The notes under the pieces are model-generated. The model was not told the origin of the DNA. It saw nothing but the letters and a program-made list of their open reading frames with translations, and ran no database searches. Positions 1 to 64,000 of a stretch of DNA of 64,000 nucleotides are shown here, piece by piece. How positions within the stretch are numbered: position 1 is the stretch's first letter; each line of letters begins with the position of its first letter. Origin of the DNA: Halobellus inordinatus (GTDB lineage Archaea; Halobacteriota; Halobacteria; Halobacteriales; Haloferacaceae); contig NZ_JANHAV010000001.1 in assembly GCF_024464655.1 (NCBI RefSeq), forward strand, positions 620,001 to 684,000, written 5' to 3'. The position numbers and the translations under genes were made by a program.

Positions 1-1
1 A

Positions 2-202
2 CTAGAACCCGGCGACGAGGGCTGGGGAGATCTGACCCGCTGGCAGCAGGTCGAGCAGAACCTGGAAATCGCCCAGGCGGCGCTCACACTCTATGACTTC
101 GATCCCGACGACAGCCGCTCGGCCGCAGCCCGCGCCTCTGATGGGCGCACCTCCGCACGGGATCGCGGGGCGCTCGGCGACGACACCGCCCAGACGGTGT
201 AG
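2..202 (+). CDS. C-terminal fragment of an unidentified protein (cut by window edge)
   Basis: The second forward frame is open from the first base of the window to a TAG at 200-202, giving 66 residues. The composition is acidic and typical of haloarchaea, with a helical stretch (WQQVEQNLEIAQAALTLYDF) and then a polar tail. The start lies outside the window. The pattern of a Trp-rich helix near an acidic C-terminus recalls the ends of small haloarchaeal helix-turn-helix proteins, but this is only an impression. Function is not assigned. The reverse-strand frame over the same bases has poor composition and was not preferred. Confidence 0.45.
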   Translation, partial: LEPGDEGWGDLTRWQQVEQNLEIAQAALTLYDFDPDDSRSAAARASDGRTSARDRGALGDDTAQTV

Positions 203-538
203 ATGGCGCCGCAGGGACATCGAGGGGAACGTCGGTCCGATAGACGACGTCGAGCAGTCCTGTATCACCGCCACGGATCGATGATCGTGGCCCCGAACGG
301 TCCACAGCCTCTGGCGACGGGCGTACGAAACGGATCCGCTGGAGCACCTGAACGACGCTGACAACCCTCCATAACAGAGTGTCATAGAAGACTTGTCACG
401 GTGTTTGTTTCACGCTCTCATAACCGAATCACCCGTCAGAGCAAGTGTGTGTACTGATATCGGTTCTCGCTCGTAAAATTGTGCGCCTAAGAATTGACGT
501 GAAGAAAACATATACCGTCAAACTGGTGAGGTAAAAGT
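203..538. other. intergenic region, no gene seen
   Basis: No convincing reading frame. The right part becomes AT-rich, and catatacc at about 509-516 could serve as the TATA element of the small gene that follows at 539. Nothing else was recognised. Confidence 0.4.
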
Positions 539-628
539 ATGGGAACGAAGAAATTTTGGATCGGTGTCGTGGGAGTTGTTTTTCTTGTGTCTACAGGCAT
601 CGGTGCCACATTACTCTATGTCATTTAG
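539..628 (+). CDS. 29-residue single-span membrane peptide
   Basis: ATG GGA ACG begins a 29-codon frame ending TAG at 626-628. The product starts with a positively charged MGTKK and continues as one hydrophobic helix to the end, so it would be a minimal membrane peptide. A GAGGT (528-532), complementary to the 16S rRNA 3' end, sits six bases before the ATG, and an AT-rich catatac box lies further upstream; both support expression. No family is recognised. It lies between the gene tail at the window start and the reverse-strand pentapeptide gene. A chance frame cannot be excluded, but a Shine-Dalgarno match plus an uninterrupted transmembrane helix is more than expected from noise. Confidence 0.45.
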   Translation: MGTKKFWIGVVGVVFLVSTGIGATLLYVI

Positions 629-653
629 ATGATACTGCTCGTGCGCTTGAAGT

Positions 654-1040
654 TCACTGTACTGATATTAATAATACACCGGAGAGGTCGGCCTTTTGAA
701 GATGGGCATCAGAAAGGTCGGCACTCAAGAGGTCGGCGCCTGCGAGGTTAACACCGTGAAGCGGAGTGGGGAAGTCAACAGCAAAAAGATTAGCGTCACT
801 GAGGTCAGCTTGGTTGAGATTGCTTCCAGAGAGGTCAGCTGCTCTGAGGTCGCCTTTGCTGAAGTTGGCCTTGACGAGCCTCGCGTTGGTGAGGTCTGCA
901 TTGGTAAGGTCCACATTGGAAAGGTCTGCATTTGAGAGGTCTGCATTGGTAAGATCCGCATCGGTGAGATCAGCACCTGGATTAATGTCCTCAGGTGTTA
1001 CGTCAGAATCGTGAGGGATTTCATACTTCGAGTCAGCCAT
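654..1040 (-). CDS. pentapeptide-repeat protein
   Basis: 128 residues. From about residue 22 to residue 120 the sequence repeats the A(D/N)Lxx pentad (ADLTN, ADLSN, VDLTN, ARLVK, NLNQA and similar) close to twenty times. This predicts a right-handed quadrilateral beta-helix. Known members include DNA-mimic inhibitors of gyrase and many proteins of unknown role; nothing here tells which applies. There is no signal peptide or membrane segment. The underlying DNA is itself an imperfect tandem repeat of about 15 bp, and that periodicity explains several shadow frames on both strands. The gene stands alone in an AT-richer stretch next to a toxin-antitoxin pair, consistent with accessory DNA. Confidence 0.85.
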   Translation of the reverse strand: MADSKYEIPHDSDVTPEDINPGADLTDADLTNADLSNADLSNVDLTNADLTNARLVKANFSKGDLRAADLSGSNLNQADLSDANLFAVDFPTPLHGVNLAGADLLSADLSDAHLQKADLSGVLLISVQ

Positions 1041-1244
1041 ACAGATGTGTCAGCCAGCACTGATCTAATTCTATCGTTTGACCGAACCACCTTCGATCCG
1101 ATTATAAAGAAATAGACTTGCCGCCAGTCTGTGCGAAACGGGCCGCTACTCGCCACCAACCGAGCCTCCCACACGGTACGCTATTTGGGGCAAGTTTGTG
1201 TTCTATGGCACAAATCCTATATTCCTACCACAAGAATACATTGT

Positions 1245-1520
1245 ATGTCAATTGAAACGGATTCACACGGCCGCCTCTACCTCTCGTCAGAGCTGCGGAA
1301 AAAGTATGGCGAACGGTTCCACGTCGTCGAATATCAAGATCGTCTGGAGCTGATTCCGATTGAGGAGGATCCACTCGAAGCCGTTCGGGACGAGATCGGA
1401 GACTCGCTCGAAGACAAATCAGTCGCAGAACTTCGTGAAGACGCGCTTGAAAAAGCAAAGCAGGAGGTTGAAGCCGATCTCGGCCCCAAAAATCGAGACT
1501 CTGAGGACGCGGCCGAATGA
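1245..1520 (+). CDS. AbrB/VapB-like antitoxin
   Basis: 91 residues from the ATG at 1245. An upstream in-frame start exists at 1131, but the added residues look non-coding and an AT-rich promoter-like stretch lies between them. Residues 5-40 resemble a SpoVT/AbrB swapped-hairpin DNA-binding domain (DSHGRLYLSSELRKKYG, then a hydrophobic strand ending in ELIPI). The acidic helical tail would wrap the toxin. It overlaps the PIN-domain gene by four bases (ATGA), the usual layout of a VapBC pair in which the antitoxin neutralises the toxin and represses the operon. The pairing is an inference from family and context. Confidence 0.78.
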   Translation: MSIETDSHGRLYLSSELRKKYGERFHVVEYQDRLELIPIEEDPLEAVRDEIGDSLEDKSVAELREDALEKAKQEVEADLGPKNRDSEDAAE

Positions 1521-1903
1521 CTGTCTTCGTCGAGACTGATTTCCTTCTCGCAGTCGCTAAAGACGACGACTGGCTGCAGGAACGTGCCGAGGCAGTCCTC
1601 GCAGAGCAGGACGTCGTTACGTCTCCATTCGCGTACTTGGCGATCCTACTCGTATTCGATCGCGAGGAGTACGATTACGTCCGGTTGTTCGCGAATCTTC
1701 TCGAAGTTGTTCCCGTCAGCGGCGACGAAGAGCGACAGATCGTGTTGAAAGCCGTCGGGTACTACGAAGACGGGATGACGCCATTCGATGCGTTTCACGC
1801 AGCGACGGCAGAGACGCGTGCCCTGCCGATTCTCAGTTCGGACAAGGCGTATCAGGAAGTCGATCCGGAACGTATCCCACTCGAACCCGATTCAGGCGAG
1901 TAA
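1517..1903 (+). CDS. VapC-type PIN-domain toxin (predicted ribonuclease)
   Basis: 128 residues. The start overlaps the preceding antitoxin stop as ATGA. The protein carries the PIN-domain acidic residues in the expected order: Asp8 in VETDFLLA, an acidic residue in the central helical region, Asp of TPFDAFHAA, and Asp of LSSDKAYQ near the end. PIN toxins of VapBC pairs cut RNA, often tRNA, using Mg2+ held by these acids. Length fits the family. A solitary toxin-antitoxin pair beside other accessory genes is typical of mobile or hypervariable haloarchaeal segments. The target RNA cannot be told from the sequence. Confidence 0.82.
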   Translation: MTVFVETDFLLAVAKDDDWLQERAEAVLAEQDVVTSPFAYLAILLVFDREEYDYVRLFANLLEVVPVSGDEERQIVLKAVGYYEDGMTPFDAFHAATAETRALPILSSDKAYQEVDPERIPLEPDSGE

Positions 1904-2053
1904 CCGTTCAGGAAACAGCTCTGTGCAAGTGTTTGGCGACGTCTACACCTGAACAGAATTCACTCGACTTAGAGGCTCAAGCCCACTTGAGTACGCACTG
2001 ACCGTCTTTGTACACAATCCATCAGGAGTGAAAGATTTAATTTGAAATGAAAA

Positions 2054-3202
2054 GTGAACAGTACGTTGATGAAAAAAACAAGCAGGCGGTCAGTGCTGCG
2101 GTGCTGTCTGGGTGCTACTGTCGGAACTATCGGCGCCACAGGAATCACAGGAGCTATCCCCGACTCAGAGAAGCCAAACTATTTCGCTAAACAGGCGCAG
2201 TTTGTCGTGAAACATATGGAAAAAGTAGACCGTTCGTTTGAACAGTACACCGATATATTTGATCCGCCAACAAATGAAAAGCTCGTTGACCTCTTTGTGG
2301 AGAGTTTTACCCCGTCACTTAGTACGTTGCTCCCTGGGCTGCTGGGGAAGGCTGCTGACTTGAAGGAGACATTAAAGTGGTACAAAAGCGTCGGTGAGCA
2401 TTCGATGTTTGCACTCATATCACGCTATGGCGTTTCAACTGATGGCGAGAGGAGTTACAAAGGCAGTGGTGGAGACGGTATGGCGGCTGCCAAAGGTGAG
2501 ATTAATGACGTTTCTGAGCAGTGTAATGTCGTAATCGAGAAAGCACAAGCGTGTGTCAGTAATCCATCTAAATCTGCCACAGACGCGATGGTAGATGAGA
2601 TGGAAACACTGGCCACCGAACTGGGGAAATTAAAGTGGGTACGACGATGGTCAAACATCGATGCGAGCGCGTACCAAAATGTTGCACGGGGCACTCCGGG
2701 GGCCCGACAAAGAACAATCGAACGAATAGCTAACAACGCTCAAGCAGTGCTTGATATAGCATCAGCAGTCCGTGAGGATGTGGCGGCCAAAGCGGAGATT
2801 ATGGCCAGTGGAGATATCCTCCCGTTTCCAGCGGCCATCGTCAAATTCAACAACAATGTGTCAGATATTCGATCACAAGCGCCAAATTGGGCGTTCAACC
2901 AGATCGCCGGTGATAGCTTCCACATTGTAACACAGACCGACGCCGGTGACCAGATGACAGTTCGGTGGATCAATACCGATTCCGATGGTCAAATCGACAC
3001 TTTCGAAGTCGTTGAACAAGACTCCGCAAATGCAGATATTGTTCTCTCGGAAGACGTCCGTGATGAAATAACAAGCGCTGATAACCCGATTTCAACCGCG
3101 CAAAAGGCGTATGACGAGGGTAAGGTAGAACTAAGCGGGAATGGTTTTGCCAACCAGATAAAATACGATGGTGGGGAACTCTTGTCAGAGCTGCTTTTCT
3201 AA
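2054..3202 (+). CDS. Tat-exported protein of unknown function
   Basis: 382 residues from GTG 2054, or 377 from ATG 2069; an AT-rich TATA-like stretch at about 2035-2045 fits either. The N-terminus has a twin-arginine signal (SRRSVLRCCLGATVGTIG) with a hydrophobic core, so the protein is probably exported folded. The Cys pair within the core is not a clear lipobox. The rest is mainly helical and amphipathic, with no Cys and no catalytic motif recognised. The C-terminal third (about residues 290-380) has a beta-rich pattern with alternating polar residues. Codon use is clearly AT-richer than that of the core genes, suggesting acquisition. No homologous family is recognised. Confidence 0.7.
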   Translation: MNSTLMKKTSRRSVLRCCLGATVGTIGATGITGAIPDSEKPNYFAKQAQFVVKHMEKVDRSFEQYTDIFDPPTNEKLVDLFVESFTPSLSTLLPGLLGKAADLKETLKWYKSVGEHSMFALISRYGVSTDGERSYKGSGGDGMAAAKGEINDVSEQCNVVIEKAQACVSNPSKSATDAMVDEMETLATELGKLKWVRRWSNIDASAYQNVARGTPGARQRTIERIANNAQAVLDIASAVREDVAAKAEIMASGDILPFPAAIVKFNNNVSDIRSQAPNWAFNQIAGDSFHIVTQTDAGDQMTVRWINTDSDGQIDTFEVVEQDSANADIVLSEDVRDEITSADNPISTAQKAYDEGKVELSGNGFANQIKYDGGELLSELLF

Positions 3203-3218
3203 TTAACTGTCGAGATCA

Positions 3219-3593
3219 TCAGTCTCCCCTCCAATAGTCGACCACGTGTGATGCGTTCAGGTCGTCGTGCTCCCAGCGTCGCGTCCGGCCTGGTTCTGCC
3301 AAGATTGTCGTCGACTTCTCGCAGGTACAGCAGTACGCCGAGATGACACGCCGGTCGTCGACGTCGCGGTACTTCCGCGCCGGGCACTGCTCGCCCGTCT
3401 CACGAACCTTGCACTCGCCGTTAAGCGCTCCGTGATCACGGTGCAGCGAGACTTCGTGAACGTCGTCGCTGTCTGGGAGCGTAACGAGCCACGTGTTCCA
3501 CGAGAGCCGCTCGATCAGTGCCGCTTCGGGATCGGCGCGTGTCCAGCTGGCCGAGCCACTGTCGCGTTTTGCAGCGAAATCCAGCGGCGTCAT
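3219..3593 (-). CDS. small Cys-containing hypothetical protein
   Basis: 124 residues from ATG 3593. A GTG nine bases upstream is possible, but a strong GGGAGGTG Shine-Dalgarno sequence sits at the right distance only from the ATG. The C-terminal half has spaced cysteines (C in GECKV, C in EQCPA, then CCTC), a likely metal site related in appearance to short zinc-binding domains of mobile-element proteins. The N-terminal part has a hydrophobic beta core (NTWLVTLP). Function unknown. Its position between a Tat-exported orphan and a tRNA gene makes it part of the accessory block that ends at the tRNA. Confidence 0.6.
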   Translation of the reverse strand: MTPLDFAAKRDSGSASWTRADPEAALIERLSWNTWLVTLPDSDDVHEVSLHRDHGALNGECKVRETGEQCPARKYRDVDDRRVISAYCCTCEKSTTILAEPGRTRRWEHDDLNASHVVDYWRGD

Positions 3594-3719
3594 TCCTGAC
3601 ACCTCCCGTATGAAAGAGCCGGGGCACCGCTGGTTGACCTCAGTGAGATACAGGCCACAGAATTCGCAGATTTTTGGTTCTGTGTTTACCTGAGGTTCAG
3701 AAAGTTTTATTTTTTGGAA

Positions 3720-3899
3720 TGGGGCCGGAGGGATTTGAACCCCCGATCGACTGATATCTCCGGTACGCGCCTCGGTACTCCAGAGGGTCGTCGTCGCGAA
3801 CCGATGATCAGTCGGCCGCTCGGTATATCAGTCTGGAGTGTCGTCACCGGGCGCCAAGCCTCTGGAGTCAGTCGCCATGCCGGGCTTGGCCACGGCCCC
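3720..3899 (-). tRNA. tRNA-Trp (CCA) with intron
   Basis: On the minus strand a complete cloverleaf is readable. The acceptor stem is GGGGCCG paired with CGGCCCC, with discriminator A. The D arm is GCCAAGCCCGGCATGGC. The anticodon stem is ACTGA/TCAGT with loop CTCCAGA (anticodon CCA). The T arm is GGGGG-TTCAAAT-CCCTC. Exon 1 is 3899-3862 (38 nt) and exon 2 is 3755-3720 (36 nt), with a 106-nt intron after position 37. No CCA is encoded. The haloarchaeal tRNA-Trp gene is known to carry an intron of about this size at this position, removed by the tRNA splicing endonuclease at a bulge-helix-bulge. Confidence 0.95.
3756..3861 (-). ncRNA. tRNA-Trp intron, box C/D-like guide RNA
   Basis: The intron contains a box C-like GGTGACGA near its 5' part, an internal ACTGATA (box D'-like) and TGATCAT (C'-like). 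It also holds a stretch CTCTGGAGT that is antisense to the anticodon region of its own tRNA. In Haloferax volcanii the equivalent intron guides 2'-O-methylation of C34 and U39 of tRNA-Trp. The elements seen here fit that role, though they diverge from consensus. Boundaries follow from the tRNA fold. Confidence 0.72.
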
Positions 3900-3928
3900 T
3901 CTGCGTGCATCCGCTCGTATGCTGATTC

Positions 3929-3936
3929 TACATAAA
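3929..3936 (-). promoter_or_regulatory. TATA-like box of tRNA-Trp
   Basis: On the minus strand TTTATGTA lies 30-37 bases before the tRNA 5' end, preceded by a C/A-rich stretch. This is the normal archaeal TATA position. Confidence 0.55.
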
Positions 3937-3981
3937 GGGATTACGATCGGTCGGCGCTACGCCACCGCGATCCGTCGGCGA

Positions 3982-4203
3982 TCAGCGATCCGTGTCCGAC
4001 CACGAACAGTCTTGGCACTTGTAGGCCGTCACGAACTCGGTCACACTCGGCATATAGCCCACGGAGATGACGTTGCCGCCGCATTCGGGGCAGTCCATCT
4101 CGGCGTCCTCGATCGGTTCGGCATCCATCGGTGCTTCGCCCTCGACGAGTTCTGCGAGTCGCTTCGGCGTGACCATTCGCCCTTCGACGACGCGATTGCT
4201 CAT
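3982..4203 (-). CDS. DUF5795 family small zinc-ribbon protein
   Basis: 73 residues from ATG 4203. Upstream in-frame codons exist but give an arginine-rich non-coding-like sequence. Two CxxC pairs (CPECGG at about residues 43-46, CQDC at about 66-69) form a zinc ribbon. The N-terminal MSNRVVEGRMVTP and the VGYMPSVTEFVT segment match the small haloarchaeal family I know as DUF5795. The role is unknown; a nucleic-acid or protein-binding ribbon is a guess. It is next to, and in the same direction as, the DUF5794 gene, with an 83-bp gap. Confidence 0.8.
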   Translation of the reverse strand: MSNRVVEGRMVTPKRLAELVEGEAPMDAEPIEDAEMDCPECGGNVISVGYMPSVTEFVTAYKCQDCSWSDTDR

Positions 4204-4286
4204 ACGTCGGGCACGGGGTGGAAGGTGGTAAATCCGTCGCGTGGGGGATCGACAGCGGAGCGGCGCTGCAGAAGTGAATCGCGGCC

Positions 4287-5258
4287 TCAGAGCCACGGGG
4301 CCCGGGAACCGTCGGTGTCGGGGTATCCGTACCCGACGTCCCCGCCGCTGCCGCCGCGGTCGCGTTCCGATCGCGAGTCCTCGTCGCTCTCGGCGTCGTC
4401 CCAGTCACCACCGTCGGCGACGGTCGAACTCGAGAGCGACGACGGAACGCTAGTATCGTCGTCGACGTCGACCTCGATTTCGGGCTCGGATTCGTCGTCG
4501 GCATCGTCGACCGCGGTGTCCTCCGCGTCCGATGCGGGATCGTAGGAGAACAACGCGGTGACGCCCAGCACGCCCAGTGCCACGGGAGCCTGCGTCGGCA
4601 GGAGCCCCAGGACGTCGATCGCGAGCATTCCCAGCGCGACCGAGCTCCCGAAGCGGAAGAGGTCGATATCGACCGCGCCGCGAAGCCGCGGGGCGAAGAG
4701 CGCCACGGCGAGCGCGAATCCGACACCCGTGCCCGCTGCGGCGACGGCCCGTCCGACCGTCACGAGGTTCGGGTCGACCACCAGCGTCGCGTTGCTGAGG
4801 TCGAGGCTCGCGATCAGTCCGAGGCCGATGATGACGCTCGGCGACGGCAGGAACTCGCCGATCTTCGCGGATGCCGTCTTCGCGGCGACCGCGAGGATCA
4901 CGAGGCCGGCGAAGCGGTGGAAGACCTCGAAGTTCAGGACCGTCTTCAGGGTCTCCGCAAAGAGCGCTTCGACCCCCGCGACCGGCAGCAAGAGCGCGCC
5001 GAGCACGAGCACGGAGGTGACCTGTTCGCGTCGGGTCCCGTCCATCTCCGCGAGGATGACTGCGACCGTCGCCGAACCGCCGAAGATCAGCAGCCCCGTC
5101 TCGATGATCCCGAGCGGAGTGCTGAGCGTCCCGGCGATGATGAGTGCCGGGAAGATTCCGTCGACGAGCGGGAGGGCCATCACCGTCGCGAGAAGCCTGG
5201 TCGCACCACCGACCTGCTGCTCAAGCCGGAGTGCAACAGGGTGCTGAGAGACGCTCAT
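4287..5258 (-). CDS. DUF5794 family membrane protein
   Basis: 323 residues from ATG 5258. The first ~240 residues hold about eight hydrophobic segments with glycine- and alanine-rich helices, including one at residues 35-60 and another near 95-130. The last ~80 residues are a highly acidic, serine-rich cytoplasmic tail. This architecture matches the haloarchaeal DUF5794 family, whose role is unknown; the helix pattern resembles small integral membrane carriers. It is transcribed just ahead of the DUF5795 gene and may be co-transcribed with it. The leader upstream contains three short hairpins (see 5270-5326). Confidence 0.75.
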   Translation of the reverse strand: MSVSQHPVALRLEQQVGGATRLLATVMALPLVDGIFPALIIAGTLSTPLGIIETGLLIFGGSATVAVILAEMDGTRREQVTSVLVLGALLLPVAGVEALFAETLKTVLNFEVFHRFAGLVILAVAAKTASAKIGEFLPSPSVIIGLGLIASLDLSNATLVVDPNLVTVGRAVAAAGTGVGFALAVALFAPRLRGAVDIDLFRFGSSVALGMLAIDVLGLLPTQAPVALGVLGVTALFSYDPASDAEDTAVDDADDESEPEIEVDVDDDTSVPSSLSSSTVADGGDWDDAESDEDSRSERDRGGSGGDVGYGYPDTDGSRAPWL

Positions 5259-5269
5259 TCGGGACTAAC

Positions 5270-5326
5270 GGCCGTCACCATCGGCCAAACGGCGATACGG
5301 GCGCAAGCCCGACGGCGAAGCGCCGT
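5270..5326. other. cluster of three short GC-rich hairpins
   Basis: Three perfect hairpins follow one another: GGCCG/CGGCC (5270-5286), CGGGC-GCAA-GCCCG (5298-5311, a GNRA loop if read on the plus strand) and ACGGCG-AAG-CGCCGT (5312-5326). They lie directly upstream of the minus-strand DUF5794 gene. They could be its structured leader or part of a separate small RNA; the strand is not decidable by eye. Confidence 0.4.
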
Positions 5327-5475
5327 GGGCCTGACCGAGCACTCCGAGAGAGTCGAGCGCGGGGAGCGTCTGATTCCCGCGTTTGAAGGACTGCATCGCT
5401 GTAAATGTAAAGTTCGCATCGAATTCGGTGGTCGGCTGACCTGCGATGCGCGATGCAGTGGGACACTCGGAGTCC

Positions 5476-5488
5476 ATATCTAAGATAT
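5476..5488. repeat. short palindrome ATATCT-A-AGATAT
   Basis: A perfect 6-bp inverted repeat around one base within the gene-poor stretch 5259-5847. It could be an operator or simply AT-rich chance. An AT-rich TATA-like stretch (atattaaac) follows at about 5500. Confidence 0.3.
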
Positions 5489-5526
5489 GCGGGAATGGGA
5501 TATTAAACGTTGTGTGGGACGTGCAC

Positions 5527-5712
5527 TCACGGTTCCGGGGCTCTTTCATCATCCAACCACGCTAATTTCCGATGTTCCATAATCCGGTCAAATAACTCTA
5601 CGAACTGTCGGAACCGAGGGTTGGATGCGGCGATAGTTGCGTCGCGTCCGACCGCGCAGCGCCCACATCTCGCGGCAATAATTAACGTATCAGAAAGCGA
5701 CGCACGACTGTG
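5527..5712 (-). pseudogene. remnant of a CxxC-containing protein, no start codon
   Basis: A minus-strand frame is open for 61 codons from the stop at 5713-5715 to a TGA at 5527-5529, but no ATG or GTG occurs in it before the internal ATG near the end. The translated text looks protein-like: a CGRC zinc-knuckle-type pair, a helical segment (RFRQFVELFDRIMEHRK) and an acidic tail. It is probably the C-terminal remnant of a decayed gene. It could also be a real small gene with an unusual start. No family is assigned. Confidence 0.4.
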
Positions 5713-5750
5713 CTAACGCGGCTTGGGACAGATGGCCTCCCGTCAAATGT

Positions 5751-5768
5751 ATACACAAGTATGTGTAT
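5751..5768. promoter_or_regulatory. 18-bp interrupted palindrome upstream of guaB
   Basis: ATACACA-AGTA-TGTGTAT is a perfect 7+7 inverted repeat with a 4-bp centre, 80 bases before the guaB start codon. The dyad shape suits a dimeric repressor or activator. No known factor is assigned. Confidence 0.45.
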
Positions 5769-5847
5769 CGAGCGCCGATACGTGCCAACGATCTTCACAG
5801 GCGTGGTGTCTCGCAACGCTTTTGTCGATTCACTGTGGACCGTTTAT

Positions 5848-7347
5848 ATGGCGAACGACGTTTCTGACAACGGCCCATTCTCCGAGAAACTTCGAGTACC
5901 GGAAGCGCTGACGTTCGACGACGTGCTCCTTCGACCGATGGAGAGCCGCGTCGAACCCGACGCGGCGGACGTCTCGACACACGTCTCGAAGAACGTCGAA
6001 CTGAACATTCCGATCCTCTCGGCCGCGATGGACACGGTCACCGAAGCCGGGATGGCGATCGGGATGGCTCGTGAAGGCGGTCTCGGCGTCCTCCACCAGA
6101 ATATGGACACAGAACGGATGGTCGCAGAGATCGAACACGTAAAGCGCGCTGACGAACTCGTGATCCGCCGGGAGGACGTGGTCACGGCGAATCCGAGCCA
6201 GACGGTCCGCGAGGTCGACGCGATGATGGAGCGAGAAGGCGTCTCGGGCGCGCCGGTCGTCGACGACGACGACGTCGTGCTTGGGATCATCTCCGGCACC
6301 GACATCCGTCCCTACCTCGAAGTCGGCGACACCGACGAGGTTCGGGAGGCGATGACCGACGAGGTCGTCACGGCCCCGCGCGACGTCGAGGCCCGCGACG
6401 CGCTCGAGCTGATGTACGACCACAAGATCGAGCGCGTACCGATCGTCGACGACGACGACCGCCTCGTCGGTCTCGTCACGATGCAGGGCATCCTCCAGCG
6501 TCGCGAACACGAGAACGCCGCCCGCGACGAAGACGGACGCCTCCGCGTCGGCGTCGCTGTCGGTCCCTTCGACGCCGACCGCGCCCAGGCGGCCGACGAG
6601 GCCGACGCCGACGTGATTTTCATCGACTGCGCGCACGCGCACAACCTCAATGTCCTCGACAGCGCACGCGAGATCAAGAGCGCCGTCGACGCCGACGTCG
6701 TCGTCGGCAACGTCGGCACTCAGGAAGCGGCCGAGGCCGCCGTCGACTTCGCCGACGGGCTGAAGGTCGGCATCGGCCCCGGTTCGATCTGTACGACCCG
6801 GGTCGTCTCCGGTGCCGGGATGCCACAGATCACCGCGGTTGCGGAGGTCGCAGATGTCGCCGCACCCGAAGGCGTCCCCGTCATCGCGGACGGCGGCATC
6901 CGCTACTCCGGCGACGCGATCAAGGCGATCGCCGCGGGCGCAGACGCCGTGATGCTCGGCTCGTACTTCGCCGGCACCGAGGAAGCGCCCGGTCGCGTCA
7001 TCACGATGAACGGGAAAAAGTACAAGCAATATCGAGGAATGGGCTCGGTCGGCGCGATGAAATCCGGCGGCAGCGAGCGCTACCTCAAAGACACCGAAGA
7101 AGACGAGGAGTTCGTCCCGGAGGGCGTCGAGGCTGCGACGCCGTACAAGGGCACGCTCGCCTCCGAACTGCACCAGCTCGTCGGCGGGATGCGCTCGGGG
7201 ATGGGCTACGTCGGCGCCGAGACTATCCCGGCGTTCAAAGAGCGCGCGGAGTTCGTCCGCGTCTCCAGTGCCGGCCAGACCGAGGGCCACCCCCACGACG
7301 TGATGATCACCGACGAAGCGCCGAACTACAGCCCCGACAGTAACTAG
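5848..7347 (+). CDS. guaB: IMP dehydrogenase
   Basis: 499 residues from ATG 5848 (MANDVSDNG). The frame extends upstream, but that part lacks protein character. The enzyme oxidises IMP to XMP with NAD+, the committed step of GMP synthesis. It shows the family layout: an N-terminal barrel part ([10 protein letters not shown]), two CBS domains at about residues 100-215, then the rest of the barrel with the catalytic loop [13 protein letters not shown] (nucleophile Cys315) and the GGIRYSGD phosphate-binding segment. Full length, no defects. It stands alone; the 18-bp palindrome about 80 bp upstream may control it. The long reverse-strand frame over the same region is a GC-rich shadow. Confidence 0.95.
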
Positions 7348-7506
7348 AGCCGCGAACCGCGGATCCTCTCGACCACCTTCGTGAGCCGACTGTTCCCGTC
7401 GCGACGTCGGCGTCACGCCTGACGTAGGGTTCACAAGGGGTATCTTGATATGCCCCCGGAAAACAATCCTTCATATCGGTGTCATCGGAACACCGCGAAC
7501 TTACCA

Positions 7507-8121
7507 ATGAGCGCTGACCTGCCGCTAGTGCTCGTCGTCGAAGACGAGCCAGATCTCGCCGACCTGTACGCAACGTGGCTGAGAGACGACTATCGCGTCC
7601 GCGTCGCCTACGGGGGACGTGAGGCCCTCGACGAACTCGACGACGAAGTCGACGTCGTCCTCCTCGACCGCCGGATGCCGGATCTCTCGGGTGACGAAGC
7701 ACTAGAGGCGATCCGCGACCGAGGGGTCGAATGCCGGGTCGCGATGGTCACCGCCGTCGAACCCGACTTCGACATCGTCAAGATGGGATTCGACGACTAC
7801 CTCGTCAAGCCCGTCTCGCGTGAGTCGCTCAAAGAGACGGTCGAGAATCTCCTGCTTCGCAACACCTACGACGACGGCATCCAGGAACTGTTCTCGCTGG
7901 CCTCTAAGAAAGCCATCCTGGAGTCCGAGAAAGACGCCGCGACGCTCGAAGAGCACGAGGAGTACCAGAAACTCTCGGACCGCGTCGACGAACTCCGCTC
8001 GCAGCTCGATCAGGCACTCGTCGAATTCGACGACGAGCACGATATGACGGCGATGTACCGCGACCTCGGCGACGACTTCGACGTCGAGCCCGCCGACGCC
8101 GACGTCGAACAGTCCGAGTAA
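7507..8121 (+). CDS. HalX-domain response regulator
   Basis: 204 residues from ATG 7507. Residues 8-118 form a receiver domain, with the acidic pair EDE at 12-14, phospho-acceptor Asp54 in VVLLDRRMPD, Thr in VTAVEP and the invariant Lys in DDYLVKPV. The remainder is the HalX domain, a helical output region found in haloarchaeal regulators, beginning at about residue 120 and including a coiled region (YQKLSDRVDELRSQL). It lacks an obvious DNA-binding fold, so output is probably through protein contacts. No kinase gene is adjacent. A paralogue with the same layout sits at 30756-31388. Confidence 0.9.
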   Translation: MSADLPLVLVVEDEPDLADLYATWLRDDYRVRVAYGGREALDELDDEVDVVLLDRRMPDLSGDEALEAIRDRGVECRVAMVTAVEPDFDIVKMGFDDYLVKPVSRESLKETVENLLLRNTYDDGIQELFSLASKKAILESEKDAATLEEHEEYQKLSDRVDELRSQLDQALVEFDDEHDMTAMYRDLGDDFDVEPADADVEQSE

Positions 8122-8137
8122 CGACAGGTCAGCTGCG

Positions 8138-8161
8138 ATTTCGCTTCTTTTCTACTCTTTT
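8138..8161 (+). terminator. T-rich transcription terminator
   Basis: Just after the HalX stop codon the plus strand carries several pyrimidine/T clusters (ATTTCGCTTCTTTTCTACTC, then TTTT). Archaeal RNA polymerase terminates at such T-runs without needing a hairpin. Confidence 0.45.
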
Positions 8162-8214
8162 CCGCTTCGAGCGGCGCGACGGGTTCGAGAGGTTCTCTCG
8201 TCGTTGTCTGCCTT

Positions 8215-8228
8215 TTTGTATATACAAA
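8215..8228. promoter_or_regulatory. perfect 14-bp palindrome TTTGTATATACAAA
   Basis: A perfect dyad in an AT-rich stretch about 80 bp before the small gene at 8307. Possible operator; because it is AT-only apart from one G and one C, chance is not excluded. A TTTTATTTTAAA box at about 8274-8285 is the likelier TATA element. Confidence 0.35.
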
Positions 8229-8306
8229 TACAACTAAAATAAGATAATATCATATCAGAAAGTGTCAGAAAATTTTATTTTAAACCGCGCTGATGGACTA
8301 ATCGTC

Positions 8307-8453
8307 ATGTCCGACGATGACACCAACGCTGTCGCACAGTACCTAGCTGACCACCCCCGCGCGATGGGCGTCCTGTTCACCGCCGTGCTCCTGCTCTCGC
8401 AGGCTGGCGCGGTCGCAGCGGGCGCAAACCACGGGGCAATTTCCGGTCCGTAA
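8307..8453 (+). CDS. 48-residue membrane peptide, DUF7503-like
   Basis: 48 residues from ATG 8307, with a TATA-like AT block 22-33 bases upstream. An acidic N-terminus with AQYLADHPR is followed by one hydrophobic helix (about residues 19-39, VLFTAVLLLSQAGAVAAG) and a short tail. I recognise this pattern as the small haloarchaeal family named DUF7503, whose role is unknown. Its stop codon abuts the stop of the convergent CHAT-protease gene (TAA at 8451-8453 against TTA at 8454-8456). Families with neighbouring DUF numbers occur side by side here, suggesting a recurrent module; that is inference. Confidence 0.62.
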   Translation: MSDDDTNAVAQYLADHPRAMGVLFTAVLLLSQAGAVAAGANHGAISGP

Positions 8454-10646
8454 TTAGAACGAATCAGTCGACAAGTTCTCGCTCCACCGCAACGACCCGT
8501 CGATTAACGTCGGAATATTCTCGAGCGAAAGAAAGTCATCGAGTTCCATCTCTGTTAGCTCGAACGTATCCGCAGTTCCTGACGATAGATAGTAGGTCTC
8601 GTTATCAGGTATGTACGGAACGACCATACTACCGAGTTCGTACTCCGCGGACGGGTACGTTCGATAATCGACGATAAAGCCCGAGTCTGAACGCGTTATT
8701 TTGCACATATTCGGGAGTGCTCCCTGAACTTGAGTTACAGAGAAACTCCCGTCTCCGACCACGATGTAGTCGCTGCCGATGTAACTGTCCTTGCGAGCGA
8801 TCTCCAACGAAATCCGGATCGGGAAGCCGTAGTTCAACAGTCGCGCCAGGCTTCGACCGATGTCGACGGCGCCGCTGTTGACCACGTCGTTCAGCGTGAC
8901 GATCCCGGCGATCGCCCCGCGTTCGATGAGTTCCATTCCCTGTTCGTACGATTGACACGCGTTGAGCAGGAACGAGTCGACGCCGAGCGAATCGATCGTC
9001 GTGACGTCGAGCGCGCCGTCTGGGCACTGGAATCCGTCTTCGTCGATGTGTCCGATGTAGTGCAAGAACTCCGTCTCTTCGGCGAGCACGGATCTGAGTT
9101 CTTCCACAGTGAGTTCGTAGTGCGTGCGCACCTCGAAGGGGAGTTCGTCGCGGGATCCATACACTGACTCGACCGCGTCCCGCTCTTCGGCCATCTTCGG
9201 ATCGTTGCAGACGACGGTGATTCCGATGTCGCCCTCGATTGGGTCGCGGGACAACCGATTGCGATACGCCTGCAGCGACGCCTTACTCGCACCGATCGGA
9301 ATCCCCGGCCCGAGCCACGCCTGTTCGAGCGAGTCCGTCTCCGGAGGTTGTACGTACGTTTGTTTGCTCTCGTCGGGGCCGACTTGCTGACTCCGCGTGC
9401 CCGCACTTCGCGTGAATTCGCCGGCTGCTGGTGCAGTGCTCGGCGACGGCGGCGTCGCGGTTCTGCGGAGGAAGTCGTCGACGGCGTTCGCCTGAACGGA
9501 CGATCCGCTGGTCGGCTGGGTCGCCGGCGTCGTCACTACCGCCAGGTCGTTCGCGACGAACGGCAGGAGTTCGACGTTCGGAGCGTTCGGCGTGACGTGA
9601 GCGGTGAGTTTCCACTCCGGGAGGTGCGGCTCGATCGTCTCGTAGGGGACACGCAGGTACGCTTCGAGCTGCTCGCCGATCGAACGGTCGTACAGATCGG
9701 CGAAGTCCAGATCCAGCGTCGATTCGAGCGTCCGTCGCTCGTGGAGATCGACCTGGTAGTAACCCTCGGTACGCGTGAGACAGTCGAGGAAGAAGGTCTG
9801 TTTGAGGACCCGCTCGACGGACTTCTCGAACCCGTCGAGACCGTCGAGGTCGTACGCGAACCCGCCCTCGGTCACGATTCGCGGCGACGCTCCCGGCACT
9901 ACCTCCGCGCCGAGATAGTACGCCAGCGGCGCGGCGACGTAGACGTGCCGGTGCGTCTCGGGGAGTTCCAGCCGAACGCCCGTCTCGGGTGGTTCGAGAC
10001 CGTCTGGGGCCTCGAACTGAGAGCCGCGTTCGATGAGGGGTGGATGCCCGCGGAGCGTGGGATAGGAGCGCTCCACGGTCGTCGTCTTCAGCGCCGACCC
10101 GAGAAGCGAGACCGCACGCATCGCGTCTCGGGGGTGATCCGTCGTCCGAATCGTCGCCGCGGGACGCTTGTGATGCGATCGTGCGCCGACGAGCACGTCG
10201 GTCTCCGACTCGAATTCGAGCCGTGTCCGGGTTGCATCGGAGACGACCCGAAGCGGTGCATCGACTCGTAAATACAGTTTAATTGGCGCGAACAACTCGA
10301 CGCTGTAGGTTCCCGCCGGGAACGTCTGTTCCGCGAAGTGTTCGATCTGTCCCAACATCTCGCCGGATCCGTCCCGGACACAGACCGAGACGACGGTCTC
10401 TAACTCGAGTCCGTCAGTCCGAACGGTTACTGCTTCGTCGGCGGGGAACTGAAACGCGTCGGGGTCGGCCGTCCGTAGTTGAACCTCCTCCGGCGTCGAG
10501 AGCACGAATCGGCTCCGTTCGATCGGATCGGAGACGACGACGCCCGTCTGATCGGCCGGTGAATCGAACTCGATCTGGAGGTGGTCGTCCCCAACCGGAG
10601 CGACAGCGTCCGACTCCGGCCCCCTACGGCGCCCAAACCCTTCCAT
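8454..10646 (-). CDS. CHAT-domain (caspase-like) protease
   Basis: 730 residues from ATG 10646. The C-terminal ~250 residues form a CHAT domain. They include a His in the strand motif LHYIGHIDEDG (His533) and a Cys in FLLNACQSYEQG (Cys564), 31 residues apart, with the usual following hydrophobic segment. These are the caspase-type catalytic dyad. The first ~480 residues are beta-rich with no recognised fold, and a linker at about 400-450 is rich in Ser, Thr, Pro and Gln. CHAT proteases act in stress signalling and in abortive phage defence when coupled to sensors. The probable partner is the DUF7504-like gene, which ends 84 bp upstream in the same direction. The substrate is unknown. Confidence 0.85.
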   Translation of the reverse strand: MEGFGRRRGPESDAVAPVGDDHLQIEFDSPADQTGVVVSDPIERSRFVLSTPEEVQLRTADPDAFQFPADEAVTVRTDGLELETVVSVCVRDGSGEMLGQIEHFAEQTFPAGTYSVELFAPIKLYLRVDAPLRVVSDATRTRLEFESETDVLVGARSHHKRPAATIRTTDHPRDAMRAVSLLGSALKTTTVERSYPTLRGHPPLIERGSQFEAPDGLEPPETGVRLELPETHRHVYVAAPLAYYLGAEVVPGASPRIVTEGGFAYDLDGLDGFEKSVERVLKQTFFLDCLTRTEGYYQVDLHERRTLESTLDLDFADLYDRSIGEQLEAYLRVPYETIEPHLPEWKLTAHVTPNAPNVELLPFVANDLAVVTTPATQPTSGSSVQANAVDDFLRRTATPPSPSTAPAAGEFTRSAGTRSQQVGPDESKQTYVQPPETDSLEQAWLGPGIPIGASKASLQAYRNRLSRDPIEGDIGITVVCNDPKMAEERDAVESVYGSRDELPFEVRTHYELTVEELRSVLAEETEFLHYIGHIDEDGFQCPDGALDVTTIDSLGVDSFLLNACQSYEQGMELIERGAIAGIVTLNDVVNSGAVDIGRSLARLLNYGFPIRISLEIARKDSYIGSDYIVVGDGSFSVTQVQGALPNMCKITRSDSGFIVDYRTYPSAEYELGSMVVPYIPDNETYYLSSGTADTFELTEMELDDFLSLENIPTLIDGSLRWSENLSTDSF

Positions 10647-10730
10647 TGTGACAATACATCACGCACGAAGCAAAAAGCGTACTGGTGATCGACGGCCCGT
10701 GTGGGTTCTATGTCCCGCTGGCAGAGACGG

Positions 10731-11552
10731 CTACGACTGTGGATCGATCGGCAGCCACTCCGAGGAGACGTTGGCGTCTCGGAAGTGCCAGCGCTGCTGT
10801 GGCGTCGTGCCGTCGAGCCGCAACTCGACGACGGCGTCGAACAGGGGCGCAAGGAGTCGGGTCGTCTCGGATTCGAGAGGTTCCGGCAGCCGAACGTGTG
10901 CCATCCCGTCGACCGTCCGGACGTCGTTCGCGAGGATGTGCAGGAAACGGAACACCGTCTGTTCGTCGTACTCGGACAGTAGGGGGGCCACGCAGTCGAA
11001 CGCGACGCGCAACTCGGCGGGGTCGAGACCGCCGGCGACCGAATCGAGCTGTTCGATCGCCTCGCCGATCGCGACTCCGAGTTCGGCGATCGATCCTTCG
11101 GCCGTCACGGAGGCGCCCGCGTACCCACGTTCGCCGACGTAGATCCCGGGCGTCGAGTCGACGTCCGGCAGGTGGCCCATCGGCGCCGGTTCGTCGCGGG
11201 AATTCGAGGACGGGCCGGCCCGCGCACCCGGATGCGTGGCTCTCTGTCCGTTGGCTGTCGTCGAGCGTCGCGCGGCGACGTCCCATCGAAGGATTCGCGT
11301 CCACTCCGGCGTCCAGCGCTCGACGTCTTCGAATCGGGCGTCTGGGCTCGCCCCCCGTTCGACGACGACGCGACGCCGGTCCGCCGCGTCCTCGTCGCCG
11401 AGCATACACCCGGACAGACGAGCGTAGACCTCATCGGGCACGGACCCGACGATCAAAAGCGCGCTACCGTTTGACTTCAGATCGTCGAGTGCGGTCGCGA
11501 CGCCCACAGTGGCACCGACGTCTGTCCCGTCGGGGCCGCCTCCTGTGTGCAT
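10731..11552 (-). CDS. DUF7504-like RecA-superfamily protein
   Basis: 273 residues from ATG 11552; a GTG four codons upstream is also possible. An AT-rich tattacttt box lies about 30 bases upstream. The N-terminal half has a RecA/KaiC-like beginning (ALDDLKSNGSALLIVGSVP) in which the classical Walker A lysine loop is absent. The second half has a helix-rich region (FRFLHILANDVRT) typical of haloarchaeal HTR-like proteins, which I associate with DUF7504. Such proteins are thought to be signalling relatives of KaiC; no biochemical role is established. Transcribed ahead of the CHAT protease, it may sense or regulate it. Confidence 0.6.
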   Translation of the reverse strand: MHTGGGPDGTDVGATVGVATALDDLKSNGSALLIVGSVPDEVYARLSGCMLGDEDAADRRRVVVERGASPDARFEDVERWTPEWTRILRWDVAARRSTTANGQRATHPGARAGPSSNSRDEPAPMGHLPDVDSTPGIYVGERGYAGASVTAEGSIAELGVAIGEAIEQLDSVAGGLDPAELRVAFDCVAPLLSEYDEQTVFRFLHILANDVRTVDGMAHVRLPEPLESETTRLLAPLFDAVVELRLDGTTPQQRWHFRDANVSSEWLPIDPQS

Positions 11553-11613
11553 TCGTCTGCACACAAAACCGCCACTAAAGTAATACTTTGTGATATGAAA
11601 CGTCTGTCAGGTT

Positions 11614-11692
11614 ATCGGGATTATCGTACGTCTCCATAGGCTTCTCGCCGGACGATACGGGGAGAGTCTCCGAACAGTTACGTAGCCCCTAT
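11614..11692. repeat. palindromic element, type A copy 2 (79 bp)
   Basis: Read on the minus strand this begins ATAGGGGCTACGTAACTGTT and carries the core CGTCCGGCGAGAA. It aligns along its whole length with the element at 22414-22493, with scattered changes and a one-base gap. Ends are imperfect inverted repeats. Its first base on that strand is the last A of the TAA stop of the aminotransferase gene. Confidence 0.75.
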
Positions 11693-12858
11693 TAGTTCGA
11701 CTCGACGAACGACTCGATCCGGTTCAGCGCTTCCTTCAGTTCGCTCATCCCGGACGCATACGAGACGCGGAGATGTCCGTTCCCGCCCTCGCCGAAGACG
11801 CGTCCCGGGACGAGCGCGACGCGCTTCTCTCGAATGAGCGCCTCCGCGAACGCTTCGTCGTCCTCCCAGCCCGGCGGACACTTCGGGAAGACGTAGAACG
11901 CGCCTTTCGCCTCGAAGCAGTCCATCCCGAGTTCGTTGAAGCGGGAGATGACGAACTTGCGCCGACGGTCGAACTCCTGGCGCATCTCCTCGACGGCGTC
12001 GTCGCAGGACTCGAGCGCCTCGATCGCGGCGAACTGCGCCGTCGTCGGCGCGGATAACATCGTGTACTGGTGGATGCGGTTCATCGCGTCGATGATCTCC
12101 GCTGGGCCGAGGGCGTACCCCAAGCGCATCCCAGTCATCGCGTAGGCCTTCGAGAAGCCGTTGAACACGACCGTCCGCTCGCGCATCCCGGGGAGCGTCG
12201 CGATCGAGACGTGCTCGTCCTCGTAACGGAGCGCCGCGTAGATTTCATCGGACAGCACGACCAGATCGTGCTCGCGGGCGAACTCGGCGACTTCTGTGAG
12301 TTCTTCGCGCGTCATCACCGCGCCCGTCGGATTGTTCGGGTAACAGAGGACGAGCGTGTCCGCGTCTGCGGCCCCGGCGCGTTCGAGGTCCTCGTAGGTG
12401 AGGACGAAGTCGTTCTCCGCGCGTGTCTGCACGGGGAGCGCCTCGCCGCCGGCGAACGTCACCGTCGGGCCGTACGAGATGTACGACGGCTGTGGGACAG
12501 CCACCGTGTCGCCGGGATCGACGAGCGCACGCATCGCGAGGTCGACCGCCTCGCTCGCGCCCGCCGTGACGAGGATCTCCTCGTCGGGCTCGTAGGAGAG
12601 GTCGTAGCGCGTCACGTGCTCTGCGATCCGCTCGCGGAGGTCCTTACGGCCCCGGTTGGCCGTGTAAGAGGTGCGACCGCGCTCCAGCGAATCGATCGCG
12701 GCGGAACGGGCGGCCCAGGGGGCTGAGAAGTCGGGCTCACCGACGCCCAGAGAGACGATGTCGTCCATCTCCTCGGCGAGTTCGAAGAACCGGCGGATTC
12801 CCGACGGCGGCGTCTCTCGGGCCCGCTTCGAGAGCGGGCTGTGTGTCCCCTCGGTCAT
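11692..12858 (-). CDS. pyridoxal-phosphate aminotransferase, class I/II
   Basis: 388 residues. Fold-type I aminotransferase with the expected landmarks: SLGVGEPDF near the N-terminus, YPNNPTGA (substrate/PLP contact), SDEIYAAL (PLP Asp), and Lys237 in FNGFSKAYAMTGMRLGY, which forms the Schiff base. Arg in HLRVSYA near the C-terminus would bind the substrate carboxylate. It probably transfers amino groups from aspartate, alanine or an aromatic amino acid; specificity is not readable. The start overlaps the stop of the upstream Lrp-family gene by four bases, so the regulator and enzyme are co-transcribed and probably linked in amino-acid control. The stop codon abuts a palindromic element. Confidence 0.93.
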   Translation of the reverse strand: MTEGTHSPLSKRARETPPSGIRRFFELAEEMDDIVSLGVGEPDFSAPWAARSAAIDSLERGRTSYTANRGRKDLRERIAEHVTRYDLSYEPDEEILVTAGASEAVDLAMRALVDPGDTVAVPQPSYISYGPTVTFAGGEALPVQTRAENDFVLTYEDLERAGAADADTLVLCYPNNPTGAVMTREELTEVAEFAREHDLVVLSDEIYAALRYEDEHVSIATLPGMRERTVVFNGFSKAYAMTGMRLGYALGPAEIIDAMNRIHQYTMLSAPTTAQFAAIEALESCDDAVEEMRQEFDRRRKFVISRFNELGMDCFEAKGAFYVFPKCPPGWEDDEAFAEALIREKRVALVPGRVFGEGGNGHLRVSYASGMSELKEALNRIESFVESN

Positions 12859-13343
12859 GGCGAGATCGAGAGTCGATCGTCGTCGTCGCCGTCGCCGAAG
12901 TAGACGCCGCGTTCTTTGTACGTCGTCATCACGAAGTGCGTCACCGTCTGGGTGACTTCGGGGATCGGCGCGATCTGTTCGGAGACGAAGTTCGAGACGT
13001 CGTGCATCGACTCGCCCTCGACGTCGACTGCGAAGTCGTAACTGCCGGAGATGAGCCGCAGCGATGACACTTCCGGGAACTTCGCGATGCGCCGGGCGAT
13101 CTCCTCGTAGCCGGTTTCGCGGTCGAGTTCGACGTTCAACTCGACCTCCGCGCGGACGTGTTCTTCGCCCACGCTATCCCAGTCGACGACCGCCTGGTAG
13201 CCGCGAATCGCCCCCTCGGACTCCAGTTCGTCGACCAGTGCTTCGACCGTTGCTGCGTCCACACCGAGTTGTCGCGCGATGTCGTCCGTGCTCTGGCGAG
13301 CGTCACTCAGCAACAGGTCGAGCAGTTCCCGCTTCGCTTCCAT
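12855..13343 (-). CDS. Lrp/AsnC family transcriptional regulator
   Basis: 162 residues from ATG 13343; upstream in-frame starts add an improbable sequence. Residues 1-55 form a winged helix-turn-helix (LLLSDARQSTDDIARQLGVD, then a recognition helix). Residues 65-150 form a RAM/AsnC effector domain with the beta-alpha-beta pattern and the RLISGSYDFAVDV strand. The short charged tail is haloarchaeal. The gene runs into the aminotransferase gene with an ATGA overlap; proteins of this family commonly sense amino acids and regulate adjacent metabolic genes. Effector unknown. Confidence 0.9.
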   Translation of the reverse strand: MEAKRELLDLLLSDARQSTDDIARQLGVDAATVEALVDELESEGAIRGYQAVVDWDSVGEEHVRAEVELNVELDRETGYEEIARRIAKFPEVSSLRLISGSYDFAVDVEGESMHDVSNFVSEQIAPIPEVTQTVTHFVMTTYKERGVYFGDGDDDDRLSISP

Positions 13344-13499
13344 AGACGGTTCGATGCGGTCCCCGTTGAAAGGGTTTGCTCTCCGTATATGGTACCAAAT
13401 GCCGCGAATTAAAGTCTCACTCACACTCCGTGGTCGTGACACGGGTCGAGCACGGCGGGTGGGAAAGGCCCAATACCCCGGCGGACCGCCTCTGTGACG

Positions 13500-15311
13500 A
13501 TGGCCCTCTCTGACGTCTTTCTCTCCCCGCTCGGACTCGCCGCCCTCCTCGCGGCCGTCCCCGTGATCCTCCTGTATCTGGTACGCCCGGACCCGCGCCG
13601 AGTGACGCTGCCGACGGTCCGGTTCCTGACCGACTCGGCGGGGACGTCGTCGTCGACGCCCCTCTTCGAACGACTGAAGCGGAGTGCGCTCTTGCTGTTG
13701 CAGCTCTTGGCGATACTCCTGTTTGCGACGGCGCTCGCGACGCCGTACGTCTCGACGTCGCAGTCGGAGACCGTCGAGGAGACGGTGCTCGTCGTCGACG
13801 CAACCGGGAGTATGAACGTCCAGTCGGATGGAGTGACACGATTCGACCGGGCGGTCGACAGCGCCCAGGAAGCGACCACCTCGACCACGTCGATCGTCGT
13901 CGCCGACGGCGACGCCTCGATCGCGTTACGCAGCGGCAGCGCCGCCGACGCCGAGGGAGTCCTCTCCTCACTCCGTCCGACGGGCGCGCCAGGCGACCTC
14001 CGAACCGCGATCTCGCGGGCGACGAGCGTCGCCGGGGAGAACGCTCGCGTCGTCGTCGTCAGCGACTTCGCCGGTGACACCGACTGGGAGTCGGCCGTGC
14101 AGGCGGCGCGCGCTCGCGGCCTGACGGTCGACTTGCGGCAGTTCGCAGCGGGCGGGACGAACAACGTCGGCATCGTCGACCGGCGCTTCTCGGGCGAGCA
14201 GGTGACCGTTTCCGTGCAGAACTTCGGCACAGCGAACGCGACTCGACAGGTATCGCTCGGCGGGGAGACGACACAGGTCTCGCTGGCCCCCGGCGACGTC
14301 CGCAGCCTCACGTTCCCGGTCCCGGCGGGCGGCGGTGAGATACGGCTTTCGCCCGGCGATCCCTTCCCGACCGACGACGTCGCGTACGTCGCCGCGCCCT
14401 CGGACGCCACCGTCGACGTGCTGCTCGTGACGAACGACCGGAATCGCTATCTCACGACCGCGCTCTCGCTCGTCGATCCCGTCGAGCTGACGGTCGTCGA
14501 GCCACCGTCGCCAGTTCCGTCGCCGCCCGCGGACGCCTACGACGTGGTGCTCTACAGCAACGTCGCCGCCGGGCAACTCCGAGATTCGCACGTCGCCGCG
14601 GGCCGCGACGCGCTCGCGGCAGGCGGTGGCGTCGGTATCCAGGCACAGGAGTCGATGCCGGTCGACGCCTACGGCGATCTGCTGCTCGTCTCGCCCAGCG
14701 GCGTGGGATCGAATCCGACGCTGAGGACGCCTGCGGACGACGAACTTACCCGTGACATCACGTTCCCGCCGCCGGAGCGGTACGTCCAGGGTGACCTCCG
14801 CGCGGGGCGTGCGCTGGTCTCGACCACGGAAGGAACGCCGATCATCGCCCGCGACAGCCAGGGCGGCGGGCGCGTGCTCTACTACGGCTACGTCGAAGCC
14901 GCCTCGGCGTTCAAATACGACTTCGAGTATCCGATTTTTTGGAAGCGGAGCGTCTACGCGCTCGCCGGCCGAGAATCGCTCTCGGAACTCAACCGGGAGA
15001 CGGGCGAGCGGATCAGGCTCGGCAACGAGACGACGGTCCAGACGCCGCGCGGCGAGGTGACCGCGTCGAGCGTCGAGGCGACCGACGCGGGGTTCTATAC
15101 CGCCGACGGAGTCCGATACAGCGCCTCACTGCTCGATCCTGGCGAGTCCGACGTGTCGGCGTCGACTGTCAACGCAACAGCGGGCGGCGGGCCGACCACG
15201 CGGGAGGAGGAACGGACGGCTCCCGACCCGCTGACGGAACTCGTCGCACTCGGCATCGTCGCCGTCGCGATCGGCGAGGTGGCGTTCCTCCGCCGGCGGG
15301 GTGATCTCTGA
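13500..15311 (+). CDS. BatA-type membrane protein with VWA-like domain
   Basis: 603 residues from ATG 13500. The N-terminus has the BatA/aerotolerance signature: a helix, then LYLVRPDPRRVTLPTVRF, then a second helix at about 60-82. A von Willebrand A-like region follows (VVDATGSMN, partly matching the MIDAS DxSxS pattern). Then come beta-sandwich and class I glutamine-amidotransferase-like segments, and a C-terminal membrane helix (LTELVALGIVAVAIGEVAFL). Its stop overlaps the next start (TGATG). First gene of a six-gene block ending in MoxR and DUF58 proteins, a combination seen widely and thought to serve envelope or stress functions with AAA+ remodelling. Exact role unknown. Confidence 0.82.
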   Translation: MALSDVFLSPLGLAALLAAVPVILLYLVRPDPRRVTLPTVRFLTDSAGTSSSTPLFERLKRSALLLLQLLAILLFATALATPYVSTSQSETVEETVLVVDATGSMNVQSDGVTRFDRAVDSAQEATTSTTSIVVADGDASIALRSGSAADAEGVLSSLRPTGAPGDLRTAISRATSVAGENARVVVVSDFAGDTDWESAVQAARARGLTVDLRQFAAGGTNNVGIVDRRFSGEQVTVSVQNFGTANATRQVSLGGETTQVSLAPGDVRSLTFPVPAGGGEIRLSPGDPFPTDDVAYVAAPSDATVDVLLVTNDRNRYLTTALSLVDPVELTVVEPPSPVPSPPADAYDVVLYSNVAAGQLRDSHVAAGRDALAAGGGVGIQAQESMPVDAYGDLLLVSPSGVGSNPTLRTPADDELTRDITFPPPERYVQGDLRAGRALVSTTEGTPIIARDSQGGGRVLYYGYVEAASAFKYDFEYPIFWKRSVYALAGRESLSELNRETGERIRLGNETTVQTPRGEVTASSVEATDAGFYTADGVRYSASLLDPGESDVSASTVNATAGGGPTTREEERTAPDPLTELVALGIVAVAIGEVAFLRRRGDL

Positions 15312-17734
15312 TGGTCGCGCTCGGGGCACTCGTGCCGACGGCCATCCTGCTCGATCCCGCCACGGCCACACTGCTTGAACTGTCGGTCGAACTGATCGAG
15401 GGACTCTCCGTCGGTCTCGCGCGCCCTGCGTACCTCCTCGCGTTCCCGATTGCGGCACTCACGCTCTGGGCGCTCGTCTTCCGCGACGCGTCTGGGACGG
15501 CTTCGGAGGACTCGCGACGGTGGTTCCTCGCCGCACGGCTCGCCGTCGTCGCGCTCGTCGTGCTCTCGGCGGCCGGTCCCTACACGACCCAATCGAAACT
15601 GACGACCGGCGAGCCGCGGGTGACGATGCTCGTCGACCAGTCAGACAGTATGGCCGTCACGCCGAACGTCGAAAACCGGCTCGCGGAGTCGATCGAATCC
15701 GCGGGTGTCTCGGTCAGACAGGTCCCAGTCGGCGCGGCCGACTCCTCACCCGTCGGCGACGCCGTCGCGGCAAACATCCGCGAGAACGGGAGTCTCGTCC
15801 TCCTCAGCGACGGGCGGGTGACGAGTGGGCAGTCGCTCCAACAGGCGGCCGAACTCGCGCGCTCGGCCAACGCGACGGTCTCGACCGTCTCGATGGAACC
15901 CCGAACGCGAGAACGGTACGTGACGATCGAGGGGCCCGAGAAAGCCAGCCTCGGCGTCCAGAACCGATTCGTCGCCCGGGTCGACGGCGTCGGCGGGAAC
16001 ACCACCGCGACCCTCACGGTCTCGGTCGACGGCGAACAGGTGCTCGAACGGGCAGTGAACGACGTGCCCGCGCCAGTGGTGTTCAACCACACCTTCGAGT
16101 CCACCGGCAGCCACACCGTGACCGCGGAGATCGACGTCACCGATCGGTTCGTCGAGAACGACGTCAGCCGGAAGACGGTCCGGGTGGTCGAGCGCCCGGA
16201 GATCCTCTACGTCTCGCCGGGCGAGTACCCCTTCCGCGACTATCTCGACCGCCTGTACGACGTCGAGACGGCCGAGCGCGTGCCGGAGGACCTCTCTCCG
16301 TACTACGCGGTGGTCGTGCAGGACACCCCCGCCGACGAGATCGGGAACGTCGACCGCCTCCAGGAGTTCGTCATCGACGGCGGCGGCCTGCTCGTCGTCG
16401 GCGGTACCAACTCCTTCGAGAGCGGCGGCTACCGGGGGTCGAATCTCGCGTCGATGCTTCCCGTCTCGGTCGGCGAGGGCGAACCCCGATCGACCAACAT
16501 CGTCCTCTCGGTCGACGTTTCGGGGAGCGCCCAGGAGGGAATGCGGATCCAGAAGGCGACCGCGCTCTCGGTGCTCGACCAACTCGGCGACGAGAACGAA
16601 GTCGGGCTCGTCGGCTTCAACTACCAGGCGTACCGCGTCTCCGAGGTCGAACCGCTGTCGCAGAACCGCCAGGAGCTTCAGGACAAGATCCGACGGCTTC
16701 GCGCCGGGGGCGCGACCGACATCGCCGCCGGGGTCGATGGCGGCGGCGAACTCCTCGGCGACCGCGTCGGGACGGTCATCCTCATCAGCGACGGCCACGA
16801 CAACCCAGACGAGGCCGCGAGCGTCGCCCGACAACTCTCCGAACGCGGGATCCAGGTTGTCACCGTCGGCGCGGGCGAAACTATCAACGAGCGCACGCTG
16901 CGGACCATCGCCGGCGCCGGCGGAGGAAGCTACTTCCGGGCGACCGAGACGACTCGGCTCGGCATCCTCTTCGGCGGTACGGGCGCGCCCGGCGGCTCCG
17001 GACTCATCGTCATCGACCGTGGAACGTTCATCACCTCCGGCGTCACGCTGACAGCCGATCCCGACGCGTTCAACGACGTGTCCGTCCGCCGCGGCGCGGA
17101 CTTCCTCGTCGCCGGCGACACCGGCCAGCCCGCGCTCGCGACGTGGCGCTACGGGCTGGGCCGCGTGGCCACGATCACCGCGCACGACGACGACGGCACG
17201 CTCGGCGGTCTGCTCCGCGAACCCGACTCCCTGCTCGTGACCCGGACGACGAACTACGCTATCGGCGATCCCGAGCGGAAGGCGACCGGCGTCACGGGTA
17301 TCCCCGACACGCGCGTCGGCGAGCCGACGACCGTGACCTATCGCGGCGCCGACCGCCCCGCGGTTGACGGCATCGCGTTCCGGCGCGTCGGCGAAGAGAC
17401 GTTCCAGGCGACGGTGACGCCCGACAGCACGGGCTACTTCCAGATACTCGATGCGACCTACGCCGCCGACTACGCCCGCGAGTACGCTGCCTTCGGTCCC
17501 GACCCGGCCTTGGAATCGCTCGCCGAGGACACCGGCGGCCGGGAGTTCACTGCGGGGCAGGGCGAACAGATCGCTCGCTTCGCCACCGAGCGCGCCCGTG
17601 GCATCCGGCCCGTTCGGACCGACTGGACGTGGCTCCCGTTACTCCTCGGCCTACTCGTCTTCACGGCCGAAGTGAGCTACCGGCGGCTTCAAGTTCGTCG
17701 CCGCGATACCACGTCGGACGGAGGCCTCCCGTGA
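15311..17734 (+). CDS. large VWA-domain membrane protein
   Basis: 807 residues. Two N-terminal membrane helices (about 30-57 and 73-93) precede a VWA-like segment, a beta-sandwich region, a glutamine-amidotransferase-like segment (about 290-390) and a second VWA domain with the MIDAS-like DVSGSAQ around Asp402. A C-terminal helix (about 765-785) ends in an Arg-rich cytoplasmic tail. It overlaps the previous gene by one base and the next by four (GTGA). VWA proteins in MoxR/DUF58 operons are thought to be metal-dependent adhesion or assembly partners of the AAA+ protein. No catalytic claim is made. Confidence 0.85.
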   Translation: MVALGALVPTAILLDPATATLLELSVELIEGLSVGLARPAYLLAFPIAALTLWALVFRDASGTASEDSRRWFLAARLAVVALVVLSAAGPYTTQSKLTTGEPRVTMLVDQSDSMAVTPNVENRLAESIESAGVSVRQVPVGAADSSPVGDAVAANIRENGSLVLLSDGRVTSGQSLQQAAELARSANATVSTVSMEPRTRERYVTIEGPEKASLGVQNRFVARVDGVGGNTTATLTVSVDGEQVLERAVNDVPAPVVFNHTFESTGSHTVTAEIDVTDRFVENDVSRKTVRVVERPEILYVSPGEYPFRDYLDRLYDVETAERVPEDLSPYYAVVVQDTPADEIGNVDRLQEFVIDGGGLLVVGGTNSFESGGYRGSNLASMLPVSVGEGEPRSTNIVLSVDVSGSAQEGMRIQKATALSVLDQLGDENEVGLVGFNYQAYRVSEVEPLSQNRQELQDKIRRLRAGGATDIAAGVDGGGELLGDRVGTVILISDGHDNPDEAASVARQLSERGIQVVTVGAGETINERTLRTIAGAGGGSYFRATETTRLGILFGGTGAPGGSGLIVIDRGTFITSGVTLTADPDAFNDVSVRRGADFLVAGDTGQPALATWRYGLGRVATITAHDDDGTLGGLLREPDSLLVTRTTNYAIGDPERKATGVTGIPDTRVGEPTTVTYRGADRPAVDGIAFRRVGEETFQATVTPDSTGYFQILDATYAADYAREYAAFGPDPALESLAEDTGGREFTAGQGEQIARFATERARGIRPVRTDWTWLPLLLGLLVFTAEVSYRRLQVRRRDTTSDGGLP

Positions 17735-18087
17735 GTTTCGTCGGCCGTCGCCTGAACCTCGTGCTCGTCGCCGCCCTCCTCGTCCTCGCCGCCGGGACCG
17801 TCGGAGTGACGGCGCTCTATCAGTCCGGCGTCTCCGAGGTGGCGGCACAGAACGACCAACTCAGAGCGCAGAACGAACAGCTCCGCGAGGATCTGCGCTC
17901 GGCCCGCGACCGGATTCAGTCGTTGCAGTCGCGGGTGTCGGAGTTGGAAAACAGAATCGAGGAGCTACAGAGCCAACTGTCGACGGCCCGCGACGAGCGC
18001 GACGCGTATCGGGAGGATCTACGCGCAGTGTGCCAGCAGTGGCAGCAGGCGAACGAGACAGTCCCACAGGAGTGTGAAAATGTCTAG
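17731..18087 (+). CDS. small membrane-anchored coiled-coil protein
   Basis: 118 residues from GTG 17731, whose GTGA overlaps the preceding stop; codons upstream belong to the VWA gene in another frame. One membrane helix (about residues 10-30) is followed by an extended heptad coiled coil from about residue 40 to 95 with alternating Asn/Gln-Leu-Arg heptads (QLRAQNEQLREDLRSARD). Two cysteines lie near the end. The topology resembles FtsB/FtsL-like anchored coiled coils, but no homology is claimed. Its place inside the operon suggests a structural partner of the VWA proteins. Confidence 0.75.
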   Translation: MSFVGRRLNLVLVAALLVLAAGTVGVTALYQSGVSEVAAQNDQLRAQNEQLREDLRSARDRIQSLQSRVSELENRIEELQSQLSTARDERDAYREDLRAVCQQWQQANETVPQECENV

Positions 18088-19180
18088 CGGCGACGACGAC
18101 CCCGTCGAGGAGTGGCTCGGTTCGGCCGAGGAACGAAACGGGGAGTGGCCCGACGACGGCGACGATGCGCGGGGCGACGCCGACGCCGACGACCTGACGT
18201 TCGACGCCGATCCGGGCTTCGGCGCTCGAACAGCGGACGCAGACGGGCGTGACGGGGACGCGGAACCTGCCGCCGAAACCGGAACCGCCGCCGCGACGGA
18301 TCGCGTACGGGAAGCGCTCGACGAAGTCAGACGCGAGGTGCAGAAGGCGGCACTCCTCCAGGCCGCCGTCGACGCCGCACTCCTCGCGGTTCTTGCGAAT
18401 CTCGCCTTCGCACTCTTCGAGCCGTCGTGGCTCGCGACCGCGTTCGGTCTCCCGACGGTCGTCGTCGAAGCGCTCCGCGCCCTCCCGTTGCTCGGCGACG
18501 TCGCCCCGCGATCTATTCACGCTGCCTCGCTTCTCGCCGTCGTGGTCGGCGTCGTCGCCTTCGCCGTGGAGTCGGCGCTGCGGCTCCGTCGCCCGCTCGT
18601 CGAGCAGTTCGAGACGGCCAACCCCCAGGTTCGGGAGGCACTGCGGACCGCCCGCGACGCTGTCGGCGATGACGCCGACACCGCGATGGCGCGTCGCCTC
18701 TACGACGACGTGATCGAGACGCTCGGCGAGACGTCGAGCTTCGAACTCGTCGCGACCCGCCGTGTCGCCGTTACCGCGCTCTTGATCGTCCTCGTGAGCC
18801 TCGCGAGCGTACAGGTCGCCATCGTGGACCCCGACCTCGGCGGCCTTCTCGGTCCGGGTGGCGACGGCGACGGACAGCTCACGCCGCCCGACGACGACGA
18901 CCTGCAGGACGGCGATCAGATCCTCGGCGACCCCGAGGACGTTCGGGCCGGCGACGAACTGGAGAACATCACCGTTCCCGGAACCGGCGACGGAACCGGC
19001 GACGGTCCGACGGGGCCGTCGGGCGGCTACGTCGGCGGGGGCGGGAGCGGCGAGTTCGACAGCCAGCAGGCCGGCTTCACCGGCGCCGAGCAGATCGAGG
19101 ATGCCGAACTCGTCCGGGAGTACAATCTGCGGATCAGGGAGTTCGACGAGGATGACGAGGGCGCAGCCGCCCAGACCTAA
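18080..19180 (+). CDS. acidic membrane protein of the MoxR operon
   Basis: 366 residues from ATG 18080, preceded by GGAG at a suitable distance; it overlaps the previous gene by eight bases. The first ~75 residues are very acidic and disordered. Hydrophobic helices lie at about 95-115, 120-140, 150-170 and 235-255. The C-terminal ~100 residues are Gly/Asp-rich (GTGDGTGDGPTGPSGG) and then charged. It is found between VWA proteins and the MoxR ATPase. The family is probably haloarchaeal and unnamed to me, possibly one of the DUF75xx set; that label is a guess. Confidence 0.7.
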   Translation: MSSGDDDPVEEWLGSAEERNGEWPDDGDDARGDADADDLTFDADPGFGARTADADGRDGDAEPAAETGTAAATDRVREALDEVRREVQKAALLQAAVDAALLAVLANLAFALFEPSWLATAFGLPTVVVEALRALPLLGDVAPRSIHAASLLAVVVGVVAFAVESALRLRRPLVEQFETANPQVREALRTARDAVGDDADTAMARRLYDDVIETLGETSSFELVATRRVAVTALLIVLVSLASVQVAIVDPDLGGLLGPGGDGDGQLTPPDDDDLQDGDQILGDPEDVRAGDELENITVPGTGDGTGDGPTGPSGGYVGGGGSGEFDSQQAGFTGAEQIEDAELVREYNLRIREFDEDDEGAAAQT

Positions 19181-19195
19181 TCTGAACCTACTACG

Positions 19196-20137
19196 ATGAA
19201 CGGAACAAACGAGGAGATCGAACAGATTCAGCGCAGACTCGCCGCCCTCCGCGAGGAGGTCGCAAAGCGAATCGTCGGGCAGTCCGACGTCGTCGAGCAA
19301 CTGCTCGTCTGTCTGCTCTGCGACGGGAACAGCCTGATCGAGAGCAACCCCGGCCTCGGGAAGACGACGCTCGTTCGGACGATCGCCGAGGCGACCGACC
19401 TGTCGTTCTCGCGCATCCAGAACACGCCGGATCTGATGCCGGCCGACATCACCGGGACCGAAATCATCCGGGAAGTCAACGGCGAGCGGGAATTCGTCTT
19501 CGAGCGCGGGCCGGTCTTCGCGAACATCGTCCTCGCCGACGAGATCAACCGCGCGACGCCGAAGACGCAGGCGGCGCTCTTAGAGGCGATGCAGGAGAAG
19601 CAGGTGACGACCGCCGGCGAGACGCGCGAACTGCCGCGTCCGTTCTTCGTGCTCGCCACGCAGAATCCCATCGACCAGGAGGGGACCTATCCGCTTCCGG
19701 AGGCGCAGACCGACCGCTTCCTACTCAAGATCCTCGTCGACTACCCGAGCCGCGACGAGGAGCGCGAGATCGTCGACCGGTACACCACGGGCGCACCCGA
19801 TCCGACGGTAGAGCGCGTCCTCTCGCGCGACCAACTCCAGCGGGCCCAGCAGTTGACCCGACAGGTCCCCATCGCCGACGACATCCGCGACGACGTGATC
19901 GACCTCGTGCGCTCGACGCGGGCCGCTGAAGACGTCGAGTTCGGCGCGAGCCCCCGGGCCAGTATGGGTCTCGTCCTCGCCGCGAAGGCGCGCGCGTTCC
20001 TCGACGGCCGCTCGCACGTCTCCTGGGAGGACGTCGAGGCGATGGCGCATCCGGTGCTCCGACACCGCCTCATCGTCGACTTCCGGGCCGAGCGCGAAGG
20101 TGTGGGCGCCGACGACGTCGTCGCAGACCTGTTGTAA
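19196..20137 (+). CDS. MoxR-family AAA+ ATPase
   Basis: 313 residues, 15 bp after the previous gene. Walker A NPGLGKT (51-57), Walker B IVLADEINRA (about 105-114), sensor 1 in VLATQNPI, and a sensor 2 / lid region with Arg near the C-terminus. This is the standard MoxR (RavA-like) fold. MoxR proteins use ATP to remodel or activate VWA-containing partners; here the partners are likely the two VWA proteins upstream and the DUF58 protein downstream, two bases after its stop. Full length. Confidence 0.93.
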   Translation: MNGTNEEIEQIQRRLAALREEVAKRIVGQSDVVEQLLVCLLCDGNSLIESNPGLGKTTLVRTIAEATDLSFSRIQNTPDLMPADITGTEIIREVNGEREFVFERGPVFANIVLADEINRATPKTQAALLEAMQEKQVTTAGETRELPRPFFVLATQNPIDQEGTYPLPEAQTDRFLLKILVDYPSRDEEREIVDRYTTGAPDPTVERVLSRDQLQRAQQLTRQVPIADDIRDDVIDLVRSTRAAEDVEFGASPRASMGLVLAAKARAFLDGRSHVSWEDVEAMAHPVLRHRLIVDFRAEREGVGADDVVADLL

Positions 20138-20139
20138 CG

Positions 20140-21033
20140 ATGCCTATCGAGCCCGCGTTCCTCGACGAACTGGCCCGTCTGGAGGTGGCGCTGCGGCGCG
20201 AGACCGACGCCCGACAACAGGGCACACAACGCTCGTCGAACGTCGGTGAGGGGCTGACGTTCAGCGACTATCGCCGGTACACGCCCGGCGACGACGTTCG
20301 GCTCGTGGACTGGCGCGTCTACGCCCGAACGGACGAGTACTTCATCAAGCAGTACGAGGCCGAACGCAACCTCACGGTCCACGTTCTCCTCGACACCTCG
20401 GCCTCGATGGACTTCGGCGAGGGCGCGGCCAACAAATTCGAGTTCGCGGCCCGATTTGGCCTCGCCTTCGCGTACTTCGCGGCCACACAGCACGATTCGT
20501 TCCGGTTCTCGGCGCTCGGCACGGGCGTCGACCGCCTCGACCGCGGCCGGTCTACGCGTGGCGAACTCCTCCGCCTGCTCGACGCCGTGAACGCGATCGA
20601 ACCCGACGGCCGGACCGACTTCACCGACGCGCTGGAGGCGTACGGGCGGACGATCCACTCGCGCTCGCTCGTCGTGGTCGTGAGCGACTTTCTCGACGAT
20701 CCCGAGGCGATCGAAGACGGGATCGCCGCGCTCGGACACAACGACGTGTTCCTCGTCCACGTGGTCGCACCCGAGGAACGTGACCCCGACGTCGCCGGCG
20801 ACACCGTCTTCGAAGATCCCGAGACGGGGACGACCCAGCGCGCGTACTTCGCCGGCTCGACCGCCGAGGCGTACCGCGACCGGCTCTCAGAGCACGTCGA
20901 CGACGTCGCCGCGCGAGCCCGAACGCTCCGCGCCGATCACGTCGTCGTCGACACTGGCGCGGACTTCTTCGAGTCCTTCGCCGAGGTTTGGCGGCAGCAG
21001 GACCGCCGCGGGCGGCAGCGAAGACGGCGGTGA
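20140..21033 (+). CDS. DUF58 domain protein with VWA-like fold
   Basis: 297 residues, separated from moxR by two bases, so co-translated. DUF58 signature at about residues 40-60 (FSDYRRYTPGDDVRLVDWRVYARTDE in part), followed by a VWA-type fold with HVLLDTSASM (MIDAS Asp85, Ser87, Ser89) and a downstream DFTDAL aspartate. No membrane helix, so probably cytoplasmic. MoxR-DUF58 pairs are nearly universal partners; the DUF58 protein is thought to be the substrate or adaptor. End of the six-gene operon. Confidence 0.9.
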   Translation: MPIEPAFLDELARLEVALRRETDARQQGTQRSSNVGEGLTFSDYRRYTPGDDVRLVDWRVYARTDEYFIKQYEAERNLTVHVLLDTSASMDFGEGAANKFEFAARFGLAFAYFAATQHDSFRFSALGTGVDRLDRGRSTRGELLRLLDAVNAIEPDGRTDFTDALEAYGRTIHSRSLVVVVSDFLDDPEAIEDGIAALGHNDVFLVHVVAPEERDPDVAGDTVFEDPETGTTQRAYFAGSTAEAYRDRLSEHVDDVAARARTLRADHVVVDTGADFFESFAEVWRQQDRRGRQRRRR

Positions 21034-21143
21034 GGGTGGCGGCGCACGAAGCAGCGACGACAGCGGTAACGCGCCGATGTACGAACCGGCCGCGACGGGC
21101 CGCTTCCGGCGGCTATATTTCGCTCGGGTGGTGACGTCCCGGT

Positions 21144-22397
21144 GTGACCGACGCACAGGACCGCCGGGTCGTCGCTCTCGTCACTGGCTCGCATTTCGTG
21201 AACCACTCCTATCTGGTGATGCTCGCGCCGCTCGTCGGCGTGCTCGCCGCCCGCTTCGACGTGAGCATCGCCGCCATCGGGCTCGCGATCGGGGTGCAGA
21301 ACGCGGTCGTTCTCCTCCTCCAGCTTCCGATGGGGTACGTCTCCGACGCCTACAGCCGGACGCTCGTGCTTGGAATCTCGCTCGTCGTGGGCACCCTCGG
21401 GGCGGCCCTCACCGCGCTCGCGACGTCCTACGCGTGGCTGCTCGCCGCCCAGCTCGTGCTCGGAATCGGCGTCGCCGGCCATCACCCCGCTCACTATCCG
21501 CTGCTCGCGGCTGTCTCGACCGACGAGAACCGCGGACGAGCCTACAGCGCCCACGCCTTCGGCGGGTCGGTCGGGCTCGCCGCCCCATACGCCGTCGTCG
21601 CCGGGACGACGGCGCTGGATCTGTCCTGGCGCGTCGCGATCGGAGTCGTCGCCGTCGTCGGCGCGGTCTTCGCCGCCTACTGCCTGCTCCGCTTCCGCGG
21701 CGTCGACGACGAGATCACCCGGCCGGGGCTGGCGGAGCGCCCCGACGAACGTCCCACGCTGCGCTCCGTTCCGGGTCGGATTCGCGCGCTGTTCCGGACG
21801 CTCGCCTCCTCGGGCGGGATCTTGGGGCTCACAGTGCTCGCGTTTCTCACCTCTGCGGCCGCGTGGGCGATCCGGACCTACACGCCAAGCCTGCTCGTGC
21901 GTGGCTACGGCCTCCCTGGGGGGACCGCGAGCGCGCTCACGTCGGCGATGCTCGTCGTCGGTGCGGGGCTGATCCTCGCCGGTGGCGGCCTCACCGACCG
22001 CGTCGGCGCCGGGCCGATCGTCGTCGGCGGATACGCCGCGCTCGTCGTCGTCGCCGCGCTGCTGGCGACGCTCTCGCTCCCGTTAGCAGCGGTCGGCATC
22101 GTGCTACTCTTGAGCGGGAGCATCAGCTTCTCCCGCCCGGCGCGCTCGACGCTCGCCGATCGGCTCTCGCGGCGCGCGGACCTGGGGAAGAACTTCGCGC
22201 TCGTCACGATCGGTATCTCGCTGGGCGGCGTCGTCGCCCCGCCCGTCTTCGGCTATCTCGTCGACGTGGCCGGTCTCACAGTCTCATTCGGGCTCGTCTC
22301 CGCCCTCGGCGTCCTCTCGCTCGCTCTCGGGCTCCGCATCGTCCGCGACGCGTCGTTCGCGGCTCCCGGTGCGGCCGCCGGCGCCGATGGCGATTGA
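21144..22397 (+). CDS. MFS transporter
   Basis: 417 residues from GTG 21144, with a tatatttcg TATA-like box about 30 bp upstream, which fits a leaderless start. Twelve hydrophobic helices in two halves; the loop between helices 2 and 3 has the MFS motif A variant (GYVSDAYSRTLVLG). The N-terminal SHFVNHSYLVMLAPL helix resembles the fosmidomycin-resistance-like subgroup. Substrate unknown. A palindromic element begins 16 bases after the stop. Confidence 0.85.
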   Translation: MTDAQDRRVVALVTGSHFVNHSYLVMLAPLVGVLAARFDVSIAAIGLAIGVQNAVVLLLQLPMGYVSDAYSRTLVLGISLVVGTLGAALTALATSYAWLLAAQLVLGIGVAGHHPAHYPLLAAVSTDENRGRAYSAHAFGGSVGLAAPYAVVAGTTALDLSWRVAIGVVAVVGAVFAAYCLLRFRGVDDEITRPGLAERPDERPTLRSVPGRIRALFRTLASSGGILGLTVLAFLTSAAAWAIRTYTPSLLVRGYGLPGGTASALTSAMLVVGAGLILAGGGLTDRVGAGPIVVGGYAALVVVAALLATLSLPLAAVGIVLLLSGSISFSRPARSTLADRLSRRADLGKNFALVTIGISLGGVVAPPVFGYLVDVAGLTVSFGLVSALGVLSLALGLRIVRDASFAAPGAAAGADGD

Positions 22398-22413
22398 GCC
22401 CGTTCCGGTTCAT

Positions 22414-22493
22414 ATAGGGAGTATCGTAACTGTTCGGAGATTCTCGCCTCACCGTCCGGCGAGAAATCTATGAGGACTTACGATACTCCCTAT
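22414..22493. repeat. palindromic element, type A copy 1 (80 bp, intact)
   Basis: Starts ATAGGGAGTATCGTA and ends with its exact reverse complement (15 of 15). Inside is a second inverted repeat TTCTCGCC/GGCGAGAA around nine bases. This is the best-preserved copy of type A; others lie at 11614-11692 and 45698-45776. It directly abuts a truncated EamA-type gene, suggesting insertion into that gene. No target-site duplication is clear. No coding capacity. Confidence 0.85.
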
Positions 22494-22599
22494 CAGCTCG
22501 GCGCTCGGCATCGTGTTCCTGAACGAATCGCTGACGGGGCGGAAGCTGCTCGGGATCGGCCTCGCGCTCGTGGCGGTGTATCTGGTCAGCGTCGAGTGA
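22494..22599 (+). pseudogene. 3' remnant of an EamA/DMT transporter gene
   Basis: A frame ending TGA at 22597-22599 reads SSALGIVFLNESLTGRKLLG and then GLALVAVYLVSVE. This is the typical last helix pair of EamA/drug-metabolite transporters. There is no start codon and the frame is cut at the right edge of the palindromic element. The rest of the gene is missing, so this is a relic left after the insertion and a deletion. Confidence 0.72.
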
Positions 22600-22677
22600 A
22601 CCGGCCGGCCGCGAGGCTGCACACCGACCTGCCGCAACGGACAACGTCTTTTGTCGACAGCCCTCTACCTCGGCTAT

Positions 22678-23241
22678 ATGGTTCTAGTCGAATCCGATTC
22701 GGAACTGTCGCACGGCGAGGAGGCACCGACGTTCGAACTCCCCGGTGCCGACGGGGAAACGTACACGCTCTCGGATTTCGACGACTATGAGGCGCTGCTC
22801 GTCGTCTTCACCTGCAATCACTGCCCGTACGCCGAGGCGAAGGTCGACGAGCTGAATCACCTCGCGAGCGCGTACGACGACCTCGCCGTCGTCGGAATCA
22901 ACCCGAACGACGCCGCGGAGTATCCCGACGACTCCCTCGAACGGATGCAAGAACGTGTCGACGCGGGCGAAATCGAATACACCGCGTACCTCCGCGACGA
23001 GTCACAGGAGGTCGCGCACGCGTACGGCGCCGTCTGCACGCCCGATCCATTCCTCTTCGAGCGCGACGGCGATACGTTCCGACTCGCCTTCCACTCACGC
23101 ATCGACAACGCGATGAGCCCCGACGAAGAGCCGAGCCGTCACGAGATGCGCGAGGCCGTCGAAGCACTTCTCGCGGGTGAGGACGTTCCGCTCGCAGAGA
23201 CCCCCTCGCAGGGCTGCTCGATCAAGTGGACGGACAATTGA
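22678..23241 (+). CDS. thioredoxin-fold redoxin (AhpC/TSA-like)
   Basis: 187 residues from ATG 22678. The redoxin fold begins EEAPTFELPGADGETYTLSDF. The active-site region is FTCNHCPYAEAK, a CxxC pair, followed by the GINPNDAAEYPDDS loop typical of the DUF899/redoxin branch that reduces disulfides or peroxides. The C-terminal QGCSIKW is conserved in this subgroup and supplies a third Cys. No signal peptide, so cytoplasmic. It stands alone; the upstream gap holds the EamA relic. Confidence 0.85.
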   Translation: MVLVESDSELSHGEEAPTFELPGADGETYTLSDFDDYEALLVVFTCNHCPYAEAKVDELNHLASAYDDLAVVGINPNDAAEYPDDSLERMQERVDAGEIEYTAYLRDESQEVAHAYGAVCTPDPFLFERDGDTFRLAFHSRIDNAMSPDEEPSRHEMREAVEALLAGEDVPLAETPSQGCSIKWTDN

Positions 23242-23282
23242 GTCGGCGGCGACGGCAGACGGTGCGTTCTCCCGCGGGAGAA

Positions 23283-23289
23283 TTTATAT
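23283..23289 (+). promoter_or_regulatory. TATA box of the putative RNA at 23313
   Basis: TTTATAT exactly 30 bp before the shared block ATGCGTTGAC. The same box at the same spacing occurs at 41482, and both are followed by a common CGAnGACGGGAnCA stretch. Confidence 0.55.
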
Positions 23290-23312
23290 ACGAAGACGGG
23301 ACCACGCAGCCT

Positions 23313-23433
23313 ATGCGTTGACTCCTGTCGCAGGGCGCACCGCAGTTGTGTAGCACATCGCCCTGTGGTCGGCCAGTGCTACCTGTTCGCTACTCCAATC
23401 GCGTAGCGTCCGACCGCGTCCGTCGGCGACGCG
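23313..23433 (+). ncRNA. putative small RNA, copy 1
   Basis: Intergenic stretch between two convergent genes, with no plausible long frame. It folds into three consecutive hairpins: CAGGGCG/CGCCCTG (23331-23365); GGTCGG/CCGACC enclosing CGCTAC/GTAGCG (23367-23415); and CGCGTC/GACGCG (23415-23433). It shares the 5' block rTGCGyTGAC, a GCACrTCG block and CTGTTCGCyAC with the locus at 41512. End points are estimated. Family not recognised. Confidence 0.45.
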
Positions 23434-23460
23434 CTACGTGCAAGTGCCACGACTGCCGTG

Positions 23461-23898
23461 CTACGAGAGGTCGTCGGCCTCAGAGAGCGCTTCCCGGGCG
23501 TTCTCGACTGCCGCTTCCTTCGTAGCGGGGTAGGCTTCCACCTTCGCCCGCAGCGTGATCCCGTTGCCGCGTCGGACGTCGCCGCGGAACGCCGCCTGTT
23601 TGTCCAATCGCAGGAACAGCTCGGTGTTCTCGGTGACGCGGTCGTCGAGCTCCTCTAGTAGCGCGTCGAAGTCCGACAGCTCGGACAACTTCGCGAGGAC
23701 GTGGCGGACGTCGTCGGCGTTCTCCACGCGAGCCGAGAAAACGATGATTCGGTCGCCGTGGTGACCGGTGCTCTCGGTGCGGGTCACCTCGAACTCCTCG
23801 GGGAGGAAGGTCCGGAGCGCGCTCTCGACTCGCTTGTCGTCTTCGGTCTCATAGCAGAAAGTCCGCAGATCGACGTAGTGAAACGGAATTCGGGGCAT
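23461..23898 (-). CDS. RNA-binding protein, predicted exosome-associated (COG1325-like)
   Basis: 145 residues from ATG 23898. Begins MPRIPFHYVDLRTFCYETED and has the ESTGHHGDRIIVFSARVEN segment of the archaeal RNA_binding family (COG1325), predicted from gene context in other archaea to associate with the exosome or ribosome biogenesis. Alternating strands and helices fit a single compact domain. No close operon partner here; it runs towards the putative small RNA at 23313, which is convergent. Confidence 0.78.
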   Translation of the reverse strand: MPRIPFHYVDLRTFCYETEDDKRVESALRTFLPEEFEVTRTESTGHHGDRIIVFSARVENADDVRHVLAKLSELSDFDALLEELDDRVTENTELFLRLDKQAAFRGDVRRGNGITLRAKVEAYPATKEAAVENAREALSEADDLS

Positions 23899-23935
23899 TA
23901 GCGACGCTTCGCGCTGCGGCGGGGAAAAACTCCCG

Positions 23936-24127
23936 TTACTCTTCGTCTTCGTCCGCGGCTTCGAGCTGGTCGGCGGAGATGCCGACTTCCTGACCGTCTT
24001 CGAAGCTGACGGTGTAGGTCGCGTCGCCGAACATCGTCTCGACGACCTGCGTGATCGTGCCGACCTCGCCGTCGAATTCGCTGTGCTTGTCGCGCAGTAC
24101 CACGCTGTCGTCCTCTTCGAACTCCAT
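23936..24127 (-). CDS. DUF1918-like SH3-fold small protein
   Basis: 63 residues from ATG 24127. A small all-beta pattern (DSVVLRDKHSEFDGEVGTI, then TYTVSFEDGQEVGIS) resembles KOW/SH3-type domains of the DUF1918 kind. The acidic tail is haloarchaeal. Function unknown. Located 37 bp downstream of the stretch where the RNA-binding gene starts, in the same direction. Confidence 0.65.
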   Translation of the reverse strand: MEFEEDDSVVLRDKHSEFDGEVGTITQVVETMFGDATYTVSFEDGQEVGISADQLEAADEDEE

Positions 24128-24255
24128 ACCGGAGAGCCGCGCGCGCGGGTGAAAAATCGACTGGTTCCGAACGCGGAGTCGCCGAGCCGCGCTCACCGGA
24201 ACCGCGCCTTCCGCAAACGGTACTATATATATGTCGGCGAGCCGTGCGATCCGGT

Positions 24256-24915
24256 ATGCGAACGACACGGCGGTCCTATCTCGCTGCGGTCGGTGGAGTG
24301 ACGACGCTCGGCGCGACAGCCGGCTGTCTCGGCGGCTCCGGTGGGAGTGCGCTTCCAGAAGGGTGTGACGTCGGCAACCTCGACACAGTCTCGTCGCTGC
24401 CGCGCCCCGCACTCGGCCCCGAAGACGCCCCCGTCACCGTCGACGTCTTCGAGGACTTCACCTGCCCGCACTGTCAGGAGTTTACGCTGTCTGTCGCTCC
24501 GAAGATCAAGTCGAACTACGTCGACGCCGGCGACGTCCAGTTCCGATTTTTCGACTACCCGATCCCGGTGAGCAACTGGTCGTGGCTCGCGGCCTCTGCT
24601 GCGCGCGCGGTGCAGGATCGGAGTGACGCCGAGACGTTCTTCACCTTCACCGAGCGCGTCTACGAGAATCAGGGTCGCCTCAGCGACGACGGCTACCAGG
24701 TCGTTCACGACATCGCATCCGACCTCGGTGTCGACGGCTGTACGGTCGCCGCGGCCGCAGACCAGGAGTCCTACCGTCCGGTCGTCGAAGCGGACCGAGA
24801 GACCGGATCCGAACGAGGCGTCCCCGGAACGCCGGCCGTCTACGTGAACGGGCAACTCCTCGACAACTACGGCTGGGAACGCGTCAGCGGCGCCATCGAC
24901 AGCCAACTCGGCTGA
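24256..24915 (+). CDS. exported DsbA-family thiol-disulfide protein
   Basis: 219 residues from ATG 24256; a run of tatatata 20-30 bases upstream is a good TATA element for a leaderless start. N-terminal twin-arginine lipoprotein signal: TTRRSYLAAVGG, then a lipobox ending at Cys (LGATAGC). The thioredoxin-fold domain carries the CPHC active site (FEDFTCPHCQEF), an inserted helical region and the cis-Pro loop GVPGTPAVYV. It should introduce or exchange disulfides outside the membrane. Three further cysteines occur; CDVGN and GCTVA may pair. Confidence 0.9.
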   Translation: MRTTRRSYLAAVGGVTTLGATAGCLGGSGGSALPEGCDVGNLDTVSSLPRPALGPEDAPVTVDVFEDFTCPHCQEFTLSVAPKIKSNYVDAGDVQFRFFDYPIPVSNWSWLAASAARAVQDRSDAETFFTFTERVYENQGRLSDDGYQVVHDIASDLGVDGCTVAAAADQESYRPVVEADRETGSERGVPGTPAVYVNGQLLDNYGWERVSGAIDSQLG

Positions 24916-24941
24916 TCGGGCCGCCTCTCTGGAAACTGAAC

Positions 24942-26243
24942 TCAGTCGAGTCCGGGCGTCGTACCGCTCGGCGTCGGAAGCGCGCGAAGCGACCGCGGTG
25001 GCACCAGGAAGTTACCGCGGCGCTTCACGAACACGTATTCGAGAATCCCATTGTTCACGCGCTGTCTGATCGTCGGAATCTCGGTGAGGTCCGTCCCGTT
25101 CATCGCCCTGCGAACCTCCTCGAACGTCGATATCTCTCGTTGCAGACTGGGGAAGTGTAGCCCCGCCTCGTCGTCGTCGGTCGACTCGAAGTGTCGTCTG
25201 AGCGTTCGCGGCGTCCCGTCCGCTTCGCGGTTCGCACGCGCGGCTTTCTGGGCGTGGCCGACGCGGGCGAACTGTCGGGCGTGGTCTTCGATGTCGTCGA
25301 TCATCTCCGCCGTGACGCCGCTGTCGTCGCCGAGGTTCGCGCCGACGCCCTCGACTAGGTCGCACTCGGCGTGCACCGGCGAGAACATCTCCGCCACGCG
25401 CTGTTCGAAGGACTGCTCCTCGTACCAGTCGTCGAGACGCATCCGGAGGTTCGATACGTGTTTCGTGGTCCCACCAGCGAAGGGACCCTGCGAGAGCGTG
25501 ACGTAGTCTTCGGTCGCCTGGTTCTGCTTGAACCCCGCAATGAAGCCCATAAAAAGCGGTGACTCCTTCGGAACCGGATTCGACGACGGGATGCCCGCCA
25601 GCCCGTCCTGTCGGTCCGCGGGCATCCCTGCACCGACGAATCCGGACCGGCGGTCTGAAACCTCGAAGACGTCCGTGAGAGTCTCCTCGACGGCGATGTC
25701 GTTCGCGGTGTCTTCGTTGCCCGTCAGCGCTTCCTCGGCGGCGAGGACGACGTCCGCACGGTCTGAGGCGAGGTGAAGCAACGCGTCCTGCCGGTCCAGC
25801 GTCGGCGTCTCGAACGACGAGAGGGCTCGGGGCTCGGGGAGGTCGATCGAGTCGGGGAGGTCGTCTTCGAACCGACCGAAGTACCGCGGTGAGTACGCGA
25901 TCGAGTACAGCAGTCCCTCGCTGCTCCGTTCGTACGCCCGATCGAGCGTCTGTAGGGCTGTCTCGACGGTCGCTCTGTCGGCCTCGTCCGGCGGCCCCTC
26001 GCCCGGAAGGGTCAGATACAGCAACAGTTGATGCCTGGGAAGCAGCGTGTTTCCGTGTTCGTCAGTCCGGACGCGGTCGTTCCACGCGTGCTGTCGCTCC
26101 GGCAGCGACGAAAACTGGTCGGTGCCGGCTGGCACCGGTTCCGCTGTGCGCTCGAGACACGCCGACAGCGCCGCCGCGCCGCCGACGGCGACGGCTGCTT
26201 TCAGCACGTCGCGACGCGTCCGGTCGCCCCGCCCGTCTACCAT
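24942..26243 (-). CDS. Tat-exported DyP-peroxidase-like protein
   Basis: 433 residues from ATG 26243. Twin-arginine signal (TRRDVLKAAVAVGGAAALSAC), with a Cys that may be a lipobox. The body resembles the haloarchaeal Tat-pathway family related to DyP-type peroxidases (I recall the name DUF7405): a ferredoxin-like strand LLYLTLPG, a DRQDALLHLASDRADVVLAAE segment and a PFAGGTTKHVSNLRMRLDDW region. A His in this region and one in FSPVHAECD are haem-ligand candidates, but the GxxDG motif of classical DyP enzymes is not obvious. Peroxidase activity is therefore uncertain. Confidence 0.62.
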   Translation of the reverse strand: MVDGRGDRTRRDVLKAAVAVGGAAALSACLERTAEPVPAGTDQFSSLPERQHAWNDRVRTDEHGNTLLPRHQLLLYLTLPGEGPPDEADRATVETALQTLDRAYERSSEGLLYSIAYSPRYFGRFEDDLPDSIDLPEPRALSSFETPTLDRQDALLHLASDRADVVLAAEEALTGNEDTANDIAVEETLTDVFEVSDRRSGFVGAGMPADRQDGLAGIPSSNPVPKESPLFMGFIAGFKQNQATEDYVTLSQGPFAGGTTKHVSNLRMRLDDWYEEQSFEQRVAEMFSPVHAECDLVEGVGANLGDDSGVTAEMIDDIEDHARQFARVGHAQKAARANREADGTPRTLRRHFESTDDDEAGLHFPSLQREISTFEEVRRAMNGTDLTEIPTIRQRVNNGILEYVFVKRRGNFLVPPRSLRALPTPSGTTPGLD

Positions 26244-26375
26244 ACGAGTCAGTAGATCCCTGACGGCAAAGTGGGTTCTGATGGCGCACAGTGTGTGCGA
26301 CCAGCGGCAGCGTCGGCTACCTGCTGTGGTTCCGAAAGCGACGCGGATATTTATCGGGACAGCAAAAAGGGTCCC

Positions 26376-27590
26376 GTGACCCGTCGCGAGACACGAATTC
26401 GGCTCGCCATCGGAGTCTGGGGGGTGCTTGTCTCGCAGGTGTTTCTGTACCCCGGCGTCGAGGACATCGTCACCGCACTCGGTGGCGGGGGAGAAATCCG
26501 CGCCGGGATGTGGTTCCTCGTCGCGGAGTTCGCCGCGTTCGTCACCTTCGCCAGCGTCTGGGGGGCCGCGAGCGACGCCCTCGGGCGACGGATGCCGCTG
26601 GCCGCGGCCGGCGCACTCGGCGGCGCGGCCGGCTATCTGCTTCTCGCGGCCGCACCGACGCTGGGAATCCCGTTCGCGGGTGTCCTCCTCGTTCGTCTCG
26701 TCGGCGGCGCGGCGACGATCGGCGCGTTCTCGCTCGCGATCACCGCCCTGGCGGACCTCTCCGGCGGCAACGGTCGGAATATGGGCGCGGCCGGCATCGC
26801 GATCGGTCTCGGCGCGGCACTCGGCTCCGTCTTCGGTGGCCGTCTCGCCGACGCCGACCCGCTGTACCCGCTGTACGCCGCGGCGGCGACGCTCGTCGCG
26901 GTCGCGATCCTGTTCATAACAATCTCCGAGGAACTGCCGGGAGCGGGTCGGATCCGCGTCGGCGACGCGCTCAAACGGCTCAAGGACCGCCCGATACTGG
27001 CCGTTCCCTACACCTTCGGCTTCATCGACCGGATGACGGCCGGCTTCTTCGCGCTCGTGGGCGTCTATTACTTTCGGGAATCGTTCGGTCTCGACGCCGC
27101 CGGCGCCGGCCTCGCGCTCGCGGCCTTCTTCGTCCCGTTCGCGCTCCTGCAGTACCCCGCGGGCATCCTCTCGGACCGCGTCGGACGGGCGATTCCAGTG
27201 ACCGTCGGGTCGATATGTTATGGGCTCGGGATCGTCGCCGTCGGCATCGCGCCCGGCGTCGAACTGGCTGTCCTCGCGATGGTCGCCGTCGGCGCCCTCG
27301 GCGCGCTGGTCGCGCCGGCGACGATGGCGCTCGTGACGGACGTCGCCGCGCCGGAGACGCGGGGCGCGGCGCTCGGCGGATTCAACGTGTTCGGAAGTCT
27401 GGGATTTCTCGCCGGGTTCCTCCTCGGTGGACTGACGACGTCGACAGCGGGATTCCTGGCGTCGTTCCTCCTCGTCGGGTCATCGGAGGTCGCGATCGCA
27501 CTCGTCGCCGGGCGGGCGGTGTGGCGAATCGCCAGATCGGACGACGCCGGGGGCGGGGGACGGACGATCGTGAGCGATGCGTCCGAGTGA
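26376..27590 (+). CDS. MFS transporter
   Basis: 404 residues from GTG 26376; gatatttat lies 30 bp upstream, supporting this start over a longer in-frame one. Twelve hydrophobic segments; the loop after helix 2 has GAASDALGRRMPL (motif A) and its counterpart in the second half is GILSDRVGRAIPV. Likely a drug or small-molecule exporter of the DHA1 type. The stop is one base from the end of the convergent aldo/keto reductase gene. Confidence 0.87.
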   Translation: MTRRETRIRLAIGVWGVLVSQVFLYPGVEDIVTALGGGGEIRAGMWFLVAEFAAFVTFASVWGAASDALGRRMPLAAAGALGGAAGYLLLAAAPTLGIPFAGVLLVRLVGGAATIGAFSLAITALADLSGGNGRNMGAAGIAIGLGAALGSVFGGRLADADPLYPLYAAAATLVAVAILFITISEELPGAGRIRVGDALKRLKDRPILAVPYTFGFIDRMTAGFFALVGVYYFRESFGLDAAGAGLALAAFFVPFALLQYPAGILSDRVGRAIPVTVGSICYGLGIVAVGIAPGVELAVLAMVAVGALGALVAPATMALVTDVAAPETRGAALGGFNVFGSLGFLAGFLLGGLTTSTAGFLASFLLVGSSEVAIALVAGRAVWRIARSDDAGGGGRTIVSDASE

Positions 27591-27591
27591 G

Positions 27592-28569
27592 TTACTCGTG
27601 CCCGGAGACGCGGACGGGCTCGTAGGGCTCTTCGAGGTACTCGATGTCCGAATCCGAGAGGTCGATCGACAGCGCCTCGACGGCGTCTTCGAGGTGTTCG
27701 ACGCTCGTCGTCCCGACGATCGGCGCGTCGACCCGGTCGTCGGCGAACAGCCACGCGAGCCCGATTTGGGCCATCTTCACGCCCTTCTCGTCGGCGAGTT
27801 CCTGTACGCGCTCGTTGACTGTGCGGCCGCCGCTGTCGAGATACGGATGCTGGTGCGCGTAGTCGTCAGTCTCCCCGCGGGTCGTCGCGCGCGAGTCCTC
27901 GTGTGGCCGCGCCAGTCGGCCGCGCGCGAGCGGCGACCACGGGATGACGCCGACGCCCTGTTTCTCACAGAGCGGTAGCATCTCGCGCTCTTCCTCCCGG
28001 TACAGGAGATTGTAGTGGTTCTGCATCGTCGAGAACGGCGTCAAACCGAGTCGGTCGGCGGTGTGCTGTGCTTCGGCGAACTGGTGGGCCCACATCGACG
28101 ACGCGCCCAGGTATCTGGTCTTGCCCCGCCGGACGGCGTCGTCGAGCGTCCGCATCGTCTGTTCGATCGGGGTGTCGTAGTCCCAGCGGTGGATCTGCAG
28201 GAGATCGAGCGTGTCCATCCCCAGTCGCGCGAGGGAGTTGTCGAGTTCCTGCTCGATCGCCTTTCGCGAGAGGCCGCCGGAGTTCGGATCGTCGTCGTCC
28301 ATCTGGAAGTACACCTTCGAGGCGACGACGAACTCGTCGCGGTCGTACTCCGAAAGCGCCTCGCCGAGGACGCGCTCGGACTCACCGCGGGAGTACATAT
28401 TCGCGGTGTCGAAGAAGTTCACGCCCAGTTCGATGGCGCGATCGACGAGTTCCTTCCCGTCCTCCTCGTCGAGCACCCACTCGCGCCAGTCGCTGTCACC
28501 GAAACTCATACAGCCGAGACAGATCTTCGAGACGGTCGTTCCCGTATTACCGAGCGTCGTGTACTCCAT
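27592..28569 (-). CDS. aldo/keto reductase
   Basis: 325 residues from ATG 28569. TIM-barrel NADPH-dependent oxidoreductase. It shows the catalytic tetrad in context: Asp in FFDTANMYSRGESE, Tyr in NMYS, Lys in VVASKVYFQ, and His in LLQIHRWDYD. The GASSMWAHQF and IPWSPLARGRLA segments are typical of the AKR11/YajO-like branch. Monocistronic and convergent with the MFS gene. Natural substrate unknown. Confidence 0.92.
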   Translation of the reverse strand: MEYTTLGNTGTTVSKICLGCMSFGDSDWREWVLDEEDGKELVDRAIELGVNFFDTANMYSRGESERVLGEALSEYDRDEFVVASKVYFQMDDDDPNSGGLSRKAIEQELDNSLARLGMDTLDLLQIHRWDYDTPIEQTMRTLDDAVRRGKTRYLGASSMWAHQFAEAQHTADRLGLTPFSTMQNHYNLLYREEEREMLPLCEKQGVGVIPWSPLARGRLARPHEDSRATTRGETDDYAHQHPYLDSGGRTVNERVQELADEKGVKMAQIGLAWLFADDRVDAPIVGTTSVEHLEDAVEALSIDLSDSDIEYLEEPYEPVRVSGHE

Positions 28570-28706
28570 AGCGGAGCGCACACACCGGACCGGCAAAAAG
28601 CCACGCGGCGAGGTGGGACCGGTGAATCCCGAATAATCTCACTCGAATATAATTAAGGCCGATGCCATCGTATCGTTTCGGTGAGAGGTCCCCTCTCGTG
28701 AGCAGA

Positions 28707-29840
28707 ATGTCACAGTCTCCACGTGTAACACTCGTACTCCTCCTCACGGCCATCGTCGTCTTCGGCGGACTACCGATGGTCGCGAGCGCACAGCAGTTCG
28801 GTCCGAGCGGGCCGGGCTCAGACGGATCGGTCGGCGGCGTCGTCCGCGTCGACGCCGGCGAAACGTACGACGGCGATCTCGAAGCGGCCGGCGGGTCGAT
28901 CGTCATCGCTGGCACGGTCGACGGCGACGTCGAAACCGCGGCCGGGTCGGTGCTCGTCACCGAGTCGGGTCGCGTGACGGGGTCGCTCGACGCTGCCGCC
29001 GGGAGCGTCGTGATCGAAGGCACTGTCGACGGCGACGTCACCGTCGGTTCGGCGGCGCTAGCGCTCCGTGAAGGCTCGCAGGTCGGCGGGTCGCTCGAAG
29101 CCGGCGCGGCCGACGTCCGCCTCGACGGGGCGATCGACGGCGACGCGCGGGTCGGCGCGGACACACTCGCTGTCGGATCGACTGCAGCGATCGGCGGGTC
29201 TCTCACCTACGACGCCGCCAACTTCACGCTCGCCGATGGTGCGAGCGTCTCCGGTGAGGTCACCCGCGACGAGTCGCTCTCTGTCACCGGTCCCGACGTG
29301 TTCGGCTCCGGCGGGGGTGCTGGCCTCCCGGCGGTCCCCGCCTGGGTCGGGTCGGTCTACTCCACGCTGGTCAACCTCGTGCTCGGCGCGGTACTCCTCG
29401 TAGTCGCACCGAACTTCGCCCGACGGCTCGTCGATGCGGGCCGGACTCAGACGCTCCGCAGCGGCGGCATCGGGCTCCTGACGCTGATCGGCGTCCCGAT
29501 CGTGCTACTGCTCTTGCTCATCACGATCGTCGGCATTCCGCTCTCGTTGGCCGGGCTCGTCGTCTTCGGGCTTCTCCTGTGGGTGACGTCGGTCTACGGG
29601 GCTATCGTGGTCGGCACGTGGCTGCTGTCGCTCGTCGACTACGAGAACCGGTGGGCCGCACTCCTCGTGGGCGTCGTCGCCGTGGCTCTGTTGGGAGCCG
29701 TCCCGATCCTCGGCGGCCTCGTCCAGTTCGCCGTGCTGCTCGTCGGCCTGGGAGCGTTCGTCGTCGTGCTCCGTGGATCCGAGGAGGGTCCCGACGAGGA
29801 CGCCGGCGCGGCCATCGGCACTCCGTCGGCGAGCGAGTAA
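28707..29840 (+). CDS. secreted/membrane bactofilin-like (polymer-forming) protein
   Basis: 377 residues from ATG 28707. A longer start at 28662 lies too close to the tataatta box (28648). N-terminal signal or anchor helix (VTLVLLLTAIVVFGG), then about 150 residues of short beta repeats (GSIVIAGTVDGDVE, GSVVIEGTVDGDVT) that should form a bactofilin-type beta-helix outside the cell. Four to five membrane helices follow from about residue 215 to 355, then an acidic tail. Polymer-forming domains with membrane helices are common in haloarchaea; the role is unknown, perhaps envelope scaffolding. Confidence 0.82.
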   Translation: MSQSPRVTLVLLLTAIVVFGGLPMVASAQQFGPSGPGSDGSVGGVVRVDAGETYDGDLEAAGGSIVIAGTVDGDVETAAGSVLVTESGRVTGSLDAAAGSVVIEGTVDGDVTVGSAALALREGSQVGGSLEAGAADVRLDGAIDGDARVGADTLAVGSTAAIGGSLTYDAANFTLADGASVSGEVTRDESLSVTGPDVFGSGGGAGLPAVPAWVGSVYSTLVNLVLGAVLLVVAPNFARRLVDAGRTQTLRSGGIGLLTLIGVPIVLLLLLITIVGIPLSLAGLVVFGLLLWVTSVYGAIVVGTWLLSLVDYENRWAALLVGVVAVALLGAVPILGGLVQFAVLLVGLGAFVVVLRGSEEGPDEDAGAAIGTPSASE

Positions 29841-29918
29841 CACTGTCGGACGCGACAACTCCGTCGCCGTCCTTCGTCGTGCCGTACCTTTCTTGATGCC
29901 TCGCCGCGTCCGGCCGGT

Positions 29919-30722
29919 ATGTACGTCGCAGACCAGACGTGGCCCGACCTCGGGAACTACGTCGCCGAGGAGTCGGTGGCGATCGTGCCGCTCGGATCGA
30001 CCGAACAGCACGGTCCCCATCTCCCGCTCGCGACCGACCATCTCATCGCGGAGGGGCTGGCTCGCGAGGCCGCCGACCGGACGGGCTTTCTCTGCACGCC
30101 GACGGTGAACGTCGGCGTCAGCCCGCATCACCGGCAGTTCCACGGCACGATGTGGGTCGACGCCCCGCAGTTCCGCGACTACGTCGAGTCGATGACGCGA
30201 AACCTCGCGTACCACGGGATCGACCGCGTCGTGTACGTCAACGCCCACGGCGGCAACGTCGAGCATCTGCGCGAAGTCGGGCGTCGCCTCCGCGACGACG
30301 GCACGCTCTACGCCGTCGAGTGGATGTGGAACGAGTCGATCCCGGAACTCGTAGACGAAGTCTTTGAGCAGAATGGCCCCCACGGCGGCCCGAAGGAGAC
30401 GGCGATGATTCAGCATCTCGCGCCCGAACTCGTCCGCGACGACCAACTCGAAGCCGCCCGCGACGGCGGCGTTCGCGACATCGAAAGTGCAGAACATCTC
30501 CGGCAGAACGGCGCGCGAACGTTCTACGACGCCGTCGAGAACTCCGAGAACGGCGTGTTCGGCGACCAGACCGACGCGACGGCCGAAATCGGCGCGCGGC
30601 TGTTCGAGGCGGCGACGGAGCAGTTGGTAGAGCTCTTAGAGTGGCTCGACGAGCGGCGCTACGAAGATCTGATGACGCCGGCGCACGTCGATCCCCAGCC
30701 GGGGAGCCGCAGAGCGGACTGA
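29919..30722 (+). CDS. creatininase-family amidohydrolase
   Basis: 267 residues. Family landmarks: PLGSTEQHGPHLPLATD (metal-binding Glu, His, Asp), then VNVGVSPHHRQFHGT, and VNAHGGN (metal-binding His/Asn). In archaea members include the formamide hydrolase ArfB of F420/riboflavin synthesis, and other amidases; the sequence alone does not decide between them. Begins with a solitary ATG 78 bp after the bactofilin gene. No signal peptide, so cytoplasmic. Confidence 0.88.
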   Translation: MYVADQTWPDLGNYVAEESVAIVPLGSTEQHGPHLPLATDHLIAEGLAREAADRTGFLCTPTVNVGVSPHHRQFHGTMWVDAPQFRDYVESMTRNLAYHGIDRVVYVNAHGGNVEHLREVGRRLRDDGTLYAVEWMWNESIPELVDEVFEQNGPHGGPKETAMIQHLAPELVRDDQLEAARDGGVRDIESAEHLRQNGARTFYDAVENSENGVFGDQTDATAEIGARLFEAATEQLVELLEWLDERRYEDLMTPAHVDPQPGSRRAD

Positions 30723-30755
30723 TTCGAAGAGAGCGGCGCAGAGCGGCCTACAATC

Positions 30756-31388
30756 TCAGAAGGACGGCGACGAGTCCGGGCCGTCGACGTCCCCGTTCCC
30801 GAACGTGGCGGAGTCGTCGACGTCGATGTCCGGGAACGACGCGAAGGCGTCCCGAAAGTCGTCCTCGCTCAGATCTGAGAGCGTGTCGTCGAGTTCGGCT
30901 CTGATCTCTTCCATCCGCTGTGTCAGTTCCTTGTATTCGTCGACCTCTCCGACCGACACGTCGGGGGCGGACTCCAATGCGGCTTTCTTCGAGGCGAGCC
31001 GGAAGAACTCCTGTGAGCGGTCGTCGTAGTCGGCGCGGCGGAGCAGTACCTCGACGAGCCCGTGCAGATCCTCCTGTGTGACAGGCTTGACGAGATAGTC
31101 GTCGAACGGCATCTCGAGGATGTCCGTGTCGGGTTCGACGGCCGTGATCATCGCGACCTGCGAGTTGATGCCACGGGTTCGAATCTCGTCGAGAACCTCG
31201 TCGCCAGTCATATCCGGCATCCGGCGATCGAGGAGGACGACGTCGATCCCGTCGTCTACGAGTTCGAGCGCGGTCTCGCCGTTGGTGGCCGTCTGAACCT
31301 CGTACACGTCCGAGAGGTAGATGGCATAGAGTTCCGCCAAGTCTGGCTCGTCTTCGACGACGAGGATTTGGGGTGTAGCGCCGTCCAT
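30756..31388 (-). CDS. HalX-domain response regulator (paralogue)
   Basis: 210 residues from ATG 31388, with gaatttag about 30 bases upstream as TATA. Receiver domain with EDE at 12-14, phospho-acceptor Asp54 in VVLLDRRMPD, VAMITAVEP and DDYLVKPVT. A HalX helical domain follows from about residue 118, and an acidic tail. Very similar in layout and motifs to the regulator at 7507-8121, indicating gene duplication within the family. No histidine kinase adjacent. Confidence 0.9.
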   Translation of the reverse strand: MDGATPQILVVEDEPDLAELYAIYLSDVYEVQTATNGETALELVDDGIDVVLLDRRMPDMTGDEVLDEIRTRGINSQVAMITAVEPDTDILEMPFDDYLVKPVTQEDLHGLVEVLLRRADYDDRSQEFFRLASKKAALESAPDVSVGEVDEYKELTQRMEEIRAELDDTLSDLSEDDFRDAFASFPDIDVDDSATFGNGDVDGPDSSPSF

Positions 31389-31609
31389 AGCGATCCACGT
31401 CGCACGTCGTCGCCCGTCGTCTAAATTCTTGCCCTCCCCCCCTCCGGTCCCTGAGATAGACCGAGAGCGGCTAAAGAGAGACGAGGAACCGTTTCCCGTC
31501 GTTCTTCAGAGCCTGTGCCAGCACCGACGCCCGCGTCGCAATTTTCGAAGTTTGTAATCGGACGGAACGGCCGTGCCGACTTTGTCGTCGGGCATCGAAT
31601 TTCCGTTCG

Positions 31610-33115
31610 ATGTCGGTTTGGCTCCTCGGCGATCAATTACACCCCGACGCCGCCCCGCTCGGGTCCGCGGATCACGTCCTGCTCATCGAAGCGCACGCGT
31701 TCGCCGAGCGGCGTCCGTACCACCCCCAGAAGCTCACGCTCGTCTTCAGTGCGATGCGGCACTTCCGCGACGACCTTCGGGACCGCGGCTACGACGTCAC
31801 GTACCTCCAAGCGGAGACGTTCGGCGACGCACTCGATCGCTACTTCGAGGTGAATCCCGGTGACGACCTCCTCGGACTCCGGTCGCCGAGCCACGGGGCC
31901 GACGACCGCCGGCGGGAGTTAGTCTCTGAACGCGGTGGCACGCTCACGCTCGTCGAGAACGACCTGTTTCTGACCTCCCGCGAACAGTTCGACGACTGGG
32001 CGGGCGAGCGCGACGAGAACGAGACGTTCCGACAGGAAGGCTGGTACCGCCACGTCCGCCGGGAGACGGGCATCCTGATGGACGGCGACGAGCCGGTCGG
32101 GGGCGCGTGGAACTACGACGAGGACAACAGGGAAACGCCGCCGCCCGAGTGGACGCCGCCGGACGTGCCGCGGTTCGAACCGGACGCGACGACGCGCGAG
32201 GTACAGCAGTTCGTCGCCGACCGCTACGGCGGTCACTGGGGCGCGATGGACGAGTTCGTCTGGCCCGTCACGCGCGAGGCGGCAACGCGGGCGCTCGAAC
32301 ACTTCGTCTCGGTCCGGCTCCCCGAGTTCGGCACGTACCAGGACGCGATGCGCGACGGCGAGTGGGCGCTGTGTCACTCGTTGCTCTCGGCCGCGCTCAA
32401 TCTTGGCCTGCTCCGGGCGCGCGAGGTGGTCGAGCCGGTCGTCGCGGCCTACGAATCGGGCGACGCCCCGCTCAACAGCGTCGAAGGGTTCGTCCGGCAA
32501 GTGATCGGCTGGCGGGAGTTTATGCGCCACGTCTACCGGCGCGCGATGCCGAACCTCGGGTCGGCGAACCAACTCGGTCAGACGGCGTCGTTGCCGCCGC
32601 TGTACTGGGACGGCGAGACGGAGATGCAGTGTCTCTCGGAGGCCGTCACTCACGTCCACGACCACGGGTACGCCCACCACATCGAACGCCTGATGCTGCT
32701 CTCGAACTTCGCGCTGCTGTACGGCGTCGACCCCGCGGAACTCAACGAGTGGTTCCACCTCGGCTTCGTCGACGCCTACCACTGGGTGACGACGCCGAAC
32801 GTCGTCGGAATGGGGTCGTTCGGCACCGACGTGCTCTCCTCGAAGCCCTACGCCGCGTCAGCCAACTACGTCGACAAGATGAGCGACCACTGCTCGGCGT
32901 GCCCGTACGCGAAGACCAAAACCACGGGCGAGAACGCCTGTCCGTTCAACGCGCTCTACTGGGACTTCCTGAAGCGCAACGAGGAGACGCTCCGGGGCAC
33001 GGGACGAATGGGGCTGATGTACTCTCACGTCGACCGCAAAGACGACGCCGAGTTGGAGGCGATCCGCGAGCGAGCCGACGAGGTGCGTGAGCGAGCCGCT
33101 GACGGGTCGCTGTAA
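31610..33115 (+). CDS. FeS-type cryptochrome/(6-4) photolyase-like protein
   Basis: 501 residues. An N-terminal alpha/beta domain (SVWLLGDQLHPD) is followed by an FAD-binding helical domain with VRQVIGWREFMR, and by WNYDEDNR and related segments. Cysteines match the FeS-BCP class: one in MQCLSEAV and three in SDHCSACPYAKTKTTGENAC. They would hold the 4Fe-4S cluster seen in bacterial PhrB-type (6-4) photolyases. The VDAYHWVTTPNVVGMGSFG segment is also class-typical. It probably repairs (6-4) photoproducts or acts as a light sensor. A different, CPD-type photolyase lies about 4 kb downstream. Confidence 0.9.
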   Translation: MSVWLLGDQLHPDAAPLGSADHVLLIEAHAFAERRPYHPQKLTLVFSAMRHFRDDLRDRGYDVTYLQAETFGDALDRYFEVNPGDDLLGLRSPSHGADDRRRELVSERGGTLTLVENDLFLTSREQFDDWAGERDENETFRQEGWYRHVRRETGILMDGDEPVGGAWNYDEDNRETPPPEWTPPDVPRFEPDATTREVQQFVADRYGGHWGAMDEFVWPVTREAATRALEHFVSVRLPEFGTYQDAMRDGEWALCHSLLSAALNLGLLRAREVVEPVVAAYESGDAPLNSVEGFVRQVIGWREFMRHVYRRAMPNLGSANQLGQTASLPPLYWDGETEMQCLSEAVTHVHDHGYAHHIERLMLLSNFALLYGVDPAELNEWFHLGFVDAYHWVTTPNVVGMGSFGTDVLSSKPYAASANYVDKMSDHCSACPYAKTKTTGENACPFNALYWDFLKRNEETLRGTGRMGLMYSHVDRKDDAELEAIRERADEVRERAADGSL

Positions 33116-33217
33116 TCCCACAGTCTTCCGGCGCTGCCGCTCGCCGGGTGAGAAATGCAGAATCGTGGTGAGAATCGACGGGATCGCCGACCGCAGTACT
33201 GCTATCGTGGTGCGTCC

Positions 33218-33412
33218 TTACAGGCGCTGGAGGTTCGTCGCGCGCGGGCCCTTGTCGGCCTGCTCGATGTCGAACTCCACTTCCTGTCCTTCTTCGAGGT
33301 CCGGACCGCCGACGTCCTCCATGTGGAAGAAGACGTCCTCGTCAGAATCCTCGCTCTCGATGAAACCGTAACCGCCTGTGTCGTTAAAGAACGCAACCGT
33401 TCCTTTCGCCAT
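33218..33412 (-). CDS. cspA: CspA-type cold-shock domain protein
   Basis: 64 residues. A single OB-fold cold-shock domain with RNP1-like GYGFIES (the canonical KGFGFI core) and RNP2-like VFFHMEDV. The acidic loop DLEEGQEVEFDIEQ is haloarchaeal. Binds single-stranded RNA or DNA; helps translation at low temperature in relatives. The ATTTAT-type box 25-32 bases upstream supports a leaderless mRNA. A near-identical paralogue is at 40461-40655. Confidence 0.93.
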   Translation of the reverse strand: MAKGTVAFFNDTGGYGFIESEDSDEDVFFHMEDVGGPDLEEGQEVEFDIEQADKGPRATNLQRL

Positions 33413-33436
33413 TGCAATCCCAAAAACGCGAAGGTG

Positions 33437-33444
33437 ATAAATAA
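33437..33444 (-). promoter_or_regulatory. TATA box of cspA (33218-33412)
   Basis: TTATTTAT on the minus strand, 25-32 bases before the start codon, giving a leaderless transcript. Confidence 0.6.
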
Positions 33445-33516
33445 GCCTTGTGTCGCAATCCTGAGACGGAAGCCGAGATCGGCTCGCGAAGCATCCGTGT
33501 GGGACGGCAACCCGCC

Positions 33517-34029
33517 TCAGACCGCGAGAGCGAGGTAGGCGGCCGCTCCCGTCGCGAAAATTCCGACCGCAAACAGCCCGTAATTTGCGATCGTGTTGTC
33601 CGCGCGCCAGAGTCCGAGCGTGTACGTGCGATCGGAGAACGGCCAGAAGAAGTTGACGCCCGCCGGCGTGAGCGCATCGCCGACCAGGTGCGCGACGACG
33701 GTGAGCACCCCAGTCGCGAATCCGACCGCCGCGAGCGAGGCTCCACTGGCGACGGTCGCGAACGACGGCGTACTACCGGTCGCGACCGTCGTCAGCGCGA
33801 CACCCACGCCACCGAAGACGGCGCCGACGAGCGCGGCGAAGACGAGCGAGTGCGTCGGCCCGCGGTGCGGAATCCCCGGAAGGCGGTGATCGACGTCGGG
33901 CAACATCGTCAGCCACAGCATTATGCCCCCCGTGACGACCGCGAGATCCGCGCGGCCGAGCGTGACGAGAACGAACGCCAGCGGCGCGAAGACGAGCAGC
34001 GAGACCCCGTAGTGCCCCTTCCGGTACAT
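33517..34029 (-). CDS. YdjM-type membrane-bound metal-dependent hydrolase
   Basis: 170 residues from ATG 34029; the longer frame adds an unlikely leader. Four to five membrane helices with the family motifs: MYRKGHYGVSLL at the N-terminus, LPDVDHRLPGIPHRGPTHSLVFA (conserved Asp/His cluster) in the first half, and AHLVGDALTPAGVNFFWPF in the second. The YdjM/DUF457 family is predicted to be membrane hydrolases binding metal through these His and Asp residues; the true substrate is unknown. Confidence 0.87.
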   Translation of the reverse strand: MYRKGHYGVSLLVFAPLAFVLVTLGRADLAVVTGGIMLWLTMLPDVDHRLPGIPHRGPTHSLVFAALVGAVFGGVGVALTTVATGSTPSFATVASGASLAAVGFATGVLTVVAHLVGDALTPAGVNFFWPFSDRTYTLGLWRADNTIANYGLFAVGIFATGAAAYLALAV

Positions 34030-34167
34030 ACCCACGGCTGGGCGTGCGGACACAAAAATTCCCGGACCCGTCCCGGGATTGGCTCGAACGAATCCACTGG
34101 AGAGGCGGCGGCCAGTCGTCCCGTCCGATCGGAAAGAGGCAAGTCGGCCCACCGCCTAGCCGGGGCT

Positions 34168-34743
34168 ATGATTCAGAATCTCGCGAGCGGCGTCCGAGCG
34201 TTCACCTCGAACGTCTTTCTCGTCACCGGCGAGACGACGGCGCTCGTCGACGCGGGCGCGAACTTCGACGTCGTCGCGCGCATCGAAGCGCAGGTGGACG
34301 AACTCGACCGCGTCTACCTCACGCACACGCACCCCGACCACGTCAAGAACCTCCCGGCGATCCGCGAGGCGTTCGACGTCGAGACGTGGGGGTACGATCC
34401 CGAGAACGAGTACGTCGACAACGCCATCGCCGACGGCGAGACGGTCCAGATCGGCGACGACGACTACGTGGCACTCCACACGCCGGGACACAAGCCGGAC
34501 CACCTCTGCTTGTACGCTCGCGAGGCCGGCGTCTGCTTCGCCGGCGACCTCGTCTTCGAGAACGGCGGGTTCGGCCGAACCGACCTCGAGGGTGGCGATC
34601 GCGAGACGCTGATCCGGAGCATCGACGCGCTCCTCGATACGCTCGACGACGACCTCGCGGCGCTCCACGTCGGCCACGGCCCCAGCATCACGGAGCGTCC
34701 GATCGACGACGTCGAACTCGCCGCGCGGGCCGCACGGATGTGA
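34168..34743 (+). CDS. metallo-beta-lactamase fold hydrolase
   Basis: 191 residues from ATG 34168. Metal-binding motif THTHPDHVKN (HxHxDH) after the first beta-sheet, then HTPGHKPDHL, GDLVFENGG and HVGHGPS, which complete the binuclear metal site. Small glyoxalase II-like or quinolinase-like size. Divergent from the YdjM gene and monocistronic. Substrate not deducible. Confidence 0.9.
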   Translation: MIQNLASGVRAFTSNVFLVTGETTALVDAGANFDVVARIEAQVDELDRVYLTHTHPDHVKNLPAIREAFDVETWGYDPENEYVDNAIADGETVQIGDDDYVALHTPGHKPDHLCLYAREAGVCFAGDLVFENGGFGRTDLEGGDRETLIRSIDALLDTLDDDLAALHVGHGPSITERPIDDVELAARAARM

Positions 34744-34779
34744 GACGGACGCGACGGCGCGGCAGACGCAGTCCGCCCG

Positions 34780-35085
34780 CTACACGTCGGCGTCGTCGGG
34801 AATCTCTTCTACAGGTCGGTCCTCGCTGGCGACGCCGAAGTAGCCGGGTTCGTCGCCGACGGGATCGTTGATCACCAACTCTTCGGCGTGCGTCATCAGC
34901 CACGGGATCGTCCACGCGACGACGCGGTCTTCGGTGTCGGCGTCGAGTTCGACGTCCGGATCGAGCCCCTGCAACAGCCGTGCGATCTCCGGGACCGTGT
35001 ACATCAACTCGGAGTCGAGAACCTCGGTCGGTTCGTAGAGGCGGTACGGATACAGCGTGTCGAAATCGTCCTTCGGCTTGGGCAT
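34780..35085 (-). CDS. DUF5827 family protein
   Basis: 101 residues from ATG 35085. The sequence PKPKDDFDTLYPYRLYEP, then MYTVPEIARLLQGLDPD and WTIPWLMTHAEELV, match the small soluble haloarchaeal family I know as DUF5827. No motif suggests a catalytic role. Convergent with the metallo-hydrolase gene, 36 bp apart, and divergent from folP. Confidence 0.78.
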   Translation of the reverse strand: MPKPKDDFDTLYPYRLYEPTEVLDSELMYTVPEIARLLQGLDPDVELDADTEDRVVAWTIPWLMTHAEELVINDPVGDEPGYFGVASEDRPVEEIPDDADV

Positions 35086-35171
35086 ACGACCCCGTTCTCG
35101 CTGCCGCGTCAAAAGTCCCGCCGAGAAGCCGCTGCCAGACAGTATATGTGTCTCCCGTCCCTCCTCAGAGT

Positions 35172-36401
35172 ATGCGAACTGTGGACGCCGCCGGTCTGCC
35201 GATCGGGGACGAGCACCCGCCGCGGATTATGGGAGTCCTGAACGTCTCGAAGGAGTCGCCCTACGACCCGAGCGTCTTCGACGACCCGGGTGAAGCCGCC
35301 GCCTACGTCGACGAGGAACTCATCGATCAGGGCGCAGACATCGTCGACGTCGGCCTCGAATCCGCGAACAAGCGCTTCGAGGTGCTCTCCGCCGAGCAGG
35401 AACTCGAACGGCTCGACACCGCCGTCGAGACGCTCGAAAGCGTCTCCGGCGACGCCGTCTTCTCGATCGAGACGCGCTATCACGAGGTCGCCGACGCAGC
35501 ACTCTCGCGCGGCTTCGATATGGTCAACGACATCTGCGGCTTCGCCGACCCGGAAATGCCGCGCGTCTGTGCGGACTACGACGTCGCGGTCGCGAAGATG
35601 GCGTCGCCGCCGGACCTAGAGCGTCCGGGCGCGATCGAGGAGGTCGACGACATCTACGACGCGCTCTCGCTGAACGGCTTCACCGACAAGACGCTCGTCG
35701 ACCCGGCCTTCGGCGGCTGGTCCGAGGAGAAGACGCTCGCAGACGACCGCGAGACGTTCCGCCGGCTCCGGGAGTTCCGCGGGCTCGGCTACCCGATCCT
35801 CGTCTCGATCAACCGCAAGAACTTCCTCCGCTCGATTGCGGGCCGCTCGACCGAGGAAGCTCTCCCTGTCTCGCTGGCGGCGACGTCGATGGCCGTCGAG
35901 CGCGGCGCGCACGTGATCCGAACGCACGACGTCACGGAGACGCGCGACGCCGCGCTGATCGGGCACGAGTTCGCCCGCGACCGGGTCCGCGAACGCGACG
36001 CCGGCGACGTTTCGATCGAGGAGCTCGACGTGACGACGCCCCGCGAGGCCGAACGCCACCTCGACCGGGTGGGCGTCGCCGACGCCGAAGCAGTGTCGAC
36101 CGATTCCGTCGTGCGGGTGTTCGAACTCGACAGCCTCTCCGACGCCGACGTGGGCGCGCTCTCGACGGCGGCCGCCGAGCGGGGCGCGACTGTGGTTTCG
36201 GGCGCGACAGTCGACGACGGTCAGTCCGTGCTCGCCGACGGGAACGGAACTCCCGGCGCCACTGACCGCGACGGGGAGACGGGACGGACTGTCCTCCTCT
36301 TCGGCACGGTCGGCGCGCTTGCGGGAATCGCCGGCGCGCTCACGGGCGGCACGGACGGGCTCACCGGGGCGCTCGAAACGATCGCCGAACACATAGCATA
36401 A
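35172..36401 (+). CDS. folP: dihydropteroate synthase homologue
   Basis: 409 residues from ATG 35172. The TIM-barrel pterin-binding domain occupies residues 15-270: MGVLNVSKESPYDPS (DHPS signature 1), GADIVDVGLESAN, FDMVNDICGFADP, TLVDPAFGGW, and SINRKNF, with the late RTHDVTETRDA. A C-terminal extension of ~130 residues ends in a hydrophobic Gly/Ala-rich segment (GTVGALAGIAGALTGG) that may lie at the membrane. It would condense the pterin and pABA units of folate or a modified folate. The next gene makes the pterin pyrophosphate, so the two act in sequence. Confidence 0.85.
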   Translation: MRTVDAAGLPIGDEHPPRIMGVLNVSKESPYDPSVFDDPGEAAAYVDEELIDQGADIVDVGLESANKRFEVLSAEQELERLDTAVETLESVSGDAVFSIETRYHEVADAALSRGFDMVNDICGFADPEMPRVCADYDVAVAKMASPPDLERPGAIEEVDDIYDALSLNGFTDKTLVDPAFGGWSEEKTLADDRETFRRLREFRGLGYPILVSINRKNFLRSIAGRSTEEALPVSLAATSMAVERGAHVIRTHDVTETRDAALIGHEFARDRVRERDAGDVSIEELDVTTPREAERHLDRVGVADAEAVSTDSVVRVFELDSLSDADVGALSTAAAERGATVVSGATVDDGQSVLADGNGTPGATDRDGETGRTVLLFGTVGALAGIAGALTGGTDGLTGALETIAEHIA

Positions 36402-36504
36402 ATGAGACAACGTTCCGTGTGGGCTGACCGAACCGACGGCAGACGCGCGTCAGACGCCGTGTGTCTTCCCGTCAGACGCGTCAGAACACGGGAAAGCTTA
36501 TGAC

Positions 36505-36595
36505 GGACCGATTGAAACCGGTCCACTGGAAGCCGGAAGGGCACGCGGGTAGGGGTACTTGGTGCCATTCCGGCTCGTACCGTAACGCTCGGGAG
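36505..36595 (+). promoter_or_regulatory. structured 5' leader upstream of the mptE-like gene
   Basis: Three hairpins precede the ATG at 36604: GGACCG/CGGTCC (36505-36524); a long stem AGCCGGAAgGGCAC / GTGCCaTTCCGGCT (36531-36575, 13 pairs with one mismatch, 17-nt loop); and GCTC/GAGC just before the start. A TATA-like gcttatg at about 36496-36502 would place transcription start near 36525. Such a structured leader is unusual in haloarchaea, where most mRNAs are leaderless. Confidence 0.5.
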
Positions 36596-36603
36596 CGATA
36601 GCT

Positions 36604-37287
36604 ATGCGCTTCGAAACCTGGGAGCCGATCTACGAATCGATCCTGACCGACTTCGGGTATCCACGCGACGGCGACGAGCGCGCCCGCGACGTGCTCGCCG
36701 CGTATGCGACGCCGTTCGATTTCGACCGACTGGACTACGACGGCGAGGTCGTCGCCGTCGTCGGTGCCGCGCCGTCACTTCCAGAGGCAGTCGACCGCGT
36801 CGCCGACGCCGACAGGGTCGTCGCCGCCTCGACGGCCGCGGACGTCGTCCGCGACGCCGGCTACGACGTCGACCTCTTCGTCACGGACCTCGACAAGAAC
36901 CCTGAAACAGCCCGTGAGCTGACCAAGGCGGGGACACCCGTCGCCGCACACGCCCACGGCGACAACGTCCCGCTCGTAGAGGAGTGGGCGCCGCAGTTGG
37001 CACACGAGCACGTCGTCGCGACGACGCAGGCGGCTCCGACTGACGCCGTCTACAACTTCGGCGGCTTCACCGACGGCGACCGCGCGGCGTTCATCGCGGA
37101 CGAATTCGGCGCAGCGGAACTCCGCTTCGTCGGGTGGGACTTCGACGACCCGAGCGTCTCACCGTCGAAGGCGAAGAAACTCCGCTGGGCCGAGCGGCTG
37201 CTCCACCTGCTCGAACGTCGACGGGACGAGCGCTTCGCGGTTCTCGACGGCCGCCGCGACGACATCGATCCGCTCGCGCTCTCGTAG
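36604..37287 (+). CDS. mptE: 6-hydroxymethyl-7,8-dihydropterin pyrophosphokinase, MptE-like
   Basis: 227 residues. The DUF115-type fold of archaeal MptE, with the Rossmann-like start VVAVVGAAPSLPEAVD and signature segments DLFVTDLDKNP, HAHGDN and YNFGGFTDGDRAAFIA. It transfers pyrophosphate from ATP to hydroxymethyl-dihydropterin in archaea, replacing bacterial FolK, and supplies the substrate of the preceding FolP homologue. The two genes are about 200 bp apart; that gap carries a strongly folded leader. Confidence 0.88.
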   Translation: MRFETWEPIYESILTDFGYPRDGDERARDVLAAYATPFDFDRLDYDGEVVAVVGAAPSLPEAVDRVADADRVVAASTAADVVRDAGYDVDLFVTDLDKNPETARELTKAGTPVAAHAHGDNVPLVEEWAPQLAHEHVVATTQAAPTDAVYNFGGFTDGDRAAFIADEFGAAELRFVGWDFDDPSVSPSKAKKLRWAERLLHLLERRRDERFAVLDGRRDDIDPLALS

Positions 37288-37359
37288 GCGTTCGCGCTTC
37301 GCCAGCCGACCGGGCAGGACTGCCGATACGTTGACGGCGGGGGCGTTCGACGTGTCGGT

Positions 37360-38787
37360 ATGCAGATTCACTGGCACCGACGGGACCTCCGCGCGGTGGA
37401 CAACCGTGCGCTCACGGCGGCTGCCGACGCCGTGGGGGACGCCGCCCGCGACGACCCCGATTCGGGCGTCGTTCCCGTGTTCGTCTTCGACGATACGGTC
37501 CTCGATCACGCCGGCGATGCCCGCGTCCGCTATCTGCTTGACGCCCTGGCCGCGTTGCGGGCGTGGTACCGCGAGCGCGACTCGGATCTCGTCGTCGCAC
37601 ACGGCGACCCCGCGGCGGTGCTTTCAGACCTCGCCGCGGAGTACGACGCCGAGCGCGTCGTCTGGAACAAAGACTACTCCGGACTCGCCCGCGAGCGCGA
37701 CGCCCGCGTCAGGCGCGCGCTGAACGAGCGCGACGTCGACCGGGAGTCGTTTCACGACGCTATCTTCCACAAACCCGGGTCGATCACGACCAACGACGGT
37801 GATCCCTACTCCGTCTACACCTATTTCTGGAAGAAGTGGCGCGACCGCGAGAAGCCCGACCCGATCGCCGCACCCGGGGCCGACGCACTCGCGGACGTCA
37901 CCGGCGAGGCGCTCCCGACGATCGAAGAACTCGGCTTCGAGGAACCGGGCGCAGACGTCCAGTCTGCCGGAACTGCAGCCGCCCGCGACCGCGTCTCTGA
38001 GTTCTGTGAGGACGGCATCTACCGCTACGAGGAGGATCGAGACTACCCGACCCGCGAAGCGGTCTCACACCTCTCGACGGACTTGAAGTTCGGCACGATC
38101 GGCATCCGCGAGGTGTACGAAGCGACGGCCGAGGCGCGAGAGCGCGGCACCGACGACCAGGTCGAGTCGGTCGAGGAGTTCCAGTCCCAACTCGCCTGGC
38201 GGGAGTTCTACGCGCACGTCCTCTTTTTCAATCCGGAGGTCGTGACCGAGAATTTCCGAGCGTACGAACACGACATCGAGTGGCGAAACGACCCCGACGA
38301 GTTGCAGGCGTGGAAGGACGGCGAGACTGGCTATCCGATCGTCGACGCCGGGATGCGACAACTCAAAGCGGAGGCGTATATGCACAACCGCGTCCGTATG
38401 ATCGTCGCGTCGTTCCTCACGAAGGATCTGCAGATCGACTGGCGAGAGGGTTACGATCACTTCCGGGAGTATCTCGCGGACCACGACACCGCAAACGACA
38501 ACGGTGGCTGGCAGTGGGCGGCGTCGACGGGAACCGACGCTCAGCCGTACTTCCGGATCTTCAATCCGATGACGCAGGGCGAACGCTACGACCCCGACGC
38601 CGAGTACATCAAGGAGTACGTGCCGGAACTCCGTGACGTCGACGCCGAGTTGATCCACGAGTGGCACGAACTCTCACCGACGCAGCGGGCCGGCATCGAC
38701 GTCGAGTACCCCGAACCGATCGTCGACCACAGCGAGCGTCGCGAGGCGACGCTGGCGATGTTCGAGGCCGCGCGCGGCGAGGACTGA
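37360..38787 (+). CDS. phr2: deoxyribodipyrimidine (CPD) photolyase
   Basis: 475 residues from ATG 37360. Class I CPD photolyase layout: an N-terminal antenna domain (MQIHWHRRDLRAVDNRAL) and a C-terminal FAD domain with WREFYAHVLFF, YPIVDAGMRQLKAEAYMHNRVRM, the DHDTANDNGGWQWAASTGTD segment and FRIFNP. It splits cyclobutane dimers with blue light. The antenna pigment in relatives is a folate or deazaflavin, and pterin/folate genes lie just upstream; that link is only suggestive. The stop codon's last base is the first base of a palindromic element. Confidence 0.95.
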   Translation: MQIHWHRRDLRAVDNRALTAAADAVGDAARDDPDSGVVPVFVFDDTVLDHAGDARVRYLLDALAALRAWYRERDSDLVVAHGDPAAVLSDLAAEYDAERVVWNKDYSGLARERDARVRRALNERDVDRESFHDAIFHKPGSITTNDGDPYSVYTYFWKKWRDREKPDPIAAPGADALADVTGEALPTIEELGFEEPGADVQSAGTAAARDRVSEFCEDGIYRYEEDRDYPTREAVSHLSTDLKFGTIGIREVYEATAEARERGTDDQVESVEEFQSQLAWREFYAHVLFFNPEVVTENFRAYEHDIEWRNDPDELQAWKDGETGYPIVDAGMRQLKAEAYMHNRVRMIVASFLTKDLQIDWREGYDHFREYLADHDTANDNGGWQWAASTGTDAQPYFRIFNPMTQGERYDPDAEYIKEYVPELRDVDAELIHEWHELSPTQRAGIDVEYPEPIVDHSERREATLAMFEAARGED

Positions 38788-38868
38788 TAGTGATTACTCT
38801 CACTGTTTACCGCCGAGCGCCACTCCCGGAGGCGATGGTCGGCGGTAAGAGACGAGAGTAATCATTAT
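38787..38868. repeat. palindromic element, type B (82 bp)
   Basis: Starts ATAGTGATTACTCTC and ends with its reverse complement in 14 of 15 positions, with an inner inverted repeat TTACCGCCGA/TCGGCGGTAA. The first base is the A of the phr2 TGA stop. The eight bases on either side (gaggactg and gaggagag) agree at six positions, a possible decayed target duplication. Layout matches type A and C elements. Confidence 0.78.
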
Positions 38869-38918
38869 GAGGAGAGACAGCTCGGGGAAAGCGAACGGCC
38901 AATAGGACGGCGAGCGCG

Positions 38919-39329
38919 CTACCGCTCGTCGAGCCAGCCGAGCGCGAGGTCCTCGTCTTCGGACACCGTAGGCACGTACGGCTTGATGTCGAGGACGGGC
39001 GTCCCGTCGGCGAGGTCCAGTCCGCGGACGTGGAGACGGTTTCCGTCCCGCTCCAGCAGTTCGACGACGGTCTGTGCGATCGGGTTCGGCCGGTGCGGAC
39101 TCCGCGTCGCGAACACGCCGACTTCGACGCCCTCGGCGTGCGGCGGCCGGGCGCGGAGGTGATAGTCGTCGATCTGATCTAAGTGTGCGAGGATCACGAT
39201 GTGCGAGAAGTCCTCGAGGCCGTCGAGGCCCGCGGCGTACTCCTCGTCGACGACGATCGTCCCCTCCGTTTCGTCGGCGGGGCGCTCGAACGGCGAGTCG
39301 ACTCGGCCGATCGGCGTGAACGCCGTCAT
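38919..39329 (-). CDS. trmO: TrmO-family tRNA methyltransferase (TsaA)
   Basis: 136 residues. A single beta-barrel TsaA/TrmO domain: PIGRVDSPFERPAD, FSHIVILAHLDQ, FATRSPHRPNPIAQT (the SAM and tRNA-contact signature), then DIKPYVP near the end. TrmO methylates N6-threonylcarbamoyladenosine at tRNA position 37 in ANN-decoding tRNAs. It is full length for the short, archaeal form of the family. Alone between a palindromic element and the sod region. Confidence 0.88.
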   Translation of the reverse strand: MTAFTPIGRVDSPFERPADETEGTIVVDEEYAAGLDGLEDFSHIVILAHLDQIDDYHLRARPPHAEGVEVGVFATRSPHRPNPIAQTVVELLERDGNRLHVRGLDLADGTPVLDIKPYVPTVSEDEDLALGWLDER

Positions 39330-39722
39330 CGCACACCCGCCCCCGTGACAGCGAACGGGCGAGCGCCCGCGTAGGACGAGACGAGTCGCAGATCCGGTTT
39401 CGATACAGTTCCCGCGTCGGCGAAGTCACAATGGGTCGTTCTTCGGTGCATTATATTGTCTCCACCACTCAATTATTATTTTAAGTACTTGAGTTATTAT
39501 TGCTTTGATTCCGGAGTACCACGCTCGTGAGCGCTTCGTCTGAAACGATGCGTGGTGTCTCTCCTGTAGTAATGCGTATCTCACTCAACCGTACCGCAGA
39601 ACGGGAAGCGCACCCGAATCGGTCGCGAAACAGACCGGTCAGGCCAGTAGGAAATTCGTGTTAACATACCTCTCTTAACGTTTAACAGGAATCCGTCCGT
39701 GGTAAGGAACGGAGGTCCAATT
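39330..39722. promoter_or_regulatory. AT-rich upstream region of sod
   Basis: About 390 bp without a gene. An inverted repeat ACTCAA...TTGAGT with AAGTACTT at its centre lies at about 39470-39500. Three TTAAC motifs in 25 bases precede the sod gene, and GGAGGT at 39711-39716 is a good Shine-Dalgarno six bases before the ATG. Any metal- or redox-dependent control would act here, but no site is identified. Confidence 0.45.
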
Positions 39723-40322
39723 ATGAGCTACGAACTCGATCCCCTTCCGTACGATTACGACGCGCTCGAGCCGCACATCTCCGAACAGGTCCTGACGTGG
39801 CATCACGACACCCACCACCAGGGCTACGTAAACGGCTGGAACGCGGCCGAGGAGACGCTCGAAGAGAACCGTGAGGCGGGCGACTTCTCCTCGTCTGCCG
39901 GTGCGATCCGCAACGTGACTCACAACGGCAGCGGTCACATCCTCCACGACCTGTTCTGGCAGAGTATGTCGCCGGAGGGCGGCGACGGGCCGTCCGGAGC
40001 GCTCGCGGACCGAATCGAGGAGGACTTCGGCTCTTATGAAGCCTGGAAGGGCGAGTTCGAGGCAGCGGCGTCCGCCGCGAGCGGTTGGGCGCTTCTCGTC
40101 TACGACTCGTTCTCGAACCAACTGCGCAACGTGGTCGTCGACAAGCACGACCAGGGCGCGCTCTGGGGCAGCCATCCGGTGCTCGCGCTGGACGTCTGGG
40201 AGCACTCGTACTACCACGACTACGGTCCGGCCCGCGGCGACTTCGTCGAGAACTTCTTCGAGGTCGTCGACTGGGAAGAACCCAGCGCCCGCTACGAGCA
40301 GGCTGTCGAACTCTTCGAGTAA
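39723..40322 (+). CDS. sod: superoxide dismutase (Mn/Fe family)
   Basis: 199 residues from ATG 39723, preceded by a Shine-Dalgarno sequence. Metal ligands sit in the known contexts: His27 in LTWHHDTHHQGYV, His of ILHDLFWQSM, and Asp and His of LALDVWEHSYYHDYG. The Gln in DQGALWGSHP is the second-sphere residue. Haloarchaeal enzymes of this type use Mn. Disproportionates superoxide in the cytoplasm. Monocistronic; a T-rich stretch follows the stop. Confidence 0.95.
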   Translation: MSYELDPLPYDYDALEPHISEQVLTWHHDTHHQGYVNGWNAAEETLEENREAGDFSSSAGAIRNVTHNGSGHILHDLFWQSMSPEGGDGPSGALADRIEEDFGSYEAWKGEFEAAASAASGWALLVYDSFSNQLRNVVVDKHDQGALWGSHPVLALDVWEHSYYHDYGPARGDFVENFFEVVDWEEPSARYEQAVELFE

Positions 40323-40460
40323 GCGACGACTCGTACACCCCGACATTTCTTTAGCGCCGACCGATCCCGTCAGTCGCTACTGTACCGTTCGGCTCGTGAC
40401 CGTCGTGGTACCGCGACCCTCACAAGTGTTATCCGTGGGTGGGGTGTACGTTTGTTTGCA

Positions 40461-40655
40461 ATGGCAAACGGTAAGGTTGACTTCTTCAACGACACTGGCG
40501 GCTACGGTTTCATCTCGACTGACGACTCTGACGACGACGTGTTCTTCCACATGGAGGATGTCGGCGGCCCGGACCTCGAAGAGGGTCAGGACGTCGACTT
40601 CGAAATCGAGTCCTCGCCGAAGGGCCCGCGCGCGACGAACCTCGTTCGTAACTAA
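40461..40655 (+). CDS. cspA: CspA-type cold-shock domain protein (second copy)
   Basis: 64 residues from ATG 40461. Same length and motif order as the copy at 33218-33412: GGYGFISTDDSDDDVFFHME and the closing GPRATNL. The two differ mainly in acidic loop residues, so they are recent paralogues. Followed by two hairpins, the second with a T-tail (terminator). Confidence 0.93.
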   Translation: MANGKVDFFNDTGGYGFISTDDSDDDVFFHMEDVGGPDLEEGQDVDFEIESSPKGPRATNLVRN

Positions 40656-40665
40656 TACCGGCTTG

Positions 40666-40757
40666 TAGTCGCCTCGGCGACTAACACGACGGCACATCAT
40701 TCTGCCCGGGTTCGCTCGGGCGAATTGCTACGCTCGTGAGCGTGACGCTCACTTTTT
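40666..40757 (+). terminator. two hairpins after cspA, the second with T5 tail
   Basis: TAGTCGC-CTCG-GCGACTA (40666-40683) is followed by GTGAGCG-TGA-CGCTCAC-TTTTT (40736-40757). The second is a hairpin plus T-tract exactly like a bacterial intrinsic terminator and would also be read by archaeal polymerase at the T-run. Confidence 0.65.
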
Positions 40758-40831
40758 GAGTTTGGGATGTGGCGACCCAACGTCCGGACTGATCCGAAAC
40801 GCTCAGTCGTTCGGCTTCCGTTCGTGTTCCT

Positions 40832-41401
40832 GTGACCTCCGAGAGCGACACAGCCGAGGACAGCGCTTCCGACGGCGAACAGACCGACGCCGGTCGAACC
40901 GGCGTCTTCGTCGCTACGTCTCCTGCCGAACGACAGGACGCCTTCGCAGTCCGCCGAGCGGTGTTCGTCGACGAACAGGGCGTCGACGAGGAAATCGAGT
41001 GGGACGAACACGACGAACCCGACGCGGCGGCGACGCACTTCGTCGCCTACGACGACAGCGAACCCATCGGTGCGGCCCGCTTTCGCGTCCCGTCCGTAGA
41101 CACAGACTCCGCAGGGGCCAGCGCAGCCGAGGCCGCCGCGCCGACCGGCAAGGTCGAGCGGGTCGCCGTCGCCGCCGACCGGCGCGGCGAGGGGTGGGGA
41201 GTTCGGCTAATGGACGCCGTCGAAGAACGAGCCCGCGAGGAGGGTTTCGGACGGCTCACGCTCCACGCACAGACCCGCGTCCGCGACTTTTACGATCAGT
41301 TCGGCTACGTCGCACACGGTGACGTGTTCTACGAGGCCGGGATCCCGCACGTGTCGATGACGAAGCCACTCGACGACGACGGCGACTCCACGCGGGAGTG
41401 A
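40832..41401 (+). CDS. GNAT-family N-acetyltransferase
   Basis: 189 residues from GTG 40832. The first ~25 residues are acidic and disordered. The ElaA/GNAT-like domain has RRAVFVDEQGVDEEIEWDE, the acetyl-CoA pyrophosphate loop VAVAADRRGEGWGVRLM (R/QxxGxG/A type) and HAQTRVRDFYDQFGYVA. This is the group acting on small amines or proteins, with unknown substrate. Monocistronic. The putative small RNA at 41512 follows. Confidence 0.87.
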   Translation: MTSESDTAEDSASDGEQTDAGRTGVFVATSPAERQDAFAVRRAVFVDEQGVDEEIEWDEHDEPDAAATHFVAYDDSEPIGAARFRVPSVDTDSAGASAAEAAAPTGKVERVAVAADRRGEGWGVRLMDAVEERAREEGFGRLTLHAQTRVRDFYDQFGYVAHGDVFYEAGIPHVSMTKPLDDDGDSTRE

Positions 41402-41481
41402 GAGTCGGCTCGTTTTGCGACTCCAGAGGCGCGCCGCCCGCCTCAGACGGACGAGTCGCCACGATCCGTCGCGACCGGGTG

Positions 41482-41488
41482 TTTATAT
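41482..41488 (+). promoter_or_regulatory. TATA box of the putative RNA at 41512
   Basis: TTTATAT 30 bp before GTGCGCTGAC, the same box and spacing as at 23283; the bases between share CGAnGACGGGAnCA. Confidence 0.55.
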
Positions 41489-41511
41489 CCGATGACGGGA
41501 GCAGCCACGCC

Positions 41512-41632
41512 GTGCGCTGACATTCACCCACGTCGGGTCGCGGTCGCTCGGCACGTCGGCGTGGAAGCGGACGGCGGCGCGCCGGGGACGTCGTCGACGC
41601 GGGTGCCGACTGTTCGCCACACGGCGCGTCAG
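41512..41632 (+). ncRNA. putative small RNA, copy 2
   Basis: Intergenic between convergent genes. It shares with the locus at 23313 the 5' block rTGCGyTGAC, a GCACrTCG block and CTGTTCGCyAC, but has about 28 extra bases before the last block. CCACG/CGTGG (41528-41564) forms the first hairpin, and the 5' GCTGAC can pair with GTCAGC near 41627-41632 to close the molecule. The long frame antisense to the next gene was not accepted as coding. Ends estimated. Confidence 0.45.
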
Positions 41633-41644
41633 CCGGAGGGCCGA

Positions 41645-43312
41645 TCAGGACAGCCGCTTCGAGACGTACGGTCCGTCCTGGTGATAGCCGAGCTTCTGCC
41701 GGTAGTACTCACGGGCGCCGATGCCCGAGATGATCGCGAGTTTGTCGTAGCCAGCGTCGGCGGCGAGTTCCTCCGCCCGACGGACGAGCCGTCGACCGTA
41801 GCCTTTGTGCTGCCACTCGCCCTCGCCGCTACCGATGCCCGCTTCGCTCCCGTAGACGTGGAGTTCGCGGACGATCGCCGCGTTCTCCAGTTCGCGACGA
41901 ACCGGGTCGTTCGGGAAACGGAGTCGGCAGAACCCGACGAGTAGGTCTTCGACCGGATCCTCGAAGGCGAGGAAGTGTTCGGTGCCGCCGGCGACCTGGT
42001 AGGTCTTCGCGTTCAGTTCGACCCGCTCTGGGTCCGGGTCGGCCTCGTTCATCCCGGCTTCGCGCGCCCGGATGTCGCGCTGCTCGATCCCTTTCTCCTC
42101 GGCGCGCTGGGCGGCCAGTTGCCGGAGGTTCGACTTCCAGACCCCCGCATCGATGAAGTCGGCGGGAATGTCTCGTTGGACGCGCTGGAGGCGCGTGTAC
42201 TCGGGGATCATCCCCATCACTTCGCTGACGATCTCTGCGGCCTCCTCGTTTCCGAGCGGCTCGAACTCATCGCGCCGCCACTGATCGTACACGCGGGTCC
42301 CCCGGACGACGAGCGTCGGGTAGATCTTGAGGTAGTCCGGGCGGTACTCCTCGCGCTCGAACAGTTGCCGGAAGTCCTCTAGGATCATCTCCTTCGTCAT
42401 CCCGGGTTGCCCCGGCATCATATGGAAGCCGACCTTGAACCCGGCGTCGCGCAGTCGGCGATTGGCGTCGATCGACGCCTGGACGCCGTGGCCGCGGTGC
42501 ATCTCTCTGTTGATCCGCTCGTAGGTCGTCTGGACGCCCACCTCGACCTTCGTCGCGCCGAGGTCGAGCATCCGATCGATCTGTTCGGGGTCACACCAGT
42601 CGGGCTTCGTCTCGAACGTCGTCCCGATGTTTCGGATGTCTGCGGTCTCGTTCTCGGCGATGACGTCCTCGACGTAGCTGAACTCGGTTTCCTCGGGGTC
42701 CGGCTTGAACGACTGGTCTTCGGCCGGCTGGGGTTCGGAATCGAGGTCGTAGTCGTTCAACGCCTCCAGAGCGCGCTTGACGAACCACTCCTGGTAGTCG
42801 TGGCTGCGGGCGGTCATCGTCCCGCCCATCAGGATCAGTTCGACCTTGTCGACCGGGTGGCCGATGTGCCGGAGCTGTTCGAGTCGGAGCGTCACCTGTC
42901 CGTACGGGTCGTAGTCGTTCTGCTCGCCGCGTGCGGCCGCGGGTTCGTGACCCGTATACGACTGCGAGGAGTCGAACTCCGAGGCCGGGCCGCCAGGACA
43001 GTAGAGACACTTGCCGTGCGGGCACATATGCGGCGAGGTCATAATCGCGACCGGCGAGACGCCCGAGGCGGTCCGAACGGGTTTGCGTCGGACGACTTCT
43101 TTCACCTCCTCGCGGCGACTCTCCGGCGCGTGTTGTAGGATCTCCGCGTTCTTGGGCACCTTCGGCGAGGAGTGCGTCGAACAGGCGTCGAGTTTCGCCG
43201 ATTCGAGGTCGTCGCGGCCGACCTCGCCGTCGAGTATGCGCTCGACGAGGTCCTCGCAAGTGCGGCGGAACGCGTCCGTCTCTGTCGGCTCGGGGTCGGC
43301 GTCCGTGCTCAC
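41645..43312 (-). CDS. elp3: Elp3 tRNA uridine-34 carboxymethylation enzyme (radical SAM/acetyltransferase)
   Basis: 555 residues. Radical SAM domain with Cys97, Cys102 and Cys105 in MCPHGKCLYCPGG, which bind the 4Fe-4S cluster, followed by GGTMTARSHDYQEWFVKRALEALN-type segments. A C-terminal GNAT domain carries the acetyl-CoA region (GEWQHKGYGRRLVRRAEELA) ending at GYHQDGPYVSKRL. Elp3 alone performs the archaeal reaction, placing a carboxymethyl-type group on wobble uridine. Full length, single gene. Confidence 0.95.
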   Translation of the reverse strand: MSTDADPEPTETDAFRRTCEDLVERILDGEVGRDDLESAKLDACSTHSSPKVPKNAEILQHAPESRREEVKEVVRRKPVRTASGVSPVAIMTSPHMCPHGKCLYCPGGPASEFDSSQSYTGHEPAAARGEQNDYDPYGQVTLRLEQLRHIGHPVDKVELILMGGTMTARSHDYQEWFVKRALEALNDYDLDSEPQPAEDQSFKPDPEETEFSYVEDVIAENETADIRNIGTTFETKPDWCDPEQIDRMLDLGATKVEVGVQTTYERINREMHRGHGVQASIDANRRLRDAGFKVGFHMMPGQPGMTKEMILEDFRQLFEREEYRPDYLKIYPTLVVRGTRVYDQWRRDEFEPLGNEEAAEIVSEVMGMIPEYTRLQRVQRDIPADFIDAGVWKSNLRQLAAQRAEEKGIEQRDIRAREAGMNEADPDPERVELNAKTYQVAGGTEHFLAFEDPVEDLLVGFCRLRFPNDPVRRELENAAIVRELHVYGSEAGIGSGEGEWQHKGYGRRLVRRAEELAADAGYDKLAIISGIGAREYYRQKLGYHQDGPYVSKRLS

Positions 43313-43459
43313 TAGCGAGTCACCTCCGAGAGTCGTCGCGAGCGGTGTTTCATTGGGCGTTTCTCGTCGCGTTTCGGGGTTAAGCGTGTCGCTCCGAGGA
43401 GTCGAGGCGAGAGAGAACGGGAAAAGTGCGCGGAGTCGTGTGCGAAGCCAGCTTACGGC

Positions 43460-45586
43460 TTAGAGCTGATCGGCGACGGCATCGACGACGGCGTCGACGA
43501 CGTCCTCACGCGCGCCCGAGAGGAACTCGATGCGATTCTGTCGGATGCCGACCGCCGTGATTCCGCCTTCGGGGACGGCTTCGCTGGCGGCGTCGGCGGC
43601 AGCGCGGACGTCGACGTCGGCCGCGCGCACGAACAGTTCGTCCGTGGAGTAGACGACGGTCGCTGCTCGCTCCTCGTCGGCGCCCCGGTGGAGCGCGTCG
43701 GCGAGCAGTGCCGTCGGCGGGAAGTCGAAGCGGTGACTGTAGGAGTCAGCGTCGAGGACGGCGACGGAGACGCCGTCGACGTCGCGCGTCTCGAGGTTGG
43801 CTTCGGCGGTCTCGACCTCGTCGTCCAGTTTGATGCGGAACTGCTCTGAGACGTGGTCGGCGAGGCCGCCGTCGTCGTCGAACAGGAGGTCGGTGATGAG
43901 TTCGCGCTTGTCCTGATAGGACTGGTAGTAGGCTTCGAGCGCGACGGCCTCGCGGAGCTTCCGCGTCCGGTCGGCGTCGTAGCCGGCGTCTGCGGCGAGG
44001 TCGGCGTACACCGACGGTGCGTCCTCCCAGTAGCTCACTGCGGGGAGATGGGACAGATCGTCGCTCATATCGGCGTTGACGGCGGCGGCGAGGTTGGCCC
44101 CGAGCGCGCCGGTCGAGAGGTCCTCGGCGGCGACGTCGGTGAGGCTCGGCGAGACGAGGACGCTCGCCTCGTCGACGATTTCGGTGTCGACCGTCTCGGC
44201 GTCGACGACGACGCGAGACGCGCCGTAGACGCCGAGCAGGCCGAGGCCGTCGAGAGAGTCGGTAGTGCCCCCGACGCCGACGAGGACGACGAGCGGCAGT
44301 TTCTCGTCGTGACGCTCGTTGTCCTGGAGCATCCGCGTCACGTCGTTCGTCGCGGCGTCCATTCCGTAGACTGGGTCGTCGAGCGGACGGCGCGTGAAGA
44401 AGTGGTACTCGGCGTCCGCGCGGGCGTGCTCCTCACGGATCAGCGGGAGCACGGCGCGCTCGATGGCCGCGCCGGCGACGTAGCCGTCGGCCGTCGCAGC
44501 GTGGCGGACGACGATGGGGCGCGATTGCAGCACCGCGCCGCGGATCGCTTCGGCGGCGTCGGCGAGCTGGTCGGTGACGGCGTCGACGGCCTCGTGTGCC
44601 GCCAGCGGCTCGACCGATTCGGGGCGAGCCTTCTCCGAGAGCGCGTCCGCGAGTCGCTGTTCGACGGCGTCGGCGTCCTCGCCGGAGAGCGAAGTCAGTT
44701 CCTCGGTCTCGATCTGCAGTTCGCCGCGGCGCAGTTCGACCTCCCCGTCGAGGCGAATCACGTCGCCCTCGCCGACGTCGGGGTAGGCACGAACGCCCGC
44801 CTCGACGAACGCCGCGCAGTCGACGACGGCCGTCTCGTCGCGGACCTCGAAGATCGTCGGGCCGCCGGTCTGTCGCGCGCCGACGACTTCGCCCTCGATG
44901 CGGACCACGTCGCCGACGCGGTCGCCGAGCGATTCGACGGTGACGCGCTCGGGTTCGGCCTCGTCTTCGGATGCTTCGGCCGCTGCATCTCCGCTCGCGG
45001 TTGCGTCAGCGTTCTCGGTCGTCTCGGAAGCGTCCTCGGTCTCCGTTTCCTCAGCGCCCTCGCTCGTCGCTTCGGCCGAATCAGCTTCGGTCGTCTCCTC
45101 GGTCGCTGTACTCTCGTTTTCGTCGGCCGCCCCGTCGGCCGTCTCGGCCGAGGTCTGTCCGTTCGCGGCCCGCGACTTCGTGGAGACGCCCTTCGGCGTC
45201 TTCTTCACCGGCGCCGACCCCGAGTCGTCGTCCGCGGCTTCGATCGGCTCGTTGTCGTGCTCGCCGTCGGGGTCGTGAATACGCGCTCCACGGAACTCCG
45301 ATTCGGACTGTCGGATCGACCAGCCGAGGTCGATGTTACCGTTGCTTCGAACGTTCTTCACCTGAACGAAGACGGTGTCTCCGGCGTCCCACTCGAGACT
45401 CTCCAGCCGGCGGTCCAGTTCGCTGCGGTGCAGAAGCCCGGTCACCCCGGGCGCGAGATCGACGAAGACGCCGAAGTCCGCGAATCCATCGACGGTACCC
45501 TTGTAATACCGTCCCGGCGTGAGCTGCTCTGGGGAATCTCCCCTGAAATCGAACCAAACGTCCTCGTCGTGCGTAATCCAATCCAT
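43460..45586 (-). CDS. S1/OB-fold and DHH-like nucleic-acid-binding protein
   Basis: 708 residues from ATG 45586; a TTG upstream was not preferred. Residues 20-90 form an S1 RNA-binding domain (GRYYKGTVDGFADFGVFVDL). There follows a long acidic Ala/Glu/Thr linker, an OB-fold at about 220-290 (VVRIEGEVVGARQTGGPTIFEV), and a C-terminal region of about 350 residues with DHH/RecJ-like strands (RPIVVRHAATADGYVAGAA, in which the usual DHD acids are altered). This layout is known in archaeal RecJ-like/GAN-related proteins linked to replication or RNA decay. Altered acidic motifs suggest a non-catalytic member, which is an inference. Confidence 0.75.
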   Translation of the reverse strand: MDWITHDEDVWFDFRGDSPEQLTPGRYYKGTVDGFADFGVFVDLAPGVTGLLHRSELDRRLESLEWDAGDTVFVQVKNVRSNGNIDLGWSIRQSESEFRGARIHDPDGEHDNEPIEAADDDSGSAPVKKTPKGVSTKSRAANGQTSAETADGAADENESTATEETTEADSAEATSEGAEETETEDASETTENADATASGDAAAEASEDEAEPERVTVESLGDRVGDVVRIEGEVVGARQTGGPTIFEVRDETAVVDCAAFVEAGVRAYPDVGEGDVIRLDGEVELRRGELQIETEELTSLSGEDADAVEQRLADALSEKARPESVEPLAAHEAVDAVTDQLADAAEAIRGAVLQSRPIVVRHAATADGYVAGAAIERAVLPLIREEHARADAEYHFFTRRPLDDPVYGMDAATNDVTRMLQDNERHDEKLPLVVLVGVGGTTDSLDGLGLLGVYGASRVVVDAETVDTEIVDEASVLVSPSLTDVAAEDLSTGALGANLAAAVNADMSDDLSHLPAVSYWEDAPSVYADLAADAGYDADRTRKLREAVALEAYYQSYQDKRELITDLLFDDDGGLADHVSEQFRIKLDDEVETAEANLETRDVDGVSVAVLDADSYSHRFDFPPTALLADALHRGADEERAATVVYSTDELFVRAADVDVRAAADAASEAVPEGGITAVGIRQNRIEFLSGAREDVVDAVVDAVADQL

Positions 45587-45697
45587 TGAGCGAATCAAAT
45601 GGTCCGGGCCTAAAACGATTGTCGAATCCCACTCGTGACGTTTCGGCTGGCGAATCGCGTCTGGCGAGAATCACAGTCGGCCAGAACGCGCCTCCTC

Positions 45698-45776
45698 GAG
45701 GGGAGTAACGTGCGTCTGCACCGATTCTCGCCGGACGATGCGGAGAGGATCTCTGAACGGGGACGACACTCCCTCT
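45698..45776. repeat. palindromic element, type A copy 3 (79 bp, degenerate)
   Basis: Aligns with 22414-22493 in the reverse sense. Shared are GGGAGTA at one end, the core TTCTCGCCGGACG, GAACGG and CACTCCCTC at the other. Its terminal base is the A of the TGA stop (45776-45778) of the YIP1 gene on the minus strand. More decayed than copies 1 and 2. Confidence 0.65.
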
Positions 45777-46378
45777 CAGATGATCCCCGCGAGCCGGAGG
45801 ACGGCCATCGCGGCGTCGACGCCGCCGAACGCGGACCCGAAGAGCAGCGTCGCCGGAACGGCGCCCGCGATCACGGCACGTCCCGTGGTCGTCCCGTGGA
45901 CCTCTCGGAGCCCCACGACGAGCAACGCGGCCGCATAGAGCGTGCAGACCAGCCGGAGCGGGGCAGACGGGATCCCGACGAAAATGCAGGGCGCTGCGGC
46001 GTAGGCGATCACCTGTACCGTCTCGCTGACCCCGCCGCGGTCACGCACGGCGATCATCAGGATGATCGTCTGGAGCGCCGCCGTCAGGTGGAGGGTCGCG
46101 GGCGCGATCACGAGCGCGACGGCCGTCAGCGCGATGAGCGCCGAGACCGCCGGTCCGCCGGCGAGCGCCGGGATTCGTTCGGGCGCGAACGAGAAGAGGC
46201 CGATCGTATACGCCACGGCGACTGCGACGCCGAAGACGAGTCCGGGCGCTTGATCGCCGGGGGCGACGCCGTTTCGGAAGAACTGCTGCGGTCGAACGAG
46301 TACTTCGATCCACGCCCGCGCGACCCCGCGCGGCCCGCGCTCGCGCCCACCACTCGGATTCTCTACCCAGGTCGTCAC
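45776..46378 (-). CDS. YIP1-family membrane protein
   Basis: 200 residues. N-terminal cytoplasmic segment (VARAWIEVLVRPQQFFRNGV, the usual start of bacterial and archaeal YIP1 proteins), then five hydrophobic helices with GHLV-type breaks to the end. YIP1 domains are Rab/vesicle partners in eukaryotes; prokaryotic members are uncharacterised membrane proteins. Runs in the same direction as tdk, 18 bp downstream of it. Its stop codon abuts a type A palindromic element. Confidence 0.82.
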   Translation of the reverse strand: MTTWVENPSGGRERGPRGVARAWIEVLVRPQQFFRNGVAPGDQAPGLVFGVAVAVAYTIGLFSFAPERIPALAGGPAVSALIALTAVALVIAPATLHLTAALQTIILMIAVRDRGGVSETVQVIAYAAAPCIFVGIPSAPLRLVCTLYAAALLVVGLREVHGTTTGRAVIAGAVPATLLFGSAFGGVDAAMAVLRLAGII

Positions 46379-46396
46379 GGTCGTCTCTACGTTCTA

Positions 46397-46984
46397 TTAG
46401 TCGCGGCGGAGGGTATGACAGTTCCGGCACCGCGCCTCGTAGGACTCTTCGGCCCCGACGACGATCGTCGGGTCGTCGACGTGTGCCGGTTCGCCGCCGA
46501 CGAGCCGCTGATTGCGGGTCGCTGGTTCGCCGCACTGCGAACAGATCGCCTGCAGCTTGTCGACGTACTCGGCGACGGCCATCAACTGCGGGAGCGGTTC
46601 GAAGGGCTCGCCGCGGTACGTCTGGTCGATGCCGGAGACGAGCACGCGCCGGCCGTCGTCGGCGAGGCGCTGACAGACCGCGACGAGTTCCGGGCCGAAG
46701 AAGTTGGCCTCGTCGACCGCGACGACGTCTTCCCCGTTCAGTTGGTCTCGGATCTCCCAGACCCCGTCGCCCTCGCTGGGCACGACCGAGGCTTCCCACT
46801 GGCGACCGACGTGTGAGCCGACGGTCGTCTCGCCGTAGCGGTCGTCGACGGCGGGCTTGAACACCGCGATCTCCTGGCCCGCGATCTCCGCGCGGCGGAG
46901 TCGACGGAGGACCTCCTCGGTCTTTCCCGAGAACATCGAGCCCGTGACGACCTCGATCCACCCGCTGTTCGTGATGGCGTGCAT
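46397..46984 (-). CDS. tdk: thymidine kinase
   Basis: 195 residues from ATG 46984. P-loop GSMFSGKT (15-22), Walker B-like VVAVDEANFF, and the lid with CSQCGEP and CRNCHTL (two CxxC, a zinc ribbon). Type II thymidine kinase: phosphorylates thymidine with ATP for salvage. Full length. Followed closely by the YIP1-like gene, which may be co-transcribed. Confidence 0.94.
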   Translation of the reverse strand: MHAITNSGWIEVVTGSMFSGKTEEVLRRLRRAEIAGQEIAVFKPAVDDRYGETTVGSHVGRQWEASVVPSEGDGVWEIRDQLNGEDVVAVDEANFFGPELVAVCQRLADDGRRVLVSGIDQTYRGEPFEPLPQLMAVAEYVDKLQAICSQCGEPATRNQRLVGGEPAHVDDPTIVVGAEESYEARCRNCHTLRRD

Positions 46985-47100
46985 ACCACGTTCGAGCGCG
47001 GTCGAGTGGCAAAACGGTTGTTCATTCGGGGCGTCCCGGGGGGTCGCGATGGCGTCGGCAGACACCAATCTTCTAAACGGTGTCCGGTGTACGCACCTGT

Positions 47101-47442
47101 ATGCAGGTCGTATTCCACGTCTCCAGCGGCGACGTCGACGACTGGAAACACGCGGTTCAGAACGTCCGCAACCTCCTCGAAGACGAGACTGCAGACGTCG
47201 ACGACGCGGTCTTGCTCGCGAACGGCGGAGCGATCTGGCTGTTCGAGGCCGGTGCGCCGCTCTCGGAGAAGATTCGCGGACTGGGAAGCACGGGCGTCCG
47301 GTGTGTCGGCTGTCGGAACTCCGTTCGCGGCCACGACATCGCCAAGTCCGATCTCCTCTCGAACGTCGAACTCGTGCCGTCGGGGGTCGGCGAACTCACA
47401 CGTCTCCAGAGCGACGGCTACGCGTATCTGAAAGTCCCCTGA
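47101..47442 (+). CDS. DsrE-family sulfur-relay-like protein
   Basis: 113 residues from ATG 47101. The DsrE/YchN Rossmann-like fold: MQVVFHVSSGDVDDWKHAVQ, VLLANGGAIWLFE, and GVRCVGCRNSVRGHDI, where one of the two cysteines is the candidate sulfur carrier, then VPSGVGELTRLQSDGYAYL. Members move sulfur or act in persulfide relay; here no partner gene is adjacent, so the role is open. Confidence 0.87.
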   Translation: MQVVFHVSSGDVDDWKHAVQNVRNLLEDETADVDDAVLLANGGAIWLFEAGAPLSEKIRGLGSTGVRCVGCRNSVRGHDIAKSDLLSNVELVPSGVGELTRLQSDGYAYLKVP

Positions 47443-47591
47443 CTGCCGTATCGGACAGTGCGACGTCCGGTTCGATCCTCGCTGTCGACGCCACCGAGAG
47501 AGGTCGACGACACCCGCAGCGTTCACAAGCGAATGGTAACTACGCGAGCAATTATGAGACGATCTCACATACTCTGAGGCGGGCGATTCCT

Positions 47592-48017
47592 ATGAACTTC
47601 GACGAATTCACCGGCGAAGTGCAGCACCGACTCGAACTCCCCGGGACGGGCGAAGCAGTGCGGGCGATCCGGGCGACGTTGACGACGCTCGGACAGCGGA
47701 TCCCCGAAGGGAACGCCGAGGACCTCGCCGCCTCGCTCCCGATGGAGATCAAGTGGTACTTGACGGGCGCAGTCCACGAGCACGGCCAGCGGTTCGACTG
47801 GACGGAGTTCGTCGGCCGGGTCAGCGAGGTTGAGGGGATCGAGCGCTCCGACGCCGCGTACCACGCCCAGGTCATCATCGACCTCGTGAGCACGCTCGTG
47901 CCAGACTCGGACGTACAACAACTCCGGAATCAACTGCCCGAGGCCGAGGACGACGAGAACTGGCGAAAACTCTTCGCGGTCCTCGACGCCGGGGGCTGGC
48001 AGGAGCAGGAGGCTTGA
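47592..48017 (+). CDS. DUF2267 family protein
   Basis: 141 residues from ATG 47592. Helical protein with two similar halves, MNFDEFTGEVQHRLEL...LGQRIPEGNAEDLAASLP and then FVGRVSEVEGIERSDAAYHAQVI, the DUF2267 pattern. No known role; relatives often lie near stress genes. TATA-like aattatgag about 50 bases upstream. Confidence 0.85.
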   Translation: MNFDEFTGEVQHRLELPGTGEAVRAIRATLTTLGQRIPEGNAEDLAASLPMEIKWYLTGAVHEHGQRFDWTEFVGRVSEVEGIERSDAAYHAQVIIDLVSTLVPDSDVQQLRNQLPEAEDDENWRKLFAVLDAGGWQEQEA

Positions 48018-48175
48018 CCCCGAGTGGTGGCGTCTGCTGTGATCGATCCTCGTAGGTACACCGGCGCGCAAAGCGTTCGTTCGCTGGCGTTCGAGCGGTG
48101 ATTCGGTACGCCGAGCGTTCTTACGGCCTGGGAAAACTCCCATCATTCATCATCGTGTCACCTGTTTATACAGCT

Positions 48176-48478
48176 ATGTCCGAAATCGAAACCGAATCCG
48201 AGAAGACACGCGCTGAAGTCGCGGCGTACCTCCGAGACCTGGCAGATCAACTCGAAGGGGGCAGCGAGTTCACGCTCGAACTGGGTGGTCGACAGATGCA
48301 GGTGGATCCGACTGATTCGGTGACGTTCAAACTGGAGGGCGAATCCGACCCCGCAGAAAGCGGCACAGAATCGAAAGAGAGCATCGAATTCGAGTTGGTC
48401 TGGTGGCGCGAAGCCCACTCGGACGAAGTAGAGGCCCAACAGCAGCAGGAAACCGGTGACTCTGCAGGAAGCGAGTGA
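48176..48478 (+). CDS. amphi-Trp domain protein
   Basis: 100 residues from ATG 48176. The amphi-Trp layout: MSEIETESEKTRAEVAAYLR, then a strand-rich region (FTLELGGRQMQVDPT) and a Trp-containing end FELVWWREAH. The tail is Gln/Glu-rich. Function unknown in the family. The ATG lies close behind a tttatac box, so the promoter is not certain. Confidence 0.85.
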   Translation: MSEIETESEKTRAEVAAYLRDLADQLEGGSEFTLELGGRQMQVDPTDSVTFKLEGESDPAESGTESKESIEFELVWWREAHSDEVEAQQQQETGDSAGSE

Positions 48479-48996
48479 CTCCGAAAAGGGAGATACCACT
48501 TCATAGAGGGTATATTGTCGACGCCGAGTAACCGATTTCACTAGGTATCTGATACGTACGGTCACGGATCTCTCGTCTCTCGCAGGAAGATGGTGACCGC
48601 AAGACGAGGAGAGGGACAGATTCTCAGCGACACCACGTCGTTACTATCGCATCAAGAAGTCCTCTACCAATAACTATAATATGAATATACTTAAAATATA
48701 TGTGATATGTATGATGTATTAGTTTCCATAACCTCACCTCGTCTACGACAAAGATAATAAAAATAGTATTTAAATTGTCGTACGAAATATATGAAATTGA
48801 GCCGCAAAAAGGGCATTTCCAGCCGGTTGCGTCATACTTGATAGCCGTACATTCCAGAAATAATAGGTCAATTTTGAATCCGTCCTAGCCGCAGCAATAT
48901 AGACGAAAATAGCCCTCAGTTCGCCTAATGATACGATATCAGAACGTATAATTTGGACAGAATAAATTAGTCAGCCAACTGTTCAGGGCAACGTAG
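48479..48996. other. AT-rich intergenic region upstream of the transducer gene
   Basis: About 520 bp, much AT-richer than its surroundings, with runs such as ataataaaaatagtatttaa at about 48753-48772. No frame with protein character and no tRNA fold were seen. It may hold the promoter region of the transducer gene; nothing specific is identified. Confidence 0.5.
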
Positions 48997-51249
48997 ATGC
49001 TGGACTCGCTCGTCCCGAAGCCGGTTCGAAAGAGTATCCTCAGAAAGTTTTTTCTTCTGACAATTGTACTCGCGTTGCTCGTCAGTGGCGTGGGATTCTA
49101 CGCCGAACACCGAGTCGCGGGACTCGTCGAAGAGTCCGTCGAGTCCCAGTTGACGATGCAAGCCGAGCAACAGGCCTACGAGACGGAGCAGTGGCTCGCG
49201 ACGTACGAGCAATCAGCGCAGATGATCTCCCAGCGTGGCCTCATCAACGAGGGGGGAACAGCCCAGGGCGTCATCACGAGCGACCTCCACTCACTTCCGG
49301 AAGACGCTCGTGCCATCCACGTCGTCGACTTGCCCAGCAGTCGGTACGTCGCGAGCACCAACGTTTCGAGCAGGAACAGGGCGTTCGAACAGGACCGATA
49401 CACCTGGGTCGAGGGGTCGAGAGACACTGAAAAGCTCGCATTCAACGACTGGACGGAAGTCGCGGTGTCCGAAGTGTACGAGCGGAACGGCGAGACGCTG
49501 ATCGCCTTCGCCACGCCGACACAGCAGATGACCACCGTCGTCATCGTCACCGTCGACGTTGAGAAGCGCTCGGCGATGTTCGAGACCGCCTCGAACTCGT
49601 CGTACGTGCAGATTGTGGATCAGGAAGGGACGGTCAAACTCTCCCAGCGGACGGACGCGATCGGGTCGACGTACGCCTACGGGGCCAGCGTGTCGCACCT
49701 CCAGCGGGGGTTGAACGGAACGACCGGTCTTACTGCGACCGACGACGGAACGATCGTCGCGTACGCTCCCGTCAACGGGACTAAGATGGCTGCGCTCGTC
49801 CAACAGCCCAAATCGGAGGCGTACGCGGTCACGCGGGCCGTTCATCGAAGTCTCGCCCTGATAACGGGAGTCTCGCTAGTTGGGTTCGCTTTCTTCGGAC
49901 TCACCTTCGGTCGGTCGACGATCGGGTCGATGCGTCGCCTCCGTGACCGCGCGACGGAGCTGGCGAACGGCAACTTGGACGCGACGCTAGAGACGGACCG
50001 AACCGACGAGGTGGCGGCTGTCTACGACGCGTTCGATGAGATGCGCTCGGAACTTCGCGAGCGGATCGAACGCTCGGAGTCGCTCTCTGCATCCTTAGAG
50101 GCGAAAGCCGGCGAGTACGGAGACGTGATGGACCGCGCCGCCGATGGCGACCTCACCGTCCGTATGGACACAAACGCCGAAAACGAGGCGATGGCCGCGA
50201 TCGGAGCGCAGTTCAACGAAATGATGGACGAGATGGAGGCGGCGATGCGTGAGATCCGGCGCTTCTCCGAGGCAGTCGACGACACGAGCCAGACGGTTAC
50301 GAGCGGGGCGCAAGACATCGCTGCGTCGAGTCAGAACGTCAGCGAGGCCACCGGCGAGATCGCCGACGGCACCGCAGAACAACACGACCTCCTCGAAGAT
50401 ATCTCCGCGGAGATGGAAGATCTCTCTGCGAGCGTCGAGGAGGTCGCCGCACAGACCGACGAACTCGCGAGTCGGTCTGAATCCGCGGCCGCGGTCGGCG
50501 ACGAGTCTCGCGACGCCGCCCTCGAAGCCCTCGATACGCTCGACGAGATGACCCACGTCGCCGACGAGACGAGAGAGACGGTGAAGGCCCTCGAATCCGA
50601 GGTCAAAGGGATCAACGAGGTTGTCTCGACGATCGACGAGATCGCCAATCAGACGAACATTCTCGCGCTCAATGCGTCGATCGAAGCCGCTCGCGCAGGG
50701 GGCGCCGGCGAGGGGTTCGCGGTCGTCGCCGACGAGATCAAATCGCTCGCTGCGGAGACGTCAGATCGAACTGAAGAGATCGCAGAGTCCATCGAGAGCG
50801 TCACCGTCGCGACGGCCGAAGCGGTCGACAACGTCGAGACGATGCAGACGCGCGTCGTCGGCGGCGCCGACACTATCGAGGACGCGATGGAAGACATCGA
50901 AGCGGTCGTCGACGACCTCGACGAAGTAAATTCCGGGGTTCAGACGATCGACGACACGACTGGACAGCAAGCGCATTCGACGCAGGAAGTGGCGGGCCTC
51001 TCTGATCAGGTGTCAAAGATCAGCCAGAAAACGAGCGAGCAAGCGAACGCGGCTGCAACGTCAGCAACCGAGCAAACCACTTCGATTGAGGGGATTCGCG
51101 AGGATATCGAGGGACTCTCGACACGCGCCGAGGAACTGACAGCACTGCTGGAATCCTTCGAGCTTTCCGGAGACACTGGGAATCCTGCGGCCGCAAATTC
51201 GTCTGAACCGGGAGAGCAGACAGAGGCTGCGATGGCCTCTGGTTCGTGA
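48997..51249 (+). CDS. methyl-accepting chemotaxis (Htr-type) transducer
   Basis: 750 residues. N-terminal membrane helix (about 18-35), an extracellular dCache-like sensory domain (about 40-275), a second helix ([21 protein letters not shown]) and a HAMP domain (about 310-380). A long coiled-coil signalling region has its hairpin tip at [33 protein letters not shown], here given in parts: [20 protein letters not shown] and then [13 protein letters not shown]. Alternating Glu-rich repeats are the methylation sites. It senses an external cue and controls the archaellum through CheA. The ligand is not deducible. A type C palindromic element follows the gene. Confidence 0.94.
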
Positions 51250-51283
51250 CTGCGAACGAATCGATCGACAGCGCCGATTACCT

Positions 51284-51365
51284 ATAGTAGCATTTGCAAC
51301 TGATTGCGCACCCGATCACACGCTGTCGGGCGATCAGGGGCGTGAAGATTTGCAAATGCTACTAT
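51284..51365. repeat. palindromic element, type C (82 bp, intact)
   Basis: Starts ATAGTAGCATTTGCA and ends with its exact reverse complement; with two more bases on each side the ends read CTATAG. An inner CCCGA/TCGGG hairpin completes the fold. As in types A and B, the 15-bp terminal repeat is followed by ACTG(A/T)T. No coding capacity. Confidence 0.83.
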
Positions 51366-51467
51366 AGTCTACAACCGAACGAAATGGTCAGCGGAACAGC
51401 GTATTCTTCGAATGGATCCGTCCCGTCTTGGAAGTGAGAGCCGCCGGCAAGAACCGGAACGGACAGG

Positions 51468-53036
51468 TCACTCGACAGGGTTGCCGTGGGACTCCCGAAG
51501 TTCGACTTTACGGACCTTTCCCGTGGAGGTCTCGGGGAGTTCGTCGACGAACCCGACGACGGTCGGGCACTTGAAGTGTGCGAGGTTGTCGCGGGCGAAC
51601 TCGATGACCTCCTCCCCGGTGAGGTCGGCACCGTCGGCGGGGACGACGATTGCTTTGGGCGTCTCGCCCCACTTCTCGTGGGGGACGCCGATCACGGCGA
51701 CGCGTTCGATGTCGGGATGGTCGTAGAGGGCGTCCTCAACCTCGACGCTGGAGATGTTCTCGCCGCCGCTGATGATGACGTCCTTCTTGCGATCCTTGAT
51801 CGAGATCATCTCGCGCTCGTCGACAGTGGCGAAGTCGCCGGTGTGGAACCACCCGTCGACCCGGCCAGAGAAGGCCTCGCGGGTCCGCTCGGGCTTGTTC
51901 CAGTAGCGATCCATAACCTGGTTGCCGCGGACGATAATCTCGCCCATCGTCTCGTCGTCGGTCGGCACGTCCTCGCCGGCCTCGTCGACGACGCGCAGCT
52001 CGGTCCCGAGCATAGCGTGGCCCTGGCGGGTCTTGATCGCGAAGCGGCCCTCGCTCTCGATCCGGCGCGGCGAGTTGCTCGTCGTGATCAGCGGGCCGGT
52101 TTCGGTCAGCCCGTAGACGTGCAAGATGTTCCAGCCGAGTTCGTCCTCGACGGTCCGGATTGTGGCCTCCGGCGGCGGGCTGGCCGCTGTCGCGATTCTG
52201 ACTGGCTTGTCACCGGTCGCCGCGATGTCGTGGGTCTGATAGTGGTCGACCATCTGGTCGAGGACCGTCGGCGCGCCACAGAGGTAGGTCACGTCGTGGT
52301 CGTGGATACGTTCGAAGGCGTCCCCGCTGTCGAAGTGGCGCTGGCAGACGTGCGTACCGCCGACACCGGTGATGACGTAGGGATAGCCCCAGCCGTTGAC
52401 GTGGAACATCGGGAGTGTCCAGAGGTAAGCGTCGTCGTCGCTGACCTCGGTGTGGTGGGTGGTGATCAGCGCGTGCCAGTGTTCGGTGCGGTGAGTCCGG
52501 ACCACGCCCTTCGGGTCGCCGGTCGTCCCGCTCGTGTAGTTGATCGTCGCGGGGTCGTCCTCGGAGATGTCGGGGCGCTCGACTGCGCCGGGGTCGGCGC
52601 TCTCCAGAAGTGACTCGTAGTCGCGCCAGTCGCCGTCGACGCGGTCGGCCGGATTGGCGACGAACGCCGTGGCGGGGACCTGGCCGCGGATCGCTTCGAC
52701 CTTCTCGGCGTACTCGTGATCAGCGATGATCGCCCGAGCGCCGCAGTCGTTGAGGATGTACTCGTAGTCCTCGGCGATGAGCCGGTAGTTGAGCGGGACC
52801 GAGATAGCCCCGAGGACGTTGATTGCGAACAGCGTCTCCAGAAACCAGTGTGTGTTTGGCGATAGCAGCGCCACGCGGTCGCCCTTCTCGATGCTGAGAT
52901 CTGCGAGCGCCGCCGCTGCGCGGTCGACGCGTTCGCCGAACTCTGCGTAGGTGTACTCGGTGCCGTCGTGGGCGATCACGCCAACGACGTCGCCATAGAT
53001 GTCGACCCCCCTGTCGAGGAAGTCGAGCGTCGTCAT
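51468..53036 (-). CDS. acyl-CoA synthetase (AMP-dependent ligase)
   Basis: 522 residues from ATG 53036; a longer frame adds an unlikely Arg/Pro-rich leader. ANL-family motifs: P-loop TSGTTGDPKG (168-177), YGLTETGP (A5), GWFHTGDFA with IKDRKKDVIISGGENIS (A7-A8), and the C-terminal Lys motif ETSTGKVRK. It should activate a carboxylic acid to its acyl-CoA; the sub-group resembles medium-chain fatty-acyl-CoA ligases. Divergent from the thiolase gene, so likely part of one acyl-CoA pathway. Confidence 0.92.
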   Translation of the reverse strand: MTTLDFLDRGVDIYGDVVGVIAHDGTEYTYAEFGERVDRAAAALADLSIEKGDRVALLSPNTHWFLETLFAINVLGAISVPLNYRLIAEDYEYILNDCGARAIIADHEYAEKVEAIRGQVPATAFVANPADRVDGDWRDYESLLESADPGAVERPDISEDDPATINYTSGTTGDPKGVVRTHRTEHWHALITTHHTEVSDDDAYLWTLPMFHVNGWGYPYVITGVGGTHVCQRHFDSGDAFERIHDHDVTYLCGAPTVLDQMVDHYQTHDIAATGDKPVRIATAASPPPEATIRTVEDELGWNILHVYGLTETGPLITTSNSPRRIESEGRFAIKTRQGHAMLGTELRVVDEAGEDVPTDDETMGEIIVRGNQVMDRYWNKPERTREAFSGRVDGWFHTGDFATVDEREMISIKDRKKDVIISGGENISSVEVEDALYDHPDIERVAVIGVPHEKWGETPKAIVVPADGADLTGEEVIEFARDNLAHFKCPTVVGFVDELPETSTGKVRKVELRESHGNPVE

Positions 53037-53193
53037 CGGTCGATTCACAGTATGCCAACGAGTGACAGAGGGACGTAAAGTTCTTTCTCCAGGCGGAGTC
53101 GAGTATGCGACCGCTCGATTGCGACGACCAGAGCCGAAGCCAGACGGCTTTGCGGCCAAACTATTAATATCAATAGTGGAGGAACCATAGGAG

Positions 53194-54360
53194 ATGTCCA
53201 CAGCTCATCTCATCGCGGTCGGTTCGTCTCCGCTGGGCAAGACAGATCTGCCCGGCCGCGACCTGTTCTCGAAAGCACTGGCCGAGGCGTTCGAAGGATT
53301 GCCCGATCCGGCCGATGTCGTCGACGGGCTGTACGTCGGCGCCCAGTCCGAGCGGTACGAGAACCAGATTATGCAGGGAACACTGATGGCCGAATGGGCC
53401 GGCCTGCGGAACGTCCCCGCAGAGCGCGTCGAAGCGTGTGCGGCCGCAGGTGCGCTCGCGCTCAAGAACGCAGTCCGGGATGTTCGGGCGGGCGTCCACG
53501 ACGCAGTGTTGGCCTGTGGCGTCGAGAAAATGACCGCCGGCGGGACCGAAGGGGCCACGAACGCGCTCGGGGCCGCCTTCGAGCGTGCCTTAGAACAGCG
53601 GTCCGGGATCACCGCGCCCGCGACGTACGCCCTGCTCGCGCGGCGATACCTCCACGAAACCGACGCGACGGAACGAGACCTGGCTAAGATCGCCGTGAAG
53701 AACCACCAGAACGCGGTGGCCAACCCACGGGCGATGTTTCAGCAGGCAGTCGATATCGAGACTGCGATGGACGCTCCCGACGTCGCTCCCCCGCTGAAAC
53801 TGTACGACTGTGCGCCCGTTACCGACGGTGCCGCAGCCGTCGTCGTCGCGAACGACGAGGTGGCGGCCGACCTGCAGAGCCGTCCCGACACGGTTCGCGT
53901 AGCCGGCGTTGGCTCGGCGGCCAACAACCTCGCCGTCGCCGAGCGCGACCTGACGTTCGTCGAGGGGGCGAACGTCGCTGCCTCGACCGCCTACGAGGAC
54001 GCCGGCGTGGACGCCGCGGATATCGACGTCGCGGAGGTACACGACGCCTTCACTGTCTGCGAGGCACTGCTGGCCGAGGCCGCCGAGTTCGCCCCCAAGG
54101 GTCGCGGAATCGAGACCGTCGAGGATCCCGAGGACCGATCGGCGGGCTGGACCGACGTCCAGATCAACACCAGTGGCGGACTGAAGGCCCGTGGGCACCC
54201 GATTGGGGCGACCGGGCTGTTGCAGGCGGTCGAAGCCTACGAACAGCTCACCGGACGGGCCGGAGAGCGGCAAGTGGCCGACGCCGACACCGCGCTGCTC
54301 ATCAACGAAGGTGGCGTCGCAGACGCCCATACTGTGGCTCACGTTCTGACTGCACAATGA
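53194..54360 (+). CDS. thiolase-domain protein (acetyl-CoA C-acetyltransferase-like)
   Basis: 388 residues, with GGAGGAACCATAGGAG just before the ATG at 53194. Thiolase fold with nucleophile-position Cys82 in RVEACAAAGALAL, a His in EVHDAFTVCE and the GHPIGATG motif near the end. This resembles the SCP2-thiolase/archaeal branch that works with a DUF35 partner. The stop overlaps the DUF35 gene by four bases (ATGA), which strongly suggests a complex. Reaction direction and acyl chain length are open. Confidence 0.88.
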   Translation: MSTAHLIAVGSSPLGKTDLPGRDLFSKALAEAFEGLPDPADVVDGLYVGAQSERYENQIMQGTLMAEWAGLRNVPAERVEACAAAGALALKNAVRDVRAGVHDAVLACGVEKMTAGGTEGATNALGAAFERALEQRSGITAPATYALLARRYLHETDATERDLAKIAVKNHQNAVANPRAMFQQAVDIETAMDAPDVAPPLKLYDCAPVTDGAAAVVVANDEVAADLQSRPDTVRVAGVGSAANNLAVAERDLTFVEGANVAASTAYEDAGVDAADIDVAEVHDAFTVCEALLAEAAEFAPKGRGIETVEDPEDRSAGWTDVQINTSGGLKARGHPIGATGLLQAVEAYEQLTGRAGERQVADADTALLINEGGVADAHTVAHVLTAQ

Positions 54361-54851
54361 CCGAAGAGAGTGATTCACCGATGACAGACACCGACTCCAC
54401 GACGACAGGACCGCTCGTACCGGAAGACATCACCGCCGACTCGCCGTTCACGCTCCCCGGCTTCTTCGCCGCGTTGGCTGAGGGCCGGTTGGTGGCTGCC
54501 CGCTGTACGGAGTGTGATACACACCTGCTGCCGCCTCGTCCCGCCTGTTACGGCTGTGGCAGCCGGGCAGTTACGCTCTCGGAACAGCCCCGGACCGGCG
54601 AGGTAATCTCGTACACGTCGGTCAACCGACCTCCGTCAGCGTTTGACCACTTGGCGCCGATCACCGTCGCGGTGGTCGAACTCGACTCTTCGGCTCGGCT
54701 GACAGGTCGTGTCGACGCTTCGCTCGAGGACGTCACCATCGGAGACCGCGTCGAACTCCAAGTCCGTGATCCCGAGACGGTCGATATCGATCCGGACTTC
54801 GGCCTGTCCTACGAGGAGGAGTGGCCGATCCACGTCTTCGAGCTGATCTGA
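54357..54851 (+). CDS. DUF35 (rubredoxin-like zinc ribbon and OB-fold) acyl-CoA-binding protein
   Basis: 164 residues. Zinc ribbon with Cys50, Cys53, Cys64 and Cys67 (CTECDTHLLPPRPACYGCGS), then an OB-fold (GEVISYTSVNRP to RVELQVRDPE). DUF35 proteins bind acyl-CoA and form tight channels with thiolases, as in archaeal HMG-CoA synthesis. The overlapping start with the thiolase gene supports that pairing here. The acidic N-terminal 25 residues are probably disordered. Confidence 0.9.
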   Translation: MTEESDSPMTDTDSTTTGPLVPEDITADSPFTLPGFFAALAEGRLVAARCTECDTHLLPPRPACYGCGSRAVTLSEQPRTGEVISYTSVNRPPSAFDHLAPITVAVVELDSSARLTGRVDASLEDVTIGDRVELQVRDPETVDIDPDFGLSYEEEWPIHVFELI

Positions 54852-54869
54852 ATAGACAGAACCTTCGTG

Positions 54870-55053
54870 TCAAGTTTGGCATTTCCACCAGACGCCGAAG
54901 GCCTGGAGCCGCGATTCTGCTGTCGGTGGCTCCACGTTGCTGAACAGATTTGAGAATCTCCTGGAACCGGAGTCCAACTCGTTGGCGTGCCGCTTTGAGG
55001 AGGTGTGCGCCATCGACGAGGACCGTGGCCCGCGCGATCTGCTGTTTGTCGCG
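54870..55053 (-). pseudogene. decayed IS6-family transposase remnant
   Basis: Two minus-strand frames carry pieces of the C-terminal half of haloarchaeal IS6-type transposases: VLVDGAHLLKAARQRVGLRFQ in one frame and SRRFSNLFSNVEPPTAESRLQAFGVWWK in the other, read as RRFSNLFSNVEP and TAESRLQAFGVWW. The region between the catalytic Asp area and the C-terminus is deleted and the frame is shifted. No intact ends were found. The remnant is not functional. Confidence 0.72.
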
Positions 55054-55265
55054 TCGATTCGAATCAGTCTTTCGTCTAGTGAGGCTTTCGACTGACCTCT
55101 CGATGGGGATCGCGACAGTGCCCGCTCGATGGTCGCCAGCACACGATCGCCCCTGCGTCTCCATGTCGGGTAGACAGACCACACGGAACGTCACCACGAG
55201 AAGAACCAGGACAGCGCGACACGATTCGAGAACGGGTTGCGGGACTATTCGTGGGTCGTCCACAA

Positions 55266-55941
55266 TCAAGTGGAGTACCGTTTGAGGACGATGATGAGTC
55301 CCAGTTGCCAGAGGGCGAACGCCCCTGCGACCTGTGGCTCGGTGAAGAGCCCAAGTGGCAAGGCGTCCAGGATACCCACGAGGCCCAGCCCCGTTCCAAC
55401 GAGTAGCGCGAGTAGTACGTGGCGTTTGGAGGGCCACTCCGTCCTGTCTGTCTCGTCGATGAGTCGGTAGAAGACCGGCGTCCGCTCGTTCGGTTCGATG
55501 CATTTCGACTTTGATGCTGCCGCTGGTGTCCTCGGTCGATCCGTCGTACTCGAGTGGATCTTCGAGGGGGATGCTCGTATCCACCTGCGGGTCCGTGAGG
55601 AACGGTCTCGCCTTCTCGGCGGACTCGACGTCGACCCCGTACAGCGTGACGAGTCCCTCGCCGCCGTCGATAATCGCCTCGAAAATGAGCCGCTCCTTGG
55701 TGACTGTCCACCTGTCGGAGTTGTATTCCGGATGGAGACCGACCTTCTCAACTGAGAAATCCTCCGGGAGTGGCTCGTCGAGATCGACTGCCACCTCGTC
55801 GTCGCGCCCGTTCATCAGCGTGAACACGACCACCGTGATGCCGCTCTCGGTCTCTCTGAGTTCTTTCCGAACGGTCACGCCGTTGACTGTCTTCTCCACT
55901 CGTTGCTCTTCGGTCTGCAGATCGGTCATTTTGATACTCAT
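55266..55941 (-). pseudogene. membrane protein gene with apparent frameshift
   Basis: The ATG at 55941 opens a frame that reads as a soluble beta-rich domain for about 150 residues (RKELRETESGITVVVFTLMN, DRWTVTKERLIFEAIIDGG). Near 55475-55500 the protein-like text jumps one base to another frame, which continues PVFYRLIDETDRTEWPSKRH and ends with two membrane helices and TAA-type stop at 55266. The two parts join well, so this is one gene with a +1 shift. It may be a mutation, a sequencing error or recoding. It overlaps the preceding gene by four bases. Family unknown. Confidence 0.62.
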
Positions 55942-56402
55942 TGGGGATTCTCCGTTATGGTTTCGCGAATCGTTTCGTGAACGGCGTCGAGGTCGAAGCC
56001 CTCCGTGTCTGTGGCCCACCTCGACTGTACCGTCCCGGTCTGGTCCACGAGGCAGACCCACGTCGTCTCTCGCTCGCCTCTGTCTGCGATGCCACACGCT
56101 GCGGCGAGGTCCTGCTCGGCGTCGGTCAGATGCGGGACTACGCCGGCCAACTGATCGGGACCGGTATGGATCGACGCCTTCCCGTGATCGACGACGACGT
56201 ACACGTTCACACTCGCGGTGAACTGGAACCACGTCAGGTTCCAGAGCGGGTGCGTTGGGTCAAGCTCGTTGACGCCGACCGAAGTGGGTGGAAACGCCAG
56301 TAGGGACGACGACTCGTCGTCGCAGAGACGATACACACTCACCGTACTTCCCCCCATACCCGGGAGCGTCACGTCTGTCATCGGCTTCCCGGATTCGCTC
56401 AT
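55938..56402 (-). CDS. peroxiredoxin-like protein lacking the usual active-site Cys
   Basis: 154 residues from ATG 56402. The pattern MTDVTLPGMGGSTVSVYRLCD, then SVNVYVVVDHGKAS and TTWVCLVDQTGTVQSRW resembles the AhpC/redoxin fold, but the expected peroxidatic Cys motif is not present; remaining Cys residues lie elsewhere. It may be a non-catalytic member or a different thioredoxin-fold protein. The following gene overlaps by four bases, so the two are translationally coupled. Family assignment is tentative. Confidence 0.5.
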   Translation of the reverse strand: MSESGKPMTDVTLPGMGGSTVSVYRLCDDESSSLLAFPPTSVGVNELDPTHPLWNLTWFQFTASVNVYVVVDHGKASIHTGPDQLAGVVPHLTDAEQDLAAACGIADRGERETTWVCLVDQTGTVQSRWATDTEGFDLDAVHETIRETITENPQ

Positions 56403-56435
56403 CGCCGTGACCTCCCGCGTTGGCGAGCGTCGGCC

Positions 56436-56516
56436 GGTCGAATGGGTGTTGAACGCAGCACGTCCGCGCGCTCAGCGAGTGTCGAACGCAGCACGTCCGC
56501 TCGCCGAGTGGGTGTC
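56436..56516. repeat. imperfect direct repeat between two genes
   Basis: Two copies of about 37 bp, sharing the core GAACGCAGCACGTCCGC with flanking GTGTyGA and GCGAGTG-type stretches, lie just downstream of the 56521-57177 gene and before the peroxiredoxin-like gene. A third partial end follows (GGGTGTCGAA). Origin unknown. Confidence 0.55.
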
Positions 56517-56520
56517 GAAA

Positions 56521-57177
56521 TCATAATCGTCCTCCCCCCGGGCCGTTCGCACCCGTGTTGGCCTTGCCGCCGACGCCTGCGCCGGCCTTTTTGTTCTCAA
56601 CCGTGACGGCGAACGAATTCGTGCTCGTCGTCGTTACGTCGTCACCGTTCGGTCCTGCATCTTCGACAACTGCGGTCACGCGGATCTGCACGTCGGTCGA
56701 CCCCGAGTTGCCGTCAGTCGCCCTGAAATCGCTCGGCTTCATCGAGGTCTCTTGCAGCAGTCTCGCCTCGCTGAAGTCGTAGCTGACTTCACCACTGAGT
56801 CCGGTCGCGCTGTGGGTCTTCGAGCTGATCTCCTTCCAGTCGGATGCCGAACCCCCCTTGACCTCGACGGTTACCGTGACCCCCGAGGGTTCCTGTTCGA
56901 GCCCGGAGTAGCTCACGGTCCCATTCGGTGCCACCGTCAGTTCATTCAGCTTACCGTTGGCCGTCGTAGCCGACACATCGTTCGCGGTGAATGAGGTGCT
57001 CGCGCTCGCTGGGGCCGACATAAATAACATCCCCACACTGCCGAACACCACCCCGACGGCCACGAACGCAACCAACGCCAGGTGGCTGCGCTCCGAGCCA
57101 CTGTTCGAGTCCGGGACGGACCGCCACTCGAACCCACCGGATGTGGTAATCTCGTTTCTGTTTGTCTTTTCTGGCAT
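56521..57177 (-). CDS. membrane-anchored extracellular beta-rich protein
   Basis: 218 residues from ATG 57177. A charged cytoplasmic N-terminus (about 30 residues), one membrane helix (HLALVAFVAVGVVFGSVGML) followed by an Ala/Ser-rich cleavage-like region, then a beta-sandwich-like domain (TANGKLNELTVAPNGTVSYSG, here as NELTVAPNGTVSYSG) to about residue 195 and a Gly-rich tail. Probably exposed outside the cell. It is the first gene of a minus-strand set with the peroxiredoxin-like and frameshifted genes. No family is recognised. Confidence 0.65.
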   Translation of the reverse strand: MPEKTNRNEITTSGGFEWRSVPDSNSGSERSHLALVAFVAVGVVFGSVGMLFMSAPASASTSFTANDVSATTANGKLNELTVAPNGTVSYSGLEQEPSGVTVTVEVKGGSASDWKEISSKTHSATGLSGEVSYDFSEARLLQETSMKPSDFRATDGNSGSTDVQIRVTAVVEDAGPNGDDVTTTSTNSFAVTVENKKAGAGVGGKANTGANGPGGGRL

Positions 57178-57839
57178 ACACCTGGGTCAAGAAACGATAA
57201 GTGTTAGATAATTAACCGGCTTAGGACGGAAGTTACAGACCAGGACGACCGCTTCCTCCGCCACAGGAAACGCCCCGAACTCCACACGGATGATTGTAGA
57301 AAAACGCCCGACTACGCCGGGGTGAAAGAACAGTTAATCAGCTATTCATCCGCCATTACCGTGTGTATAACTCCCGCAGACATTATCTGGAAATGACGCG
57401 AATACCCACTCGGGACCGTGCCATCACGGCGGAGTGTGCGCGGCAACAGCGCGACGGGTACAGGACGTTTAATTCTCCCTCATCGGGGGAGATACGAGCA
57501 CAAAATGGCAGCGAAGGCCACCCATCAAGAGGGTCGTCAAGTACCACGGGATGCGAGACGAGGAGCCCCGCCTCCCGTACCACGACAGCGTCAGCGTCTA
57601 TACGGCTCCGGCTCACACGAAGACGACGGGGTGTGTTCTTCGTAGTGCTTGTTGAGTACTCCAAGTGACGTACTCGCCTCTCTTGGTTTCGAAGAGCGTT
57701 GCCAGAGGATGGGCGCTGCAGGCCTTGGTCACGCGGCGTGACAACCCTTCCTTTTGGCGATTTCGAGCGTTGTAGCCGTTGGTTCGGAACGTGCAGTAGC
57801 CGGGACTCATGGGGTTCGCTTGACCGGAGAAGACCAACC
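57178..57839. other. intergenic region with possible gene remnant
   Basis: About 660 bp. The left part should carry the promoter of the minus-strand gene at 57177. At about 57485-57655 one plus-strand frame reads protein-like text (PPIKRVVKYHGMRDEEPR, then PYHDSVSVYTAPAHTKTTG) ending at a TGA, without a suitable start; it may be a relic. No tRNA and no clear attachment site are seen before the integrase gene. Confidence 0.4.
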
Positions 57840-58853
57840 ATGAGTCTCGAACCAATCGACGCAGAAACCGCGCTCGAACTGTACCTCGCTGACAGAGGAA
57901 ACGAATTATCGGAGGCCTCGCTGAAGGGCCACAAGTACCGACTCGGTCACTTCGTCCGCTGGTGTGACGAGGTAGAAGAGATACAGAACCTCAACACCCT
58001 TAGCGGCCGCCAGCTGCACAAGTACCGGCTCTGGCGGCGCGAGGATGGCGACCTGAACAAAGTCAGTGAGAAGACCCAGATGGATACCCTTCGCGTGTTC
58101 ATCCGGTGGCTAGAGTCCATCGACGGCGTAGAACAGGACCTAAGTCAGAAGGTGCTGTCTCCAGCGATCACTCCTGATGAGAACTCTCGGGACGTAATGT
58201 TGGACAGTGACAGTGCTTCGAAGGTGCTCGCGCATCTGGAGAAGTACGAATACGCGAGCATCCAGCACGTCTCGATTGCTCTGATGTGGCACACGATGAT
58301 GCGCGTCGGCGGTGTTCACGCACTAGACGTTGACGACTACGCCTCAGACGAGCAGTGCATCAAGGTCCGTCATCGACCGGACACCGGCACCCCGATCAAA
58401 AACCAGGGAGAGGGTGAACGGATGGTCGCGCTGTCAGACCAAGTCTGTGACCTCCTCGATGACTGGCTCGAAACCAAGCGACCGTCAGTCACCGACGAGT
58501 ACGGACGAGAACCGTTGCTGGCCTCGCGGGAAGGACGGACCAATAAGACGACGCTGCGCGCCTACGTGTACCGCTGGACACGTCCGTGTGTCTATAGCAC
58601 CGAGTGTCCCCACGACCGCGGCCTCGGTGAATGTTCAGCAGTAGAGCGGGACACTGCCTACCGATGTCCGTCGAGCGTGAGCCCACACGCCATTCGTCGA
58701 GGAAGCATAACCCACAGCCTGAACAGCGATATGCCGGACAAGGTCGTCAGCGACCGTGCAAATGTAAGTCAACGCGTGATCGAGCAGCACTACGACCGAC
58801 GTACTGAACGTGAAAAGATGGAGCAACGAAGGGAATATCTGGATGATCTCTAG
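57840..58853 (+). CDS. tyrosine recombinase / integrase
   Basis: 337 residues from ATG 57840; longer frames add an unlikely leader. SAM-like N-terminal domain (residues 5-100) and a catalytic domain with Arg155 (MMRVGG), His283 and Arg286 (SPHAIRRGS) and the nucleophile Tyr318 (EQHYDRR). A Cys cluster between the boxes (Cys250, Cys256, Cys265, Cys276) probably binds zinc, as in several haloarchaeal phage and plasmid integrases. It marks an integrated element that includes the genes to its right and perhaps those to its left. Confidence 0.92.
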   Translation: MSLEPIDAETALELYLADRGNELSEASLKGHKYRLGHFVRWCDEVEEIQNLNTLSGRQLHKYRLWRREDGDLNKVSEKTQMDTLRVFIRWLESIDGVEQDLSQKVLSPAITPDENSRDVMLDSDSASKVLAHLEKYEYASIQHVSIALMWHTMMRVGGVHALDVDDYASDEQCIKVRHRPDTGTPIKNQGEGERMVALSDQVCDLLDDWLETKRPSVTDEYGREPLLASREGRTNKTTLRAYVYRWTRPCVYSTECPHDRGLGECSAVERDTAYRCPSSVSPHAIRRGSITHSLNSDMPDKVVSDRANVSQRVIEQHYDRRTEREKMEQRREYLDDL

Positions 58854-59163
58854 ACAGGCTTCCTGGTAAACACAGTAGAATAGTGGGCGAATTTTCTCAT
58901 TTGTATAGGCTAGATCAACTGCATTCTAAAAGAACCCACTATTGGATAGCCGCCCCTTGATCTACGAAGGTTCAGATCTCCTCCAGTGACCTGACCCCGA
59001 TGATCGTTCTGCATCAGCTAATTAGTCCGTATCTGCGTCTTTTCAAGCGATATCCGAAAGGTGAGAATCAAGGAAATGATAGCAGTCATTTAGGAGAGTG
59101 TAGTTACGGACCACGTTCAGGTTACAGCGAGGGTTTAAGTCGTAATCATTTGAAACGAAATCC
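58854..59163. other. intergenic region between integrase and nuclease genes
   Basis: About 310 bp, AT-rich. Contains the inverted repeat at 58879-58943. GGTTTAAG at about 59132-59139 may be the TATA element for the nuclease gene that starts at 59164. No protein-coding frame is seen. Confidence 0.4.
58879..58943. repeat. short inverted-repeat element after the integrase gene
   Basis: AATAGTGGG at 58879-58887 is the exact reverse complement of CCCACTATT at 58935-58943, enclosing 47 bases. It begins ATAG and ends CTAT like the other palindromic elements, but is shorter (63 bp) and lacks the ACTG(A/T)T motif. It could be a related relic or a terminator. Confidence 0.45.
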
Positions 59164-61953
59164 GTGATTGATCGTTCCCGGAATCCGATAACCGCGTCAA
59201 GCATTAGTCTCTATATCGGTTTCGAGGAGTGCGCTAATTATCTTGTAAAGAGTATGGGGCCAGTCGAGGGGAAGGAGGAGGAATTGAGCGTCCTCCTATC
59301 GGAACACGGCGAGCGGTTCGAACAGGAAATCCTCTCACAACTCAAGTCGAATGCTGTCGCATTCATCGACGCCGAAAAGAAGGGCGAATGGGAGCTCCCC
59401 GATGACTTCTCTGATTCCTTGAATACAATCCGTGAGAAGATCGATCAGGCTGCCACGACTGCACTTGAAGAAGACGGGATGGTTCTCGTATACCAAGCAC
59501 CACTCCGCCGCCGTATCGGTGCTTGGCCCGTTACAGGGAACTCCGATCTCATTGCCTTCTGGCCCGAAGGCGACGGGCTACACGCCTATGTAGTTGAGAT
59601 TAAGAGTTCGAAAGACACCCAGCCACACCACGAGGTTCAGGCCGCAGTCTACTCGTTGATGCTGCGTGACTATCTCTCTATTAGTGGCTTCGATGCGAAC
59701 GTCGAAGCCGGGATCGTTCACCGCGATTCGGATGCCCTCGACGCAACTAATCCAAGCACATTCCCTAGCATCAACGATCTGGGGGTAGTTGAGGGTGACG
59801 TCAATCGCCTGTTGAGGGAGGGTGGGCGAATGGATGAATTAGCTGACGCTGACGATGTCCGCTATCGGTTATCGGGCAAATGTAACTATTGCCTGTATAA
59901 CGAGGATTGTTTCAAGCAAGCGGTTGGTGACCTTGATCTCGCCTTGTTAGGCCTTACAGAGGGCGAACAGCGAGTCCTCGAAGAGCATAGCATTGAAACC
60001 GTTGACGAACTCGCGTCGTTGAAACGCGCACCTCAAAACCCGAAACCATGGGAGTACCGAGAGTTGGACTCACTTCGTGAGGCAAAAGTGCAGGATCTGA
60101 TGAATGAGCCGATTATCGGTGATGGACTTGACGATATGGTTCAAAACGCCCAGGGCGTACTTGGGGAACTCTACGAGGACCACCCACTTACCGAGTCGAA
60201 ATCCTATCTTCGGACGCTGCAAGGAGCAGGAGATGGTACGCTACCGAAGGACCAACCGACTCAGAGCCAGTACGATAAGGGGGATATCGAGTACGAGCCG
60301 GGGGAGATGGTTCGGGTCTACCTGTATGTTAGGCAGGACTACATGCGTGATGCGGTTGGACTTGTAGCGGGCCGTGTCACGCGGACGAACTACGACGGCG
60401 ACCCTGAGACCTTCTCCGAACTGTCAGAGTCACTTCCGGATGATGATGAGGAGAAACTTCGTGTAGAGCGTAAGTTACTGAAAACCACGTTCCGCAAGTT
60501 GTTCAAGGCAATTCAAACGGTTGCCGATGGGCGAGACGAAGTCCCGATTCACCTCTATTTCTACACGCGAAGTGAGCGTGACTGGCTTGTGGAGGGGATT
60601 AAACGGCATATGCAGCGGTGGGATTCAGAAAGTCTCGGCGCGGTTCGTGATCTCCTCGGCCTCAGGCAAGCCATAGACCAGCCTATGGTCGGCATCCTAC
60701 AGGACGAACTGCGAGAGCGATACGAGTTAAAATTCACGTCCACAGGGCTGCTACCAGTTCTTGAGGGAGCGTACTTCCACAACTGCACGTGTGGATGTGA
60801 CGGTGGATTCACCAGATGGGAATGGAAGATTGAGCGCGAAGATAAGCCCGATATCGACCTATACAATACGTTCAAACCGAACTTCTTCAATTTCCGCCTG
60901 CCGTTTAAGGAAACTGACGAGGGGTTCACGTTCCAATCGGTGCAGGATGAAGATGGCTGGTATCCAGTCCGCGCTCGATTCGACTCTCAATTCCCCTTGG
61001 AGTATATCTGGGCTGCGCAGGGGAAACTCGACCTCGACTGGGCTGGCGGTGATAAGCAAATCAACGAGATCCAGCAGTATCGCTGGCACGACGCAGACAA
61101 GCAAGATCGACGTATTACCCCGGACGACGTTGAATTACTGGGAGAAGAACTGTGTCGGGCGATAGAGCACGTTGAGCGCGCGCTCGGTTACAACAATGAA
61201 CAGTACCACAACGCGTATCTCGGTAAAAAGCCTATTCCGCTACCCGAGTTGCCGTCGTTCACCCTAGGTGAGAGCGACCTGCGACAGGCATCGCAAGACT
61301 ACATCGACCTAGAACACTTCTCACAGCGCCAAGAAGAGCTCAGACACTACGCAAAGTCACCGAGAGAAAGAGTCCGGACGGGCCGAACCGCAATAGTCCG
61401 TGTGAAACGGACTGAGCAGGTGGGAGAGAAGGAACAGATGCTGTATGGGGAGTTGGTTTACGACAGGCGAGAGTTCGCTAATCCAAGTGAGATTGCGAAT
61501 TCGTGCCGTCTCAAGGGCTCGGAAGGGACGACATCGGGCAGCCGTCTGATAGCGAACCATGTTGAATGGAATGGTGAAAAGTATATGCACGAGGACAATA
61601 AGACGCCGCAGACTATCGAACAGGGTGTCCCCGTCGAGGTTGTGGATATCGATATTCCGGACCGGGAAATACAGATCCACTTGAGCGAATTTGCGCACGG
61701 GTTCCATCCCGGCAGTAACCAGTATACGGATTACGACTACGTCCGAGAACACCGAGCGTGGCACGAAGACAAACACAAAGCCGGCGAAAGGCCCTATCTC
61801 GTCCACTTCGCGCCCGATGACGTAATAATTCTCGATCCGCAGACCGACGAATGGACTGCTGAAAGCGGTCAAACAGTGTACAACAGCATCGAAGAGAAGG
61901 AAGTGCCGATCTACGAGTCGATGGAGCAGTTGATGGAGGGTAGTTATGAGTAG
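59164..61953 (+). CDS. Cas4/RecB-like Fe-S nuclease with large C-terminal extension
   Basis: 929 residues from GTG 59164. N-terminal TM0106-like nuclease: Cys23 in FEECANY, Asp128 in GNSDLIAF, Glu145 and Lys147 in VVEIKSS (PD-D/ExK core), Gln159 in QAAVYS, and the Cys triad 240, 243, 249 (KCNYCLYNEDCF). Together with Cys23 these would hold an Fe-S cluster. Then comes an unassigned ~650 residues with a Cys patch (NCTCGCDGG) near 550. In fused relatives this nuclease is joined to the helicase; here the helicase is a separate gene overlapping by eight bases. GC content is lower than in the core, suggesting transfer. Confidence 0.87.
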   Translation: MIDRSRNPITASSISLYIGFEECANYLVKSMGPVEGKEEELSVLLSEHGERFEQEILSQLKSNAVAFIDAEKKGEWELPDDFSDSLNTIREKIDQAATTALEEDGMVLVYQAPLRRRIGAWPVTGNSDLIAFWPEGDGLHAYVVEIKSSKDTQPHHEVQAAVYSLMLRDYLSISGFDANVEAGIVHRDSDALDATNPSTFPSINDLGVVEGDVNRLLREGGRMDELADADDVRYRLSGKCNYCLYNEDCFKQAVGDLDLALLGLTEGEQRVLEEHSIETVDELASLKRAPQNPKPWEYRELDSLREAKVQDLMNEPIIGDGLDDMVQNAQGVLGELYEDHPLTESKSYLRTLQGAGDGTLPKDQPTQSQYDKGDIEYEPGEMVRVYLYVRQDYMRDAVGLVAGRVTRTNYDGDPETFSELSESLPDDDEEKLRVERKLLKTTFRKLFKAIQTVADGRDEVPIHLYFYTRSERDWLVEGIKRHMQRWDSESLGAVRDLLGLRQAIDQPMVGILQDELRERYELKFTSTGLLPVLEGAYFHNCTCGCDGGFTRWEWKIEREDKPDIDLYNTFKPNFFNFRLPFKETDEGFTFQSVQDEDGWYPVRARFDSQFPLEYIWAAQGKLDLDWAGGDKQINEIQQYRWHDADKQDRRITPDDVELLGEELCRAIEHVERALGYNNEQYHNAYLGKKPIPLPELPSFTLGESDLRQASQDYIDLEHFSQRQEELRHYAKSPRERVRTGRTAIVRVKRTEQVGEKEQMLYGELVYDRREFANPSEIANSCRLKGSEGTTSGSRLIANHVEWNGEKYMHEDNKTPQTIEQGVPVEVVDIDIPDREIQIHLSEFAHGFHPGSNQYTDYDYVREHRAWHEDKHKAGERPYLVHFAPDDVIILDPQTDEWTAESGQTVYNSIEEKEVPIYESMEQLMEGSYE

Positions 61954-63568
61954 CCCCGCTGAGATTGAATTATTCAACCGAAGGAAAGCGAACGAATTCC
62001 TCTCGTGGATTGACGAGGAGACCCAATTAGATTCACCGAACGAGAAACAACGTCAGTTCATTCAGCGGTACGCAGAGCGATTTGCAGTACTTCAAGGCCC
62101 ACCGGGTACTGGGAAGACGGTCACCCTCTCCTATGGTCTGCTAGCTCGCGCCTTCGCTAGGCTCGACGACAATGAAGACTTCCGCGGACTCGTCGTTGCC
62201 CCCTCCAATCGCGCAACGAACGCCCTTTTAGAGAAAACGGACGCGTTACTCCAGCAATGGAGGGCGAGTGGCCCACGGACGGACGACGACCCTCTAGATG
62301 ATCTACAACTCGTCCGGGCAGTTAGCCGCGACGTTGATGTCCGTGAAGACCGCTACGACGAATCCCGGTTCGTAAACTACCATACGGACGAGGAAGCAAT
62401 TTCGGAAATCAAGCGGGACCTGACGAGTGGGCAGAGCAGTCTCGATGCGTTCGGTGCTGGTGGAAGTACGAACTCAGGGATTCTGGTGTGCTCAACTCCT
62501 TCGGGAGGTTACAAGCTTGTTGAGAAGATCTATGACGACGGGACTGAACCCCACTTCGAATTATTAGCTGCTGACGAAGCGTCGATGATGCCGGTCCCAG
62601 ATCTGTTAGTCCCGGGGGCCTCAACAACAAAGGGTGCACAGATCCTGATATCGGGCGATCACCGGCAGATGCCCCCGGTTCAACAGCACGACTGGGACCG
62701 GGAGGACAGGCGGATTGTTGAGGAGATCGCGCCGTTCCTGTCCACGATGGACTTTTTCCGGCTCTTCAGCGAAGATGACAACTTCAGCGGTGGTGAGAAT
62801 CTGGAACTCGTGGATGTCCCAACTGGACAATTCGTCCCTATTGACCGTCTCGAAATTACGTACCGGTGTCATACTGTTGTCGCCGAGTTCCTCCGCCGAC
62901 TCATCTACAGCGACGATGGCATCCGGTACCGCTCTGGGCTCAATCATCAGCTAGATGTCAAAGGGTCGCACCGGCCGGGAGTTCGCCGTGCAATGCACCC
63001 ACGTTATCCCCTGGTGTTAATCGTCCATGACGAGCAGGAGAGCCAACAGTCAAACCCATTCGAGGCGGGTATCATTAGCAAACTCGTGGACGCCGCTGCA
63101 GACAAAGAATCGAAAGGTGTCGTGACGCCTCACAATGCACAGCGCGGCCGTCTCCGAACCAAACTCCGAGGGCGTGTCGATGATGACTCGGTAGACACGG
63201 TGGAGCGGTTCCAAGGTGGGGAGCGTGATCTCATCATCGTGTCAGCAACCGTTTCTGATCCGGACTATATCAGGCGTGAAGCAGAGTTCATTTTGAGTCC
63301 TGAACGCCTGAATGTGGCGATGAGTCGGATGAAAAAGAAGCTCGTACTGGTTGTCCCTCGTAGTCTGATTAATGTCATTCCCTCAGATAAAGAACAGTAC
63401 AAGAGCGCGCGGAAGTGGAAGCGGATGTACGAAATCATCACTGAGGAAGCGAACAAAGAACCGTGGTCAGGGACGGTAAGCGAGATGATTGGCGAAGTGC
63501 CTGAGCGGTCAAGTGACGCAAGTTTAAATATATACACGGTAGCTAATTTAGCAACAGATGACGGATAG
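61946..63568 (+). CDS. SF1 (UPF1/DNA2-like) helicase
   Basis: 540 residues. Walker A GPPGTGKT (51-58), DEAS Walker B (210-213), motif III in SGDHRQMPPVQQ, motif IV in ITYRC, motif V in DSVDTVERFQGGERD and motif VI in RLNVAMSRMKKKL. This is the standard SF1B set, full length. It is coupled to the nuclease gene upstream and the methyltransferase gene downstream (11-bp overlap). Together with the nuclease it would form a DNA2-like unwinding and cutting machine; the target may be foreign or unmodified DNA. Confidence 0.93.
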   Translation: MSSPAEIELFNRRKANEFLSWIDEETQLDSPNEKQRQFIQRYAERFAVLQGPPGTGKTVTLSYGLLARAFARLDDNEDFRGLVVAPSNRATNALLEKTDALLQQWRASGPRTDDDPLDDLQLVRAVSRDVDVREDRYDESRFVNYHTDEEAISEIKRDLTSGQSSLDAFGAGGSTNSGILVCSTPSGGYKLVEKIYDDGTEPHFELLAADEASMMPVPDLLVPGASTTKGAQILISGDHRQMPPVQQHDWDREDRRIVEEIAPFLSTMDFFRLFSEDDNFSGGENLELVDVPTGQFVPIDRLEITYRCHTVVAEFLRRLIYSDDGIRYRSGLNHQLDVKGSHRPGVRRAMHPRYPLVLIVHDEQESQQSNPFEAGIISKLVDAAADKESKGVVTPHNAQRGRLRTKLRGRVDDDSVDTVERFQGGERDLIIVSATVSDPDYIRREAEFILSPERLNVAMSRMKKKLVLVVPRSLINVIPSDKEQYKSARKWKRMYEIITEEANKEPWSGTVSEMIGEVPERSSDASLNIYTVANLATDDG

Positions 63569-64000
63569 CGAAGAGAACGATGATCTAATCCTCTCTGCTT
63601 ACAGAGCCGATAGTAGCGAACTCTTCCCCCGTATTCTCGATCTACATATTGAGGACGGCGCGCGCATCGCGGATGTTACACACGGCACAGGTGTCTTCTG
63701 GCAAGACATTGACCTCGAAAGCCGTGGTATGGAGCTGGTCACGTCCGATATCACACCGAAGACGGACGACCTTTCCATGATTGGCGATTGCTGCGCACTC
63801 CCCATTCAAGACAATAGTCTCGATTGTATGATCCTTGACCCACCATACGCTGAAGGGTACTATCGAAGGAACCGGGAACACATGGCTGGGAATGGGTCTC
63901 ACAAGTCGTTCCGCGACACATATTCGGGAGGTCGAGCGTATGACGGCAGTGGGAAATACCACCAAGCAGTTCTTCAAACCTACTTTGAGGGGGGGCATGA
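63558..64000 (+). CDS. DNA methyltransferase, N-terminal part (runs off the window)
   Basis: Starts with ATG 63558 inside the end of the helicase gene and is still open after 147 codons at the window end. Motif I is DVTHGTG (39-45) and motif IV is LDPPYAEGYY (Asp94-Tyr97), the signature of amino-methyltransferases that modify adenine N6 or cytosine N4. Its overlap with the helicase makes it part of the same transcript. A methyltransferase beside a nuclease-helicase is the layout of modification-dependent self/non-self discrimination. Confidence 0.85.
   Translation, partial: MTDSEENDDLILSAYRADSSELFPRILDLHIEDGARIADVTHGTGVFWQDIDLESRGMELVTSDITPKTDDLSMIGDCCALPIQDNSLDCMILDPPYAEGYYRRNREHMAGNGSHKSFRDTYSGGRAYDGSGKYHQAVLQTYFEGGH

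Follow-up and report, generated by a model that had tools for sequence, protein, structure and literature searches.

The window analysed here, a stretch of 64,000 nucleotides from Halobellus inordinatus, carries a gene for a small DUF7503 peptide and, converging on it from the opposite strand, a gene for a CHAT-family protein that is preceded by a DUF7504 gene. The stop-to-stop convergence of the first two, reported in the initial annotation, is evident from the sequence, where the stop codons of DUF7503 (8451-8453) and CHAT (8454-8456) abut. The features of the locus are as follows.

8273..8284, plus strand: TATA-like element preceding the DUF7503 start by about 30 nt (across 182 upstream regions, AT content peaks at -40 to -30)
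8307..8453, plus strand: DUF7503 small peptide gene, 48 aa, a prepropeptide in the best explanation (Pfam PF24335, E 3e-20)
8307..8420, plus strand: conserved DUF7503 leader, residues 1-38 (column profile; pN 0.034, pN/pS 0.13)
8421..8450, plus strand: hypervariable DUF7503 tail GANHGAISGP, after the [VA]-x-A motif, with a near-invariant GP end
8451..8456, no strand: stop-to-stop junction, 0 nt between the stop codons (from the sequence)
8454..10646, minus strand: CHAT-family (clan CD, caspase-like) protein, 730 aa (Pfam matches of homologues, AF2 and Foldseek)
9048..9050, minus strand: codon CAC of catalytic His533, invariant in 67 homologues
8955..8957, minus strand: codon TGT of catalytic Cys564 (NAC-x-S motif), invariant in 67 homologues
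8457..8726, minus strand: hypervariable C-terminal part of CHAT, residues about 641-730, the proposed peptide-recognition segment (divergence jump across genera; absent in DUF7503-less CHATs)
8421..8726, no strand: whole hypervariable cassette of DUF7503 tail, junction and CHAT C-terminus (sharp nucleotide-divergence boundaries in genus g2)
10731..11552, minus strand: DUF7504 gene for a degenerate KaiC/RecA-fold protein upstream of CHAT, an optional partner (Pfam PF24336, 2.5e-49; AF2 match to a KaiC C1 domain)

The three proteins of the locus

Structure prediction places the larger protein in the CHAT peptidase family with a caspase/separase-like fold, and it is a predicted cysteine protease. 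The AlphaFold model (pLDDT 88.7) was matched by Foldseek to separase (1.7e-7), the SAVED-CHAT filament 8tl0 (3.9e-7), Craspase 8d9g (9e-4) and gingipain R, while the CHAT profile matched no sequence in the PDB. The Pfam CHAT model (PF12770) was reached by 16 of 67 homologues, at best with 6.5e-5, and the window protein itself fell below it. The His533/Cys564 dyad had been called intact, which its invariance in the 67 diverse homologues confirms, and it is also present in 23 CHATs without DUF7503. The protein is encoded once in the window genome and carries neither an apparent signal nor a membrane segment, and a Pfam scan of the 67 members found no TPR family. Outside the Halobacteria, a search covering the same phylum found CHAT homologues in one family.

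The peptide matches DUF7503 with 71.9 bits against a curated cut-off of 27 and is likewise single copy in the window genome. Among 182 distinct aligned relatives of about 41-50 aa, the column profile of the leader reads Y-L-x2-[HN]-P-[RK]-M-x-G-[VA]-L-F-T-x2-L3-[ST]-Q-A-G-x-[VA]-x-A and combines a hydrophobic stretch with the [VA]-x-A motif; HP is conserved in 180 sequences, V/A at -3 in 174 and A at -1 in 168. A tail of 7-10 residues follows, ending in Gly-Pro in 170 of the 182. The 12 members with another ending count against the peptide-receptor reading given below, and a search of their tails for frameshift or readthrough found no Gly-Pro downstream of the stop. With its conserved leader, [VA]-x-A motif, short variable tail and Gly-Pro end, DUF7503 nevertheless looks like an export prepropeptide. 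The conservation of the leader exceeds what an ordinary signal peptide needs, and the leader may therefore have a role of its own.

The identification of the third protein as RecA-superfamily and DUF7504-like is borne out by its profile match (168.6 bits, E 2.5e-49) and by the match of its AF2 model to the KaiC C1 domain (2e-6). The Walker A motif GxxxxGK[ST] is missing from the window protein and from the A2 consensus, so DUF7504 is probably not a working ATPase.

Distribution and pairing across the Halobacteria

CHAT and DUF7503 form a near-obligate convergent pair across the Halobacteria. CHAT was found in 365 of 391 genomes and DUF7503 in 335, all of them among the CHAT-positive genomes and none among the 26 CHAT-negative ones (Fisher p 2.5e-25, uncorrected for phylogeny). 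A convergent DUF7503 was present at 30/30, 59/60 and 74/80 sampled CHAT loci, the last set being from named genomes, and the stops of 228 pairs lie a median of 3 nt apart; the arrangement is thus not a matter of chance, given the 74 of 80. Both genes appear to decay jointly in one genome (G048), while six Haloplanus-like genomes retain CHAT without DUF7503, which counts against the peptide-receptor reading. In genus g76 a diverged GP-ending peptide is likewise convergent to CHAT, and no GP-ending peptide was found adjoining the second CHAT subfamily.

The co-occurrence of the three families, which the initial annotation had named as the check on its proposed module, thus stands for CHAT and DUF7503 and fails for DUF7504, which occurs in all 391 genomes, CHAT-less ones included, in up to 9 copies each. 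DUF7504 lies directly upstream of CHAT in 37 of 80 named-genome loci, and an obligate three-gene unit was rejected because the family is universal and multicopy. Neighbour clustering gave CHAT, DUF7504 and DUF7503 as the only shared core, with neither a processing enzyme nor a histidine kinase. Haloferax volcanii has matches to both the DUF7503 and the DUF7504 profile, and close relatives of that species carry the whole locus, which makes it testable in a standard laboratory archaeon. For Haloferax species akin to H. volcanii the predicted peptide reads GNT[SG][VI]IYGP.

The hypervariable block at the convergent gene ends

In close species the DUF7503 leader and the CHAT core are nearly identical, while one sharply bounded hypervariable block runs from the tail across the junction of the two stops through the last ~85 CHAT codons. 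Among 40 species of genus g2 the leaders are near-identical and the tails comprise 36 different 9-mers, with variation beginning directly after the AxA motif. Nucleotide divergence in this genus rises from 0.058 in the leader to 0.34 in the tail and stays at about 0.31-0.48 over the ~240 nt that follow, before falling to 0.03-0.1 over most of the CHAT core; pS reaches 0.75 for the tail and 0.68 for the final 50 codons of CHAT, compared with ~0.18 for the core. In other genera C-terminal pS exceeded core pS in 46 of 47 independent pairs. CHATs without DUF7503 show no such variability (C-terminal pN 0.09 vs 0.26, p 0.0009). As tail pN/pS is 0.3-0.6, with divergence raised at both site types, classical positive selection in the tail is unsupported.

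At matched core divergence, the divergence of the CHAT C-terminus was 0.06 where tails were identical and ~0.6 where they differed at 3 or more positions, and that of the N domain was flat. Within-clade permutation supported the association for the C-terminus (p 0.001) and not for N domain residues 151-370 (p 0.41); with the test limited to more than 3% core divergence, a smaller effect appeared for N domain 31-150 as well. Partial Mantel tests fell short of significance in genus g2 by itself (p 0.11), and in other genera the signal was not specific to the CHAT C-terminus. The mutual information between tail and CHAT appeared very strong at first, but global permutation gave a larger value still from entropy alone, and this statistic and the individual residue pairs were set aside as mostly entropy bias; within-clade permutation does support an excess. 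The covariation could in part reflect DNA linkage rather than contact.

The block sits where two convergent genes end, as would also be expected if such 3' ends were under little constraint or recombined readily, making the block a by-product devoid of functional coupling, and the entropy inflation of the first statistic fits that view. We consider it very unlikely, since synonymous divergence is raised along with amino-acid change, the Gly-Pro codons within the block show zero amino-acid change in tested pairs although pS is 0.48-0.69, CHATs lacking DUF7503 have no such block, and tail and C-terminus change jointly at matched core divergence. Block-wise diversity with raised synonymous divergence is compatible with an arms race as well, in which the tail would be an intracellular cognate ligand that inhibits or activates CHAT within an immune module and hypervariability would come from evading viral inhibitors. 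CHAT proteases do work in CRISPR-linked immunity (Craspase, PMC10028731). However, PADLOC gave no anti-phage defence match for the DUF7503, CHAT or DUF7504 proteins of the window, no homologue was found in phage and viral collections, the locus occurs once in the window genome and across nearly the whole class rather than patchily, and the signal-peptide-like leader suggests export; an immune role is therefore improbable.

A candidate peptide-receptor pair in the light of known systems

The near-obligate pair, its architecture, the linked hypervariable block and the absence of that block without DUF7503 are directly supported by these comparisons. We think it probable that the locus is a cognate peptide-receptor recognition pair that diversifies as one cassette, with CHAT as receptor and probable output; the co-diversification of the hypervariable tail with the CHAT C-terminus is what suggests ligand and receptor. 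The leader would direct the prepropeptide into or through the membrane and would probably be cut at [VA]-x-A, giving a peptide of 7-10 residues whose body varies and whose Gly-Pro end is fixed. The cysteine protease CHAT may use its last ~85 residues to recognise the peptide from its own allele, and would be turned on or off when that peptide binds. The tail-to-tail layout would place the peptide-coding and recognition-coding ends side by side, so that a new specificity could originate or be swapped as a single ~0.3 kb cassette flanked by conserved sequence. With CHAT apparently confined to the cytosol, the peptide would have to re-enter the cell, and the locus encodes no route from exported peptide to cytosolic CHAT, which counts against this reading. 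We infer that the purpose may be a cell-density or kin signal, with DUF7504 as a possible accessory regulator. The more specific proposal of a first peptide pheromone system in archaea, in which most haloarchaea would export a near species-specific GP-ending peptide that is read by the variable CHAT C-terminus and gates intracellular proteolysis, its codes spreading as 0.3 kb cassettes, is given close to an even chance.

An export-like leader, a short variable product and a matched variable partner would also suit a bacteriocin-like antimicrobial, with the variable CHAT C-terminus conferring self-immunity. An invariant protease dyad would be superfluous for immunity, and a near-universal single locus differs from the distribution of halocins, making this very improbable. 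Alternatively, CHAT could cut DUF7503 itself, for example between HP[RK] and M on the cytosolic side, and free a membrane-permeabilising helix. The conserved [HN]-P-[RK] just ahead of the hydrophobic segment fits such cleavage, as do the best structural matches, clan CD separase and gingipain R. Both are Arg-specific proteases. Caspase-like activity has, moreover, been reported in Haloferax volcanii (PMC3615174). Such an effector accounts neither for the hypervariability of the tail and its Gly-Pro end nor for the [VA]-x-A at the variability boundary and the co-diversifying CHAT C-terminus, and is quite unlikely. Of the sensor, protease and membrane effector first envisaged, the link between the protease and a tiny peptide, membrane-borne or exported, thus holds, while DUF7504 is not an obligate part. 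Of the two functions then offered, a signalling module is likely; suicide is a possible output that is not indicated.

No mention of DUF7503 or DUF7504 was found in the literature searched, and within it the arrangement is undescribed, as the initial annotation had supposed, as is any linked private peptide signal/receptor-like pair in archaea. If true, the cognate-pair reading would mean gene-encoded peptide communication in archaea, of which we found no description, read by a caspase-like protease and not by a kinase or TPR regulator, and it would open a route to testing recognition of kin versus stranger in haloarchaea. Cell-cell signalling in haloarchaea is known from H. volcanii, whose quorum-sensing system (disk-forming signal, DdfA, CirA) works through a signal no larger than 3 kDa that is present in conditioned medium; as this signal is proteinase K-resistant and ethyl-acetate extractable (PMC12240190), it is probably not the DUF7503 peptide. 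The caspase-like activity of the same species (Bidle, Seth-Pasricha), also reported in Methanosarcina, Pyrococcus and Sulfolobus, has long lacked an identified gene (PMC3615174), and CHAT, a class of cysteine peptidase with a caspase fold that most haloarchaea carry, would be a candidate. Craspase (TPR-CHAT/Csx29), of which Csx29 is an allosterically gated protease (PMC10028731), and SAVED-CHAT similarly fuse a CHAT catalytic domain to other domains. In the present family, by contrast, no CRISPR, SAVED or TPR part was detected, the partner is a 41-50 aa peptide and the C-terminal part of CHAT is hypervariable.

The RRNPP systems of Firmicutes (Rap-Phr, PlcR-PapR, arbitrium AimR-AimP) are defined by a small propeptide with a Sec-like leader, a mature peptide formed by the C-terminal 4-10 residues and an adjoining gene for a cytosolic receptor (PMC10075063). 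The haloarchaeal locus likewise sets a small propeptide (41-50 aa, median gap 3 nt) beside a putative receptor gene, but the candidate receptor is a CHAT protease with no TPR or DNA-binding domain detected, the genes are convergent, the host is an archaeon and the peptide end is a fixed Gly-Pro. In agr of staphylococci and comQXPA of Bacillus, a variable peptide neighbours a receptor-specificity region within an otherwise conserved locus, giving rise to pherotypes (PMC10482373, PMC4008528). The present locus differs from these in its convergent layout, its cytosolic protease as candidate receptor and the absence of an AgrB/ComQ processing enzyme and a histidine kinase, and resembles them in that one hypervariable region spans both the peptide and its putative receptor.

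Gene content and the conserved pair

The three genes described in the initial annotation are confirmed in the window, with the stop codons of DUF7503 and CHAT directly abutting:

8307-8453, + strand: DUF7503 ORF, 48 aa (window sequence, DUF7503 family)
8454-10646, - strand: CHAT-type protein gene, 730 aa (window sequence)
10731-11552, - strand: DUF7504 gene (window sequence, DUF7504 family)

The flanking genes for IMP dehydrogenase, a HalX response regulator and an aminotransferase (window 5710-8121 and 11692-12858) represent local synteny, seen at 18 of 80 loci, and lie outside the module. Although the window CHAT protein fell below the Pfam CHAT cut-off in a Pfam scan, its assignment is sound, since 16 of its 67 homologues match Pfam CHAT, its AlphaFold model has a pLDDT of 88.7 and Foldseek matched this model to separase, SAVED-CHAT, gingipain R and Craspase. 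The dyad reported as intact, His533 and Cys564, is invariant across the 67 diverse homologues.

Within Halobacteria, CHAT homologues were found in 365 and DUF7503 in 335 of 391 genomes, and DUF7503 was absent from all 26 CHAT-negative genomes (Fisher p 2.5e-25, genomes treated as independent of phylogeny). A convergent CHAT was present at 30/30 and 59/60 loci in two samples taken through DUF7503, and a convergent DUF7503 at 74 of 80 named loci sampled through CHAT, the median stop-to-stop distance being 3 nt (228 pairs). DUF7504, which has a KaiC-like fold and in which no Walker A motif was found, is present in 391/391 Halobacteria genomes; it lies directly upstream of CHAT at only 37 of the 80 loci sampled through CHAT, and in one family the two genes point away from each other. 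The conserved core is therefore the DUF7503-CHAT pair and not a triad with DUF7504. The initial reading is partly supported: a CHAT protease tied to a tiny peptide holds, a three-gene unit does not. At locus L117 (G159:C9) DUF7503 keeps its Gly-Pro end and stands as an orphan, with no CHAT within 4 kb.

The peptide and the hypervariable cassette

The 182 distinct DUF7503 peptides share the leader pattern Y-L-x2-[HN]-P-[RK]-M-x-G-[VA]-L-F-T-x2-L3-[ST]-Q-A-G-x-[VA]-x-A, followed by a tail, usually 9 or 8 residues long, that ends in Gly-Pro in 170 of them. The layout is reminiscent of a signal peptide whose signal-peptidase motif precedes a putative short mature peptide. The region upstream of DUF7503 (window 8220-8306) holds conserved AT-rich promoter sequence, with a TATA region and, between about -75 and -55, a second AT-rich stretch seen in every genus; expression may therefore be regulated.

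The main finding, invisible from one sequence alone, is a linked hypervariable peptide-protease cassette. In genus g2 (52 species sampled, 46 with DUF7503), 40 species had near-identical leaders, yet 36 different 9-residue tails. Among 15 close pairs of this genus, nucleotide divergence was 0.058 in the leader and 0.337 in the tail, stayed at about 0.31-0.48 over the ~240 nt past the tail and fell to 0.03-0.1 across most of the CHAT core; the variable block consequently runs from the tail through the junction to include the last ~85 CHAT codons. Divergence was also raised at synonymous sites, with pS of 0.75 for the tail and 0.68 for the final 50 codons of CHAT, compared with ~0.18 for the core. 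Other genera showed the same pattern, C-terminal pS being above core pS in 46 of 47 independent pairs. In the pairs tested, all changes to the Gly-Pro codons within the block were synonymous.

Tail and CHAT C-terminus vary together. At core divergence of 0-3%, the C-terminal difference was 0.06, 0.34, 0.46 and about 0.6 for 0, 1, 2 and at least 3 tail differences, while N domain 151-370 was flat at 0.04-0.06. Within-clade permutation of tails gave p 0.001 for the C-terminus vs 0.41 for N domain 151-370; for N domain 31-150, p was 0.26 over all pairs and 0.002 in the subset above 3% core divergence, with a smaller effect than at the C-terminus. A first mutual-information analysis of tail vs CHAT was set aside as mostly entropy bias.

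CHAT genes without DUF7503

Thirty genomes carried CHAT without DUF7503. In 17 the best CHAT reached only about 430-500 bits, placing it in a second subfamily, and no GP-ending peptide was found alongside; G117, where the CHAT match is split in two, and G072, where it is partial, may belong here too. Six Haloplanus-like genomes (g13) retained first-subfamily CHAT. At similar core divergence no hypervariable block was found in second-subfamily and Haloplanus-like CHATs: median C-terminal pN was 0.09 without vs 0.26 with DUF7503 (p 0.0009) and pS 0.40 vs 0.66 (p 0.002; 7 vs 20 disjoint pairs).

Members of the second subfamily keep the dyad, score about 300-600 profile bits and are common across Halobacteria (genomes G019, G022, G042, G025, G045 and others; loci L282-L298), with neither DUF7503 nor a GP-ending peptide found nearby; there are 12 matches in G123 and 9 in G345. 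Six loci (L107, L122, L124, L125, L134, L142) have an additional CHAT gene adjoining the pair, which could be a putative orphan receptor for the same or another peptide. Proteins that match the CHAT family in its N-terminal half only (profile positions about 5-361, frames of 580-770 aa; G031:C1:183932, G013:C1:967903, G008:C8:52732, G038:C1:742298 and others) possibly join the same N domain to a different C-terminal domain. CHAT homologues also occur on 25 large haloarchaeal plasmids (Halorussus, Haladaptatus and others), several with more than one copy, and, outside Halobacteria but in the same phylum, in genomes G398, G407, G416 and G425 (bits 228-262) of family f19, the sole such family among those sampled.

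Genus g76 has a diverged small ORF convergent to CHAT that carries an NNPQ motif and a hydrophobic segment and ends in Gly-Pro. In genome G179 a small ORF (L280:1122-1307(-)), placed divergently beside an intermediate CHAT, has a signal-like leader of another kind and also ends ...AVAGGGAGYYGP, which suggests that the Gly-Pro end is more important than the leader. An intermediate CHAT like that of G179 occurs in G366. G048 is from the same genus as the window genome; its CHAT is in pieces, DUF7503 is gone and DUF7504 is intact (G048:C12:4275-5209, L301), an apparent joint decay of the pair.

Putative mechanism and relation to known systems

The most economical account is that the peptide and a putative cognate recognition domain diversify jointly, and the convergent layout would hold both specificity-coding ends side by side. 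The peptide may gate the CHAT protease, with binding, export and re-entry as putative steps; Craspase is a precedent for a protease gated by an allosteric partner (PMC10028731). No mention of DUF7503 or DUF7504 was found in the literature searched. Strong caspase-like activity has been described in Haloferax volcanii without being assigned to a gene (PMC3615174), and this CHAT family is a candidate. The reported quorum signal of H. volcanii is probably something other than a DUF7503 peptide, since it resists proteinase K and is extractable in ethyl acetate (PMC12240190).

The locus looks like agr and comQXP, in which peptide and recognition region diversify together (PMC10482373; PMC4008528), and the DUF7503 propeptide agrees with most criteria for RRNPP (PMC10075063). 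It differs from these three systems in its putative receptor, a CHAT protease that lacks TPR, in its convergent gene order and in its archaeal host. By analogy, the DUF7503-CHAT pair would work like agr, comQXP and RRNPP while being a member of none.

Follow-up and report, generated by a model that had tools for sequence, protein, structure and literature searches.

In a 64,000-nucleotide stretch of Halobellus inordinatus DNA (the window), the interval between the genes for dihydropteroate synthase and MptE would hold the gene for a small RNA, driven from its own promoter. Our main reading, to which we give a probability of about 0.82 from sequence comparison, is that its product acts in trans: its hairpin loop, GGGUAGGGGUAC, would base-pair with GUACCCCUACCC at the 5' end of the S-layer glycoprotein mRNA, which is encoded elsewhere. 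We infer both the expression of this RNA and the pairing of the two RNAs in the cell. The small RNA would then probably control the S-layer protein and not the pterin gene beside which it lies.

A conserved hairpin with a putative promoter of its own

The gene upstream of the hairpin (34980-36401, (+) strand) encodes a dihydropteroate synthase (TIGR01496, PF00809) whose domain begins at residue 83, so that the real start probably lies further downstream. The gene downstream (36604-37287, (+) strand) encodes an MptE-like 6-hydroxymethylpterin diphosphokinase (PF01973, E 8e-15) and is not the proposed target. Elsewhere in the window, a 180-nt Rfam tRNA match (3720-3899, (-) strand; 45.6 bits) that ARAGORN missed is probably a tRNA with a long intron.

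An earlier note on this DNA had described a 13-pair stem at 36531-36575, including GGCAC/GTGCC, between two smaller hairpins, and re-examination of the sequence and its fold bore out the stem as drawn. On the (+) strand, its lower helix (helix 1) joins the 5' arm AGCCGGAA (36531-36538) to the 3' arm TTCCGGCT (36568-36575), and its upper helix (helix 2) joins GGCAC (36540-36544) to GTGCC (36562-36566), with a G.A mismatch (36539.36567) below the upper helix; both helices are supported by the fold and by compensatory changes. Folding of 36496-36604 gave a minimum free energy of -48.2 kcal/mol, where shuffled sequences averaged -36.9 (z = -3.28), and 0 of 200 of them were equally stable. The two flanking hairpins could both be located, but both fall in stretches that vary among relatives: the upstream one (36505-36524) lies 5' of the likely transcription start, and the downstream one is weak. 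The stem encloses the loop and putative seed (36547-36558, (+) strand; GGGUAGGGGUAC, that is GGGTAGGGGTAC), which is near-invariant, complementary to S-layer leaders and coevolving with them. Part of it is able to form a GUA-GGGG-UAC mini-hairpin.

A DNA search with 36490-36604 found matches in 38 of 60 relatives. We then used a covariance model, R1, built from 49 of 95 sequences; the other types were left out because a first alignment (A1) had misplaced the upper helix of the Natrialbaceae, with 9 pairs only, and all types were afterwards realigned to R1. The model matches the window at 36525-36582 on the (+) strand, which we take as the small-RNA core (82.3 bits, E 7.2e-19, the window sequence being itself a member of the model), and the transcript is predicted to start near 36524-36527. 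Of the 293 haloarchaeal genomes of the order, 233 have an R1 match, mostly a single one, as do 220 of the 255 near-complete ones. Weak matches on the (-) strand (7 of 83), as expected of a hairpin, were taken out before pairs were counted. We rejected transcription from the other strand, since the conserved promoter reads on the (+) strand.

Compensatory change in the stem, a check that the earlier note had proposed, was found at every modelled pair (12 of 12 changed on both sides) in 76 hairpins (75 distinct) aligned to R1, an alignment that leans to the model. In this set 93.3% of cells pair, and the covariation score is 0.462 against 0.166 in shuffled alignments, 0 of 500 of which scored as high. 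A plain MAFFT alignment of 49 sequences still shows compensatory changes in 10 of the 12 pairs. Such base-pair changes are those of a structured non-coding RNA, and the hairpin looks like an old RNA of the haloarchaeal order.

In Rfam 15 no family exceeded its gathering cut-off, and the only match was a sub-threshold one to RF02354 on the opposite strand (23.8 bits against a cut-off of 80). A box H/ACA or C/D guide RNA is extremely improbable. Some clades do have ACA after the stem (CCCACAACA), but the box is not general and is absent in Halobellus; the stem offers a 1x1 or small internal loop and no pseudouridylation pocket, and apart from that opposite-strand match Rfam gave nothing at the gathering score or at E up to 1. 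The H/ACA candidate was rejected on the internal pocket and the ACA box.

The TATA-like element that the earlier note had placed before the stem is present and belongs to the most conserved parts of the region. It reads GGGAAAGCTTATGAC (36490-36504) within a BRE/TATA promoter element of the small RNA, ACGGGAAAGCTTATGAC (36488-36504, (+) strand); its GAAA and CTTAT are identical in all 80 distinct aligned relatives, and the 22 bases between GAAA.CTTAT and the stem are variable. From TATA to loop the spacing is 53-56 nt (53.4 +/- 0.6 nt; 71 of 80 loci), whereas from loop to mptE it is 117.8 +/- 69.8 nt (range 46-338 nt; 71 of 80 named loci). Since the distance to the promoter is constant and that to mptE is not, the hairpin appears to be a unit of its own and not mainly an mptE leader.

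The earlier note had left open a cis-regulatory mptE leader, possibly sensing a pterin, or an independent small RNA, and it is the second that gains from the constant promoter spacing and from second copies, with other stems, that lie away from mptE in two genomes (G035 and G231; L203, L204). A cis-acting riboswitch or attenuator of mptE we consider very unlikely. It would account for an RNA that is nearly always 5' of mptE on the same strand and for the window, where no clear mptE TATA was found between hairpin and ATG, but it would require a constant relation to the regulated gene, and the distance of 46-338 nt and the copies elsewhere do not provide one. Moreover, 20 of 80 loci show a TATA-like box of mptE itself at -36 to -20, compared with 17 of 320 background windows, and Haloarcula-like clades have a separate one downstream of the hairpin. 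No Rfam riboswitch matches the RNA, and its invariant part is complementary to, and coevolves with, another mRNA. We found nothing in favour of pterin sensing.

The strict linkage to mptE is nevertheless unexplained by a role in trans and counts against the small RNA reading. The linkage would fit an RNA with two roles, acting free on the S-layer mRNA and, in clades such as Halobellus and Haloferax, also serving through read-through as the 5' leader of mptE; in the window's genus, where mptE itself lacks a clear TATA, such read-through may occur. L066, L075 and the window speak for this arrangement by their short distances from hairpin to mptE and the lack of an obvious mptE TATA, but a scan for bacterial-type signals gave no evidence of a terminator or of read-through either way, and we regard the double role as rather unlikely.

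The loop and its complement in S-layer leaders

Among the hairpins the stems vary freely while the loop GGGTAGGGGTAC hardly changes and is the most conserved part. Exact copies of it are found in 151 of 195 genomes, with several per genome in one family, and a reversed control pattern is rarer. These copies are of two classes: hairpins with other stems and promoters, and the reverse complement, GTACCCCTACCC, in S-layer leaders. With a threshold of 6 for the stem, a survey of 47 sites classed 16 as hairpins, 8 as S-layer leaders and 23 as others; with the threshold loosened afterwards to 4 pairs plus an upstream TATA-like word, the classes numbered 33, 8 and 6.

The genome of the window itself has another hairpin with this loop, longer than the first and preceded by a different promoter, ACACAAGAYTTTTA (L183, G000:C21:31538-31573). 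Its type has relatives at L206, L209 and L205, and occurs in three Halobellus-like genomes and in G022; in the Halobellus genomes a T-rich stretch follows it. Family f17 has more hairpin RNAs with this loop, on the stems ACCTCG/CGAGGT, GTCTCG/CGAGAC and ACACCGC/GCGGTGT (L308, L311, L312, L315, L316, L317, L318, L321, L323 and L224-L238), and their promoters resemble those of S-layer genes.

In S-layer glycoprotein genes the loop complement follows a TATA element by about 25 nt and precedes the start codon by about 115 nt. The genome that contains the window has a predicted S-layer leader beginning with GTACCCCTACCAATGGTGGCACC, whose target GUACCCCUACCA (L273) matches the loop at 11 of 12 nt. 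The gene concerned (L273:615-2990, - strand) is of S-layer type, with NF041335 (E 7e-145, below the curated cut-off), TIGR04207 and PGF-CTERM, and lies on contig G000:C17; the RNA is encoded on G000:C11, in trans to its proposed target. We could read comparable leaders in many other genomes. Of 293 genomes, 149 matched a pattern that joins the S-layer promoter to CCCCTRYC, and 0 matched the reversed control of this pattern; since the promoter is part of the pattern, genes of other kinds are not detectable by it. All 30 loci fetched from these matches carry an S-layer type ORF with a signal peptide (27 by script, 3 by eye), and TIGR04207 was found in 8 of 8 proteins tested, in one below the curated cut-off.

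In archaeal promoters the +1 position follows from the TATA spacing, and by this spacing the element is predicted to lie at or next to +1 of the S-layer mRNA. In 27 folded leaders, with a small mononucleotide shuffle as control, the first 12 nt are mostly unpaired in many but not all. Of the 35 rows of the leader search, L008, L058, L074, L118, L121, L123 and L296 were set aside by eye as opposite strands of small RNA loci or ORFs not of S-layer type. The leader alignment (A3) has 28 + 5 rows, its CCCCT core being fixed by the search pattern, and an alignment of 24 leaders has a closing helix, GGUGGCA/UGUCGCC, directly after the 5' tail. The target would be a 5' tail that is largely single-stranded, with a closed stem-loop domain after it and then an A-rich linker leading to the start codon. 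S-layer leaders with five Cs, GTACCCCCTACC, occur in G065, G196 and G218 (L376, L378, L379) and would bulge against a four-G loop.

The direction of the interaction could also be the reverse, with an abundant S-layer mRNA serving as a sponge that titrates the small RNA from other targets. In Haloquadratum, S-layer mRNA is among the most abundant, csg being the most highly expressed gene according to an excerpt of one study (PMC5496347), but no other conserved class of target was found, all 30 fetched loci being of S-layer type under a pattern that itself contains the S-layer promoter. We consider a sponge improbable.

The presence and absence of RNA and leader agree in part. Of the 233 genomes that have the RNA, 141 contain a leader of the target type, as do 8 of the 60 that lack it, in counts that ignore phylogeny; seven of these 8 belong to f17 and hold exact loop words beyond the leader. 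Three genomes without the RNA (G017, G318, G314) have S-layer leaders without the element. The strict leader pattern is missing from 92 of the 233 RNA-bearing genomes, many of them in f7, where S-layer promoters deviate and where at least G041 has the element (L247). In one genome, G168, two S-layer leaders are of the target type, but R1 has no match there and the loop is not present as an exact copy.

Joint change of loop and leader

Variants of the loop are matched by variants of the target: GGGCAGGGG occurs with CCCCUGCCC, and GGAUAGGGG with CCCCUAUCC. The first case was seen by eye in G026, with the loop GGATAGGGG and the leader CCCCTATCC. We tabulated the pairing in 32 genomes (39 leaders) in which both RNAs could be compared; the table omits the f17 genomes (consensus as read) and the genomes with motif-less leaders (G319, G179, G120, G243, G083), and since only genomes with a CCCCT-core leader enter it, the core is given and the test concerns positions 3, 9 and 10. 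Loop 4 and leader 9 form U-A in 27 genomes and C-G in 5, with no other pair in the 32. Loop 3 and leader 10 change from G-C to A-U in G026, and loop 10 and leader 3 form C-G in G174, G287 and G207 and are mismatched in G026. As the five genomes with C at loop 4 may represent one event, we claim only at least three kinds of compensatory change. When leaders were permuted among the 32 genomes, ignoring phylogeny, the observed pairing was reached in 0 of 20000 permutations.

Predictions of the leaders, in two sets, the first comprising the four for G320, G321, G319 and G322, were recorded before the leaders were seen. Overall they were confirmed in 5 genomes and failed in 1, and in 2 no leader was met. 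In the Salinibaculum genome G320 (L103; loop GGGCAGGGG) both S-layer type genes carry the predicted CCCCTGCCC. The ORF of one of them (L301, G320:C1:1186008) stops after 90 aa, reflecting a disrupted gene or a sequence error. The leaders of G262, G248, G287 and G207 read CCCCTGCC, as predicted, and that of G287 follows its loop at the next position too (GTGCCCC for loop GGGGCA). G174 keeps the C-G pair of loop 10 and leader 3 in both genes, and G096, G106 and G127 keep the pairing by G.U. The prediction for G321 (L080) was wrong, its loop AGG.. facing CCC where CCT had been predicted, which leaves one terminal mismatch. Leader searches in G319 (L131) and G179 found none; in G322 (L073) the strict pattern matched no S-layer gene, and its apparent twin G120 gave no R2 match and no leader. 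The best leader matches of G243, a weak one, and of G083 are without the motif.

Predicted duplex energies of matched pairs are about -22 to -26 kcal/mol (-18 in G026); two mismatched duplexes came to about -13 to -14 kcal/mol, and one swapped pair held by G.U to -23.7. Complementarity to the target is kept by compensatory change, with G321 and loop 10 of G026 as exceptions. In the genus g43 (G155, G216, G220, G260, G263, G300) a second leader of the S-layer promoter type, CCCCTGCC, stands beside CCCCTACC, and the mptE-linked loop GGGTAGGGG pairs with the CCCCTGCC leader by G.U only.

These matched variants also bear on whether the loop could be a protein-binding motif common to many hairpins, to which the S-layer complement would be secondary. 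The same loop on unrelated stems and the GUA-GGGG-UAC mini-hairpin would suit such a motif, but where the loop varies, the S-layer leaders of that genome carry the complementary bases, and a protein site by itself leaves this unaccounted for; such a motif seems to us a very slim prospect.

Possible mechanism and known systems

Under the reading of a trans-acting small RNA, the site would be at the extreme 5' end of the mRNA, more than 100 nt from the start codon, and we would guess on that account that the life span of the mRNA is a likelier point of control than ribosome binding. Pairing may protect the 5' end from a 5'-to-3' exonuclease of the RNase J type, which we put forward tentatively, at somewhat less than even odds. 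Repression or decay caused by pairing comes slightly behind protection, and for what remains our guess is titration or localisation. In H. volcanii vesicles, as an excerpt of one study reports, S-layer mRNA is the most enriched transcript, in the form of small fragments, and RNase J is present (PMC10927574). This would be compatible with a special handling of the 5' end and is no proof about the RNA. A wider and doubtful conjecture is an order-wide control of the cell wall by RNA-RNA contacts: unrelated hairpin genes, some with S-layer-like promoters, would share one loop that kisses the 5' terminus of S-layer type mRNAs as a removable cap against 5' decay, in a coevolved 12-nt code that switches or balances S-layer paralogues.

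The targets of archaeal small RNAs are difficult to predict, and the haloarchaeal small RNAs described so far are mostly species-specific. If our main reading is true, the target of a small RNA can be read from sequence across an order, on the gene of the main cell-wall protein; the natural variants of loop and leader are built-in genetic tests, and the control of a leadered archaeal mRNA from its 5' end becomes directly testable in Haloferax. According to excerpts of a H. volcanii survey, 22 of 27 small RNAs had no relatives in other haloarchaea, and H225.2R, hts359 and hts10 are listed as conserved (PMC3956466). The present RNA may correspond to a published H. volcanii small RNA; a search for such a counterpart by way of HVO_2519/2520 gave no result. 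Our search of the open-access literature, which included the letters of loop and target, found no paper linking a small RNA to S-layer mRNA. Base-pairing small RNAs are a known kind; an order-wide loop code directed at the 5' terminus of an mRNA is, as far as our search reached, new.

Elements of the proposed interaction are found in other systems. For the protection reading alone, miR-122 offers an analogy: it binds hepatitis C RNA at the extreme 5' end and protects that RNA, as the haloarchaeal RNA hypothetically would, although no Argonaute-type partner is implied for the latter. Bacterial plasmids have kissing antisense RNAs whose recognition starts from a G/C-rich hairpin loop, a feature that the haloarchaeal RNA would share; they are encoded in cis, opposite their target, while the haloarchaeal RNA is encoded at a locus other than that of its target. 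Among archaea, sRNA162 of Methanosarcina mazei is reportedly a trans-encoded small RNA with an mRNA target, and so is SHOxi of Haloferax volcanii, according to an excerpt of PMC12482152. Like both of these, the RNA described here would be an intergenic small RNA that pairs with an mRNA encoded elsewhere. It differs from them in its seed, a hairpin loop that almost the entire order has conserved, and in its target, which comprises the predicted first dozen nucleotides for a single gene type, with seed and target coevolving.
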